DNA from: Thalassobacillus devorans MSP14
GTDB taxonomy: Bacteria > Bacillota > Bacilli > Bacillales > Halobacillaceae
DNA length: 42,683 nt
Direction of reading: 5' to 3'
Assembly (NCBI RefSeq): GCF_000496835.1
Contig: NZ_KI543236.1
Span: 1 to 42,683, forward strand
The position numbers and the translations under genes were made by a program. Under the pieces are notes generated by a model, which ran no database searches, was not told the origin of the DNA, and saw only the letters and a program-made list of their open reading frames with translations. Each line of letters begins with the position of its first letter. Within the stretch, counting starts at the first letter, position 1. Shown piece by piece: positions 1-42,683 of this stretch.

Positions 1-36
1 GATTTTATTCCATCAATGGTTTACGCATCACATTAT

Positions 37-190
37 TCCACCGTAGCGAAGCTAACCTCTTCGAGTAATCTACAGAGCAAGCTTTGCGAGAAGTTCAACA
101 GTATTTATTCAGCCAGTAGGTTGAACAATAGTGTTGAACGACGAGCATAAAACTAAGATTGTAGCTCAATGATATATATAATCACATTAT
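37..190 (+). repeat. long-form tRNA-associated repeat unit with tRNA-Asn 5' fragment
   Basis: Positions 27-47 repeat exactly the 21 bases at 181-201, which include the first 11 nt of tRNA-Asn. The offset is 154 nt, nearly the same as the 155 and 156 nt units before tRNA-Gly at 38631-38941. After the tRNA fragment come GCGAAGC, a TCGAGTAATCTAC motif that resembles CCGAATAAGCTAC in the Gly units, and a hairpin GTTCAAC/GTTGAAC (95-101 with 122-128 approximately). No coding potential is apparent. It appears to be a degenerate member of the same family, sitting directly before intact tRNA-Asn. Positions 1-36 hold nothing I recognise; by analogy with other Bacillaceae they may follow an rRNA operon, which is inference. 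Confidence 0.6.
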
Positions 191-265
191 TCCACCGTAG
201 CTCAGTGGTAGAGCAATCGGCTGTTAACCGATTGGTCGTAGGTTCGAATCCTACCGGTGGAGCCA
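191..265 (+). tRNA. tRNA-Asn(GTT)
   Basis: Complete cloverleaf: acceptor TCCACCG pairs with CGGTGGA, anticodon loop CTGTTAA gives GTT, TTCGAATC T-loop is present, and CCA is encoded. First intact tRNA of the cluster; the next tRNA begins one base later. Confidence 0.97.
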
Positions 266-266
266 T

Positions 267-359
267 GGAGAGCTGTCCGAGTTGGCCGAAGGAGCACGAT
301 TGGAATTCGTGTAGACCGTTACCGCGGTCTCGAGGGTTCGAATCCCTCGCTCTCCGCCA
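267..359 (+). tRNA. tRNA-Ser(GGA)
   Basis: Class II tRNA with a long variable arm (GACCG...CGGTC). Acceptor GGAGAGC pairs with GCTCTCC, anticodon loop TTGGAAT gives GGA, CCA encoded. Confidence 0.97.
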
Positions 360-368
360 TAACATATT

Positions 369-443
369 GGCCCGTTGGTCAAGTGGTTAAGACACCGCCC
401 TTTCACGGCGGTAACACGGGTTCGAATCCCGTACGGGTCACCA
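369..443 (+). tRNA. tRNA-Glu(TTC)
   Basis: Acceptor GGCCCGT/ACGGGTC with one G-T pair, anticodon stem CCGCC/GGCGG with loop CTTTCAC giving TTC, CCA encoded. Confidence 0.97.
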
Positions 444-451
444 CTTACATA

Positions 452-527
452 GGAGGATTAGCTCAGCTGGGAGAGCACTTGCCTTACAAGCAAGGGGTCG
501 CAGGTTCGAACCCTGCATCCTCCACCA
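452..527 (+). tRNA. tRNA-Val(TAC)
   Basis: Acceptor GGAGGAT/ATCCTCC, anticodon stem CTTGC/GCAAG with loop CTTACAA giving TAC, CCA encoded. After it (531-552) lies a 7-bp hairpin TATTCAC/GTGAATA, then a TATAAT-containing stretch before the next tRNA. Confidence 0.97.
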
Positions 528-610
528 TATTATTCACATTTTCAAGTGAATATCGTAAGATATAATGTCTTAAACTATCGTAAGTGCTTAAATTAATGCA
601 TTTACACTAT

Positions 611-687
<77 letters not shown>

Positions 688-759
688 ATTAATTTTCACT
701 TGCAACGTCGATTAAGCATCCTTGCCAGTGAAAGATAGTAGTACTGTAAAGTGCAACCA
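688..759 (+). repeat. short tRNA-associated repeat, Met copy 1
   Basis: 72-nt unit running from just after the CCA of tRNA-fMet to a second GCAACCA. Hairpin 1 is TTTCACT/AGTGAAA around a loop with GTCGATTAAGCATC. Hairpin 2 is GTACT-GTAA-AGTGC with a GNRA-type tetraloop. Tandem with two further copies. No coding content. Confidence 0.85.
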
Positions 760-830
760 ATTAATTTTCACTTGCAACGTCGAATGATCTTCTTAGCTAG
801 TTGAAGATCGTGTGCTGCAAAGTGCAACCA
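760..830 (+). repeat. short tRNA-associated repeat, Met copy 2
   Basis: 71-nt unit ending in GCAACCA. Hairpin 1 is TTTTCA-CT paired with AG-T-TGAAGA (one bulge, one G-T pair). Hairpin 2 is GTGCT-GCAA-AGTGC. The loop core is GTCGAATGATCTTC. More diverged than copies 1 and 3. Confidence 0.83.
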
Positions 831-902
831 AATTATTTTCACTTGCATCGTCGATCAATCATCGTTGCTAGTGAAAGATAGTAGTACTGTAAAGTGCAAC
901 CA
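831..902 (+). repeat. short tRNA-associated repeat, Met copy 3
   Basis: 72-nt unit ending in GCAACCA, six bases before tRNA-Asp. Hairpin 1 TTTCACT/AGTGAAA, loop core GTCGATCAATCATC, hairpin 2 GTACT-GTAA-AGTGC. Confidence 0.85.
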
Positions 903-908
903 GATTAT

Positions 909-985
909 GGTCCGGTAGTTCAGTTGGTTAGAATGCCTGCCTGTCACGCAGGAGGTCGCGGGTTCGAGTCCCGTCCGGACCGCCA
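909..985 (+). tRNA. tRNA-Asp(GTC)
   Basis: Acceptor GGTCCGG/CCGGACC, anticodon stem CCTGC/GCAGG with loop CTGTCAC giving GTC, CCA encoded. Confidence 0.97.
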
Positions 986-1025
986 TTATTACTTTTACAT
1001 AGTTTTATAATCTTTTTAATACTTA

Positions 1026-1101
<76 letters not shown>

Positions 1102-1111
1102 TTTCTGATTA

Positions 1112-1187
<76 letters not shown>

Positions 1188-1255
1188 TTGTAGGTTTTCC
1201 TGCAACGTCGAATAAACTTCTTGCTGGAAAACAACCGTGTGCTGTAAGTGCACCA
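1188..1255 (+). repeat. short tRNA-associated repeat, Thr copy 1
   Basis: 68-nt unit ending in GCACCA, a copy of the tRNA-Thr end. Hairpin 1 is GTTTTCC/GGAAAAC, so the stem sequence differs from the Met copies while pairing is kept. Loop core GTCGAATAAACTTC. A second small hairpin is formed by GTGC/GCAC. Confidence 0.85.
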
Positions 1256-1326
1256 TTGCATAGTTCCCTTACTGCGTTGAATAATCTTCAAAGCTAGGGA
1301 ACGATAGTAGTACTGCAAAGTGCACC
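1256..1326 (+). repeat. short tRNA-associated repeat, Thr copy 2
   Basis: 71-nt unit ending in GCACCA. Hairpin 1 is GTTCCCT/AGGGAAC, a third sequence version of the same stem. Loop core GTTGAATAATCTTC. Hairpin 2 GTACT-GCAA-AGTGC, as in the Met family. Confidence 0.85.
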
Positions 1327-1395
1327 ATTGAAAGTTTTCCTGCTACGTCGAATAAGCTTCCTGTTGGAAAACGACCGTGTGCTGTAAGTGCACCA
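1327..1395 (+). repeat. short tRNA-associated repeat, Thr copy 3
   Basis: 69-nt unit ending in GCACCA, close to Thr copy 1: hairpin 1 GTTTTCC/GGAAAAC, loop core GTCGAATAAGCTTC. Followed at 1396-1408 by TTGAAAGTTTTC, which looks like the first bases of a fourth, truncated copy. Confidence 0.85.
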
Positions 1396-1418
1396 TTGAA
1401 AGTTTTCTTCATAACAAT

Positions 1419-1504
1419 GGAGGGATAGCGAAGTTGGCCAAACGCGGCGGACTGTAAATCCGCTCCCATCGGGTTCGTAGGTTCGAGTCCTACTCCCTCC
1501 ACCA
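1419..1504 (+). tRNA. tRNA-Tyr(GTA)
   Basis: Class II tRNA with long variable arm. Acceptor GGAGGGA/TCCCTCC, anticodon loop CTGTAAA giving GTA, CCA encoded. Confidence 0.97.
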
Positions 1505-1509
1505 TATAT

Positions 1510-1583
1510 AGGGGTATAGTTTAATGGTAAAACGAAGGTCTCCAAAACCTTTGATGTGGGTTCGATTCCTACTACCCCTGCCA
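1510..1583 (+). tRNA. tRNA-Trp(CCA)
   Basis: Acceptor AGGGGTA/TACCCCT, anticodon stem AAGGT/ACCTT with loop CTCCAAA giving CCA, 3' CCA encoded. Confidence 0.96.
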
Positions 1584-1587
1584 TTAT

Positions 1588-1664
1588 GGCGGCCGTGGCG
1601 AAGGGGTTAACGCACCGGATTGTGGCTCCGGCATTCATGGGTTCGATTCCCATCGGTCGCCCCA
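1588..1664 (+). tRNA. tRNA-His(GTG)
   Basis: Carries the extra 5' G (G-1) opposite C73 typical of tRNA-His. Acceptor GCGGCCG/CGGTCGC, anticodon GTG, CCA encoded. Confidence 0.96.
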
Positions 1665-1680
1665 TCATTACTTTGCCTGT

Positions 1681-1755
1681 TGGCCCATAGCCAAGCGGTA
1701 AGGCAGCGGATTTTGATTCCGTCATGCGCTGGTTCGAATCCAGCTGGGCCAGCCA
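1681..1755 (+). tRNA. tRNA-Gln(TTG)
   Basis: Acceptor TGGCCCA/TGGGCCA, anticodon stem CGGAT/ATTCCG region with TTG anticodon, CCA encoded. Confidence 0.96.
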
Positions 1756-1762
1756 TTTTATT

Positions 1763-1837
1763 GCGAGAGTAGTTCAGTGGTAGAACACCACCTTGCCAAG
1801 GTGGGGGTCGCGGGTTCGAATCCCGTCTCTCGCTCCA
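1763..1837 (+). tRNA. tRNA-Gly(GCC)
   Basis: Acceptor GCGAGAG/CTCTCGC, anticodon GCC in CCTTGCCAAGG, CCA encoded. Confidence 0.97.
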
Positions 1838-1855
1838 TTTATTTATATATCACGA

Positions 1856-1929
<74 letters not shown>

Positions 1930-1938
1930 AACAAATAT

Positions 1939-2020
1939 GCCGGTGTGGCGGAATTGGCAGACGCGCACGACTCAAAATCGTGTTCCTTCGGGAGTGCCGG
2001 TTCGACCCCGGCCACCGGTA
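1939..2020 (+). tRNA. tRNA-Leu(CAA), copy 1
   Basis: Class II tRNA; acceptor GCCGGTG/CACCGGT, anticodon loop CTCAAAA giving CAA, long variable arm TTCCTTCGGGAG. The 3' CCA is not encoded (CTA follows). Identical base for base to the copy at 2285-2366. Confidence 0.95.
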
Positions 2021-2034
2021 CTACTTAGAAAATG

Positions 2035-2063
2035 GATTCTTTCATAATGAAAGAGTCTTTTTC
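2035..2063 (+). terminator. intrinsic terminator inside tRNA cluster
   Basis: Stem GATTCTTTC/GAAAGAGTC (9 bp, one T-G pair), loop ATAAT, then TTTTTCTT. It separates the first 15 tRNAs from the last three and suggests either a second promoter at 2064-2089 or partial read-through. Confidence 0.75.
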
Positions 2064-2089
2064 TTATTACTTTTCACTTTTGATATTTT

Positions 2090-2173
2090 GCGGATGTGGC
2101 GGAACAGGCAGACGCGCTAGGTTCAGGGTCTAGTGGTGGCAACACCGTGGGGGTTCGAATCCCTTCATCCGCA
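2090..2173 (+). tRNA. tRNA-Leu(CAG)
   Basis: Class II tRNA with long variable arm TGGTGGCAACACCG. Acceptor GCGGATG/CATCCGC, anticodon CAG in the TTCAGGG loop. The 3' CCA is not encoded (TCA follows). Confidence 0.95.
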
Positions 2174-2183
2174 TCATCTTTTT

Positions 2184-2275
2184 GGAGAAGTACCCAAGTG
2201 GCTGTAAGGGGGCGCACTCGAAATGCGCTAGGGCGGGTAACCGTCGCGTGAGTTCGAATCTCACCTTCTCCGCCA
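2184..2275 (+). tRNA. tRNA-Ser(CGA)
   Basis: Class II tRNA; acceptor GGAGAAG/CTTCTCC, anticodon stem GCGCA/TGCGC with loop CTCGAAA giving CGA, CCA encoded. Confidence 0.95.
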
Positions 2276-2284
2276 TTTTCACAT

Positions 2285-2366
2285 GCCGGTGTGGCGGAAT
2301 TGGCAGACGCGCACGACTCAAAATCGTGTTCCTTCGGGAGTGCCGGTTCGACCCCGGCCACCGGTA
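2285..2366 (+). tRNA. tRNA-Leu(CAA), copy 2
   Basis: Identical over 82 nt to the tRNA-Leu(CAA) at 1939-2020, including the missing CCA (TTC follows). Last tRNA of the main cluster; probably a recent duplication or gene conversion product. Confidence 0.95.
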
Positions 2367-2385
2367 TTCGAATAGAAAATGAAAT

Positions 2386-2415
2386 AAGACCTTAAACAAG
2401 GTTGAGATCTTTTTT
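2386..2415 (+). terminator. probable terminator of tRNA cluster
   Basis: AAGA-CCTT, loop AAAC, AAGG-(bulge)-TCTT stem followed by TTTTTTCTTT. The stem is bulged, so it is weaker than the next terminator. Confidence 0.55.
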
Positions 2416-2425
2416 CTTTATATAC

Positions 2426-2460
2426 AAAAGGTGCTTGCAAATAGGCAAGCACCTTTTTTT
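2426..2460. terminator. bidirectional terminator, tRNA cluster versus minus-strand operon
   Basis: A 13-bp stem (2426-2438 with 2445-2457, core GGTGCTTGC/GCAAGCACC) has A-rich and T-rich ends, so it works in both directions. It ends the tRNA transcript on the plus strand and abuts the stop of the converging gene at 2460 on the minus strand. Confidence 0.88.
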
Positions 2461-3026
2461 CATAATTTCCACTCATTCGATTTCCATAGTTTCTTCAATA
2501 AATCCTCCGACTCCCCCGTGTTGGCATTGATCAGGAAAGTTTTAGTGAAGAAATCAGTGTCTACTTCTATCAGCCATAAAGGCAAGTAAACTACCTCTGC
2601 TTCTTCAACCTCATATCTTGGTTTTTTTAATACATAGTTACGATTGATTTGCTTTTCCTGAATATTTATCAAGTATTTTTCTAGTAGTTCTTGCTTGGTT
2701 ATAGTAACGTTTTTAACTTTTGAAGAAGTTACTTCCTGCTGGGTGACAGGAGGTATATTCGGAAATAACCCCCGGTAACCTGAAATGGCATCTACAAAAA
2801 CCATGTTCGGTTTTATTTTTGGTGGGAATGGTTTTCTATCAGCTATGACCAGCATCTTCACTGTCCACATTGGCTGATAGATTTTTTCGCTTTTAACGAT
2901 ACCCTTGGCAATCACCTTCTCATCAAGTTTCTTATTCAGTTTCAAGGTAGGCTTCAAGCTTTTATACATATACATGGGAAGTTCATGTTCCTGGATAGAA
3001 TCTTCTCCTAAAACATTCAGTTTCAT
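2460..3026 (-). CDS. hypothetical protein, last gene of symporter operon
   Basis: Encodes about 188 residues if the ATG at 3026 is used; AGGTG lies six bases upstream. A GTG nine bases earlier (3035) is in frame but overlaps that ribosome-binding site. The product is basic and looks soluble: no signal peptide or membrane segment is evident. Proline-rich middle (PFPPKIKP, FPNIPPVTQQ) and hydrophobic strands near the C-terminus (VVYLPLWLIEVD). I do not recognise a family. It starts 13 bases after the symporter stop, so it is co-transcribed with it; a role tied to symporter function or to its substrate is only inference. Confidence 0.7.
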   Translation of the reverse strand: MKLNVLGEDSIQEHELPMYMYKSLKPTLKLNKKLDEKVIAKGIVKSEKIYQPMWTVKMLVIADRKPFPPKIKPNMVFVDAISGYRGLFPNIPPVTQQEVTSSKVKNVTITKQELLEKYLINIQEKQINRNYVLKKPRYEVEEAEVVYLPLWLIEVDTDFFTKTFLINANTGESEDLLKKLWKSNEWKL

Positions 3027-3039
3027 TTTTTTCACCTGC

Positions 3040-4470
3040 TTATGCTTCCATGTGATAGCTGTCTACTTCTTGTTGTATCTTTTCGGATGGTGGGGCTGTC
3101 ATTAAGCTTACTACAATCGTAAGAATTGCTGAAACAGGGGCAGAGACTAAGTGCTCTGAGACAAGCGCAAACGGTAATAATGCCATGATGATGAAAACTA
3201 CCGTTCCTCCAATCATTCCAGCTAAAGCTCCTGTTGTATTTGTACGCTTCCACCAAAGTCCTAAGACCAGTGGAAAACCAAAAGCCGAGAGCATTGCGCC
3301 ACTTACCCATCCTACCATGACAGCGATCAACTGAGGGGGATCGATTGCGAAGATAATCCCGACCACACTTGCTAAAATCATAACGATCAGTCCTAGACGA
3401 GTGACTCTTTTTTCAGAAGCATTTTTATTAATATATTCTTTGTAAATATCATGGGCGATTCCTGCTGATACGGCCAGAAGCATCGCGTCCGCTGATGACA
3501 TGATTGCGGCTAATAAACCCGCCAGCATCACTCCGGCGAGTAAGGAAGGCATATAATGTTCAATGACTGAAATAAAAATCATATCCTGATTCTCCAGTGA
3601 ATCAGCTATTCCTAGACTGGCCCCTGCAGAAGCAATGACAAAGCCGAATAAAAACACGGTAACATACAGAAAACAAGCTCCTAGTGCTGAACGCCGGGCT
3701 GTTTTCGCATCACGTGCAGCAAAGTTCCTCATGACTGCAGAGGGTGAAACTACCCCAAACCATAGAAAAGCTACAAATAGACCGAAGTAAGACATCCAAG
3801 GCTGGGTGATTGATCCGAATTGAGGATCAACCGCCAAGGCATCCTGAATAAGCGGACTGATTCCTCCATGGTCCATTAAGATAATGATAGCAAGAATGCA
3901 CATACCGATAACCATGACAGCACCCTGAATCAAGTCTGTATAAGTAATCGCCCACATTCCACCTAACGCAGCATAAAGGGTGAATCCTAGTCCTAAAATA
4001 ATTACAGCAGTTATATAATCAATACCAAGTACATAAGAACCGATAAGACCCGATGCCGTCAGCTGGGGTATCATATAAAAAGTCATACTCAGTACGACTA
4101 AAATAGCTGAAACGATCTGAACCGACTTTCCATACCTGTGCTTGAAAAATTCAGGCAAAGTCTTTACTCCTGTTCTTCTAATTTGCCCAGCGATTAAAAA
4201 CATAGCAAACGAAGGGATAGCGACTGCGCCAAAACCGTAGGCTAATAGAAAAGGAACACCTAATGCTACTCCGGAACCTACAGCACCCATCAGTGAGCTG
4301 GAACTCGCTACCGCTGCAAAAAATGCAAAAGACCCAACAAAGCTATTAATCTGCCCGCCAGCTGTCCAATAATCGCCTTCAGATGAGTGGGCCCGCTTTG
4401 CGAACCAAACTCCTATTATGGTCATCAGGATTAAATAAATAGCTAAAATAATTGCTTCCATTACTTGCAT
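3040..4470 (-). CDS. sodium:solute symporter (SSS family)
   Basis: 476-residue integral membrane protein with about 12-13 hydrophobic segments. The N-terminus (MEAIILAIYLILMTIIGVWFAKRAHSSEGDYWTAGG, given here in two parts: helix 1 then the SEGDYWTAGG motif) matches the SSS fold shared by PutP, PanF and acetate permeases, and a serine-rich stretch (ASSSSLMGAVGSG) follows in helix 2. It should import an organic solute with Na+. RBS AAGGAG is well placed for the ATG at 4470. It sits between a small membrane protein, 14 bases upstream, and an unknown gene; small partner proteins are common beside a subgroup of SSS transporters. Substrate unknown; the cyclodeaminase-like neighbour hints at an amino- or imino-acid. 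Confidence 0.9.
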   Translation of the reverse strand: MQVMEAIILAIYLILMTIIGVWFAKRAHSSEGDYWTAGGQINSFVGSFAFFAAVASSSSLMGAVGSGVALGVPFLLAYGFGAVAIPSFAMFLIAGQIRRTGVKTLPEFFKHRYGKSVQIVSAILVVLSMTFYMIPQLTASGLIGSYVLGIDYITAVIILGLGFTLYAALGGMWAITYTDLIQGAVMVIGMCILAIIILMDHGGISPLIQDALAVDPQFGSITQPWMSYFGLFVAFLWFGVVSPSAVMRNFAARDAKTARRSALGACFLYVTVFLFGFVIASAGASLGIADSLENQDMIFISVIEHYMPSLLAGVMLAGLLAAIMSSADAMLLAVSAGIAHDIYKEYINKNASEKRVTRLGLIVMILASVVGIIFAIDPPQLIAVMVGWVSGAMLSAFGFPLVLGLWWKRTNTTGALAGMIGGTVVFIIMALLPFALVSEHLVSAPVSAILTIVVSLMTAPPSEKIQQEVDSYHMEA

Positions 4471-4484
4471 GATTACTCACTCCT

Positions 4485-4709
4485 TTATTCCATTTCTTTC
4501 TTTTCCAGTCTCTCCATCCATACGACATAGGCGACTGTTAACGCTAACCAAATGAAAAAGCATACAAACATGGCCCATCCTGCTAAGGATATTCCCCCTA
4601 CAAATGTGTCTGTCGGCCACCATATCCAAACGATTAAAGATATAATAGATAAAATGATAACCATGACGATTCCCGGGTCTTTCCACTTTTTCCTTGTCAG
4701 TTTTCGCAT
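4485..4709 (-). CDS. small membrane protein, probable symporter partner subunit
   Basis: 74 residues: a basic N-terminus (MRKLTRKKWKDPG), two hydrophobic helices at about residues 14-33 and 38-64, and a charged tail (MERLEKKEME). The size, topology and position directly before an SSS symporter fit the small accessory proteins that accompany PanF-like and VC_2705-like symporters. RBS AAGGTGGGAG precedes the ATG. It lies between the cyclodeaminase-like gene (stop at 4725) and the symporter, in one operon. Function as a stabilising or regulatory subunit is inference. Confidence 0.75.
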   Translation of the reverse strand: MRKLTRKKWKDPGIVMVIILSIISLIVWIWWPTDTFVGGISLAGWAMFVCFFIWLALTVAYVVWMERLEKKEME

Positions 4710-4724
4710 CGTTCTCCCACCTTT

Positions 4725-5660
4725 CTATTTGTAATACTTTTCATACAAGGATTTTGCAGTTACTAAATCAAAAATAGAGGCACCGACAGACTTGAAAATA
4801 ATTGTTTTATTATGGGTATCAGCAGGACTATGGTTTTCTCTGATTATTTTTTCAAGGTCCCACGTATTCTCTAAATCGTTCCGTAACTCTGCAGCTCGGA
4901 TCATATCCCCTGATTCCCGTAAAGCACTTGAAGCATCTACATATATCTCATCTGCCTCCTGCATTACCTGATCCGAAAGTTCTTGCATCGAAGGTCGAAA
5001 GGATCCTACGCCGACAATTTGTTTTCCTTTCCATTCAGATGGCTCCAGTTCAGGTAATACCGGCTTAGATGAGGTGGTGGTCGTTACGATGATATCTGAC
5101 TTCTTCACCAGCTCCTCTACGGAAGACACAAAAAAGGTGATGTGAGGAAATGCTTTTTCTGCCTGCTTTTTATATGCAAGTGCTTTCTCTTCTGTACGGT
5201 TAAAGATATGTACTTCGTTAATATCCCGTGCGACAAGCCCTGATTGCAAATGACTCCATCCTTGTGTCCCTGTACCGATGATTCCTAAGGTTTCCGCATC
5301 TTCTTTCGCCAAATACTTCATGCCTAAACCTCCAAGAGCACCTGTACGTAACGAAGTAATGGCGATGGCGTCACACATGAATAATGGTTCCATGGTTTTA
5401 CGATCATATAAAATCATTAACCCATGAATCGTGTCTTTGTCCAGATTCGTGTTATTCGGAGCAACTCCGACTAACTTCGTTGCATAATAATCACCGTAAA
5501 ATGCTGGCATTAGCAGAGCAGTATTGTCTCCATCTTCAATATGCATACGGTCAGGCGAAATGTAGTCTCCTTCTTTTTGTTTGTAGAAATTCTCAATCGC
5601 TTCCATTGTTTCTTTCATGGAAAAATTCTGTTTGATTTCTTCTGCTGTAATCACTTCCAT
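4725..5660 (-). CDS. ornithine cyclodeaminase / mu-crystallin family protein
   Basis: 311 residues of the OCD/mu-crystallin family, which comprises NAD(P)-dependent enzymes such as ornithine cyclodeaminase, alanine dehydrogenase of the archaeal type, ketimine reductase and pyrroline-2-carboxylate reductase. Seen directly: TKLVG around Lys62, DAIAITSLRTGA at 97-108, and a Rossmann glycine motif GIIGTGTQG at 126-134. It is the first gene of a four-gene minus-strand operon with an SSS symporter, so it probably acts on the imported amino- or imino-acid. The exact substrate cannot be read from the sequence. A strong RBS (AAAGGAG) precedes the ATG. Confidence 0.88.
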   Translation of the reverse strand: MEVITAEEIKQNFSMKETMEAIENFYKQKEGDYISPDRMHIEDGDNTALLMPAFYGDYYATKLVGVAPNNTNLDKDTIHGLMILYDRKTMEPLFMCDAIAITSLRTGALGGLGMKYLAKEDAETLGIIGTGTQGWSHLQSGLVARDINEVHIFNRTEEKALAYKKQAEKAFPHITFFVSSVEELVKKSDIIVTTTTSSKPVLPELEPSEWKGKQIVGVGSFRPSMQELSDQVMQEADEIYVDASSALRESGDMIRAAELRNDLENTWDLEKIIRENHSPADTHNKTIIFKSVGASIFDLVTAKSLYEKYYK

Positions 5661-5713
5661 ATATCATTCTCCTTTCTGTATACTAAAAAATATTACCAAA
5701 TTATTCTGAAAAA

Positions 5714-5728
5714 TAAAACCGTTTACAA
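5714..5728 (-). promoter_or_regulatory. candidate cre (CcpA site) upstream of the cyclodeaminase operon
   Basis: Read on the minus strand, TTGTAAACGGTTTTA matches the cre consensus WTGNAANCGNWNNCW with one mismatch (T for C at position 14). It lies 54-68 bases upstream of the start at 5660, before a TAATAT-like -10. This suggests carbon catabolite control of the cyclodeaminase-symporter operon. Confidence 0.4.
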
Positions 5729-5856
5729 GTTCTGTTCGGCAGCAAAAAACAATATAAGGAACAAATCAGGGAGTTGGCTTTTTCCTAATTGAAATCGTAT
5801 GATTAAGATAAAGAAAGACAACCTAATTCGTATAGGATAGATAGGCGAGTGATGTT

Positions 5857-6228
5857 ATGAAAAAGGAAGAAAAGAACCAGTTGAAATATGCGCAGCAACA
5901 CCTTGCGAATGAAAGGACTTACCTGGCCTGGATTCGTACGGTTATTGCTATTGTAGGCATCGGGTTTTTGAATACCAGTCTCCATTTCACTATAGGGGTG
6001 CAGCGCAACAGTACAATTGATATGATCAGCCTTTCTTTAGGTGTGTTTGCAGTTGTTCTTGGTTTTATTATCATAATTTTAGCGACCGTCGCTTATTTCA
6101 AGAAAAAGAAACAAATCATGAATGACGAAACGTTCAATCCTTCTAATACATCTGTGACATTAGTATCTTCATTAATGATTGTTATTTTGATTTTCATACT
6201 GTTTTACTTTTTATACTTGGAAAGCTAG
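5857..6228 (+). CDS. DUF202 family membrane protein
   Basis: 123 residues. The N-terminal motif ANERTYLAWIRTVIAIVGIG at about residues 17-36 is the hallmark of DUF202 (YidH-like) membrane proteins. Three hydrophobic helices follow at about 26-45, 58-82 and 100-121. Family function is not known. It is transcribed away from the minus-strand operon and is followed 67 bases later by another small membrane protein, so they may form a pair. The ATG at 5857 is preceded by GAGTGATGTT, only a moderate RBS. Confidence 0.85.
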   Translation: MKKEEKNQLKYAQQHLANERTYLAWIRTVIAIVGIGFLNTSLHFTIGVQRNSTIDMISLSLGVFAVVLGFIIIILATVAYFKKKKQIMNDETFNPSNTSVTLVSSLMIVILIFILFYFLYLES

Positions 6229-6295
6229 TGTGTAAAAATTTCCCTGGCTATATTACAATGAGTGATATAGTGATTGCGTACAGGGGAGGTATAAT

Positions 6296-6712
6296 ATGGT
6301 TGTTTTTTTAACGGTTATCGGGGTTACCCTTTTAATCGGAATATTAGGGTACATTGCTAACACTAATACAGACGATGAGCCTATCCCGGTCCATCGTTGG
6401 GAAACGAACGAATCGCAAATCGATTCCCCCGATACAGCTGCCATTTATTTTGAGCGTGACAACCGGATTGCTGCCTGGTTGAAATTAGTCGGGTATGTAT
6501 GTTTAGTGACATGCTTCTTTGCAGGCTTGTTTTTCCTGATTAATGAAGAGTTCCTGGTTTTTTTCTGGATGGTGGGGGGCGGAGTAGTATCGTTCATCCT
6601 TGCTTTAGGATTAGGAGAAATAGTGCAGCAGCTGCACCATATTAATATTCGTCTACGTAAAAAAGACTTTTTATTAGATAAGGAAGAAACAAAAGTCGAT
6701 GCCATTGAATAA
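6296..6712 (+). CDS. hypothetical membrane protein
   Basis: 138 residues with three hydrophobic helices: residues 1-21, about 62-82 and 86-105. A polar, acidic stretch with several D and E residues separates the first and second. The charged C-terminus (RLRKKDFLLDKEETKVDAIE) is probably cytoplasmic. RBS GGGGAGG precedes the ATG (6285-6291). I do not recognise a named family. Its only clear contexts are the DUF202 gene before it and a terminator directly after it. Confidence 0.75.
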   Translation: MVVFLTVIGVTLLIGILGYIANTNTDDEPIPVHRWETNESQIDSPDTAAIYFERDNRIAAWLKLVGYVCLVTCFFAGLFFLINEEFLVFFWMVGGGVVSFILALGLGEIVQQLHHINIRLRKKDFLLDKEETKVDAIE

Positions 6713-6723
6713 TACATAAGTGT

Positions 6724-6751
6724 GAGGCACTGTTGGGCAGTGTCTCTTTTT
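6724..6751 (+). terminator. intrinsic terminator
   Basis: Nine-bp stem GAGGCACTG/CAGTGTCTC (one G-T pair), loop TTGGG, followed by TTTTT. It ends the small membrane protein unit before fnr. Confidence 0.85.
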
Positions 6752-6776
6752 GATTTTAATATAATAATAGTGGAAA

Positions 6777-6792
6777 CGTGATAAAAATCACA
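6777..6792 (+). promoter_or_regulatory. Fnr box in the fnr promoter
   Basis: CGTGA-TAAAAA-TCACA differs from the TGTGA-N6-TCACA consensus only at the first base; the GTGA/TCAC arms are perfect. A TATCAT -10 at 6814-6819 would place +1 near 6826 and the box centre (6784.5) at about -41.5, the usual position for Fnr/CRP class II activation. This predicts that Fnr activates its own gene when oxygen is low. Confidence 0.75.
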
Positions 6793-6849
6793 GACTTTCA
6801 GGTTACAGCCATATATCATTAAGGTATATTCATCGTTCAGGAGGTAGGC

Positions 6850-7542
6850 ATGATGAAGCCTTTACTAGATAGATTGGAACAGAATGAAAAAGATCTATTG
6901 CTCGCTAATTCAAAAGAAACACAAGTCAAACGTGGAGAAGTTATATTTGAAGAGGGGTCAGAGGCTTCCTATTTGTACTTCATTCTCAAAGGTACGGTGC
7001 GTGTCCATAAGCAGATGAAACAAAATAAAGAAGTAACTATATTTTTACGTAAGAACAATGATTCATTCGGTGAAATAGGAATATTCTCAGGGGAAATTTA
7101 CTCTTGTTCTGCAGTTGCTTTGACAGATGCTTCTTTGTTGTATATTTCCAAAAACGATATGGAAACCTTGATGGCGCAAAATGGACGTTTAGCTTTAGGT
7201 ATTACAAAATGGCTGGCAGAATCGCTCGAAGCCAGTAAAGCCAAACTGAGAGACTATTTAGTGTTCGGATCAGAAGGCGCAGTCGCATCCATTTTTATCC
7301 GGTTAAGTCATATGTATGGGAAAGAAACTCCAAGAGGGGTGGAAATTACTGAACCAATTGTTGTCCAGGATATTGCGAAGTACGTGGGGATTACCAGGGA
7401 AACCGCCAGTAGAGTGATCAGTAAATGGAAAGACCAGGGGCTCATTGATAATGAAGCAAAAAAATTCTTCATTAATGATATTGAATATTTCCGGACCTTA
7501 TTGATGTGTGATCAATGCGGCGTTCAAAATTGTACATTATAA
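6850..7542 (+). CDS. fnr: Fnr-type oxygen-sensing Crp/Fnr regulator
   Basis: 230 residues. An N-terminal cNMP-binding-like beta barrel (about 12-115) and a dimerisation helix (about 118-140) lead to a C-terminal helix-turn-helix (VVQDIAKYVGITRETASRVI, 171-190). Three C-terminal cysteines, C220, C223 and C228, have the spacing C-x2-C-x4-C known for the [4Fe-4S] ligands of Bacillus subtilis Fnr, and D135 sits about where that protein's fourth ligand, an aspartate, lies. So this is the Bacillus-type Fnr, not the Escherichia type, which uses N-terminal cysteines. RBS AGGAGG at 6840-6845 serves the tandem ATG ATG start. An Fnr box lies in its own promoter and a terminator follows directly, so it is monocistronic. 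Targets are probably anaerobic respiration genes elsewhere. Confidence 0.88.
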   Translation: MMKPLLDRLEQNEKDLLLANSKETQVKRGEVIFEEGSEASYLYFILKGTVRVHKQMKQNKEVTIFLRKNNDSFGEIGIFSGEIYSCSAVALTDASLLYISKNDMETLMAQNGRLALGITKWLAESLEASKAKLRDYLVFGSEGAVASIFIRLSHMYGKETPRGVEITEPIVVQDIAKYVGITRETASRVISKWKDQGLIDNEAKKFFINDIEYFRTLLMCDQCGVQNCTL

Positions 7543-7555
7543 ATAATTAGTAACC

Positions 7556-7579
7556 AGGGGCTGAAAAGCCTCTTTTTTT
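7556..7579 (+). terminator. intrinsic terminator of fnr
   Basis: AGGGGCT-GAAA-AGCCTCT hairpin (one G-T pair, tetraloop GAAA) followed by a run of seven T. Confidence 0.9.
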
Positions 7580-7680
7580 ATTGGATTGGTTGTGCGTATT
7601 TTGTAGAAAAAAAGCAGGATATGGATTGATGTAAGTAGAAACAGTGGGATAACGATACTTAAACTAACGAGGTGGATGTA

Positions 7681-9342
7681 TTGATTTCACTCGGAGCCTA
7701 TATTGATTCTTTTCCAGTTCCGGCTTTTATTACAACAGATGATGATGTAATTATTCAATTAAACAGCCAATTCACAAAATCAATAAAAACAGTAGAAAGT
7801 AACCACATAAACCAGATTTTTGAATATATTGAAATGTATGAAGAAGGAGCATTCATGTCAGCTGTCATAGAAAAGCGGCAATTTTTATTTCTTCGCCAAA
7901 AAATCAATGATAATTTCTTATATATCGGAAAGGAGACAGCTTTTCTTCAGGAGCTTAATCAAAAAGTAATCGAACTGAAGAGGCTTAACCGGGAGCTTGA
8001 TTCGATTATAAACAGCTCCTATGACGGGATATATATTACAGATAACAAAGGTGTCACTTTAAAAACCAATGATGCTATTGAACGTATAACGGGGATACCA
8101 AAAGAATACTACATTGGCAAGACCGTGGACAAGCTGATGAAAAGGGGCATTCTTAAGAACTCAGTAACACCTAAAGTATTAAAACAAAGGCGTACCGTGT
8201 CTGTCGTCCAAAATAATTATCAAAATAAAGAAACATTGATCACCGGCAGCCCGGTCATGAATGAAAAAGGAGACATTGAAAAAGTAATTACAAATATCCG
8301 CGATTTATCTGAGTTGAATAACTTGCTTGATGAACTAAACGCAGTCCAAAAACGAAGTGATGAATATGAAAGAGAATTAAAGAAATTAAAAGGTTATTCA
8401 AATCAAGGCATCATCATCGAAAGTCAAACGATGACTGAATTATATGAAATGGCTGATAGGATTGCCGACTTTGATGCTACAGTACTTATATTGGGGGAGA
8501 CGGGTGTAGGTAAAGACGTACTGGCACGTTATATCTACCGGTCTGGCAAAAGAGCAGAAAAAGGCGAATTCATAAAAGTAAATTGCGGGGCAATTCCTCC
8601 TGAGTTATTAGAATCTGAACTATTCGGTTATGAAGGAGGAGCCTTTACCGGGGCGACCAAAAAAGGCAAGCCTGGTATGTTCGAATTAGCTGATAATGGA
8701 GTAATCTTTCTCGATGAAATAGGAGAGCTGCCATTAAAGATGCAGGTGAAATTATTACAGGTTATTCAGGATGGAATGGTACAGCGAGTAGGAGCAACAA
8801 AATCAAAGAAAGTGGACGTAAGGATTATTGCTGCTACTAATAGGAATCTACGGGAAATGATAAAAGAAGGAACCTTTCGCGAAGATTTATTTTATCGTTT
8901 GAATGTCATCCCCTTCACAATCCCGCCCCTACGGGAAAGAAGAGATGATATCTTAGCGTTACTACAGTTTTTTCTAGATAAGATCAACAATAAATATGGT
9001 TTGGATAAAGTGTTAACCGATGAATTGAAAGGATTTTTATATGATTGGGAATGGGAGGGCAATGTGAGAGAAATGGCTAATTTGATGGAGCGGTTAGTAT
9101 TGACCACATCATCTTCCAAAATTTCTATCGAACATTTACCCCCGGAATATCGTAATGATGAACAAGATATGCAGATAAATGACATCATTCCATTAAACCA
9201 AGCTGCAGAACTTGCTGAAAAGCAAGTGATATCTCTAGCTGTTCAGCGATATAAATCTACCTACCAAATTGCAGAGGCGCTACAAACAAGTCAACCGACA
9301 ATTGTACGGAAGATGAAAAAATATAGGATAGAAATGAAATAA
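7681..9342 (+). CDS. PAS-domain sigma-54-dependent transcriptional activator
   Basis: About 553 residues from the TTG at 7681, which has GAGGTGG five bases upstream; the in-frame GTG at 7672 lies inside that RBS and is less likely. A first sensor region (1-90) precedes a PAS domain (about 105-215, SIINSSYDGIYITDNKGV), then the AAA+ sigma-54 interaction domain: Walker A GETGVGKD (272-279), GAFTGA (320-325), Walker B VIFLDEIGELP, arginine-finger region with FREDLFYRLNVIPF. A Fis-type helix-turn-helix (TYQIAEALQTSQPTIVRKMKKY) ends it. No phosphoreceiver domain is present, so it probably senses a small molecule through the PAS region. The adjacent sigma-54 promoter at 9834 marks the downstream acyl-CoA operon as its likely target. 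Confidence 0.93.
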   Translation: MISLGAYIDSFPVPAFITTDDDVIIQLNSQFTKSIKTVESNHINQIFEYIEMYEEGAFMSAVIEKRQFLFLRQKINDNFLYIGKETAFLQELNQKVIELKRLNRELDSIINSSYDGIYITDNKGVTLKTNDAIERITGIPKEYYIGKTVDKLMKRGILKNSVTPKVLKQRRTVSVVQNNYQNKETLITGSPVMNEKGDIEKVITNIRDLSELNNLLDELNAVQKRSDEYERELKKLKGYSNQGIIIESQTMTELYEMADRIADFDATVLILGETGVGKDVLARYIYRSGKRAEKGEFIKVNCGAIPPELLESELFGYEGGAFTGATKKGKPGMFELADNGVIFLDEIGELPLKMQVKLLQVIQDGMVQRVGATKSKKVDVRIIAATNRNLREMIKEGTFREDLFYRLNVIPFTIPPLRERRDDILALLQFFLDKINNKYGLDKVLTDELKGFLYDWEWEGNVREMANLMERLVLTTSSSKISIEHLPPEYRNDEQDMQINDIIPLNQAAELAEKQVISLAVQRYKSTYQIAEALQTSQPTIVRKMKKYRIEMK

Positions 9343-9355
9343 AGTACTAATTTGG

Positions 9356-9380
9356 GGACTGGCGTGTAGCAGTCCTTTTT
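9356..9380 (+). terminator. intrinsic terminator of the sigma-54 activator gene
   Basis: GGACTG/CAGTCC stem with an 8-nt loop, followed by TTTTT and more T. It isolates the activator gene from the operon it probably controls. Confidence 0.85.
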
Positions 9381-9431
9381 ATTTTGGTATGAATTTTGCA
9401 TCCAATAGAAAAAGCAAAAGGAGGTAAAACT

Positions 9432-9588
9432 ATGAAAATAGGAGTTGCAGGAGCCGGTGCAGTAGGGGGGGTACTTTGGTGGAATGTTGGATTTAGCAGG
9501 CCATGATGTTATCTATCTTGCCAGAGGAGATCATTTAAATAAAATGAAAAGAAATGGATTATACATCGAAACACCACACGAAACATGA
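9432..9588 (+). pseudogene. panE-like (2-dehydropantoate 2-reductase family) remnant
   Basis: The ATG at 9432, with RBS AAAGGAGG, opens MKIGVAGAGAVGG, the N-terminal NADP-binding motif of ketopantoate reductases. A run of seven G at 9465-9471 carries one base too many; removing one base continues as YFGGMLDLAGHDVIYLARG then DHLNKMKRNGLYIETPHET and stop. Only about 52 of the usual 300 residues remain, so it is a truncated remnant as well as frameshifted. It lies between the activator terminator and the sigma-54 promoter, where an intact gene may once have been part of the pathway. Confidence 0.8.
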
Positions 9589-9671
9589 AGCAGAATTACA
9601 CAGCTCAATAGAAAGGTAATAATTCATACCTGAATCAAAAAAAGAAGAAAATACTAAAAAAACCACCTAGC

Positions 9672-9695
9672 TTGTGCACTATTATAGTGATACAA
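9672..9695 (+). promoter_or_regulatory. candidate upstream activator site for the sigma-54 activator
   Basis: A perfect inverted repeat CACTAT-T-ATAGTG (9677-9689) is flanked by TTGT and ACAA. It lies about 150-165 bases upstream of the -24/-12 promoter, a typical enhancer distance. The intervening DNA is very A/T-rich. A 12-base direct repeat AAAAAACCACCT occurs at 9656-9667 and 9757-9768. No gene is present in 9589-9888. Confidence 0.45.
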
Positions 9696-9833
9696 AAATG
9701 AATCGAATAATGCAATTTTGGATCAAAAAATAACGAATCAACACCATGATTTGTATAAAAAACCACCTGCACATAATTTTAAAAACCTTTCACAATAGTT
9801 TTTTTATGTTGTTTTTTCTGAATATTATAAAAT

Positions 9834-9849
9834 TTGGCATGGTAATTGC
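9834..9849 (+). promoter_or_regulatory. sigma-54 (-24/-12) promoter
   Basis: TGGCATGGTAATTGCA matches the sigma-54 consensus TGGCAC-N5-TTGCA, with GG at 9835-9836 and GC at 9847-9848 separated by exactly ten bases. Transcription should start near 9860, 30 bases before the first acyl-CoA dehydrogenase start. The nearest enhancer-binding activator gene is directly upstream (7681-9342). Confidence 0.88.
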
Positions 9850-9888
9850 AATGTATATATGTGAAACAAAAAAGGGGGAAATTAAACG

Positions 9889-11036
9889 ATGTCAGAAGCT
9901 ATGTTGACGGAATTGGATCAGATGAAAACAATGATACGTAATTTTGTAGAAAATGAAGTTGAACCATATGCTCAGCAAATTGAAGAGGAAGATATGATCC
10001 CACAACATCTTATCGAAAAAGCAAAAGAGTTAGGATTATTTGGGATAAGTATTCCAGAAGAATATGGAGGCATCGGATTAAACGCAGTAGGAAAAGCGGT
10101 AGTACTGGAGCAGTTGGGAAGAACACATAACGGTTATGTTTCGCTGATAAGTGCCCATACAGGGATAGGAAGCACTGGACTTGTAAAATTGGGTTCTGAG
10201 CGGTTGAAGGAAAAATATTTGCCTGATATGGCAGCTGGAAATAAAATTGCTGCATTCGCCTTATCCGAACCGGGGGCTGGATCTGATGCCACCAATCTCT
10301 CAACAAATGCGGTCAAATCTGGGGATAAGTGGATATTGAATGGGATGAAGCATTTTATTACCAATGGTCCTGTCGCTGATGTGTTTACTGTTATTGCCTC
10401 GACAGATAAATCAAAAGGTGCGAAAGGCGGCATAACAGCTTTTTTGGTAGAAAAAGACTTTCCAGGGCTTGTGGTTGGTAAACGAGATAAGAAAATGGGA
10501 CTTAGAGGTTCATACACCAGTCAAATTATTTTCGAAGATTGTGTGGTACCAGAGGAAAACGTTATTGGAGAAGTCGGTATGGGCTATGTATCTGCACTTA
10601 AAATACTTGGCGAGGGAAGAGTGGGGCTGGCCGCAAGAGCAGTTGGCTCATGTGAAAAATTAATTGAAATGTCTGCAAGTTATGCTAAAGAAAGAGTCCA
10701 ATTTGGAAAACCGATCGCTTCAAATCAAGCAATTCAATGGATGCTTGCAGATATGGCTACAGATACGGAAGCAGCAAAAACTTTGACAGTTAGTGCAGCT
10801 AAAAAAATAGATGAAGGAAAAAAAGTCATTAAAGAAGCTTCCATGGCAAAACTTTTTGCATCAGAAGTGTTTAATCGAGTGGCCGATAAAGCGGTTCAAA
10901 TTCACGGTGGTATGGGTATGTAGCTGATTATCCCGTAGAACGCTTTTATCGTGATGCAAGGATCACGAAAATTTATGAGGGTACAAGTGAGGTTCAAAGA
11001 ATGTTGATTTCACGTCACATTTTAGACGAGAACTGA
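9889..11036 (+). pseudogene. acyl-CoA dehydrogenase, interrupted by one frameshift
   Basis: The frame from ATG 9889 (RBS AAAGGGGG) runs 344 residues to TAG at 10921-10923, right after IHGGMGM. One missing G in ATGGG(G)TATG explains this: in the next frame the sequence continues [20 protein letters not shown], then [20 protein letters not shown] and TGA at 11034-11036. The restored product would be about 382 residues, the same as the close paralogue at 18067, with catalytic Glu in YEGT. The break removes the last 38 residues, including the catalytic base and FAD/CoA contacts, so the truncated form should be inactive. It is the first gene after the sigma-54 promoter. It may be a true frameshift mutation or a base-calling error; the paralogue could cover the loss. 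Confidence 0.85.
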
Positions 11037-11090
11037 AGCTTGATGTGAGTGGGGCCAAAAAATAAAATACCTTTTAAGTTATTACCCGAA

Positions 11091-11105
11091 ATGAAAGCGT
11101 TGTCA
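11091..11105 (+). promoter_or_regulatory. cre site (CcpA) within the sigma-54 operon
   Basis: ATGAAAGCGTTGTCA matches the cre consensus WTGNAANCGNWNNCW at every defined position. It lies between the frameshifted acyl-CoA dehydrogenase and the TRAP permease, more than 1.2 kb downstream of the promoter, where bound CcpA could act as a transcriptional roadblock. Confidence 0.65.
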
Positions 11106-11130
11106 CAAGGAAAGGGAAGGAGTTGAAAAG

Positions 11131-13107
11131 TTGAAAAAGAATGAAAGTGCAGCAAACGTTAAGAAAATTGACACAAGCATAAAAGAAAAGCCGGCATTGA
11201 TAGAAGAACTTTGGGTGGCTAAGAAAGGAAGATGGAACCTTTCCAGGTTGATTATATTACTCACTTCTCTTCTTGCAATAGGACTTTCTATTTTCCACAT
11301 CTACACCGCTGGCTTTGGTACATTGTCTTCCTGGCAGCAAAGGAGTATTCATGTCGTGTGGGCGTTACTACTCATTTTTCTAATATTCCCTTTCAAAAAA
11401 GGGAAAAAGTTCGGATTGGTTGATGTGTTTTTAGTTTTAATCACTCTAGTGGAGGTCTGGTTCATTTTATTCCAGGGGGAAGCTATTCAGAGTCGCCAGG
11501 GGAATCCGAATATGACAGATTATATTGTAGGAACAATATTCATTGCGTTGGTCCTTGAAGGGACAAGGAGAACAAACGGTATATTAATGGCGGGTATTGG
11601 CTTATTCTTCCTTGCCTATATTTTCCTTGGACCCTACTTTCCAGGAGCCCTTGCACATCCGGGTGTACGATACGGGAAAATGGTTGATCAAATGTTCAAC
11701 GGAACGCTTGGCATTTTCAGCGCACCGATTTATATAAGTTCAACGGTACTGATCCTCTTTGTAATTTTTGGCTCCTTTTTAATGAGGTCCGGTGGGGGAC
11801 AGTTTTTCACTAATTTCGCTTTTGGGGCGCTAGGTCATCGTGCAGGCGGACCAGCTCTGTCGGCAGTTGGGACTAGTGCCATGGTGGCGACGATTACTGG
11901 AAATGGAGCTGCAAATGCAGCGGTAACAGGGTCATTTACCATCCCTTTAATGAAAAAGTTGGGATATAGTAAACGATTTGCAGCAGCGGTAGAAGCGGTA
12001 GCATCACAAGGCGGGCAGATTATGCCGCCGATTATGGGGGCATCTGTCTTTATTATGGCAGAGACCACCGGAATCTCTTACATTACCCTTGCTTTATATG
12101 CATTGATACCCGCAACCATTTATTTTCTGATTGCTGGATTCATCGTTTACTATCATTCCCGAAAGTTACAGCTTGAGGGAATTCCAAAAGAGCAATTGCC
12201 GGATACTAAAATGGTGCTATTGAAACAAGGATATTTATTTTTACCAATTCTATTAATCATCTATCTTATGATCGACGGCTATAGTCCGATGAAGGCAGGA
12301 TTCTACGGAATTATCTCTACAGTCATTTTAAGTTGGATACGGAAGATGACGAGAATGAACCTGCTTGATATACTTGCCTCGCTTGAAAATGGGGCGAAAA
12401 GCGCTCTTACTGTAATAGCTGCTTGTGCAACTGCTGGAATAATCGTCGGAGCAGTATCACTTACCGGACTAGGCCTTACTTTTTCGAGATTTATGATTGA
12501 TGTCGCGGGAGGTAACCTCTTTATCCTGCTTATCATGCTGGCTGTTGCTTCTATAATCCTCGGCATGGGGATGCCGACTGTGTCCGCATATGTGATTCTT
12601 GCAGTCCTTGGGGTACCAGCATTAGTGGAAATGAATGTGAATTTGGTTGCTGCACATATGTTTGTATTCTACTTCGGTGTAATGTCCGGTTTAACGCCTC
12701 CTGTGGCAATCACGGCTTATACTACAGCAGGTATTGCAGGATCTAATCCTTCTGCAACTGCCCTTTACGCAATCAGGATCGCACTCGGAGGCTTTTTTAT
12801 TCCGTTTATCTTTGTTTATAATCCTGAGCTTCTTTTACAAGGGGATGATATAGCTGCGATTGTGCTGACATTAATCAGTGCTATTATCAGCTGTGTGTTG
12901 TTTGCTGGAGCAATAGAGGGTTATTGGTTTGGTGAGTTAACTAAGCTTAAGCGTATTTTACTATTTGCTGGTGCAGTCTTGCTTGTCGTTCCCGGAGTGA
13001 CCGGAGATATAGTTGGAGTTGGATTGCTGTTGTTTGTCTTCCTATTACAACGATCACAGACAGCAAGTAATACAGAAGACACGAGCGTAAAAGGAGGAAT
13101 TTTATGA
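11131..13107 (+). CDS. TRAP transporter fused permease (DctQM-type, TAXI class)
   Basis: 658 residues with about 16-18 hydrophobic helices: a four-helix small-subunit-like part (about 35-160) fused to a DctM-like large subunit. The large part contains GNGAANAAVTGSFTIPLMK, ASQGGQIMPPIMGA and GMGMPTVSAYVILA motifs typical of TRAP permeases. The TTG start at 11131 has GGGAAGGAG eight bases upstream. It overlaps the binding-protein gene by four bases (ATGA), as expected for a TAXI-TRAP system, which uses an ion gradient to import carboxylates. The surrounding ligase, ETF and ACAD genes argue for a monocarboxylic acid or related organic acid as substrate. Confidence 0.93.
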   Translation: MKKNESAANVKKIDTSIKEKPALIEELWVAKKGRWNLSRLIILLTSLLAIGLSIFHIYTAGFGTLSSWQQRSIHVVWALLLIFLIFPFKKGKKFGLVDVFLVLITLVEVWFILFQGEAIQSRQGNPNMTDYIVGTIFIALVLEGTRRTNGILMAGIGLFFLAYIFLGPYFPGALAHPGVRYGKMVDQMFNGTLGIFSAPIYISSTVLILFVIFGSFLMRSGGGQFFTNFAFGALGHRAGGPALSAVGTSAMVATITGNGAANAAVTGSFTIPLMKKLGYSKRFAAAVEAVASQGGQIMPPIMGASVFIMAETTGISYITLALYALIPATIYFLIAGFIVYYHSRKLQLEGIPKEQLPDTKMVLLKQGYLFLPILLIIYLMIDGYSPMKAGFYGIISTVILSWIRKMTRMNLLDILASLENGAKSALTVIAACATAGIIVGAVSLTGLGLTFSRFMIDVAGGNLFILLIMLAVASIILGMGMPTVSAYVILAVLGVPALVEMNVNLVAAHMFVFYFGVMSGLTPPVAITAYTTAGIAGSNPSATALYAIRIALGGFFIPFIFVYNPELLLQGDDIAAIVLTLISAIISCVLFAGAIEGYWFGELTKLKRILLFAGAVLLVVPGVTGDIVGVGLLLFVFLLQRSQTASNTEDTSVKGGIL

Positions 13108-14105
13108 GAAAGTTATCTATCAGCGGGGTTCTTTTGACTTTATTGTTGATTTTCACTGCATGTAGCAGTAGCGGTGCATCTGATGACGGAGTAGAAGCTC
13201 CGGATAAGTTTTTGAAGATTGGGTCTGGACCGATGGGGTCTGGATGGTATCCCATAACAACTGCTCTGTCTGAAGTTTATATGGATGAATTCGCAGGTCT
13301 CAACGTCTCTCAAGTTGAAGGTGGGTCGACATCCAACCTGAAGGCACTGCAAATTGGTGATATTCAATATGGCATCCATTACACTTCTGATTATGCAGAT
13401 GCCCTAAAAGGAACGGGAAGCTTCGACAAAAAGATGGATCAGGTAGCGGCTCTTGGATCTTTATATCCTGTTTACCAGACGATTGCTACGTTAGCAGAAA
13501 ATGATGAGATCAATAGTGTAGAAGATATTGTGGACAAACATATCTTTCTTGGACCTAAAGGCGGCGGTGGACCAGTGGCATTTTGGAGAATGATGGAGGA
13601 ATACGGAATTGATCCTCAGAAAATTGAAGAAGCTGGAGGAGAAGTCTCTTACGGTAATTACAATGATGGGGCTTCTATGCTGAAAGATGGTGTGGTAGAT
13701 GTTTTTGTCGGAGGCGGGGCGCCACAAGTCACTTCTTTACAGGAAATAGAAGTTACAAAACCTATTAAAGTGATTCCATTGGATGAGGAAAAATTGAAAA
13801 GTATAAGCGAAAAGGGCCTTGGGATTTCATATGATAACCTCCCTGCAGGAACTTATGAGGGTCTGGATAAGGAGATACCTACTTATACGCTTGTAGCAAT
13901 GTTCAGTGTCAGAAAAGATCTCGAAGAAAGTTATGTTTATAATTTGACAAAAATATTCTGGGAGAACCAGGATGCTTTTGAATCCCAAATACCAGAAAGA
14001 GCTAAGAATTTCACATTGGATACAGTACTTGACGGTATAAACCCGGATACCCTGCATCCTGGAGCGAAGAAGTTTTACAAAGAAGAAGGTGTACTGGATA
14101 AATAA
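13104..14105 (+). CDS. TAXI-family TRAP transporter solute-binding lipoprotein
   Basis: 333 residues. A lipoprotein signal peptide ends at FTAC with Cys20 as the lipidation site. The mature part begins with a serine-rich linker and the TAXI-type motif LKIGSGPMGSGWYPI, then GGSTSNLKALQIGDIQYGIH. It should bind the substrate outside the membrane and deliver it to the fused permease encoded just upstream, with which it overlaps by four bases. The ATG has RBS AAAGGAGG. The ligand cannot be predicted from the fold; the operon context suggests a carboxylate. Confidence 0.92.
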   Translation: MRKLSISGVLLTLLLIFTACSSSGASDDGVEAPDKFLKIGSGPMGSGWYPITTALSEVYMDEFAGLNVSQVEGGSTSNLKALQIGDIQYGIHYTSDYADALKGTGSFDKKMDQVAALGSLYPVYQTIATLAENDEINSVEDIVDKHIFLGPKGGGGPVAFWRMMEEYGIDPQKIEEAGGEVSYGNYNDGASMLKDGVVDVFVGGGAPQVTSLQEIEVTKPIKVIPLDEEKLKSISEKGLGISYDNLPAGTYEGLDKEIPTYTLVAMFSVRKDLEESYVYNLTKIFWENQDAFESQIPERAKNFTLDTVLDGINPDTLHPGAKKFYKEEGVLDK

Positions 14106-14161
14106 AAGTCTCCCATTTAGATCTGATAGATTCCATTAAAAAATCGAAAGGGATGATTTGC

Positions 14162-15799
14162 TTGGAAAATCTGATTGAACGTCCCTGGTACAGTGCTTAT
14201 CCCGATGGAATAGAGCGTCATTTAGATTTTCCTGAGTGTTCTCTATACCAAATGCTTGAAAATAGTGTAAAAGTTTTTGGCGAACAAACAGCACTTATAT
14301 ATCAGGGAGAACAGATATCCTATCAAAACATGATGGATAAAGTGGATCGATTGGCAAATGCATGGGACAAGCTAGGGATCGGCAAAGGTGACAGAATAGG
14401 CTTAATGGTTTCTAACTGTCCGTTCTATGTGTATGCTTTTTATGCCGCTCAAAAGCTTGGAGCCATTGTGGTTCAAATGAATCCAATGTATACATCCAGA
14501 GAAATAAAATATATCACTAACACCGTAGACACCAGGTATTTAGTTACGGAAAGCAAGTATTTGGAAAAGGTGGCTCAGGCTGCTGAAACAAATCCTTTTA
14601 AGCATGTTTTCGTTATTGATGACGAGAAAAGGCAAAATGTCGAAGTGCAATCCATCCCTTCATTAATTCAGTCTCAACTAAGTAAGCAATTGGAACCGGA
14701 TGTTATCACCCCAAAAGAAGATATAGCCGTGATTCAATTTACTGGTGGCACCACGGGAAAAATGAAAGGGGCAATGCTCACTCATTATAATCTTGTTGCC
14801 AATGTAATGCAAAGTTACTTGATGTACGGCGAGGAAATGAAAAAAGGGAAAGAGGTTACGTTGACATGTACGCCCCTTTACCACGTATATGCTATGACCA
14901 GTGGTATGAATCTCAGTATCTATTTAGGAGCAAGTAACATTCTTGTGCCAAAATTCCAGGTTGATAGAGTGTTGGAGATAATTCAAACATACAGACCTAC
15001 TTTCTTCCCCGGGGTTCCAACAATGTACAATGCATTCATTAATCATCCAGACGTAGAATCCTATGGTTTAAACTGTTTGAAGTTCTGTTCGAGTGGATCT
15101 GCTCCGCTTCCTATAGATGTCATTCATCGGTTTGAAAAAGTAACTGGAGCGACCATAGGGGAAGGATATGGCATGTCGGAAACTTCCCCATCTACACATC
15201 GGAATCCTACTAAAGGAGTAAGGAAGATAGGCAGCATCGGTATTCCTTTTCCAGGAACTGATAGCAAGGTAGTCGATGTGGAGGGAAAAGAGTTGCCGCC
15301 AGGTAGTGTCGGAGAACTGATTATACATGGCCCTCAGGTCATGAAGGGATATTGGAAAAGTCCCGAAGAAACAGCTAAGTCTCTTAAAAATGGATGGGTT
15401 CATACTGGTGATTTAGCCACGATGGATGAGGATGGTTATTTTTATATAGTGGGGCGAAAAAAAGAGCTAATTATCTCTGGCGGGTTCAATGTATATCCTC
15501 AGGAAATTGAGGGTGTTCTATATGAACATCCGGAGGTAAAGGAAGCTGCTGCCATCGGTATTCCTGATGATTATAGCGGGGAACGTGTCAAAGCGTATGT
15601 TGTGCTCAATGAAGGAGCAAAAACAACAAGTGGAGAATTGAAGAATTTTTGCCAGGAAAGACTGACCCGCTACAAAGTACCAAAGGAGATTGAAATACGT
15701 GATTCGCTTCCTCGAAATTCCGTAGGTAAACTGCTGAAGCGTCACCTTGTTAAAGAAGAGACAAATGAGAAACAGAACAGAAACACGGAAGCGAGGTGA
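14162..15799 (+). CDS. AMP-dependent acyl-CoA synthetase
   Basis: About 545 residues from the TTG at 14162, which has GAAAGGGA 8-9 bases upstream; the in-frame ATG at 14153 abuts that RBS. Core motifs of the ANL superfamily are present: FTGGTTGKMKGAMLTH (P-loop-like A3), GEGYGMSETSP, the hinge region YFYIVGRKKELIISGG, and a C-terminal catalytic lysine in RNSVGKLLKRH. It should activate a carboxylic acid to its CoA thioester with ATP. It lies between a TRAP importer and a thioesterase plus ETF, so it probably activates the acid that this transporter brings in. Chain-length preference is not readable; long-chain ligases (LcfA/FadD type) are the nearest family by motif. Confidence 0.9.
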   Translation: MENLIERPWYSAYPDGIERHLDFPECSLYQMLENSVKVFGEQTALIYQGEQISYQNMMDKVDRLANAWDKLGIGKGDRIGLMVSNCPFYVYAFYAAQKLGAIVVQMNPMYTSREIKYITNTVDTRYLVTESKYLEKVAQAAETNPFKHVFVIDDEKRQNVEVQSIPSLIQSQLSKQLEPDVITPKEDIAVIQFTGGTTGKMKGAMLTHYNLVANVMQSYLMYGEEMKKGKEVTLTCTPLYHVYAMTSGMNLSIYLGASNILVPKFQVDRVLEIIQTYRPTFFPGVPTMYNAFINHPDVESYGLNCLKFCSSGSAPLPIDVIHRFEKVTGATIGEGYGMSETSPSTHRNPTKGVRKIGSIGIPFPGTDSKVVDVEGKELPPGSVGELIIHGPQVMKGYWKSPEETAKSLKNGWVHTGDLATMDEDGYFYIVGRKKELIISGGFNVYPQEIEGVLYEHPEVKEAAAIGIPDDYSGERVKAYVVLNEGAKTTSGELKNFCQERLTRYKVPKEIEIRDSLPRNSVGKLLKRHLVKEETNEKQNRNTEAR

Positions 15800-15808
15800 A
15801 CAATTGTT

Positions 15809-16225
15809 ATGGAAGCGAAATTAGAAGGATGGCATGAGCAGATTCGTTTTGATTTTGAAACCAGTCCATTTTTTCAGTTGTTGGGATTCAATTTGGTAGA
15901 GGTAAGTGAGGATGACGTACTTTTGGAACTGCCCATAGAAAAGAAACTGTATAACACGTATGGAAATCTTCACGGTGGCGTGTATGCAACAATCATCGAC
16001 AATATTATCGGTATGAAAATGAGAGCGGTTTTCGGTCAGCCGGTAATAACCATTGATCTTCATACGCAATACATTGCACCTGTAAGTGGCGGTACGATTT
16101 CTGCCAGAGCAAATGTCTATGGGAATGGAAGAAAAATAAAAATGGGAGATGCAGAAGTGTTTGATTATGAAGGAAATCTTCTGGCCAAAGGTTATGGAAC
16201 TTTTAAAGTGATAAAAGAGGGATGA
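15809..16225 (+). CDS. PaaI-family hotdog thioesterase
   Basis: 138 residues with the hotdog fold signature NLHGGVYATIIDN (about 51-63), in which the HGG and following acidic residue are typical of PaaI/YdiI-type thioesterases. It probably hydrolyses stalled acyl-CoA intermediates and returns free CoA. The ATG has GAGGTG ten bases upstream; the gene starts nine bases after the CoA ligase stop and 24 bases before etfB, in one operon. Confidence 0.88.
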   Translation: MEAKLEGWHEQIRFDFETSPFFQLLGFNLVEVSEDDVLLELPIEKKLYNTYGNLHGGVYATIIDNIIGMKMRAVFGQPVITIDLHTQYIAPVSGGTISARANVYGNGRKIKMGDAEVFDYEGNLLAKGYGTFKVIKEG

Positions 16226-16249
16226 CTTGATAGAGGGGGAGAGGATTGT

Positions 16250-17020
16250 ATGAATATTTATGTGATTTTAAAGCGCACGTTTGATACAGAAGAGAAAATT
16301 GCCATACAAAATGGAAAGATCAGTGATGATGGTGCTGAATTTATCATCAATCCTTATGATGAGTTTGCTGTTGAGGAAGCGATTCTGCTCCGGGATAAGC
16401 ATGGCGGGGAAGTCACCGTAGTCAGTGTCGGAGATGAGGATAATGAAAAAGAACTCCGTACTGCTCTTGCTATGGGTGCTGACAATGCGATTCTTATCAA
16501 CACTGAAGAAGTGGAAGAAAAAGATCAACATACCACTGCTTCAATTCTTGCTGCATTTTTTGAGGACAAAGCGTACGATTTGATTCTCGGAGGAAATGTC
16601 TCAAACGATAACAGCACCGGTCAGGTGGGACCTAGATTGGCTGAGCAATTAAATATTCCTTGTGTAACGACAATAACCGATATTGAAATAGAAGGAGATA
16701 CTGTGACAGTGGAGCGTGATGCAGAAGGGGATACAGAAATTCTGAAGACCAGTATTCCTCTGCTGGCTACAGCACAGCAAGGTTTGAATGAGCCGCGCTA
16801 CCCGTCGCTTCCTGGAATCATGAAAGCGAAGAGAAAACCTCTTGAAGAAATCGACTATGACGAACTCGATATCGACGAAGATGACATCGAATCCTTGACG
16901 GAAACTGTGACAGTTTTTTTACCGCCGGAAAAGCAGGCTGGGAAGATTCTGCAGGGGGAAACAGCTGATCAAGTCAAAGAACTGGTCACCTATCTGCATA
17001 AGGAAACAAAAATATTATAG
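16250..17020 (+). CDS. etfB: electron transfer flavoprotein beta subunit
   Basis: 256 residues, the normal length. Motifs: MNIYVILKRTFDTEEKI at the start, the AMP-site region GADNAILI, and GGNVSNDNSTGQVGPRLAEQL, where ETF-beta contacts AMP and ETF-alpha. With etfA it accepts electrons from acyl-CoA dehydrogenases, here probably those at 9889 and 18067 and the ACADs of the next operon. RBS GGGGAGAGG precedes the ATG. No ETF:quinone oxidoreductase is present in the window. Confidence 0.94.
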   Translation: MNIYVILKRTFDTEEKIAIQNGKISDDGAEFIINPYDEFAVEEAILLRDKHGGEVTVVSVGDEDNEKELRTALAMGADNAILINTEEVEEKDQHTTASILAAFFEDKAYDLILGGNVSNDNSTGQVGPRLAEQLNIPCVTTITDIEIEGDTVTVERDAEGDTEILKTSIPLLATAQQGLNEPRYPSLPGIMKAKRKPLEEIDYDELDIDEDDIESLTETVTVFLPPEKQAGKILQGETADQVKELVTYLHKETKIL

Positions 17021-17032
17021 GAGGGACAATGG

Positions 17033-18010
17033 ATGAGTAAAAATGTACTTGTATTTGCTGAAGCACGAGACGATGAATTGAGAAATGTATCTTTTGAAGC
17101 ACTCGGCGCAGCAAGAGAAATTGCAAATGGCGGAAAAGTAATTGGCGCAATTGTCGGAGCGGACAACCATCATCTGGCTGAAGAACTTTTTCATTATGGG
17201 GCGGATAGGGTCATTTCTGCTGAACATGAAGTACTGTCCGATTACACTAATGACGGTTATTTTCAGGCTTATTTACAGGTAGTTGATTCCGTGAGTCCTG
17301 ATGTGATTTTGTCAGGCCACACTTCACTTGGCAAAGATTTGTCTCCCCGCTTGGCAGCGAGGCTGAACCTTGGACTCATTTCTGATGTCACAGACTTTGA
17401 AGTGGAAGAGGATGAGGTAATTTTCACAAGGCCTATTTATTCAGGAAAAGCTTTTGAAAAAAAACGGGTGAAATCAGGAACTATTTTTGCAACAATTCGT
17501 CCGAATAACATCGCTTCGCTTGATAAGGACTCAGCAAGAACAGGTCAGGTTGAATTTGAACAAGTTACTATCACTGATTTGCGAACCATTTTAAAAGATA
17601 TTGTGAAAAAGACAGCTTCCGGTGTGGATCTATCCGAAGCTAAAGTGATTGTGGCTGGAGGCAGAGGTGTCAAAAGCGCAGGAGGTTTTAAACCACTGGA
17701 AGAGCTTGCAGAAGAATTAGGAGGGACTGTTGGTGCCTCCCGAGGTGCATGTGATGCAGAGTATTGTGACTATTCCCTGCAGATTGGTCAAACCGGGAAG
17801 GTCGTCACACCAGAATTATATATAGCTTGTGGAATTTCAGGAGCAATCCAGCACTTAGCCGGAATGTCCAACTCCAAAGTGATTGTTGCTATCAACAAAG
17901 ATCCGGAAGCAAATATTTTTAATGTGGCTGATTATGGCATCGTAGGCGATCTGTTTGAAGTCGTACCGTTGTTGACGGAGGAAATCAGACACATGAAGGT
18001 TGGAGTCTGA
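17033..18010 (+). CDS. etfA: electron transfer flavoprotein alpha subunit
   Basis: 325 residues, the usual size. The FAD-binding C-terminal domain is clear: GGRGVKSAGGFKPLEELAEE, GASRGACDAEY, GQTGKVVTPELYIACGISGA and NKDPEANIFNVADYGIVGD. It pairs with EtfB encoded 12 bases upstream, forming the soluble carrier between acyl-CoA dehydrogenases and the respiratory chain. RBS GGAGGG lies before ATG 17033. Confidence 0.95.
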   Translation: MSKNVLVFAEARDDELRNVSFEALGAAREIANGGKVIGAIVGADNHHLAEELFHYGADRVISAEHEVLSDYTNDGYFQAYLQVVDSVSPDVILSGHTSLGKDLSPRLAARLNLGLISDVTDFEVEEDEVIFTRPIYSGKAFEKKRVKSGTIFATIRPNNIASLDKDSARTGQVEFEQVTITDLRTILKDIVKKTASGVDLSEAKVIVAGGRGVKSAGGFKPLEELAEELGGTVGASRGACDAEYCDYSLQIGQTGKVVTPELYIACGISGAIQHLAGMSNSKVIVAINKDPEANIFNVADYGIVGDLFEVVPLLTEEIRHMKVGV

Positions 18011-18066
18011 TTTAGCTGTAATACTTATATAAATCGATCACATTATTACTGACAGGAGGATTCACT

Positions 18067-19215
18067 TTGGATTTTCAACTCGATGAAGATATTCAATTCT
18101 TAAAAAACAATATACGCAACTTTGTAGAAAACGAAGTGGAAAAAGTAGCCATGCAAATTGAAAAAGAAGATAAAATACCAGAACGCACGATTGAAATGGC
18201 TAAAGAGATGGGTTTATTCGGATTGAGTATTCCAGAAGAATATGGTGGACTGGGCATCGGCATGGTCGGAAAATGTGCGTTATATGAAGAACTTGGTAAA
18301 ACCCATAATGGATTTACGACATTAATTGGTGCTCATACTGGAATCGGTACAGTAGGGATCGTAGAGCTTGGAAACGAAGAACAAAAACAAAAATACCTCC
18401 CTGACATGGCGAGCGGTAAAAAAATCGGGGCATTTGCATTGACTGAACCGGAGGCAGGTTCCAATGCAGCTAATCTCAAAACGACTGCTGTAAAAAAAGG
18501 TGATAAGTACATTTTGAATGGCACAAAGCATTATATTACTAATGCAACAGAAGCGGATGTATTCACTGTTATGGCGGTTACGGATTCCTCAAAGGGAGCG
18601 AAAGGCATCACGTCGTTTATTGTGGAAAAGGATTTTCCAGGTTTTCAAGTTGGGGCAATTGAAGAGAAAATGGGGCTGAAAGGCTCCCATTCCGCTGAGC
18701 TGATTTTAGAAGAATGTGAAGTACCTGAAGAGAATGTCCTGGGTGAAGTTGGAAAGGGATATGTTAATGCTTTAAAAATATTAACGAACGGCCGTGCAGG
18801 GCTGGCTGCCAGGAATTTAGGATCGTGTCAAAAACTGCTTGATATGAGTTTGGAATATGCACAGGAAAGAAAACAGTTTGGTGTGCCGATTATTGAACAC
18901 CAGGCAGTTGCTCATATGATTGCAGAAATAGGAGTAGAGACAGAGGCTCTAAGGTCCTTCACATACCGTGTCGCCTGGATGGTTGACCAGGGTGAGAAAT
19001 TAATTAAAGAAGCAGCGATGTTAAAACTGTATGGCTCTGAAGTATACAATCGTGTTGCTGATAAAGCCTTGCAAATCCATGGCGGGGTGGGATATATTTC
19101 CGATTATCCGATTGAGAGATATTTTCGGGATGCCCGAATTACCCGGATTTATGAAGGTACGTCAGAAATTCAAAAAAATATCATTGCCGGACAGCTCCGT
19201 AAAGAATACAGCTGA
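18067..19215 (+). CDS. acyl-CoA dehydrogenase (short-chain type)
   Basis: 382 residues starting at TTG 18067 with CAGGAGG upstream. Motifs: [17 protein letters not shown] (flavin contact), [39 protein letters not shown] and IYEGTSEIQ with Glu363 as the expected catalytic base. It should oxidise an acyl-CoA to the 2-enoyl-CoA and pass electrons to the ETF encoded immediately upstream. It is a close paralogue of the frameshifted dehydrogenase at 9889, both in length and in motif order, so it may be the working copy. The thiolase gene follows 13 bases later. Confidence 0.93.
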
Positions 19216-19228
19216 AGGAGGAATGAAA

Positions 19229-20413
19229 ATGAAAGAGAGTATCGTCATTGTTGAAGCTGTCCGAACACCAGTTGGACGGTATGGAGGTACATTAAAAAAT
19301 ATTAATTCTGGTGAATTGGCTTCCATAGTAATTGAGTCAGCACTAAGAAGGACAGGGCTCTCGCCTGAACTAATTGATGAAGTGATTCTAGGGGAGGTAA
19401 GGCAGACTACAGAGTCATCCAATGTTGCAAGAGTCGCTGCTTTAAGAGCTGGTGTTCCGGAATCATCTCCTGCATTCACAATTAACCGACTATGTGCATC
19501 AGGGATGCAGGCAGTAGCTTCCGGTGTACAGCAGATCATATCCGACCAGGCTGAAGTAGTTATTGCAGGCGGAACAGAAAGCTTAAGCAATGCACCAATT
19601 TATTTACGTAATAGCCGATTTGGTGGAGACCGCACCATGCTTGTTGATTCCAATCTTGAAGCAGGTCAGCAGCCAATTGAAATGTATGGTAAAAACCTCG
19701 GTATGGGAATGACTGCTGAAAATGTCGCAGAGAGGTATTACATTTCAAAAGAAGACCAGGATGCCTTTGCATTAGACAGTCAGCGTAAAGCTGCTGAAGC
19801 CATCGAAAATAATGTATTCCAGGAAGAAATCGTTCCGGTTGAAGTTAGACAGAAAAAACAAACGAAAACTTTTGATAAAGACGAACATCCGAGACCGCAG
19901 ACAACACTTGAAAAGCTTAATCAACTCAAACCCGTTTTTAAGGAGGGAGGCTCTGTAACTGCAGGAAATGCCTGCGGTCGTAATGATGGAGCGGCAGCTT
20001 TAGTGATAATGAAGGAAGAAAAAGCGAAAGAATTAAGCCTAAAGCCGCTTGCTAGAATAACAGATTGGACAGCTGCAGGTGTTTCACCTGAAGTGATGGG
20101 TATTGGACCTGTTCCTGCAGTCCACAAATTATTGGAACGCACTGGGCGAAAACTGGATGATATTGGACTGATTGAATTAAATGAGGCTTTTGCTTCCCAG
20201 TCACTTGCTGTTATACGAAAACTTGGACTTGATCCAAAAAAAGTTAATATCAATGGAGGTGCAATTGCTCTTGGCCATCCTCTGGGCGCGACTGGAGCCA
20301 GGTTGTTAACCACACTTGTTCATGAAATGAAGCGGAGTGGGGAAAAGACCGGTATAGCAACACTTTGTGTAGGTGGGGGCCAGGGAATGGCGATGTTGTT
20401 GGAAAGAATGTAA
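19229..20413 (+). CDS. thiolase (acetyl-CoA acyltransferase)
   Basis: 394 residues from ATG 19229, which has AAGGAGG seven bases upstream; earlier in-frame ATGs lie too close to the RBS or inside the previous gene. The three catalytic residues are present: Cys89 ([10 protein letters not shown]), His350 ([14 protein letters not shown]) and Cys380 (LCVGGGQG). It performs the CoA-dependent cleavage of a 3-oxoacyl-CoA, or the reverse condensation. It is the last gene of the sigma-54 operon. That operon has no hydratase or 3-hydroxyacyl-CoA dehydrogenase of its own, so these steps must come from elsewhere, possibly from the block at 20556-31342. Confidence 0.93.
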
Positions 20414-20446
20414 GTTACTTTTCTAGCAAAAGTTGTCCGTAAAGGG

Positions 20447-20475
20447 TTGTTTTTTCTGAAATTTCAAAATAATAT
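20447..20475 (+). promoter_or_regulatory. candidate sigma-A promoter of the second acyl-CoA block
   Basis: TTGTTT (20447-20452), a 17-base spacer and TAATAT (20470-20475) would start transcription near 20483, at the left edge of the palindrome that follows. The overlap suits repression. Confidence 0.5.
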
Positions 20476-20483
20476 AGAATTAT

Positions 20484-20507
20484 AACCTACTAACCGGTTG
20501 GTATGTT
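20484..20507 (+). promoter_or_regulatory. TetR-type operator, site 1
   Basis: A 24-bp palindrome with centre AACCGGTT and arms TACT/GGTA and AAC/GTT, imperfect at only two symmetric positions. The central 16 bases, TACTAACCGGTTGGTA, match site 2 at 27397-27412 in 13 of 16 positions. It lies just upstream of the acyl-CoA dehydrogenase gene at 20556 and overlaps the predicted start of transcription. The TetR protein encoded at 26790 is the likely ligand. Confidence 0.7.
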
Positions 20508-20555
20508 AGGGCGTAGGATATCTTTTACATTACTTAGAGGATTGGGGATAGTGAT

Positions 20556-21725
20556 ATGCATTTACGTCTTACTGATGAGCAGCAAATGGTACAGAAAACG
20601 ATTCGAAAGTTTGTAGAAAAAGAGCTCATGCCACTAGAAAACGATGTGTTGCGTAATGAACGGGAGGGCAAACCGAGCCTTTCTGCTGAAAAAATGCACG
20701 AGCTTCAGATGAAAGCGAAAGAAGCTGGATTTTGGGGAATCAATACACCGGAAGAATATGGAGGAGCAGACTTAGGACAAATGATGCTGGCAATTGTCCA
20801 GATAGAAGTTGCTAAGACATTTGTTCCCTTCCAATTCGGAGGTTCTGCTGATAACATCCTCTATTACGGAAATGAAAAACAGAAGGAAAAATATCTACTT
20901 CCTACCATCAATGGCGATAAGAAATCTTGCTTTGCCATGACAGAGCCAGGCGCCGGTTCTGATACCAGGAATATTCGTATGACTGCTGTGAAAGATGGCG
21001 ATGAATGGATATTGAACGGGGAAAAGACGTTCATTACAGGTGGCAACGAAGCGGATTTTGTCATGGTTATTGCCATCACCGATAAAGAACTCCATCAATC
21101 CTCCGGAGGCCGTAAAGGTGTCACTTGTTTCATCGCGGACCGTTCGATGGGATGGAAATCCGAATATATCGATACAATGGGAGAATGGGGCCCGGCCAGT
21201 TTGATTTTTGAAAATGTCCGTGTACCGGATGAAAACGTGTTAGGTGAAGTGGATGGAGGCTACGACTTGGGGCTGGAATGGATCGGGTTTGCGAGGTGGA
21301 TCGTCGGTGCACGTGCAGTCGGATCAGCTGAACGGTTATTGAAAATGGCTATCGATTACGCCAATGAACGGGAAACATTCGGAAAACCGATTGGTACCCG
21401 CCAAGCGATTCAATGGCAGATTGCAGATTCAGCAGTGGAAATTGAGGCAGCTAAATGGCTTGTGCTTAACGCCGCTTTCACGTTGGATCAGGGAGAGGAC
21501 AACCGTCATGCTGCCTCGATGGCAAAGTTATACGGCTCGAATATGGGAAATCGTGTGGTCGACCGTGTCCTTCAAATCCACGGCGGTATGGGATATACCA
21601 GGGAACTTCCTATTGAACGGTGGTACCGTGAAGCAAGGCTATGGAGAATCTATGATGGAACCGATGAGATACAGCGTTTGATTATTTCCAGGAACCTATT
21701 AAAAGGTCATGTGAAGGTAGGATAA
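20556..21725 (+). CDS. acyl-CoA dehydrogenase family protein with Asp at the base position
   Basis: 389 residues. Flavin and substrate motifs are present: FAMTEPGAGSDTRNIRMT, GLEWIGFARWIVGARAVGSAERLL, QIHGGMGYTRELPIERWYRE. In the segment that normally reads IYEGTSEIQ it reads IYDGTDEIQ, so the usual catalytic Glu is Asp367. This does not exclude dehydrogenase activity but hints at an unusual substrate or reaction. It is the first gene of the second acyl-CoA block, 50 bases after a TetR-type operator. A 146-base gap separates it from the next gene, so a second promoter is possible there. Confidence 0.88.
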   Translation: MHLRLTDEQQMVQKTIRKFVEKELMPLENDVLRNEREGKPSLSAEKMHELQMKAKEAGFWGINTPEEYGGADLGQMMLAIVQIEVAKTFVPFQFGGSADNILYYGNEKQKEKYLLPTINGDKKSCFAMTEPGAGSDTRNIRMTAVKDGDEWILNGEKTFITGGNEADFVMVIAITDKELHQSSGGRKGVTCFIADRSMGWKSEYIDTMGEWGPASLIFENVRVPDENVLGEVDGGYDLGLEWIGFARWIVGARAVGSAERLLKMAIDYANERETFGKPIGTRQAIQWQIADSAVEIEAAKWLVLNAAFTLDQGEDNRHAASMAKLYGSNMGNRVVDRVLQIHGGMGYTRELPIERWYREARLWRIYDGTDEIQRLIISRNLLKGHVKVG

Positions 21726-21871
21726 CTCTTAATCTAGTAAGGGTTAAAATCGAAGTTTATTACAGATGGTGGAATAAAATTAAGCGCTTGTATCAGTAAA
21801 ATTCAAGAGGCTGACCTTTTTACGAGCGCAGGAACATTGGTACCAAGATTTTAATATTGGAGGAATCGATT
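21726..21871 (+). other. 146-base gap inside the acyl-CoA block
   Basis: No ORF of note. It contains an AAGCGCTT palindrome (21782-21789) and a GAGGCTGACCTTTTTACG stretch, and the RBS GGAGG of the next gene at 21859. I see no convincing promoter or terminator. Confidence 0.4.
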
Positions 21872-22636
21872 ATGTCAGGTAGATTTGATGGAAAAGTAGC
21901 ATTCGTCACAGGTGGAAGCCGCGGAATTGGAAAAGGAATTGTTCAGAAATTCGCGGAAGGGGGAGCGAAAGTAGCTATCATTGATATCAACGAAGAGGCG
22001 CTTTCAGAAGCAGCAAATGAGTTCAACGAAAGAGGTTATGAAATATTTACGAAGGTTGCCAATGTGACGGAAGCTGAACAGGTAGAGAATGCCATGAAAG
22101 AAGTGTATGAGAAATATGGTTCAGTGGACATTCTTGTCAACAATGCTGGTGTAATCAAGGATAATATGCTTTTCAAAATGACTGATTCCGATTGGGATAC
22201 TGTGATGGGAGTCCATCTGAAAGGGTCTTTCAACGCCGCTCGTGCTGCCCAAAAATACATGGTCGAAAATAAATACGGACGTATCATCAACATCTCATCG
22301 ACTTCTGCCTTGGGTAATCGTGGACAGGCAAACTATGCTACAGCTAAAGCCGGGCTGCAGGGCTTTACAAAGACATTGGCGATTGAGCTTGGCCGCTTCG
22401 GTATAACAGCAAATGCGGTAGCTCCCGGGTTCATTGAGACTGATATGACTAAGCAGACAGCGGCAAGAATCGGTATTTCCTTCGAAGAATTGGTGGAAGC
22501 CAGTGTCTCCAATATTCCTGTAGGAAGAAGCGGCAAACCAGAGGATATTGCAAATGCGGTTGCTTTTTATGCAGATGAACAATCATCCTTCGTCAATGGG
22601 CAGGTACTATATGTAGCTGGCGGACCAAAAGATTAA
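21872..22636 (+). CDS. SDR oxidoreductase, FabG-like (3-oxoacyl reductase / 3-hydroxyacyl-CoA dehydrogenase)
   Basis: 254 residues from ATG 21872; GGAGG lies eight bases upstream, so the in-frame TTG at 21857 is rejected. Cofactor motif TGGSRGIG at 13-20, NNAG at 90-93, catalytic Ser143, Tyr155 and Lys159 (YATAK). The sequence around PGFIETDMTKQT is typical of FabG-type classical SDRs. In this operon it more likely works as a 3-hydroxyacyl-CoA dehydrogenase paired with the MaoC hydratase encoded just downstream than in fatty acid synthesis. Confidence 0.9.
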   Translation: MSGRFDGKVAFVTGGSRGIGKGIVQKFAEGGAKVAIIDINEEALSEAANEFNERGYEIFTKVANVTEAEQVENAMKEVYEKYGSVDILVNNAGVIKDNMLFKMTDSDWDTVMGVHLKGSFNAARAAQKYMVENKYGRIINISSTSALGNRGQANYATAKAGLQGFTKTLAIELGRFGITANAVAPGFIETDMTKQTAARIGISFEELVEASVSNIPVGRSGKPEDIANAVAFYADEQSSFVNGQVLYVAGGPKD

Positions 22637-22653
22637 TCAGGGAGGGATCATTT

Positions 22654-23103
22654 ATGTTGGCACATGTTATCGGAAAGAAATCGAAGCCCGTTAAGAATGT
22701 TGTGGAAAGAGGAGCTGTCAAGAAGTTTGCAGAATCTATCGGTGACTTGCATCCGATTTTCACATGTGAGGAGACAGGGAAGCAGTCCATGTATAACAAT
22801 AACATCGCTCCCCCGACTTTTCCGAGAGTTTTTGATTACGGCACTATTGAGGAATTGGAATTACCTGCAAAAGGGTTGATTCACGGGGAAGAGACGTTTC
22901 ATTATGAAAGGCCTTTGATAGTGGGAGAAGAAATCAACTGCTATGCGGAAGTGAAAGATTACTATGAAAGAAAAGGAAAAAGTGGAGAAATGGGCTTTTT
23001 GCTATTAAAAAGATATGGTGAAGACCTTGAGGGTAATCTGATTTTCACAGAAGAGCAGGTAGTCATCATTACAGAAGCGGTTCGGAAGGAGATGATGGTG
23101 TGA
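22654..23103 (+). CDS. MaoC-like hydratase, N-terminal-type subunit (FAS1-like dehydratase domain)
   Basis: 149 residues with the hotdog fold of the MaoC N-terminal dehydratase domain: KFAESIGDLHPIFTCEETG followed by APPTFPRVFDYGTIEELELP. Where active hydratase-2 proteins read GDxNPxH, this one reads GDLHPIF, so the catalytic Asn and His are absent. Its stop overlaps the start of the next MaoC gene (ATGGTGTGA). Together the pair should form a heteromeric (R)-specific enoyl-CoA hydratase like HadA/HadB of mycobacteria, with this subunit serving structure or substrate binding. RBS GGGAGGG is eight bases before ATG. Confidence 0.87.
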   Translation: MLAHVIGKKSKPVKNVVERGAVKKFAESIGDLHPIFTCEETGKQSMYNNNIAPPTFPRVFDYGTIEELELPAKGLIHGEETFHYERPLIVGEEINCYAEVKDYYERKGKSGEMGFLLLKRYGEDLEGNLIFTEEQVVIITEAVRKEMMV

Positions 23104-23504
23104 ATCAGTTAACTTTGTTAGAAGCAGGGGAATCACTGGAGAACGTCACGCTATCTCCGGTTTCCAGACTGGATTTGATCAAATACGCGGGAGCATCAGG
23201 TGATTACAATCCGATCCATACTATTGATGAAGAAGCAATAAAGGCTGGCCTCCCTGGAATTATCGCACATGGCATGTGGACGATGGGTAATCTTGCTAAA
23301 TTATTCACTCCTTATTATGAGGAAGGGTTTATCCAGGATTATAAAATAAGGTTTCAAGGTATGGTTCGACTCGATGATGTCATCACCTTACAGGCGACCT
23401 TAGCTAATAAAACGGATCAACATTTACATTTCGACGTTGCTGCATCGAATCAAGAGGGCAAGGATGTTATCAAGGGTACAGTTGTATTTAGTCAGTATGA
23501 ATAA
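23100..23504 (+). CDS. MaoC-like hydratase, catalytic subunit
   Basis: 134 residues from GTG 23100. The hydratase-2 motif YAGASGDYNPIHTID (about 30-44) is intact, with Asp and His as catalytic pair. The following GLPGIIAHGMWTMG matches the overhang segment of R-hydratases. It hydrates a 2-enoyl-CoA to the (R)-3-hydroxyacyl-CoA, probably in complex with the preceding subunit, with which it overlaps by four bases. Confidence 0.9.
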   Translation: MNQLTLLEAGESLENVTLSPVSRLDLIKYAGASGDYNPIHTIDEEAIKAGLPGIIAHGMWTMGNLAKLFTPYYEEGFIQDYKIRFQGMVRLDDVITLQATLANKTDQHLHFDVAASNQEGKDVIKGTVVFSQYE

Positions 23505-23516
23505 AGGAGATGACTT

Positions 23517-24722
23517 ATGAACTTTGAGTATACGGAAAAAGTTCAGGAGTTGCAGCATAGATTGAAAGCTTTCATGGAGGAAAATATTTATCCGAATGAA
23601 TCCATATATGAGGAGCAATTGAATAAAGAGGATCGGTTTTCAACTGTTCCGCCTATCATGGAAGAGTTGAAGCAGAAGGCAAAAGAAAAAGGGTTATGGA
23701 ATTTGTTTTTGCCTGAGAGCGAGTATGGTGCCGGACTGTCAAATATGGAATATGCACCATTATGTGAAATTATGGGACGCTCCCATATAGCACCAGAAGT
23801 TTTCAACTGCGCAGCTCCTGACACGGGGAACATGGAGGTATTGGAGCGTTATGGGTCTGAGGAACAAAAAGAGAAATGGCTGAAACCGTTATTGGATGGG
23901 GAGATTCGCTCCTGTTTTTCTATGACAGAGCCGGATGTAGCTTCTTCTGATGCTACTAACATCAGGACCAGTATTGTGAGGGATGGTGATGAGTATGTCA
24001 TCAATGGAACGAAATGGTGGTCTTCAGGGGCGGGAGATCCCCGCTGTAAAATAGCAATCGTGATGGGGAAGAACGACCCGGAAGCCCCTAAACACGAACA
24101 GCAGTCGATGATCCTTGTTCCTCTCGACACTCCTGGAGTGCATATAAAGCGGGTACTGCCTGTTTATGGTTATGACCATGCGCCCCACGGTCATGCAGAA
24201 ATAGAATACGATAATGTCCGTGTTCCTGCATCGAACCTAATCTGGGGAGAAGGAAAAGGGTTTGCGATTGCACAAGGAAGACTGGGGCCAGGAAGAATCC
24301 ATCATTGCATGCGGACGATCGGTGCAGCAGAAAGAGCGCTTGAGGATATGTGTAAGCGTGTCAAAGAACGGGAGGCTTTCGGAAAGAGGCTTTCTGATCA
24401 AGGTGTCATCCAGGAATGGATTGCCGATTCTCGAATTGAAATTGAGCAGGCTCGCCTATTAACATTGAAAGCTGCCTATATGATGGATACGGTAGGAAAC
24501 AAAGAGGCCAAGGCTGAAATTGCGATGATTAAAGTAGTAGCCCCTAATATGGCACTGAAAGTTATTGACCGGGCAGTACAGGCATTTGGAGCAGCCGGTG
24601 TCAGTGATGATTACTCTCTAGCCGCGAAATGGGCAAATATACGGACGCTGCGCCTGGCTGATGGACCTGATGAAGTACACCGGAGAGCCATTGCCAAATA
24701 TGAATTAAGAAAAAATCACTGA
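23517..24722 (+). CDS. ACAD10/11-type acyl-CoA dehydrogenase family protein
   Basis: 401 residues. The start ([20 protein letters not shown]) and the motifs [39 protein letters not shown] and [12 protein letters not shown] are those of the ACAD10/ACAD11 subgroup. The base position carries Asp382 (LADGPDEVH) instead of the Glu of YEGT. In animals ACAD11 is fused to an APH-like kinase; here a matching kinase is encoded separately at 27880. In bacterial levulinate degradation the analogous LvaA kinase and LvaC ACAD convert a 4-hydroxyacyl-CoA to an enoyl-CoA through a phosphorylated intermediate. That function here is inference from family and context. RBS AAAGGAG. Confidence 0.88.
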
Positions 24723-24739
24723 ATCTGGGAGGCACATAC

Positions 24740-25513
24740 ATGCATGTTAAAGAGCTGTTTGATTTAACAGGAAAGACCGCCATCGTAACTGGCGGCGGCA
24801 GAGGGTTAGGGAAGCAGATTGCGGAAGGATTCGCAGAGTCTGGAGCAAATGTAGTTGTTTGTTCAAGAAAAGTAGAAGCCTGTGAAGAAGTAAGCGAAAA
24901 CCTGGAAAAAATGGGTGTTGAGTCTTTTGCTTTGAAATGTGATATCACCAATCCGGAAGACATCCAGAATGTAGTTGATCAGACAATGGAACGCTTCGGA
25001 AAAATTGACATCTTGGTAAATAACAGTGGTGCGACATGGGGAGCTCCCGTAGAAGAAATGCCGCTTGAAGCATGGCAGAAAGTAATCAACGTCAATGTCA
25101 CCGGCACATTCATGATGTCACAGGCCGTAGGTAAAGTGATGCTTGAACAGAAGACAGGGAAGATCATCAACATTGCCTCTGTTGCTGGACTGAAAGGTTC
25201 TGACCCAAAATATATGGATACGATTGGGTATAACTCCAGTAAAGGGGCAGTGATAACTTTTACGAAAGACCTCGCTGTCAAATGGGGCCCAAAGGGTATT
25301 CATGTCAATGCGATAGCTCCTGGATTTTTCCCGACGAAAATGTCCAAAGTGCTGATTGAAAAAGGAGAAGATGCTTTCCTTGGTGGCACTCCTCTAAGAA
25401 AATTTGGAACAGAAGATGATCTGAAAGGAGCGGCAGTATTCCTGGCATCTGCTGCATCAAACTATGTAACAGGTGAAACGTTAGTTGTAGATGGTGGCTC
25501 TCATGCTATGTGA
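24740..25513 (+). CDS. SDR family oxidoreductase
   Basis: 257 residues of the classical SDR family: TGGGRGLG at 17-24, NNSG at 94-97, Ser147, Tyr164 and Lys168 (YNSSK). It resembles the gluconate 5-dehydrogenase / RhlG-like group but the substrate is not readable. It sits between the ACAD10/11-type gene and a thiolase, so it probably oxidises or reduces a hydroxy- or oxoacyl-CoA. RBS GGGAGG. The TGA stop lies 14 bases before the thiolase start. Confidence 0.9.
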   Translation: MHVKELFDLTGKTAIVTGGGRGLGKQIAEGFAESGANVVVCSRKVEACEEVSENLEKMGVESFALKCDITNPEDIQNVVDQTMERFGKIDILVNNSGATWGAPVEEMPLEAWQKVINVNVTGTFMMSQAVGKVMLEQKTGKIINIASVAGLKGSDPKYMDTIGYNSSKGAVITFTKDLAVKWGPKGIHVNAIAPGFFPTKMSKVLIEKGEDAFLGGTPLRKFGTEDDLKGAAVFLASAASNYVTGETLVVDGGSHAM

Positions 25514-25527
25514 AGGGAGTGAAGGTG

Positions 25528-26700
25528 ATGGCCAATAGAGAAGCTGTTATCGTTTCAGCTGTCCGAACAGCGATCGGACGGCAAGGAGGAACGTTAGCTA
25601 CGGTGCCAGCTCATGTGTTAGGAGCAGAGGTCATTAAAGCAGCTGTTCAGCGTGCAGGTGTCCAGCCCGAACAGATCGAGGATGTTATTTTTGGCAACGT
25701 ATTAAGTGGAGGAGGAAATATTGCCAGGTTAACAGCATTGGAAACAGGTTTATCTATCAGCCTGCCAGGATTGACAGTAGATCGTCAATGCGGCTCAGGA
25801 TTAAATGCGGTGAATCTGGCAGCACAAGCTATTAGAGCTGGGGATGGAGATGTTTATATTGCTGGCGGGACTGAAAGTATGAGTCGTGCTCCTTATCTGA
25901 TGGATCGCCCGGAAAGGCCTTATAGCCCGGTTCCTCCTAAATTCAGAAAATCTCCGTTATCCCCAAAAGAAATAGGAGATCCTCCGATGGGTATCACTGC
26001 TGAAAAACTGGCGGAAAAATATGAAATCAGTCGGGAGGAACAGGATGAGTTCGCCTTAAGCAGTCAACGCAAGATGGCGAGAGCAATGGAAGAGGGAAGG
26101 TTTAATGAGCAAATAGTTCCTTTCGAAGTTCCGGTCCGGAAAAAGGATTCGATAGATTTTAAGATTGATGAACATCCCCGTCCGCAAACCACAATCGATG
26201 CGCTCTCGAAGTTAAGCCCGGCTTTCCTTGAAAATGGAACCGTAACAGCTGGGAATAGTTCAGGTTTGAATGATGCGGCTTCAGCACTGGTAGTAATGTC
26301 TGGCGAAAAAGCTGACGGACTTAATTTGAAACCTCTGGCAGTAGTGCGTGCCCAAGCCGTAGCAGGCGTTGATCCAAATATCATGGGGATCGGTCCGGTG
26401 CCTGCAACGAAAAAAGTATTACACAAAGCTGGACTTAATCTTAAAGATATGGACGTCATTGAAATCAATGAAGCTTTTGCGGCACAGGTCCTTGCTTGTA
26501 ACCGGGAACTGGAGATGGACTTAGAAAAAGTAAATGTAAATGGCGGGGCGATAGCTCATGGGCATCCACTTGGAGCGACTGGAGCGATATTGGCTACAAA
26601 AGCTATATATGAGTTGCAGCGGTCAAATGGGAAATATGCGCTGATTACAGCCTGTATAGGCGGGGGGCAGGGTATAGCAACTATCCTGGAGCGCGTATGA
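25528..26700 (+). CDS. acetyl-CoA C-acyltransferase (thiolase)
   Basis: 390 residues from ATG 25528, with AGGGAG and AAGG upstream; the in-frame GTG at 25510 lies inside the previous gene and lacks an RBS. Catalytic residues: Cys88 (DRQCGSGLNA), His346 ([14 protein letters not shown]) and Cys376 (ACIGGGQG). It should perform the last cleavage step of this block. It differs from the thiolase at 19229 in substrate-loop sequence (RPYSPVPPKFRKSPLSPKE), so the two probably handle different acyl chains. Confidence 0.92.
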   Translation: MANREAVIVSAVRTAIGRQGGTLATVPAHVLGAEVIKAAVQRAGVQPEQIEDVIFGNVLSGGGNIARLTALETGLSISLPGLTVDRQCGSGLNAVNLAAQAIRAGDGDVYIAGGTESMSRAPYLMDRPERPYSPVPPKFRKSPLSPKEIGDPPMGITAEKLAEKYEISREEQDEFALSSQRKMARAMEEGRFNEQIVPFEVPVRKKDSIDFKIDEHPRPQTTIDALSKLSPAFLENGTVTAGNSSGLNDAASALVVMSGEKADGLNLKPLAVVRAQAVAGVDPNIMGIGPVPATKKVLHKAGLNLKDMDVIEINEAFAAQVLACNRELEMDLEKVNVNGGAIAHGHPLGATGAILATKAIYELQRSNGKYALITACIGGGQGIATILERV

Positions 26701-26744
26701 CAACTGGCTGTTTTCAATAAGGAAAAGTTTCGAGAAAGGTTAGG

Positions 26745-26767
26745 TATGATATAATTTTCCTATCATA
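26745..26767 (+). promoter_or_regulatory. tetR promoter region with inverted repeat
   Basis: TATGATA and TATCATA (26745-26751 and 26761-26767) form a perfect 7-bp inverted repeat with a nine-base spacer. A TATAAT -10 (26750-26755) lies inside it. The repeat is different from the AACCGGTT-type operators, so it may bind another regulator or be a weak hairpin. Confidence 0.45.
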
Positions 26768-26789
26768 TCTAAGCGAGAGGAAATGGAAT

Positions 26790-27359
26790 ATGAAACAAAA
26801 AATTATTGATTACAGCATCCAATTATTTGATGAAAAAGGGTTCACCGAAACATCTGTCCAGGATATCGTCGAGGGCCTCAACGTTACGAAGGGTACTTTC
26901 TATTATTACTATAAAAGTAAGCAGGAATTATTAAGAGATATTCATCTTTATTACATTGAATATTTAGTGAAGCAGCAAGAAGAAATCATCAATGATGCTA
27001 ATAAAGACAGCAGAACGAAAATCAGAGAGATTATTTATATGATTATCCAAAGTATTCAGGAACGAAGAAGAAGTGCCAGAATCTTCTTCCGCGAGATGCG
27101 CAATCTACAGCAGGAATATCTGGCGCAGAATATGCAACAAAGGGATCTTTTTCGTGAAAATGTCCAAAAAGTCATTGAAGAGGGAATCCGTGCAGGCAAC
27201 TTCGAAGAAAATTTGAATGCAGACATGATAACTCGTGGTATTCTCGGAATCACGAACTGGAGTTATTACTGGTTTAATCCTGAAGGAGACGTCTCTGCAG
27301 GTGAGCTTACAGACATATATACCAATATGATCTTCAATGGAATCAATAAAAAAGAGTAA
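26790..27359 (+). CDS. TetR family transcriptional regulator
   Basis: 189 residues. The N-terminal helix-turn-helix is clear: FDEKGFTETSVQDIVEGLNV, then TKGTFYYYYKSKQELL (about 12-47). The rest is an all-helical ligand-binding domain. It resembles FadR/YxaF-type regulators that respond to acyl-CoA. Its gene lies in the middle of the catabolic block, and two matching palindromes (20484-20507 and 27393-27416) flank the transcription units on either side, so it probably represses them until an acyl-CoA intermediate binds. RBS GAGAGGAAATGG. Confidence 0.9.
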   Translation: MKQKIIDYSIQLFDEKGFTETSVQDIVEGLNVTKGTFYYYYKSKQELLRDIHLYYIEYLVKQQEEIINDANKDSRTKIREIIYMIIQSIQERRRSARIFFREMRNLQQEYLAQNMQQRDLFRENVQKVIEEGIRAGNFEENLNADMITRGILGITNWSYYWFNPEGDVSAGELTDIYTNMIFNGINKKE

Positions 27360-27367
27360 CGGATAGC

Positions 27368-27382
27368 AAGGGGCACGCCCTT
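27368..27382 (+). terminator. weak terminator after tetR
   Basis: AAGGG/CCCTT stem (5 bp) with loop GCACG and only a short pyrimidine tail (TTCT). It may only attenuate. Confidence 0.35.
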
Positions 27383-27392
27383 CTATGCCACT

Positions 27393-27416
27393 CACATACT
27401 GACTAGTTGGTAGATA
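27393..27416 (+). promoter_or_regulatory. TetR-type operator, site 2
   Basis: The central 16 bases, TACTGACTAGTTGGTA (27397-27412), share TACT, the central palindrome layout (GACTAGTT versus AACCGGTT) and GGTA with site 1 at 20488-20503. It lies 31 bases before the thioesterase gene at 27447 and 34 bases after the tetR stop, so it should control the downstream half of the block. Confidence 0.65.
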
Positions 27417-27446
27417 GGTTGTTATCCAGGTGCAGGAGGTCTAATA

Positions 27447-27851
27447 ATGAGACATGAAACAGAGGTGTGGGTAAGGTTTTGTGAGACAGATGCAGCAGGG
27501 CACGTCAACAACACCAGTTACTTTATTTATCTTGAGGAAGCGCGTGGGAAGTTTTTTGAAGAAATTCAGCCAAATCGGTCAGAAGTATTTGAAGGGTTCA
27601 TCATCGCTTCCACGAAGTGTGATTTTGTGAGCCAAGCATACTTCAAACAAAGGTTGATTATTTCAACATCCATCTCAAAAATCGGATCAAAGAGTTTCAG
27701 CTTCCATCATGCGATTAAAGCAGCTGAAACTAATGAATTGGTCGCTACTGCGGAAGCCACTATCGTGTGTTTCAATTATGAGAAACAAAAAACGGAGGAA
27801 ATTTCATCGACACTGAGAGAAGTGCTTGAAGGATACCTTGTCATGAATTAG
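27447..27851 (+). CDS. 4HBT-family acyl-CoA thioesterase (YbgC-like)
   Basis: 134 residues with the 4-hydroxybenzoyl-CoA thioesterase motif RFCETDAAGHVNNTSYFIYLEEAR, here split for length: RFCETDAAGHVNN with the catalytic Asp of the D-x-x-G-H-V-N-N motif, then a SYFIYLEEAR helix. It hydrolyses an acyl-CoA; as first gene after operator 2 it may protect against CoA trapping in the pathway. RBS GCAGGAGG. Confidence 0.9.
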   Translation: MRHETEVWVRFCETDAAGHVNNTSYFIYLEEARGKFFEEIQPNRSEVFEGFIIASTKCDFVSQAYFKQRLIISTSISKIGSKSFSFHHAIKAAETNELVATAEATIVCFNYEKQKTEEISSTLREVLEGYLVMN

Positions 27852-27879
27852 CAACTATCTTAGGTAAGGAGTGAATCCA

Positions 27880-28935
27880 ATGAGTTCACAGACGATACCA
27901 GTTCGTAAAGGGGAAGAGTTGGACCTTCCTGCCATTGAAGCCTACTTAAGAAGCCAACTCAAGAATTTGCCGGATCAAGCATTGACCATCAAACAATTCA
28001 GTGCCGGACGATCCAACCTGACCTATCAATTGAACATGGGTGAGGGATGGGAAGCGGTATTAAGACGGCCGCCGTTAGGACCTGTCGCTCCCAAGGCTCA
28101 TGATATGGAAAGGGAGTTTAAAATACTGCAGGAAATACACCCTTATTTTCCACAGGCACCTGAGCCTTATTTATTTGCTGATGAAAGAGTGATTGGCAGT
28201 CCGTTCATTATCATGGAAAGAAAGCACGGAGCCGTATTAGATACAAAGTTTCCGGAAGGTGTAGAAGTGACCGATCAGTTATGTAAGGACATCTCAGAAA
28301 TAATGGTTGATTCACTTGTTTCTCTACATAGCATTGATTTTACCAAAACCAAGTTGAAAGAAATGACAAAGCCTGACGGGTTTATGGAAAGACAGGTCCA
28401 TGGGTGGATCAAACGCTATGAGCGGTCACAGACGGATGATATTTCAGGTGTCTCTTCCCTGAAAAACTGGCTGGTCACTCATATTCCAAAATCTCAGAAA
28501 CCGACAATCATTCATTATGATTACAAATTGAACAATGCCATGTTCCATGATGATTTAAGTGGGATGAATGGGTTGTTCGACTGGGAAATGACAACAGTTG
28601 GCGACCCGTTAGCAGACTTAGGGGTGGCAATGAGCTATTGGATAGAAGCTGACGATTCCGACTTGTTAAAAAGAGGGTTAGGGGAAGAGCCGATCACCAC
28701 ATTACCCGGTTTTATGACAAGGGATGAATTCCTGGATGCCTATGCCAGAAAAAGTGACAGAGATCTTTCAGAAATGAACTTCTACATGACCTTTGCTTAT
28801 TTTAAATTGGCTGTCATTTGCCAGCAAATCTACTACCGTTGGAAAAAAGGACAAACACAGGATGACCGGTTCGCTGAACTAAATCATTTTGTTGACAACC
28901 TGATTCAATATGCAGCTTATAATGCGGAAAGATAA
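27880..28935 (+). CDS. APH-like phosphotransferase, ACAD10/11 N-terminal type (possible 4-hydroxyacyl-CoA kinase)
   Basis: 351 residues from ATG 27880, with AAGGAG eight bases upstream; the in-frame GTG at 27871 is part of that RBS. Kinase motifs of the aminoglycoside-phosphotransferase fold: FSAGRSNLTYQL (glycine-rich loop), VLRRPP, Brenner motif HYDYKLNN with Asp214 and Asn219, and metal-binding Asp234 in FDWEMTTVGDPLADLG. This is the sequence type found fused to ACAD in animal ACAD10/11 and alone as LvaA. The matching ACAD is encoded in the same block (23517). Predicted role: phosphorylating the 4-hydroxyl group of a hydroxyacyl-CoA. An antibiotic-resistance role is unlikely. Confidence 0.85.
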   Translation: MSSQTIPVRKGEELDLPAIEAYLRSQLKNLPDQALTIKQFSAGRSNLTYQLNMGEGWEAVLRRPPLGPVAPKAHDMEREFKILQEIHPYFPQAPEPYLFADERVIGSPFIIMERKHGAVLDTKFPEGVEVTDQLCKDISEIMVDSLVSLHSIDFTKTKLKEMTKPDGFMERQVHGWIKRYERSQTDDISGVSSLKNWLVTHIPKSQKPTIIHYDYKLNNAMFHDDLSGMNGLFDWEMTTVGDPLADLGVAMSYWIEADDSDLLKRGLGEEPITTLPGFMTRDEFLDAYARKSDRDLSEMNFYMTFAYFKLAVICQQIYYRWKKGQTQDDRFAELNHFVDNLIQYAAYNAER

Positions 28936-28964
28936 ATCTGATTCCTGACTTGAGGTGTAAAACA

Positions 28965-29711
28965 ATGAAAATTCACCTTCTGTTAAAGAAGGAAGAAATC
29001 GATCCAGAAAAGATGCAGGAAAAGGTTACAGTGGTATTTGATGTGCTGCTTGCTACATCTACAATAACTGCAGCGTTAGCGTTTGGAGCTAAGGAAGTTG
29101 TTCCAGTATTGAACGGTTCTGATGCTCAAAAGGAAGCTAGCGGGAGAGCTGACGGGAGTTATGTCCTTGTTGGTGAATATGAAGGGGCAACGATTGAAGG
29201 TTTTTTAGCTCCTAACCCTTTGGACTTGAAAGAAAAAGTTTTAGGAAAGAGCGTTATTTTGTCAACCACCAATGGAACTGTCGCACTGAAAAATTCTTTC
29301 CCGGCAAAAATTATCTATGCTGTGTCGTTATTGAACAGCAAGACAGTAGCAGAAGATATAAGGAAACGATTTTCAAATGAAACGATTGTGCTCGTTTGTG
29401 CAGGGTCGTCTGGCGAGTTCAATATAGAGGACTTTTATGGTGCAGGTTATTTTATTGAGTGTTTAATGGCAAACGTGAAAGAAGAAATAGATTTAACAGA
29501 TGCGGCAAATGCTGCTTTCCACTTTTACAAAGGCAACATGCAAAAAGGACCTGAACTCCTCAAGGTATCTCGTATTGGCCGGATGCTGATTAGCCGCGGA
29601 TTTGAAAGAGAAGTAGACTTCGTTGCGAGTAGCAACTTATTTCAAGTGATACCCAAGTTGGCCGATAACGGGAGAATCATTAATCACCAGCATTTAGAAA
29701 TTAAAAAATAA
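28965..29711 (+). CDS. 2-phosphosulfolactate phosphatase family protein (ComB-like)
   Basis: 248 residues from ATG 28965, with GAGGTG eight bases upstream (the earlier in-frame TTG at 28950 is less likely). Family motifs are VVFDVLLATSTITAALAFGA, LVGEYEG, NPLDL, ILSTTNGTVAL and VLVCAGSSGEFNIEDFYGAG. ComB removes phosphate from 2-phosphosulfolactate in coenzyme M or sulfolactate synthesis. No ComA (phosphosulfolactate synthase) is present here, and the gene follows a kinase inside an acyl-CoA operon. It may act on a phosphorylated pathway intermediate, or process a sulfonated acid; both are inference. Confidence 0.82.
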   Translation: MKIHLLLKKEEIDPEKMQEKVTVVFDVLLATSTITAALAFGAKEVVPVLNGSDAQKEASGRADGSYVLVGEYEGATIEGFLAPNPLDLKEKVLGKSVILSTTNGTVALKNSFPAKIIYAVSLLNSKTVAEDIRKRFSNETIVLVCAGSSGEFNIEDFYGAGYFIECLMANVKEEIDLTDAANAAFHFYKGNMQKGPELLKVSRIGRMLISRGFEREVDFVASSNLFQVIPKLADNGRIINHQHLEIKK

Positions 29712-29738
29712 CAGTGATGAAAAGGATGTGGTAGCTAC

Positions 29739-30524
29739 GTGAGTAGATTCAATGGGAAAGTAGCGGTAGTGACAGGAGCAGGCAGTGGCATTGGAGGAGA
29801 AACGGCTGCAAGATTAGCTGGTGAAGGGGCCAGGGTTATTTTGATTGGACGGACTTCCTCTAAGCTTGAAAATACTGCTGAAAGAATCAAGAGCTCTCTG
29901 AAAGAAGCAGATACAACGGTATTTTCCGCCGATGTAACCAAGGAAGATGAAATGGAAGAATTAAAGAAATTCATTCACCAAAAATATGGAACCATTCATG
30001 TATTGGTAAATAACGCTGGAGTTTCTGGGAAGTCTACTATTCTCGATTTGGAAGCCGAAGAGTGGGACCGGATTCAAGCGACGAATTTAAAAAGCGTTTT
30101 TCTCGTATCTAAAATACTTGGCAAAATGATGATAGATAGCAGCCGAGATGCTGACGAGGAAACAGCCAGTGATCGTTCGATTGTCAATGTCGCTTCATTA
30201 TCGGGTCACAAAGCAGGGGCTCAAATTCCTCATTACAGCTCTTCTAAAGCGGCGGTAATCAATTTTACTAAGGCACTGGCAGCCGAGTTTGCACCCTATG
30301 GTATCCGTGTCAATTCTGTATCACCAGGATTTACAGAAACCCCGCTGACAGAAAGAGGTTTGCAAAATAAGCGGTTTGAAGATGCCATCCGGCGAAACAC
30401 AGCATTAGAAAGAGTGGGCAAGCCGGACGAGATCGCTAATGTAATAGCTTTTGCAGCTTCTGAAGAAGCATCTTATATGACTGGCTCTGATTTATTAGTA
30501 GACGGCGGATGGCTGGTAAAGTAG
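29739..30524 (+). CDS. SDR family oxidoreductase
   Basis: 261 residues from GTG 29739 with AAAGGATG upstream. TGAGSGIG at 12-19, NNAG at 91-94, Ser153, Tyr166 and Lys170 (YSSSK). Third SDR of the block. An extended acidic insertion (DSSRDADEETASDRS, about 133-147) precedes the catalytic serine. Likely a 3-hydroxyacyl-CoA or hydroxy-acid dehydrogenase; the substrate is not readable. The crotonase gene starts 29 bases after its stop. Confidence 0.88.
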   Translation: MSRFNGKVAVVTGAGSGIGGETAARLAGEGARVILIGRTSSKLENTAERIKSSLKEADTTVFSADVTKEDEMEELKKFIHQKYGTIHVLVNNAGVSGKSTILDLEAEEWDRIQATNLKSVFLVSKILGKMMIDSSRDADEETASDRSIVNVASLSGHKAGAQIPHYSSSKAAVINFTKALAAEFAPYGIRVNSVSPGFTETPLTERGLQNKRFEDAIRRNTALERVGKPDEIANVIAFAASEEASYMTGSDLLVDGGWLVK

Positions 30525-30553
30525 ATAGAAATGAAAACAAAGGAGGAATCAGT

Positions 30554-31342
30554 TTGCAAAAATCAGATACGAAAGACTTGCTTGTCCAAGTTGAAGGGAC
30601 TGTTATGAATTTGACGTTGAATCGTCCGGAATCATTGAATGCGTTCAGCCCGGCGATGATTGCTGAGTTAAAGGAATCGATTAAACAGGCGAAACAGGAT
30701 GAGAACATTCGGGTAGTAATCTTATCTGGTGCCGGTCGTTCATTTAGTGCCGGCGGTGATGTCAAGACAATGGGTACGAATGAACCGATTGACGCTTATA
30801 AACATATCGGTAAGCTGAACGAACTGATTTTAGCGATAAAAGACCTGGAAAAGCCGGTAATTGCTGCGGTACATGGCTTTGCTGCTGGAGCAGGTTTTAA
30901 TTTGGCCTTAGCCTGTGACATTATATTGGCTGCAGAAGATAGTGATTTCGTCTTAAGCTTTTCGAAAGTAGGCCTGGTTTCAGATGGAGGCGGTTCATAT
31001 TTCCTGCCTAGATTAATTGGAATACATCGAGCGAAAGAGTTAATGTTCCATGCCTCTCCTATCAATGCCACGGAAGCGAAATCTCTTGGTATTGTCAATC
31101 AAATTTATCCGACTGATACCTTTAATATTGATGTCGAGCGCTACGCGGAAAAACTCGCTTCCGGCCCATCAAGAGCCTATGGATTCATTAAAAAATTAAC
31201 TGACCGTTCTCTGTCCTCCAGTTTAGACGAAATCCTCGAAGCAGAAAGAATTACACAAGCCACAGTGATTACCACCGAAGATCATCGTAAAGGAGTAAAA
31301 GCTTTTAAAGAAAAGCGACATCCTGACTTCCAAGGAAAATAA
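30554..31342 (+). CDS. enoyl-CoA hydratase/isomerase family (crotonase, PaaG-like)
   Basis: 262 residues from TTG 30554, with AAAGGAGG seven bases upstream; the in-frame ATG at 30509 lies inside the previous gene and has no such site. Oxyanion-hole motifs GAGRSFSAGGDVK and AAVHGFAAGAGFNLALACDI are clear. The segment that carries Glu144 in rat crotonase lacks that Glu and reads VGLVSDGGGSYFLPRLIG; the Asp there matches the arrangement of PaaG-type isomerases. So isomerase or another crotonase-fold reaction is at least as likely as simple hydration, which the MaoC pair could provide. Confidence 0.87.
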   Translation: MQKSDTKDLLVQVEGTVMNLTLNRPESLNAFSPAMIAELKESIKQAKQDENIRVVILSGAGRSFSAGGDVKTMGTNEPIDAYKHIGKLNELILAIKDLEKPVIAAVHGFAAGAGFNLALACDIILAAEDSDFVLSFSKVGLVSDGGGSYFLPRLIGIHRAKELMFHASPINATEAKSLGIVNQIYPTDTFNIDVERYAEKLASGPSRAYGFIKKLTDRSLSSSLDEILEAERITQATVITTEDHRKGVKAFKEKRHPDFQGK

Positions 31343-31367
31343 GCATCTATCTGCCAGCTTAATTAAC

Positions 31368-31386
31368 TGAATATTTATCATATTCA
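31368..31386 (+). promoter_or_regulatory. inverted repeat before the CoA ligase gene
   Basis: TGAATAT-TTATC-ATATTCA is a perfect 7-bp inverted repeat. Its outer half-sites, TGAAT and ATTCA, are those of the Bacillus subtilis FadR (YsiA) box TGAATGAMTANTCATTCA, though one base longer inside. It could be an operator for a FadR-like regulator encoded elsewhere. Confidence 0.45.
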
Positions 31387-31403
31387 AAAAAACACCATTC
31401 AAA

Positions 31404-31418
31404 ATGACAACGCTTACA
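31404..31418 (+). promoter_or_regulatory. candidate cre (CcpA site) before the CoA ligase gene
   Basis: ATGACAACGCTTACA fits the cre consensus WTGNAANCGNWNNCW with one mismatch (C for A at position 5). It lies 28-42 bases before the GTG start at 31446, between the palindrome at 31368 and the RBS. Confidence 0.5.
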
Positions 31419-31445
31419 AAGGTGCTTCTGAAAGGAGAGAGTAAT

Positions 31446-33125
31446 GTGAGCCGTACTGATCACTTTGCTAACTGGCCGAAATTGACCAAATCGCTTACTG
31501 TTCCTGAAACGACGCTAGTTGATAATTTAATTGTTTCAGCTAGTCGTTTTCCCGCTCATGAGGCAATTTTTTATTATGGTAACTCGATAAAATATCGTGA
31601 GCTCATGGAAGAAGTGGAGTCCTTGGCAGGTTATTTGCAACAGAAGCTTGGGGTTTCCAAAGGGGATAAAGTATTACTGTTTATGCAAAATTCTCCCCAG
31701 TTTGTAATCGCTTATTATGCGATATTACATGCAGACGCTGTAGTCGTTCCTATCAATCCGATGTTGAAACCTAATGAACTGGAATTTTATATAAAAGACG
31801 GTGACATTCAAAACGGAATCGTTGGGCAGGAATTAATGGATGAAGTAAAGCCATTATTAGAATCCACTCACCTTCAGAAAGTTATCATTGCAGCTTATTC
31901 CGACTATAAAGGAGACAACTTCGACGGAGTGCTTCCACAAGAAGTGAATACTCCACGTAAAGTCTATAAGGAAGCTGATCATTATTTATGGGTCGATGCG
32001 ATTCAGTCAGGAAGTCGTCCTGGGAAAAAGGTAAGTACGGCCGATGACTTGGCTGTCATCCCTTATACGTCAGGGACAACTGGGCTGCCGAAAGGCTGTA
32101 TGCATACCAACCGGACGGTTCAGGCAAATACGACTGGGGCTTATTATTGGTCGCGTACTACAACCAACTCCAGGAATTTGATGACCCTTCCATTGTTCCA
32201 TGTAACCGGAATGGTACACAGTATGCATATGCCGATATATGCCGGCAGTACGATGGTGATCATGACCAGATGGAATCGGGAAACTGCACAGAAACTGATA
32301 AAAGAACAGCAATGCACCCATTGGGTAACGATCAGTACCATGCTGATCGATTTTCTTGCAAATCCGGATTTGAAACCTGAAGAACTTACTTCCCTGATTT
32401 CCATTTCCGGTGGAGGAGCTGCGGTTCCGAAAGCTGTCGGAGAAAAGCTTTACCAGTTGACAGGATTAGAATTCATAGAAGGATATGGATTATCGGAAAC
32501 GATTGCTCAAACGCATTTCAATCCGCCTGACCGTCCTAAAAGACAATGTTTAGGAATCCCTGCTTTTGATGTAGATGCCAGAATTATCGATCCAGTTACC
32601 AATGAAGAGGCGGAAGCTGGAGAGATAGGAGAAATTGTGGTCAACGGTCCCCAAGTGATGGTCGGCTATTTCAATAGAGAAGATGAAAATAGGAACGCTT
32701 TTATTGATATTGATGGCAAGTCTTTTTTCCGCACTGGAGATATTGCCCGACGTGATGACGAAGGATATTTTTTCATTGTGGATCGGGTGAAACGGATGAT
32801 CAATGCTTCTGGCTATAACGTCTGGCCGACAGAAGTTGAGTCTCATCTATATAACCATGAAGCAATTCAACAAGCGTGCGTAGTCGGTGTGCCTCATCCA
32901 CGCAAGGGCGAAGATATTAAGGCCTATGTAATTTTAAATGAGGATTATCAAGGAAAAGTAACCGAAGAAGAGATTGTAGAATGGGCCAGGCAGCATATGG
33001 CTGCTTATAAATATCCTCGGCAAGTGGAGTTTAGGCAAAAATTTCCAACAACGAACAGCGGAAAAATATTATGGAGGAAGCTCCAGGAAGAAGAAAAGGA
33101 AAAGGTGGAGAGGGTTAATAGGTAG
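31446..33125 (+). CDS. AMP-dependent acyl-CoA synthetase (long-chain-fatty-acid-CoA ligase type)
   Basis: About 559 residues from GTG 31446, with AAAGGAGAG upstream; the in-frame ATG at 31404 has no RBS and lies in the cre-like site. ANL motifs: PYTSGTTGLPKGCMHTN, GYGLSETIAQTH, the hinge YFFIVDRVKRMINASGYNVW and the catalytic lysine in TNSGKILWRKL. It activates a carboxylic acid with CoA. It is followed 51 bases later by a LIV-type ABC transporter, so it probably activates the imported acid. It differs from the ligase at 14162, so the window encodes two separate activation systems. Confidence 0.92.
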   Translation: MSRTDHFANWPKLTKSLTVPETTLVDNLIVSASRFPAHEAIFYYGNSIKYRELMEEVESLAGYLQQKLGVSKGDKVLLFMQNSPQFVIAYYAILHADAVVVPINPMLKPNELEFYIKDGDIQNGIVGQELMDEVKPLLESTHLQKVIIAAYSDYKGDNFDGVLPQEVNTPRKVYKEADHYLWVDAIQSGSRPGKKVSTADDLAVIPYTSGTTGLPKGCMHTNRTVQANTTGAYYWSRTTTNSRNLMTLPLFHVTGMVHSMHMPIYAGSTMVIMTRWNRETAQKLIKEQQCTHWVTISTMLIDFLANPDLKPEELTSLISISGGGAAVPKAVGEKLYQLTGLEFIEGYGLSETIAQTHFNPPDRPKRQCLGIPAFDVDARIIDPVTNEEAEAGEIGEIVVNGPQVMVGYFNREDENRNAFIDIDGKSFFRTGDIARRDDEGYFFIVDRVKRMINASGYNVWPTEVESHLYNHEAIQQACVVGVPHPRKGEDIKAYVILNEDYQGKVTEEEIVEWARQHMAAYKYPRQVEFRQKFPTTNSGKILWRKLQEEEKEKVERVNR

Positions 33126-33176
33126 GAGAATGTCAGCATCTGGGGGGTAAAAATCATCCGCTAAAGGGGTAGTTAT

Positions 33177-34040
33177 ATGGATATATTATCGCAGCAGTTA
33201 TTTAATGGGCTTACGATAGGAAGTGTATATAGTCTGGTTGCTCTAGGTCTGACGTTGGTTTACGGGATATTGCATATACCGAACTTTGCCCATGGTGCTA
33301 TGTATATGCTGGGTGCTTATGTAACATTGACGATGATGCTTCTGTGGGGGCTCCACTATTGGCTGGCTATGGCTATATCAGTGTTGGTTGTCGGCTTGCT
33401 GAGTGTTCTGATGGAAAGGCTGGTTTTTCATCCTTTAAGGAATGCACCGCCAATTCATGACAAAATAGCAGCAATCGGTATTTTACTATTTCTTGAAGCA
33501 CTGGCGCAATTGATCTGGGGAGCAGACTATCGTTCTATGGGTACACCTTATGGTGAAGTAATTAACCTCTTCGGCTTGACCGTAACGATGCAGCGTATAC
33601 TCATTAATGTGGGCGCGGTAGTGGTTATGCTTTTGCTATATCTATTCTTAAAGAAAACAATGGTCGGCTCTACGATTATAGCTATGGCGCAAAATCGCGA
33701 GGGCGCACATTTAGTGGGAATCAATACAAATAAAGTAGCTATGCTGACCTTCCTGATATCAGGTGGATTGGCCGCAATTGCTGCATCGCTTGCTGCGCCG
33801 ATCAACCTTGTCTTTCCTGGAATGGGCCACTTAGTGATACTGAAAGCCTTTGTCATTATCATTCTGGGTGGGATGGGCAGCATACCGGGGGCTATTCTGG
33901 GAGGATATATTCTTGGATTCAGTGAAAGTCTTGGAGCTACTTATCTTTCTAATGATTACAAAGATATCATTGCGTTTTTACTTTTAGTAATCATACTATC
34001 ATTCAGACCTAAAGGGTTGTTTGCCAGGGAGGGATTTTAA
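33177..34040 (+). CDS. LIV-type ABC transporter permease (LivH-like)
   Basis: 287 residues with about eight hydrophobic helices. Family signatures: GLTIGSVYSLVALGLTLVYG, NFAHGAMYMLGAY and ILGGMGSIPGAILGG. It forms the membrane channel with the LivM-like protein encoded next; the stop and start overlap in TAATG. LIV-type systems import branched-chain amino acids, but relatives carry many carboxylic acids, and the CoA ligase upstream suggests such a substrate. Confidence 0.92.
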   Translation: MDILSQQLFNGLTIGSVYSLVALGLTLVYGILHIPNFAHGAMYMLGAYVTLTMMLLWGLHYWLAMAISVLVVGLLSVLMERLVFHPLRNAPPIHDKIAAIGILLFLEALAQLIWGADYRSMGTPYGEVINLFGLTVTMQRILINVGAVVVMLLLYLFLKKTMVGSTIIAMAQNREGAHLVGINTNKVAMLTFLISGGLAAIAASLAAPINLVFPGMGHLVILKAFVIIILGGMGSIPGAILGGYILGFSESLGATYLSNDYKDIIAFLLLVIILSFRPKGLFAREGF

Positions 34041-35077
34041 TGGCTGCTTTATTAAACAGGCGGACCGTCATATCAGGCTTCATTCTTTTGGCACTCGTTT
34101 TTCCTTTCCTGACCAAAAACAGTTATGTGCTCCATATATTGACACTGGCATTTATTTGGATGATTGCTGTCTATGGGCTGAATTTGCTGGCTGGTTACAC
34201 TGGATATCTTTCACTAGCCCATGCTGGTTTTTTTGCTATAGGAGCCTACTCTTTAGGAATACTGACAGTCAAAGTTGGCATGAATTATTGGCTGGCTTTT
34301 CTATCCTCTCTGATAATCACTTGTATTTTAGGCTTATTAATCGGCTTAATAGCCTTAAGGACAAAAGAACATTTCTTTGCGATTTATACTTTGTGTGTAG
34401 GGTATATCATTTATCTGGTCATCGATAAATGGGACGGTTTGACAGGGGGAGTGCGTGGCCTGATCGGTATTCCGGTCCCTGCTGGTTTCGGTCCGCTTTC
34501 ATTTGAGAAGCCGCTATCCCAGTACTATCTGATTTTATTTTTTCTCCTGCTAACCGTACTCATGGTATATCGAATTGTTCATTCTTTGTCAGGACGGACA
34601 TTCATTGCTATCCGTAATAGCGAGGAGCTGGCAAAGACCTTAGGGATCGCTACCATGAAAAATAAGCTGATGGTTTTTGTGCTATCCACATTGTTTGCCG
34701 GATTAGCTGGTGTGTTGTATGCATCATTCATTCGATTCATCGGGCCCGATATAGGATACATTACGATAACTTTTGATCTGCTGATGTATTTGTTGGTGGG
34801 AGGAATCGGAACGTTAGCTGGGCCTATTGTAGGCACTTTGCTGATTGTATGGGTATCCCAATCCCTGCAATTTCTACAAGACTATCGTATGCTGATTTTT
34901 GGTCCGCTTCTCACTTTACTAATTATTTTTTACCCCAGAGGTATTATAGGGGCCTTTTATGAGTGGAAAATAAAGCGGCAAGAAAAAAAGCGAATGAGAG
35001 CTTTAATAAAGAATCATAAGGATGCGGAATTTCCAACTGCCAATTCCGTTCCTGACAAAAAGGTCAAGGAGGGGTGA
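34040..35077 (+). CDS. LIV-type ABC transporter permease (LivM-like)
   Basis: 345 residues, about nine helices. Typical LivM segments: YGLNLLAGYTGYLSLAHAGFFAIGAY, given in part as LSLAHAGFFAIGAY, then RNSEELAKTLGI (EAA-like cytoplasmic loop) and LLVGGIGTLAGPIVG. The C-terminal 40 residues are charged (KIKRQEKKRMRAL) and probably cytoplasmic. Overlaps livH by one base and ends three bases before the LivG-like gene. Confidence 0.92.
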   Translation: MAALLNRRTVISGFILLALVFPFLTKNSYVLHILTLAFIWMIAVYGLNLLAGYTGYLSLAHAGFFAIGAYSLGILTVKVGMNYWLAFLSSLIITCILGLLIGLIALRTKEHFFAIYTLCVGYIIYLVIDKWDGLTGGVRGLIGIPVPAGFGPLSFEKPLSQYYLILFFLLLTVLMVYRIVHSLSGRTFIAIRNSEELAKTLGIATMKNKLMVFVLSTLFAGLAGVLYASFIRFIGPDIGYITITFDLLMYLLVGGIGTLAGPIVGTLLIVWVSQSLQFLQDYRMLIFGPLLTLLIIFYPRGIIGAFYEWKIKRQEKKRMRALIKNHKDAEFPTANSVPDKKVKEG

Positions 35078-35080
35078 CCA

Positions 35081-35845
35081 TTGTTCCTGAAAACGAAAGA
35101 ATTGACGAAGAAATTCGGTGGTCTCATTGCCGTAAATGATGTGAGCTTTTCACTGGAAAAAGGTAAAATTAATGCAATCATAGGTCCAAATGGAGCTGGG
35201 AAATCAACTTTTTTTAACCTTGTGAGCGGATCACATACACCAACTTCGGGGCAAGTAATATTCAAAGACCAAAATATAACGAAACTCCCGCCTAATAAAA
35301 TCGCAGAGTTGGGAATAGCAAGAACCTTTCAAACTACCAATCTTTTTGAACAATCGACCGTGCTGGATAATGTGAAAGTGGGACATCGTCTTCGTACAAA
35401 TTCAACGTTACTGGATGCTGTCCTCAGAACAAAACGGTTTAAAAAGGAGGAAAGAAAATGCAGAGAAAAAGCTATAGAGGTACTCGACTTTGTCGGTTTG
35501 ACAGATGTGAGTGATCAGCTGGCTGCCAATATCACACAAGAAGAAAAAAAGCGTGTTGCCTTTGCACTCGCACTCGCTACGGACCCTGAAGTTGTTTTTC
35601 TGGATGAACCGGCAGCAGGCATCAATCCAGATGAAACGGAAGGCTTGGCAGAACTGATGAAGAAGATGGTGGATAGAGGGATTACCGTTTGTCTGATTGA
35701 GCACAAAATGCAGATGATCATGAAGCTGGCTGATAAGATCATGGTGCTCAACTATGGAGAAAAAATTGCTGAAGGTACTCCTGAAGAGATTATGAACAAT
35801 CAAATGGTCATAGAAGCATATTTAGGAGGGAGCGCCAGTGCTTGA
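35081..35845 (+). CDS. LIV-type ABC transporter ATPase (LivG-like), unusual signature motif
   Basis: 254 residues from TTG 35081, with AAGGAGGGG six bases upstream. Walker A GPNGAGKS (35-42), Q-loop RTFQTTNLF, Walker B VVFLDEPAAG (171-180) and H-loop EHKM are present. The ABC signature, normally LSYGEQRRLEIA or LSGGQ in this family, reads ITQEEKKRVAFA at 151-162, so the Ser-x-Gly core is lost. In ABC dimers this would weaken one of two ATP sites. The partner LivF-like protein has a normal signature. Overlaps it by eight bases. Confidence 0.9.
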   Translation: MFLKTKELTKKFGGLIAVNDVSFSLEKGKINAIIGPNGAGKSTFFNLVSGSHTPTSGQVIFKDQNITKLPPNKIAELGIARTFQTTNLFEQSTVLDNVKVGHRLRTNSTLLDAVLRTKRFKKEERKCREKAIEVLDFVGLTDVSDQLAANITQEEKKRVAFALALATDPEVVFLDEPAAGINPDETEGLAELMKKMVDRGITVCLIEHKMQMIMKLADKIMVLNYGEKIAEGTPEEIMNNQMVIEAYLGGSASA

Positions 35846-36545
35846 GTTAAAAGGTCTTTCTGTTAGCTATGGCAGCTTTACAGCGATAGAGAGTATAGAT
35901 GTCCTTGTTCAAAAGGGAGAAATTGTCGTGTTACTGGGCTCAAATGGAGCAGGGAAGAGTACTACATTTAAAGCAATAAGCGGGTTGGAAAAACCTCGTA
36001 AGGGTGAAATCCTCTTCGAAGGGAAGTCAATCGATAGCAGGTCTCCAGGGCGGATTGTAGAGTCAGGAATCGTTCAATGTGCAGAAGGCCGAAAACTTTT
36101 TCCAAAAATGAGTGTCAGTGAAAATCTGATCATGGGGGCTTATGTTCACCGTAAAAATAAAAAAGCTATTAAACAATCAATCAAGCATGTCTATGAATTA
36201 TTTCCGATACTATATGAGAAAAAAGAAAATGCGGCAGGGTCTTTAAGTGGTGGACAGCAGCAAATGCTTGCTATTGGACGGGCCTTGATGGCAAAACCGA
36301 AATTGATGCTGCTGGATGAACCATCCATAGGGCTGGCCCCATTAATTGTAGAACAAATGTTTGAAGTCATACAGCAAATTAATGAAGAAGGGACTACCAT
36401 TCTACTGGCAGAGCAAAATGCCAATGCTGCACTAGGTATCGCAAGTAAAGGCTACGTTTTTGAAAGCGGTTCCATAGTGGTTCAGGGAACTTCAGAAGAA
36501 TTGCTGTCCGACGATTCTGTACGTAAGGCTTACATCGGAGCATGA
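35838..36545 (+). CDS. LIV-type ABC transporter ATPase (LivF-like)
   Basis: 235 residues from GTG 35838, with TAGGAGGG upstream. Walker A GSNGAGKS, canonical signature LSGGQQQ, Walker B LMLLDEPSIGL and H-loop-like AEQNA are all intact. It works with the LivG-like subunit to drive import. The gene overlaps the end of the LivG-like gene by eight bases, indicating translational coupling. Confidence 0.93.
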   Translation: MLELKGLSVSYGSFTAIESIDVLVQKGEIVVLLGSNGAGKSTTFKAISGLEKPRKGEILFEGKSIDSRSPGRIVESGIVQCAEGRKLFPKMSVSENLIMGAYVHRKNKKAIKQSIKHVYELFPILYEKKENAAGSLSGGQQQMLAIGRALMAKPKLMLLDEPSIGLAPLIVEQMFEVIQQINEEGTTILLAEQNANAALGIASKGYVFESGSIVVQGTSEELLSDDSVRKAYIGA

Positions 36546-36600
36546 ATGTGGAGATCATTTCAATTTTGGTCTTACAGAAATTTATGAAGGAGGCAATTTA

Positions 36601-37827
36601 ATGAATAAATTCCGGTTAATCGTTTTCCTGTCTGTGTTGTCAATTGTATTTGTATTAGCAGGGTGTATAGAAAATCCGTCCGATGAAGCCTCTGGCGAAG
36701 GAAATGAAAAGGAAACGGAAACTCCATCTACTGAAGAAGGAGAAAAACTCGTCAATATCGGTTTCAGTGGTCCTCTCAGTGGTCCGGCTGCTTATTATGG
36801 GGAAAGGTCATTCAGCGGATTGGAGATGGCAGCCGAAGAAATTAATAAAAATGGTGGTTTCGAAGTAGATGGACAGACTTATAAAATTAATTTGATTTCT
36901 TTTGATGATAAATACTTGCCAAATGAAGCTGCAGCAAACGCCAAAAGGCTTGTACAAGAACACCAGACTCCGATCGTCTACACGCCTCATAGCGGGGGAG
37001 TTAAGGCCATGCAGGTATTCAATGAACAGGAAAAATTCTTGATTGGCGCTTATACCAGTGAACCGGACGTAACGGAAGCAGGAAATTCCCTGACTGTCCG
37101 AATCCCTCCTCGATATGATAATTATATTGAGCCTTTTACAAACTATACAATGGAGCGTTTTGGCCAAAAACTCGCTGCCTTGCCGACATCCACTCAGTAC
37201 GGAAAAGATTGGTCCGAAACTTTGCTCCCTTACTGGAAAGAGCAAGGGGGAGAGGTAGTCTATGATTCTTCTATTGATTTTTCTAAGGAGACGGACTTTT
37301 TCACCCTGGTAACTAATGCTTTGAAAGAAGACCCTGATGTATTATTTATTGGAGGTCCCTCTGAACCTACGGCAAAACTAGTTAAACAAGCGAGAGAACT
37401 AGGATTCGAAGGTGGGTTCATCATCATGGATCAGGCAAAGCTCGATGAGATGAAGAAGGTAACTAAATCAGATTCCTATGAACTATTTGAAGGAGCGATT
37501 GGGGTTATGCCGTTAGTGAATGCGGACTATCCCGGGACACCACAATTCGTAGAAAATTATCAAGAAAAATATAAGAACGATCCTGGTTCGGAAGCAGGTT
37601 TCCACTATATATCTCTATATATTTTTGTAGAAGCTATGAAAGCAGCAGGCACAGTAGATGATTCAGAAGCGATCCGTGCACATATACAGGATGGATTAAA
37701 CCAGCTTCCTAAAGAAAAACAAGTATATGTTATCGATGAAGTTGGTAAAGACGGAGGGTTTAAAGCCAAGAGAAGTGTTGCAGCAATTGAAGACGGGGAA
37801 ATTGTACCAATCAAGGTAGGAGAATAA
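36601..37827 (+). CDS. LIV-type ABC transporter substrate-binding lipoprotein
   Basis: 408 residues. Signal peptide ends in LAGC with Cys22 as lipid anchor, followed by a charged Glu-rich linker (about 25-50). The mature part has the LivK/peripla_BP_6 pattern: IGFSGPLSGPAAYYGERSF, NGGFEVDG and a C-terminal GGFKAKR. It captures the substrate outside the cell for the LIV permease. RBS GAAGGAGG. As last gene of the block it may be expressed at higher level from its own start region. Ligand not identified. Confidence 0.92.
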   Translation: MNKFRLIVFLSVLSIVFVLAGCIENPSDEASGEGNEKETETPSTEEGEKLVNIGFSGPLSGPAAYYGERSFSGLEMAAEEINKNGGFEVDGQTYKINLISFDDKYLPNEAAANAKRLVQEHQTPIVYTPHSGGVKAMQVFNEQEKFLIGAYTSEPDVTEAGNSLTVRIPPRYDNYIEPFTNYTMERFGQKLAALPTSTQYGKDWSETLLPYWKEQGGEVVYDSSIDFSKETDFFTLVTNALKEDPDVLFIGGPSEPTAKLVKQARELGFEGGFIIMDQAKLDEMKKVTKSDSYELFEGAIGVMPLVNADYPGTPQFVENYQEKYKNDPGSEAGFHYISLYIFVEAMKAAGTVDDSEAIRAHIQDGLNQLPKEKQVYVIDEVGKDGGFKAKRSVAAIEDGEIVPIKVGE

Positions 37828-37842
37828 TAGTAACTTGTGGTT

Positions 37843-37874
37843 AGAGGTTGGCTTCTATTGTTGGGTCAACCTCT
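37843..37874 (+). terminator. probable terminator of the second acyl-CoA block
   Basis: AGAGGTTG/CAACCTCT (8 bp) with a 16-base loop, followed by TATATATT rather than a clean T run. It lies 16 bases after the binding-protein stop. Confidence 0.55.
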
Positions 37875-37913
37875 TATATATTGTATGATTATAACAATAA
37901 AGGTGGTGAAAAA

Positions 37914-38531
37914 ATGGATATTAAACCAGAAAACTGTAAATCCAGGGAAGTCTATAAACTATTAACCGGGATAGTAGTGCCTAGGCCGATAGCTTTTGTT
38001 TCATCCAAGGATAAAAATGGCGTACATAATTTGGCACCATTCAGTTTTTACACCGCTATAACCAGTTCACCTCCGATTATCATGTTTGCAATTGGAGAGA
38101 GGGGCGGTACCAAGAAAGATACTCTGAATAATATCGAAAGCCAGAGAGAGTTTGTTATCAATGTGGTAACAGAAGAGATAGCAGCACCAATGAACGATTC
38201 CTCGGCAAATTTCAAGTCGGAGGTAGATGAGTTCAAGGAAGTAGGGCTGACAGGAGTACCTGCTCGAAAGGTAGATTGCCTGAGAGTTAAAGAGTCTCCT
38301 ATCCAATTAGAGTGTGAATTAGAGAATGTTATCCCTATCGGCGATCATTCCCATATGGTACTTGGAAGAGTAGTGCATTTTCATATTGAAGACGAGTATT
38401 ATTCTGGTAATTTCAAAATTAATGTAGAAAAGCTGAAACCACTGGCAAGAGTCAGTGGACCGAACTATGCTAAACTGAATGACTTTTTTAGTTTGGAGAA
38501 GTCTTTCAACTCCAAAAAGATAATCGATTAA
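37914..38531 (+). CDS. flavin reductase-like (FMN-binding split barrel) family protein
   Basis: 205 residues from ATG 37914, with AAAGGTGG upstream; the in-frame TTG at 37848 lies inside a hairpin and is rejected. The N-terminal sequence MDIKPENCKSREVYKLLTGIVVPRP, shown in part, and PIAFVSSKDKNGVHNLAPFSFYTAIT are typical of the DIM6/NTAB flavoprotein family, followed by SPPIIMFAIG and REFVINVVTEE. It should bind FMN; substrate unknown. It is separated from the LIV operon by a hairpin and may be transcribed alone. Confidence 0.88.
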   Translation: MDIKPENCKSREVYKLLTGIVVPRPIAFVSSKDKNGVHNLAPFSFYTAITSSPPIIMFAIGERGGTKKDTLNNIESQREFVINVVTEEIAAPMNDSSANFKSEVDEFKEVGLTGVPARKVDCLRVKESPIQLECELENVIPIGDHSHMVLGRVVHFHIEDEYYSGNFKINVEKLKPLARVSGPNYAKLNDFFSLEKSFNSKKIID

Positions 38532-38567
38532 TTTTTAAGGATTTCGACAAAAAATTTAAAAATTCCA

Positions 38568-38596
38568 TTGCACCACTAAACTACCCTTGTTATAAT
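38568..38596 (+). promoter_or_regulatory. sigma-A promoter of the tRNA-Gly unit
   Basis: TTGCAC, an exact 17-base spacer and TATAAT. Transcription should start near 38603 and run through both broken tRNA-Gly copies into the intact tRNA-Gly. Confidence 0.8.
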
Positions 38597-38630
38597 TATA
38601 ATTGTCATTTCAAAAAGGCATGTTCATTAT

Positions 38631-38785
38631 GCGGGTGTAGTTTAGTGGTAAAACCTCAGCCACGAGCGAAGCATCCACCGAATAAGCTACGAGTTGTCTC
38701 GACGGATTAACTTCCTGGAGTTATCTGGCAGAGGAAGAGACATGATTGTACGTGAACCTGACTTAAAGCAATCATCTATTATTAT
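38631..38785 (+). repeat. long-form tRNA-associated repeat, Gly copy 1
   Basis: 155-nt unit. The first 31 nt are identical to the 5' part of tRNA-Gly(TCC), ending at position 32 of the anticodon loop. Then follow GAGCGAAGC, CCGAATAAGCTACGAG, a hairpin with GTCT and CTTCCT paired to AGGAAG and AGAC, and a second hairpin ATGATTG/CAATCAT. No ORF. It is almost identical to the next unit, with about six differences. Confidence 0.88.
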
Positions 38786-38941
38786 GCGGGTGTAGTTTAG
38801 TGGTAAAACCTCAGCCACGAGCAAAGCATCCACCGAATAAGCTACGAGTTGTCTCGACGGATCTTACTTCCTTGAGTTATCTGGCAGAGGAAGAGACATG
38901 ATTGTTCGTGAACCTGACTTAAAGCAATCATCTATTATTAT
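38786..38941 (+). repeat. long-form tRNA-associated repeat, Gly copy 2
   Basis: 156-nt near-identical tandem copy of the preceding unit, ending directly at the intact tRNA-Gly. The same tRNA-Gly 31-nt fragment starts it. Differences lie mainly in hairpin loops or spacers (for example GATTAAC versus GATCTTAC). Confidence 0.88.
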
Positions 38942-39012
38942 GCGGGTGTAGTTTAGTGGTAAAACCTCAGCCTTCCAAGCTGATGATGTGGGTTCGATTC
39001 CCATCACCCGCT
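38942..39012 (+). tRNA. tRNA-Gly(TCC)
   Basis: Acceptor GCGGGTG/CACCCGC, anticodon stem TCAGC/GCTGA with loop CTTCCAA giving TCC. The 3' CCA is not encoded (CTT follows). Isolated from the main tRNA cluster and preceded by two broken copies of itself. Confidence 0.95.
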
Positions 39013-39016
39013 CTTA

Positions 39017-39036
39017 TTGCCGGTTTCATCCGGCAA
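39017..39036 (+). terminator. hairpin after tRNA-Gly
   Basis: TTGCCGG/CCGGCAA with loop TTTCAT. No T run follows, so it is more likely a processing or stability hairpin than a terminator on its own. Confidence 0.45.
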
Positions 39037-39065
39037 GAGTTAGTATTTCCCCAATCAAGTTAACC

Positions 39066-39110
39066 AACGCAGTGTTTCGTTCTAGGTGACAACGAAGCAT
39101 TGCGTTTTTT
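39066..39110 (+). terminator. strong intrinsic terminator after tRNA-Gly
   Basis: A 16-bp stem (39066-39081 with 39091-39106, two G-T pairs, ends AACGCA/TGCGTT), a nine-base loop and a T run. It ends the tRNA-Gly unit before the ATPase gene. Confidence 0.9.
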
Positions 39111-39173
39111 ATGTTGTAAAGATGGCAACATTGTAAATAAACCAAGTAGATAGTTGGATTGGAGATGATTCGT

Positions 39174-40880
39174 GTGAAGAAACTTCAACAGCAATTACAG
39201 CAAATAGATGGGAAAAGTTATAAGGGTTATAAACAATTACAAGGCAGCTATCAGTTTGATCGCTACCGGCTTTGGATTGATTATGTGCAGGGAGATCCGT
39301 TTGCGGCTCCTTCTAAAATAAGGATCCAAGTACCTTACACCAAGCGTCCGATAAAATCCGAGTGGCGGACAGACAAAAATCGTCGGGTCTATGCTGAAGA
39401 TATAATTACAAGAGATATTGCCCGTAAACTGATGAAGCTAAATCCTAATGTGAAAGGATCAGGTAAGAGTGGTCTGGTAGCTATCGATCGCCCTGGTCAG
39501 GAAATATTAGAACGTACGGCTGTATATTTGAATAGTGATCATATGATTATCTGCTTAAGCGTGGGTTTACCGGCCAATGGTAGACGCATTAATGGAAAGC
39601 AGGCTGAGAAGCTATTTTTCCAGGTGCTTCCTGAACTGATTGATACCTCCGTTTTTCGTATCAGCGATGAGGAGATTGAACGTGCAGTGCAACTGGCTGA
39701 TCAGCATGCAGCTATTCGCAGGGAAATGGAGGCGAATGACTGGGTTGCATTTGTAGCGGACGGTGCAGTATTGCCTCGGAAAAGCGGTGTCAGTGAACGG
39801 CCAATGGAAGGAGCGGTTCCATTTGAAAGTCCTGAACAGAACCGTGTGACTATTGAACTGCCTCACCGCAACGAGCCATTGACAGGTATGGCGGTGAAAA
39901 AAGGGATCACGTTGATTGTCGGCGGGGGGTACCATGGTAAAAGTACCCTATTGAATGCGATGGAACGAGGGGTGTATCCTCATATTAAAGGGGATGGCCG
40001 TGAGTATGTCCTGACTGATCCGGCAGCAGTGAAAGTCCGGGCGGAGGATGGAAGAAAAGTCACAACCGTAAATATCTCGCCGTTCATAAAAAATCTCCCG
40101 CATGGTACAGATACAAACACGTTTACGACGGATAATGCAAGCGGTAGTACATCACAGGCTGCCAATGTAGTGGAGTCTCTCGAAGCAGGCGCTGCTACAC
40201 TGTTGATTGATGAAGATACCAGCGCAACGAACTTTATGATACGAGATGAGCGTATGCAGGAACTTGTCGTGAAGGAGAAAGAGCCGATTACTCCATTCAT
40301 CGATAAAATCAAACAGCTTAGTGATGAACTGGGTGTCTCAACGGTACTCGTCATGGGGGGATCCGGTGATTATTTTGATGCAGCTGAGAATGTTATCATG
40401 ATGGACCAGTACCTCCCTTATAATGTTACTTCAAAGGCAAAAGAGATTGCAGATAAATATCCGCAACAACGGAAAGCGGATAAGGAAAACACCTTTGGTG
40501 AGATCACAACACGCAGGTTTCTTCCAAACAGCCTGCAGACTCAAAAGGGGAAGAAAGCTAAAGTACAATCAAAAAGCAAGACTTTGATTTTAAAAGGAAA
40601 CACAGAAATATCATTGGACTATGTTGAGCAGCTTGTAGATGCATCTCAGACAAGGATGATTGCAGATATGCTGTTGCATTTGGATAAAAAAGGCTGGCTG
40701 GAAAAGAACCGGTCGATGAAAGAGTTGCTTGATGCCGTGGAAGATCAACTGGATGAGCAAGGGTTAGCTTCTTTTGCACCATTCCAAAACCAGCACCCTG
40801 GCGAACTGGCCCGGCCTAGACGGTTTGAAATCGCAGCGACATTAAACAGGATGCGAACTGCAAAAGTAAATCCTTTATAA
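39174..40880 (+). CDS. predicted ATPase of the ABC class (COG3044-type)
   Basis: About 568 residues from GTG 39174, with GGAG nine bases upstream; the earlier in-frame TTG at 39159 lacks an RBS. It contains a P-loop GGGYHGKSTLL and a Walker B-like segment ATLLIDEDTSATNFM. An N-terminal region (about 1-220) with YKGYKQLQGSY precedes the ATPase core, and a lysine-rich stretch (QKGKKAKVQSKSKTL) precedes a helical C-terminus. The family is widespread but its function is not established. It has no membrane segments, so it is not a transporter ATPase in the ordinary sense. It is flanked by a tRNA-Gly unit and queG, both linked to tRNA, which may be coincidence. Confidence 0.85.
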   Translation: MKKLQQQLQQIDGKSYKGYKQLQGSYQFDRYRLWIDYVQGDPFAAPSKIRIQVPYTKRPIKSEWRTDKNRRVYAEDIITRDIARKLMKLNPNVKGSGKSGLVAIDRPGQEILERTAVYLNSDHMIICLSVGLPANGRRINGKQAEKLFFQVLPELIDTSVFRISDEEIERAVQLADQHAAIRREMEANDWVAFVADGAVLPRKSGVSERPMEGAVPFESPEQNRVTIELPHRNEPLTGMAVKKGITLIVGGGYHGKSTLLNAMERGVYPHIKGDGREYVLTDPAAVKVRAEDGRKVTTVNISPFIKNLPHGTDTNTFTTDNASGSTSQAANVVESLEAGAATLLIDEDTSATNFMIRDERMQELVVKEKEPITPFIDKIKQLSDELGVSTVLVMGGSGDYFDAAENVIMMDQYLPYNVTSKAKEIADKYPQQRKADKENTFGEITTRRFLPNSLQTQKGKKAKVQSKSKTLILKGNTEISLDYVEQLVDASQTRMIADMLLHLDKKGWLEKNRSMKELLDAVEDQLDEQGLASFAPFQNQHPGELARPRRFEIAATLNRMRTAKVNPL

Positions 40881-40935
40881 AAAAATTTTAAAAGGGCAAG
40901 GGAACCAATAATTTTAAGAGAAAGGAGGGGTAAGG

Positions 40936-42069
40936 ATGGATTACAAGCAATTGAAGGAAGATGTTATAGCATACAGTAAGGAAATCGGCATCGACAAAAT
41001 CGGATTTGCTTCGGTAGATGTGTTTGGAGAACTGAAAGCCCGTCTGAAACGTCAGGAAGAGCTGGCGTACCAATCGGGTTTTGAAAAAGGGACGGTTGAG
41101 GAACGTACAGAACCAGGCAGGCTCTTACCTGAAGCACAGTCGATCATTTCGATTGCTTTAGCTTATCCCTCTAAAATGAAAGATGCACCGAAAAGTAAAA
41201 AAGGCGACAGACGCGGTATCTTCTGTCGTGCTTCCTGGGGACAGGATTACCATGATGTACTGCGTGAACGCCTGCAGAAGCTGGGAGAATTCTTAAAAGA
41301 GAAATTCCCTGAGGTAAGCATCAAGTCGATGGTGGATACAGGAGAGCTGGCTGACCGGGCAGTGGCAGAACGCGCAGGCATCGGTTTCAGTGGGAAAAAC
41401 TGTGCCATCATCACGCCTGAATTTGGTTCTTATGTATATCTTGGAGAAATGATTACGAATATTCCTTTCGAACCCGATGAACCTGTGGAGGACAGTTGCG
41501 GTGATTGCAATATTTGTGTCGATGCCTGCCCGACTGGAGCCCTTGTCCAGGGCGGCCAGCTGGATGCCAATAAGTGCATCGCATTTTTAACGCAGACGAA
41601 GGACTTTCTTGCTGATGAATATCGGATAAAAATCGGTAACCGGCTATATGGTTGTGACACTTGTCAGACTGTATGTCCGAAAAATAAAAAGAAAGATTTT
41701 CATCTGCATGAAGAATTCGAACCCGATCCAGAAGTGACCAAGCCGCGATTGAAGCCGCTCCTTTCGATTTCGAACAGGGAGTTTAAGGAGCAATTCGGTC
41801 CGATTGCCGGATCCTGGCGTGGCAAAAAGCCGATTCAACGTAATGCTATCCTGGCTTTAGGCCACTACAAAGATGAGACGGCAGTGGACGATTTAATTCG
41901 TTTGATGAAGGAAGACCCTCGCCCGGTCATCCGTGGAACGGCTGCCTGGTCGCTGGGAAAAATTGGATCCCCTGGGGTGTACGAAGCGATTGAAGCCGCG
42001 ATGAAGAGGGAATCGGATGAACGGGTGTTGTTTGAAATGGAAAAAGGGCTTGGGTTTCAGTTGAATTGA
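40936..42069 (+). CDS. queG: epoxyqueuosine reductase
   Basis: 377 residues. Two [4Fe-4S] ferredoxin-type motifs are visible: CGDCNICVDACPTGA and CDTCQTVCPKNK. The N-terminal cobalamin-binding part holds EERTEPGRLLPEAQSIISIAL and FCRASWGQDYH, and a C-terminal HEAT-like pair (RNAILALGHYKDE, RGTAAWSLGKIG) matches the QueG architecture. It reduces epoxyqueuosine in tRNA to queuosine, the last step of Q synthesis, which modifies tRNA-Asn, Asp, His and Tyr; all four are encoded in the cluster at the start of the window. RBS AAAGGAGGGG. Confidence 0.95.
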   Translation: MDYKQLKEDVIAYSKEIGIDKIGFASVDVFGELKARLKRQEELAYQSGFEKGTVEERTEPGRLLPEAQSIISIALAYPSKMKDAPKSKKGDRRGIFCRASWGQDYHDVLRERLQKLGEFLKEKFPEVSIKSMVDTGELADRAVAERAGIGFSGKNCAIITPEFGSYVYLGEMITNIPFEPDEPVEDSCGDCNICVDACPTGALVQGGQLDANKCIAFLTQTKDFLADEYRIKIGNRLYGCDTCQTVCPKNKKKDFHLHEEFEPDPEVTKPRLKPLLSISNREFKEQFGPIAGSWRGKKPIQRNAILALGHYKDETAVDDLIRLMKEDPRPVIRGTAAWSLGKIGSPGVYEAIEAAMKRESDERVLFEMEKGLGFQLN

Positions 42070-42080
42070 CAGAAAACTCC

Positions 42081-42109
42081 TTCCCATCTTTGCATTTCTC
42101 TAGTATAAT
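42081..42109 (+). promoter_or_regulatory. sigma-A promoter of ogt
   Basis: TATAAT (42104-42109) preceded by a 17-base spacer and TTCCCA (42081-42086), a weak -35. The -10 is part of TAGTATAAT. Confidence 0.6.
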
Positions 42110-42142
42110 AAAACAAACTTTTTAAAAAAGAAGGGGTTGTTT

Positions 42143-42679
42143 ATGGCTAAACGTTCCTTTCTTTATTATGGTGAATTGGAAACTCCGCTTGGTCCGATAA
42201 CATTCGTCGCAGATAAGGACGGTGTCTGCCGGATCGACTATGGTAGCTATCAAGAGCTGGCAACGCATCATAATAATTGGGCGAGACAGTATTTCCTTTG
42301 TCCGAAGTTTGTGCAGGATGATGAGTTGTTAGAATCAGCCATGCAGGAGTTCCAGGAGTACTTTCAGGGAACCAGGCATGCATTCACCTTTGACTATCAA
42401 TTATATGGAACCCCTTTTCAGCAAAAAGTGTGGAAGGCGTTGTGCGAAGAAATTCCTTATGGGGAAACAAGATCGTACAAAGAAATTGCAAAAGCGATTC
42501 AGGCGCCTAAAGCGATACGTGCTGTAGGCGGTGCGGTAAATCGCAATCCTTTATCGATTATCGTTCCATGTCACCGAGTAATTGGCACGAACGGAAAATT
42601 AGTGGGTTACAATGGTGGATTAGAAAAGAAAAGAAAGTTATTAGAATTAGAAATGCCCCAGATGCTTTTCAACTTTTAA
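42143..42679 (+). CDS. ogt: methylated-DNA-[protein]-cysteine S-methyltransferase
   Basis: 178 residues from ATG 42143, with AAGGGG upstream; the in-frame TTG at 42137 overlaps that RBS. The C-terminal domain carries FQQKVWKALCEEIPYGET, a helix-turn-helix (SYKEIAKAIQAPKAIRAVGGA) that recognises DNA, and the active-site PCHRV with Cys143. It repairs O6-alkylguanine by transferring the alkyl group to that cysteine in a single-turnover reaction. It has its own promoter and ends four bases before the window edge, complete. Confidence 0.94.
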   Translation: MAKRSFLYYGELETPLGPITFVADKDGVCRIDYGSYQELATHHNNWARQYFLCPKFVQDDELLESAMQEFQEYFQGTRHAFTFDYQLYGTPFQQKVWKALCEEIPYGETRSYKEIAKAIQAPKAIRAVGGAVNRNPLSIIVPCHRVIGTNGKLVGYNGGLEKKRKLLELEMPQMLFNF

Positions 42680-42683
42680 TATG

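Follow-up and report, generated by a model that had tools for sequence, protein, structure and literature searches.

Short structured repeats behind tRNA genes of Thalassobacillus devorans end in a copy of the 3′ end of the host tRNA and may be small mobile elements

The window, a stretch of 42,683 nucleotides from Thalassobacillus devorans MSP14 (contig NZ_KI543236.1, positions 1 to 42,683 of the forward strand), opens with an array of 18 tRNA genes called by ARAGORN. Six short repeat units are found within it in two arrays, one of which adjoins the 3′ end of tRNA-Thr(tgt) directly, while the other lies after tRNA-fMet. The features that concern us are the following.

37..190, + strand: 5′ unit, of a separate family, upstream of tRNA-Asn (match of model R2 at 42-151)
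611..687, + strand: host tRNA-fMet, 3′ end CCCGCAACCA (ARAGORN)
688..759, + strand: fMet array unit 1, 72 nt, tail GCAACCA, stem 1 intact (model match)
760..830, + strand: fMet array unit 2, 71 nt, tail GCAACCA, stem 1 unformed in the minimum-energy fold (model match)
831..902, + strand: fMet array unit 3, 72 nt, tail GCAACCA, stem 1 intact (model match)
1112..1187, + strand: host tRNA-Thr(tgt), 3′ end GGCCGGCACCA (ARAGORN and Rfam tRNA)
1188..1255, + strand: Thr array unit 1, 68 nt, tail GCACCA at 1250-1255 (model match, E 4.3e-14)
1194-1200 and 1226-1232, + strand: stem 1 of Thr unit 1, GTTTTCC / GGAAAAC
1239-1242 and 1248-1251, + strand: hairpin 2 of Thr unit 1, GTGC / GTGC
1256..1327, + strand: Thr array unit 2, 72 nt, tail GCACCA at 1322-1327 (model match at 1257-1327, E 1.2e-15)
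1263-1269 and 1296-1302, + strand: stem 1 of Thr unit 2, GTTCCCT / AGGGAAC
1328..1395, + strand: Thr array unit 3, 68 nt, tail GCACCA at 1390-1395 (model match, E 1.3e-13)
1334-1340 and 1366-1372, + strand: stem 1 of Thr unit 3, GTTTTCC / GGAAAAC
1396..1418, + strand: leftover past the last Thr-array tail, TTGAAAGTTTTC..., which repeats the unit start

Two near-identical tRNA-Leu(caa) genes, at 1939-2021 and 2284-2367, are also present in one array, and neither of them encodes CCA.

In each unit, hairpin 1, whose loop (CTACGTCGAATnnnCTTCnTnGCT) is conserved, precedes a linker (nGTAGTn) and a short hairpin 2 that ends in G(T/G)GC and is immediately followed by the tail. A first-pass annotation of this DNA had reported three Thr units of 68, 71 and 69 nt ending in GCACCA; the tails are as reported, and the lengths are in fact 68, 72 and 68 nt. 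It had also matched these tails to tRNA-Thr and not to tRNA-fMet, which is correct; the units behind fMet end in GCAACCA. The three versions of stem 1 that it distributed over the six units do exist, but they hold for only five, because the unit at 760-830 has mismatched arms of two types and folds otherwise. This unit is a chimera that joins a TTTCACT-type left arm to a right arm of a type that is paired in the sister arrays L005 and L007. The leftover at 1396..1418 resembles the Thr-Tyr spacer as it is found, free of units, in two relatives; since these read TCTGAAAGTTTTTCAGCGT at that place, the left arm of stem 1 in the Thr units may derive from the ancestral Thr-Tyr spacer, although a decayed unit would look alike.

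The pairing is well supported beyond the window. RNAalifold analysis of 33 units from the genus revealed two-sided changes in seven of seven stem-1 pairs. In this alignment 98.5% of the cells are paired versus 81.6% after shuffling, and the covariation score is 0.549 versus 0.222, with none of 500 shuffles as high in either measure; two other measures are unremarkable, as the number of pairs with two-sided change was reached by 29 of the 500 shuffles and that of further pair types by 421. A broader alignment, A4, of 63 diverse units was made with MAFFT with no structure supplied, and hairpin 1 was recovered from it by RNAalifold, whereas hairpin 2 was added to the structure by hand before the pairs were scored. 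With both hairpins, 93.2% of the A4 cells pair (66.9% when shuffled). Covariation in this larger alignment amounts to 0.698 as compared to 0.209 in shuffled and 0.09-0.21 in slid versions, a value attained by 0 of 500 shuffles; the number of pairs with two-sided change was reached by 45 of them, and the number of pair types by 35. Covariation is thus strong, and the proposal that the bodies form one family is upheld.

The two hairpins have changed in different ways. When changes in the 63 units were mapped on a FastTree tree of the non-stem columns, hairpin 1 displayed 111 two-sided pair-keeping, 2 one-sided and 32 pair-breaking changes, versus 15, 18 and 12, respectively, in hairpin 2; in slid controls, the 12 pairs together had 8-12 two-sided changes. 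One-sided G-U steps are thus near absent in hairpin 1, unlike hairpin 2. In stem 1, G-U accounts for 6 of 726 standard pairs (in an alignment fitted to the model), as compared to 41 of 1347 in the acceptor stem, a low share that is suggestive only. The joint changes of the arms had been taken as a sign of selection on pairing, with which the strong covariation agrees; nevertheless, the pattern of hairpin 1 fits selection on a DNA hairpin, or the joint renewal of both arms, no less well than it fits selection for pairing in RNA.

The covariance model built from the 33 Thalassobacillus units, R1, was used to establish how far the family extends. The own genome holds 11 matches, all 11 of them behind a tRNA gene (fMet, 5; Thr, 4; Gly(gcc), 1; Gly(tcc), 1). 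At E <= 0.001, matches are present in 27 of 101 relatives, 48 of 299 genomes in a sample of the order and 28 of 299 in a sample of the class; the samples overlap, the own genome is counted in each of the three, and the counts are upper bounds for tRNA-linked units because some matches correspond to another repeat that shares hairpin 1 only. The model is not exhaustive either, as L007:1922-1990, a unit on which it was trained, does not appear in its match list, and the by-eye check of the class counts is partial, since the class search printed no unit at 4 of 19 loci (L208, L210, L211 and L216). Units are found behind tRNA-fMet, Thr, Gly, Leu and Arg, and the hosts that directly adjoin a unit end in GC(A)NCCA, except for Thr genes that lack an encoded CCA. 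A further exception is L213, where two units with tails GCAACTA and GCAGTCA come after tRNA-Asn with N between. In G459 units are located behind Thr(ggt), Thr(cgt), Gly(gcc), Gly(tcc) and Gly(ccc), and in G498 behind fMet and Leu, each with its own tail. Spacers may also be free of units: within the genus, the Gly-Ala spacer is empty in G002 and filled in four genomes, and unit-free fMet-Asp spacers measure 3-6 nt (10 printed loci), similar to the leftover past the final tail in single-unit loci.

The correspondence between tail and host was quantified in the 109 units whose host bears CCA, a full match being 7 nt for fMet and 6 nt for the others. The tail had been claimed to follow the host tRNA. 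This holds in full for 76 of the 109 units (26 of 31 non-terminal and 50 of 78 terminal ones) and is incomplete in the other 33, while other tRNAs of the same locus reach at least 6 nt in 8 of 751 comparisons. In the own genome, fMet tails read GCAACCA in 5 of 5 units, those of the first Thr array GCACCA in 3 of 3, and that behind Gly(gcc) GCTCCA; the Gly(tcc) unit has CACTCCA versus CGCTCCA in its host (5 nt). The C4 Thr gene of this genome lacks an encoded CCA (GGCATCTT), and the tail of the unit located there is GTGCACCA. Behind the CCA-less tRNA-Thr(tgt) genes (GGCATCTTACT) of L006 (1421-1851, in G004) and L002 (1140-1283, in G000) unit tails carry CCA; in L006, tails are partly GCACCA and partly CCA-less (GCATCTTACTATG). 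A tail-agnostic pattern searched over the genome contigs yielded 21 matches in 19 stretches, 16 of which, in 14 stretches, lie behind tRNAs (fMet, Thr, Leu or Gly). In 14 of these 16 the tail equals the host sequence, including two that belong to one CCA-less Thr host and are copied without CCA. None of the remaining five is NCCA-tailed: three are units away from tRNAs (L093, L094 and L103), and two, inside Halomonas genes, look like chance matches.

Copying is not specific to tRNAs, and in this respect the earlier claim has to be corrected, since copies elsewhere mostly repeat their own flank. In G213 units were found at eight of the loci examined, seven of which have no tRNA in the stretch and place the unit antisense just upstream of a gene start, the open frame beginning <= 21 nt from the flank. 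These are genuine genes, as the N-terminus reaches the cut-off of a Pfam family in six of the seven (HisRS, dUTPase, inositol phosphatase, Iso_dh, TIM and MoeA); the seventh, gyrase-B-like, lies under the cut-off. At most of these loci the Shine-Dalgarno region has a C-rich complement that recurs as the tail of the unit. In G498 and G405 units lie in antisense orientation where tRNA-Gly begins, and their tail, ACCCGC, is the complement of the first bases of that tRNA. Unit orientation tracks the C-rich strand rather than transcription. Over 15 places other than tRNA 3′ ends, some of which are partly alike where duplication is seen (similar Shine-Dalgarno or tRNA-Gly ends), the match of tail to own flank sums to 116 nt, a value as high in 0 of 20,000 random pairings; the mean match is 7.7 nt, versus 4.4 nt for other flanks. 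At 9 of the 15 the shared stretch is at least 6 nt, and at the other six (L115, L117, L230, L093, L094 and L103) no clear duplication was found. One of the G213 loci, L111, contains six tandem units, antisense to the gene, between a T-box-like leader with a terminator (both recognized by eye) and the start of histidyl-tRNA synthetase.

The tail equals the 5′ flank both at tRNA places and at most of the non-tRNA places tested. Since antisense copies mostly repeat their own flank, and some Thr tails are CCA-less, the best reading of the tail is that of a duplicated target flank, and mimicry of the tRNA as the reason for it is weakened by the existence of copies away from tRNA 3′ ends. The bodies, on the other hand, are not grouped by host. 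Among Thr and Gly bodies of Thalassobacillus, 25 of 26 are nearer to a unit of another host within the genus than to one of the same host in other genera, which supplied only 6 Thr and 2 Gly units to this comparison; for 8 of the 26, the closest fMet unit of another genus equals (4) or beats (4) the nearest unit of a different host within Thalassobacillus. In addition, 12 of 35 units from Thalassobacillus, with fMet, Thr and Gly among their hosts, share a linker variant without AGT, versus 0 of 72 others. Flank copying, CCA-less tails and the grouping of bodies together indicate a body that travels, or is copied, from one site to another and a tail that belongs to the site.

On these sequence comparisons we favor the view, with a probability of about 0.55, that each unit represents a copy of a mobile repeat, small and structured, that duplicates its target at insertion and then expands in tandem. 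The element would comprise about 60 to 75 bp, including hairpin 1, the linker and hairpin 2, and would insert on the C-rich strand beside a (G)C/NCC site, mostly the 3′ NCCA end of tRNAs with GC at the end of the acceptor strand. The insert would come to be flanked on both sides by the bases of its target (about 4 to 16 nt by eye, NCCA included), so that the tRNA would remain intact and each unit would appear to wear the tail of its host. Arrays would grow afterwards by tandem duplication and by recombination among units. We infer mobility in the past or at present, and the pairing of the hairpins may act at the level of DNA. Regarding the machinery, the Y1 transposase is present in 9 of 14 genomes examined and absent from two carriers of the element, G213 and G004, and no unit lies within the 14 Y1 loci examined. 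A mobiliser of the RAYT/IS200 type was rejected on these grounds, and the Y1 search in the 14 genomes revealed no mobilising enzyme.

The strongest competitor, rather unlikely in our estimation, postulates that the units are functional RNAs of tRNA operons, in which hairpin 2 and NCCA would mimic an acceptor end, and processing enzymes or CCA-binding factors would release, trim or bind them; shared handling of tRNA and unit by one machinery would require the tail to match the host. The conservation and strong covariation of both hairpins are in line with this proposal, and so is the G-C pair at the foot of hairpin 2, which with the (A)NCCA that follows is reminiscent of an acceptor stem. Mini-units that consist only of linker, hairpin 2 and tail exist behind tRNA-fMet in L159 (G011), L042 and L080, units are found inside rRNA-tRNA operons that are probably highly transcribed, and persistence at tRNA-fMet is wide. 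An RNA role is, however, difficult to reconcile with the own-flank tails of nine of the 15 non-tRNA places and with the antisense orientation towards the neighboring gene or tRNA in G213 and G498, where a conserved U.G would read A.C. It accounts poorly as well for Thr tails that lack CCA (GCATCT, GCATCC) and for the less complete tails of terminal units, a difference confounded by one clade that ends in GCAACCT.

Less probable still is that each locus has simply duplicated a tRNA 3′ end and its spacer in place, with no mobility involved, as in the tyrT repeats of E. coli. Arrays are indeed tandem, trailing partial units are common and units recombine with each other, as exemplified by the chimera at 760-830 and by an A-B-A-B-A alternation in L006. 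Nevertheless, a single body family spans several bacterial families and is associated with several tRNA families as well as with antisense Shine-Dalgarno sites, and bodies do not cluster by host; the shared body thus counts against independent local duplications. That the units are decayed tRNA genes, as their near-tRNA length, NCCA end and T-loop-like TCGAAT in the loop (by eye) might suggest, is scarcely credible and was rejected, since the conserved fold has two hairpins and no cloverleaf and neither ARAGORN nor the Rfam tRNA model calls anything inside any window unit.

Comparison with known systems places the units close to several families. Rfam 15 gives no family over the window units at gathering score; in a laxer scan, mir-249 at 756-884 (18.2 bits, cut-off 70) and ceN41 at 831-899 on the other strand (17.2, cut-off 50) were taken as chance. 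Scans of ten relatives and six dispersed or non-tRNA loci likewise gave no row over a unit at the family cut-off, and no RtT row appeared in the scans of the window and relatives. The E. coli tyrT repeats, the source of rtT RNA (Rfam RtT), are tandem repeats behind a tRNA gene that carry a copy of its 3′ end; they are about 178 bp long, include 19 nt of the tRNA and occur at one tRNA-Tyr locus. The units described here are likewise tandem and each copies a tRNA 3′ end, but the tyrT repeats are longer and are not known from other loci, whereas here one body is found at many tRNAs and at non-tRNA sites. The 3′ETS-leuZ RNA also originates in a tRNA operon spacer; unlike the units, it is not known to copy a tRNA end or to form a repeat family. 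A literature search of titles and abstracts found no description of such repeats, which is no proof of novelty as most subscription journals were outside its reach.

GTAG and CGTC REPs are also short DNA repeats with hairpins, and both motifs occur in the unit; according to PMC3733652, the unpaired tails of CGTC-tagged REPs mostly fit CCA, and these REPs have no dedicated transposase. The units differ from them in being found in Bacilli at tRNA genes, with two hairpins, head-to-tail arrays and a flank-dependent tail. The REP tag is unpaired at the foot of the palindrome; in A4, CGTC lies inside the hairpin-1 loop, and the last G of the GTAG that precedes hairpin 2 is paired (G-C in 58 of 63 units). 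Moreover, GTAG REPs go with a Y1 (RAYT) transposase, whereas G213 and G004 carry the element without Y1. The bcr repeats of Bacillus cereus, in which a repeated TTTAT motif is tied to mobility, and MITEs are, according to PMC6542083 and PMC3446304, which deal with bcr1-bcr3, small non-coding structured repeats of Bacillales with features of mobile elements. As in MITEs, copies are dispersed (eight loci in G213, seven of them tRNA-free). In comparison with bcr repeats and MITEs as so portrayed, bcr1 by description only, the units are mostly located at tRNA 3′ ends and, as judged by the alignment, lack terminal inverted repeats, since the arms of hairpin 1 are set back by about 7 nt from the 5′ end and by about 25-30 nt from the 3′ end. 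We have accordingly filed the units as a variant within small structured mobile repeats, outside any named family.

The 5′ end of tRNA genes is occupied by a different family. The unit at 37..190 starts with an 11-nt copy of the 5′ end of tRNA-Asn, and a 10-nt leader is repeated as well. Members of this family lie upstream of tRNA-Asn, Thr, Lys, fMet and Phe (window 37-190; L002, L005, L006, L008-L011, L014, L017 and L175-L198), start with 11-26 nt of the next tRNA, repeat the leader and have a body of their own. A helix AAGCC/GGCTT becomes AAACC/GGTTT in the fMet units, both sides having changed. Model R2 matches 32 of 101 relatives, and the copy of the tRNA head is exact at 18 of 24 loci inspected. 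Structured repeats with a copy of the gene's edge are therefore present at both ends of tRNA genes.

Large elements that bear an integrase classically insert at tRNA genes. Here, a gene-free repeat of 70 bp exploits the last bases of the tRNA and leaves the gene whole. If mobile, it would constitute a very compact system in which insertion duplicates the target; if an RNA, it would be a structured product of tRNA operons unmatched at Rfam cut-offs. Either way, the tRNA operon spacers of many Bacilli hold two structured repeat families that copy the adjacent tRNA edge, and the units may represent a widespread element family so far undescribed. As a tentative extension that we hold to be doubtful as a whole, they could constitute a new minimal class of mobile element in Bacilli, which would home to tRNA 3′ NCCA ends and C-rich Shine-Dalgarno complements, duplicate its target without gene breakage, renew both hairpin-1 arms with each move and rely on machinery unlike known transposases, with the partner family acting likewise at tRNA 5′ ends.

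The loop of hairpin 1 is also held by a larger dispersed repeat, located near gene ends and often before terminator-like sequence (L049-L060, L120 and L127-L129, in G056, G095, G302, G266, G328 and G042); matches with hairpin 1 only occur in G043 as well. In 12 of 20 printed rows, TTATACTT flanks the hairpin on both sides. Plasmid-borne relatives of one of these repeats, L128, are represented by one record, from Arthrobacter citreus.
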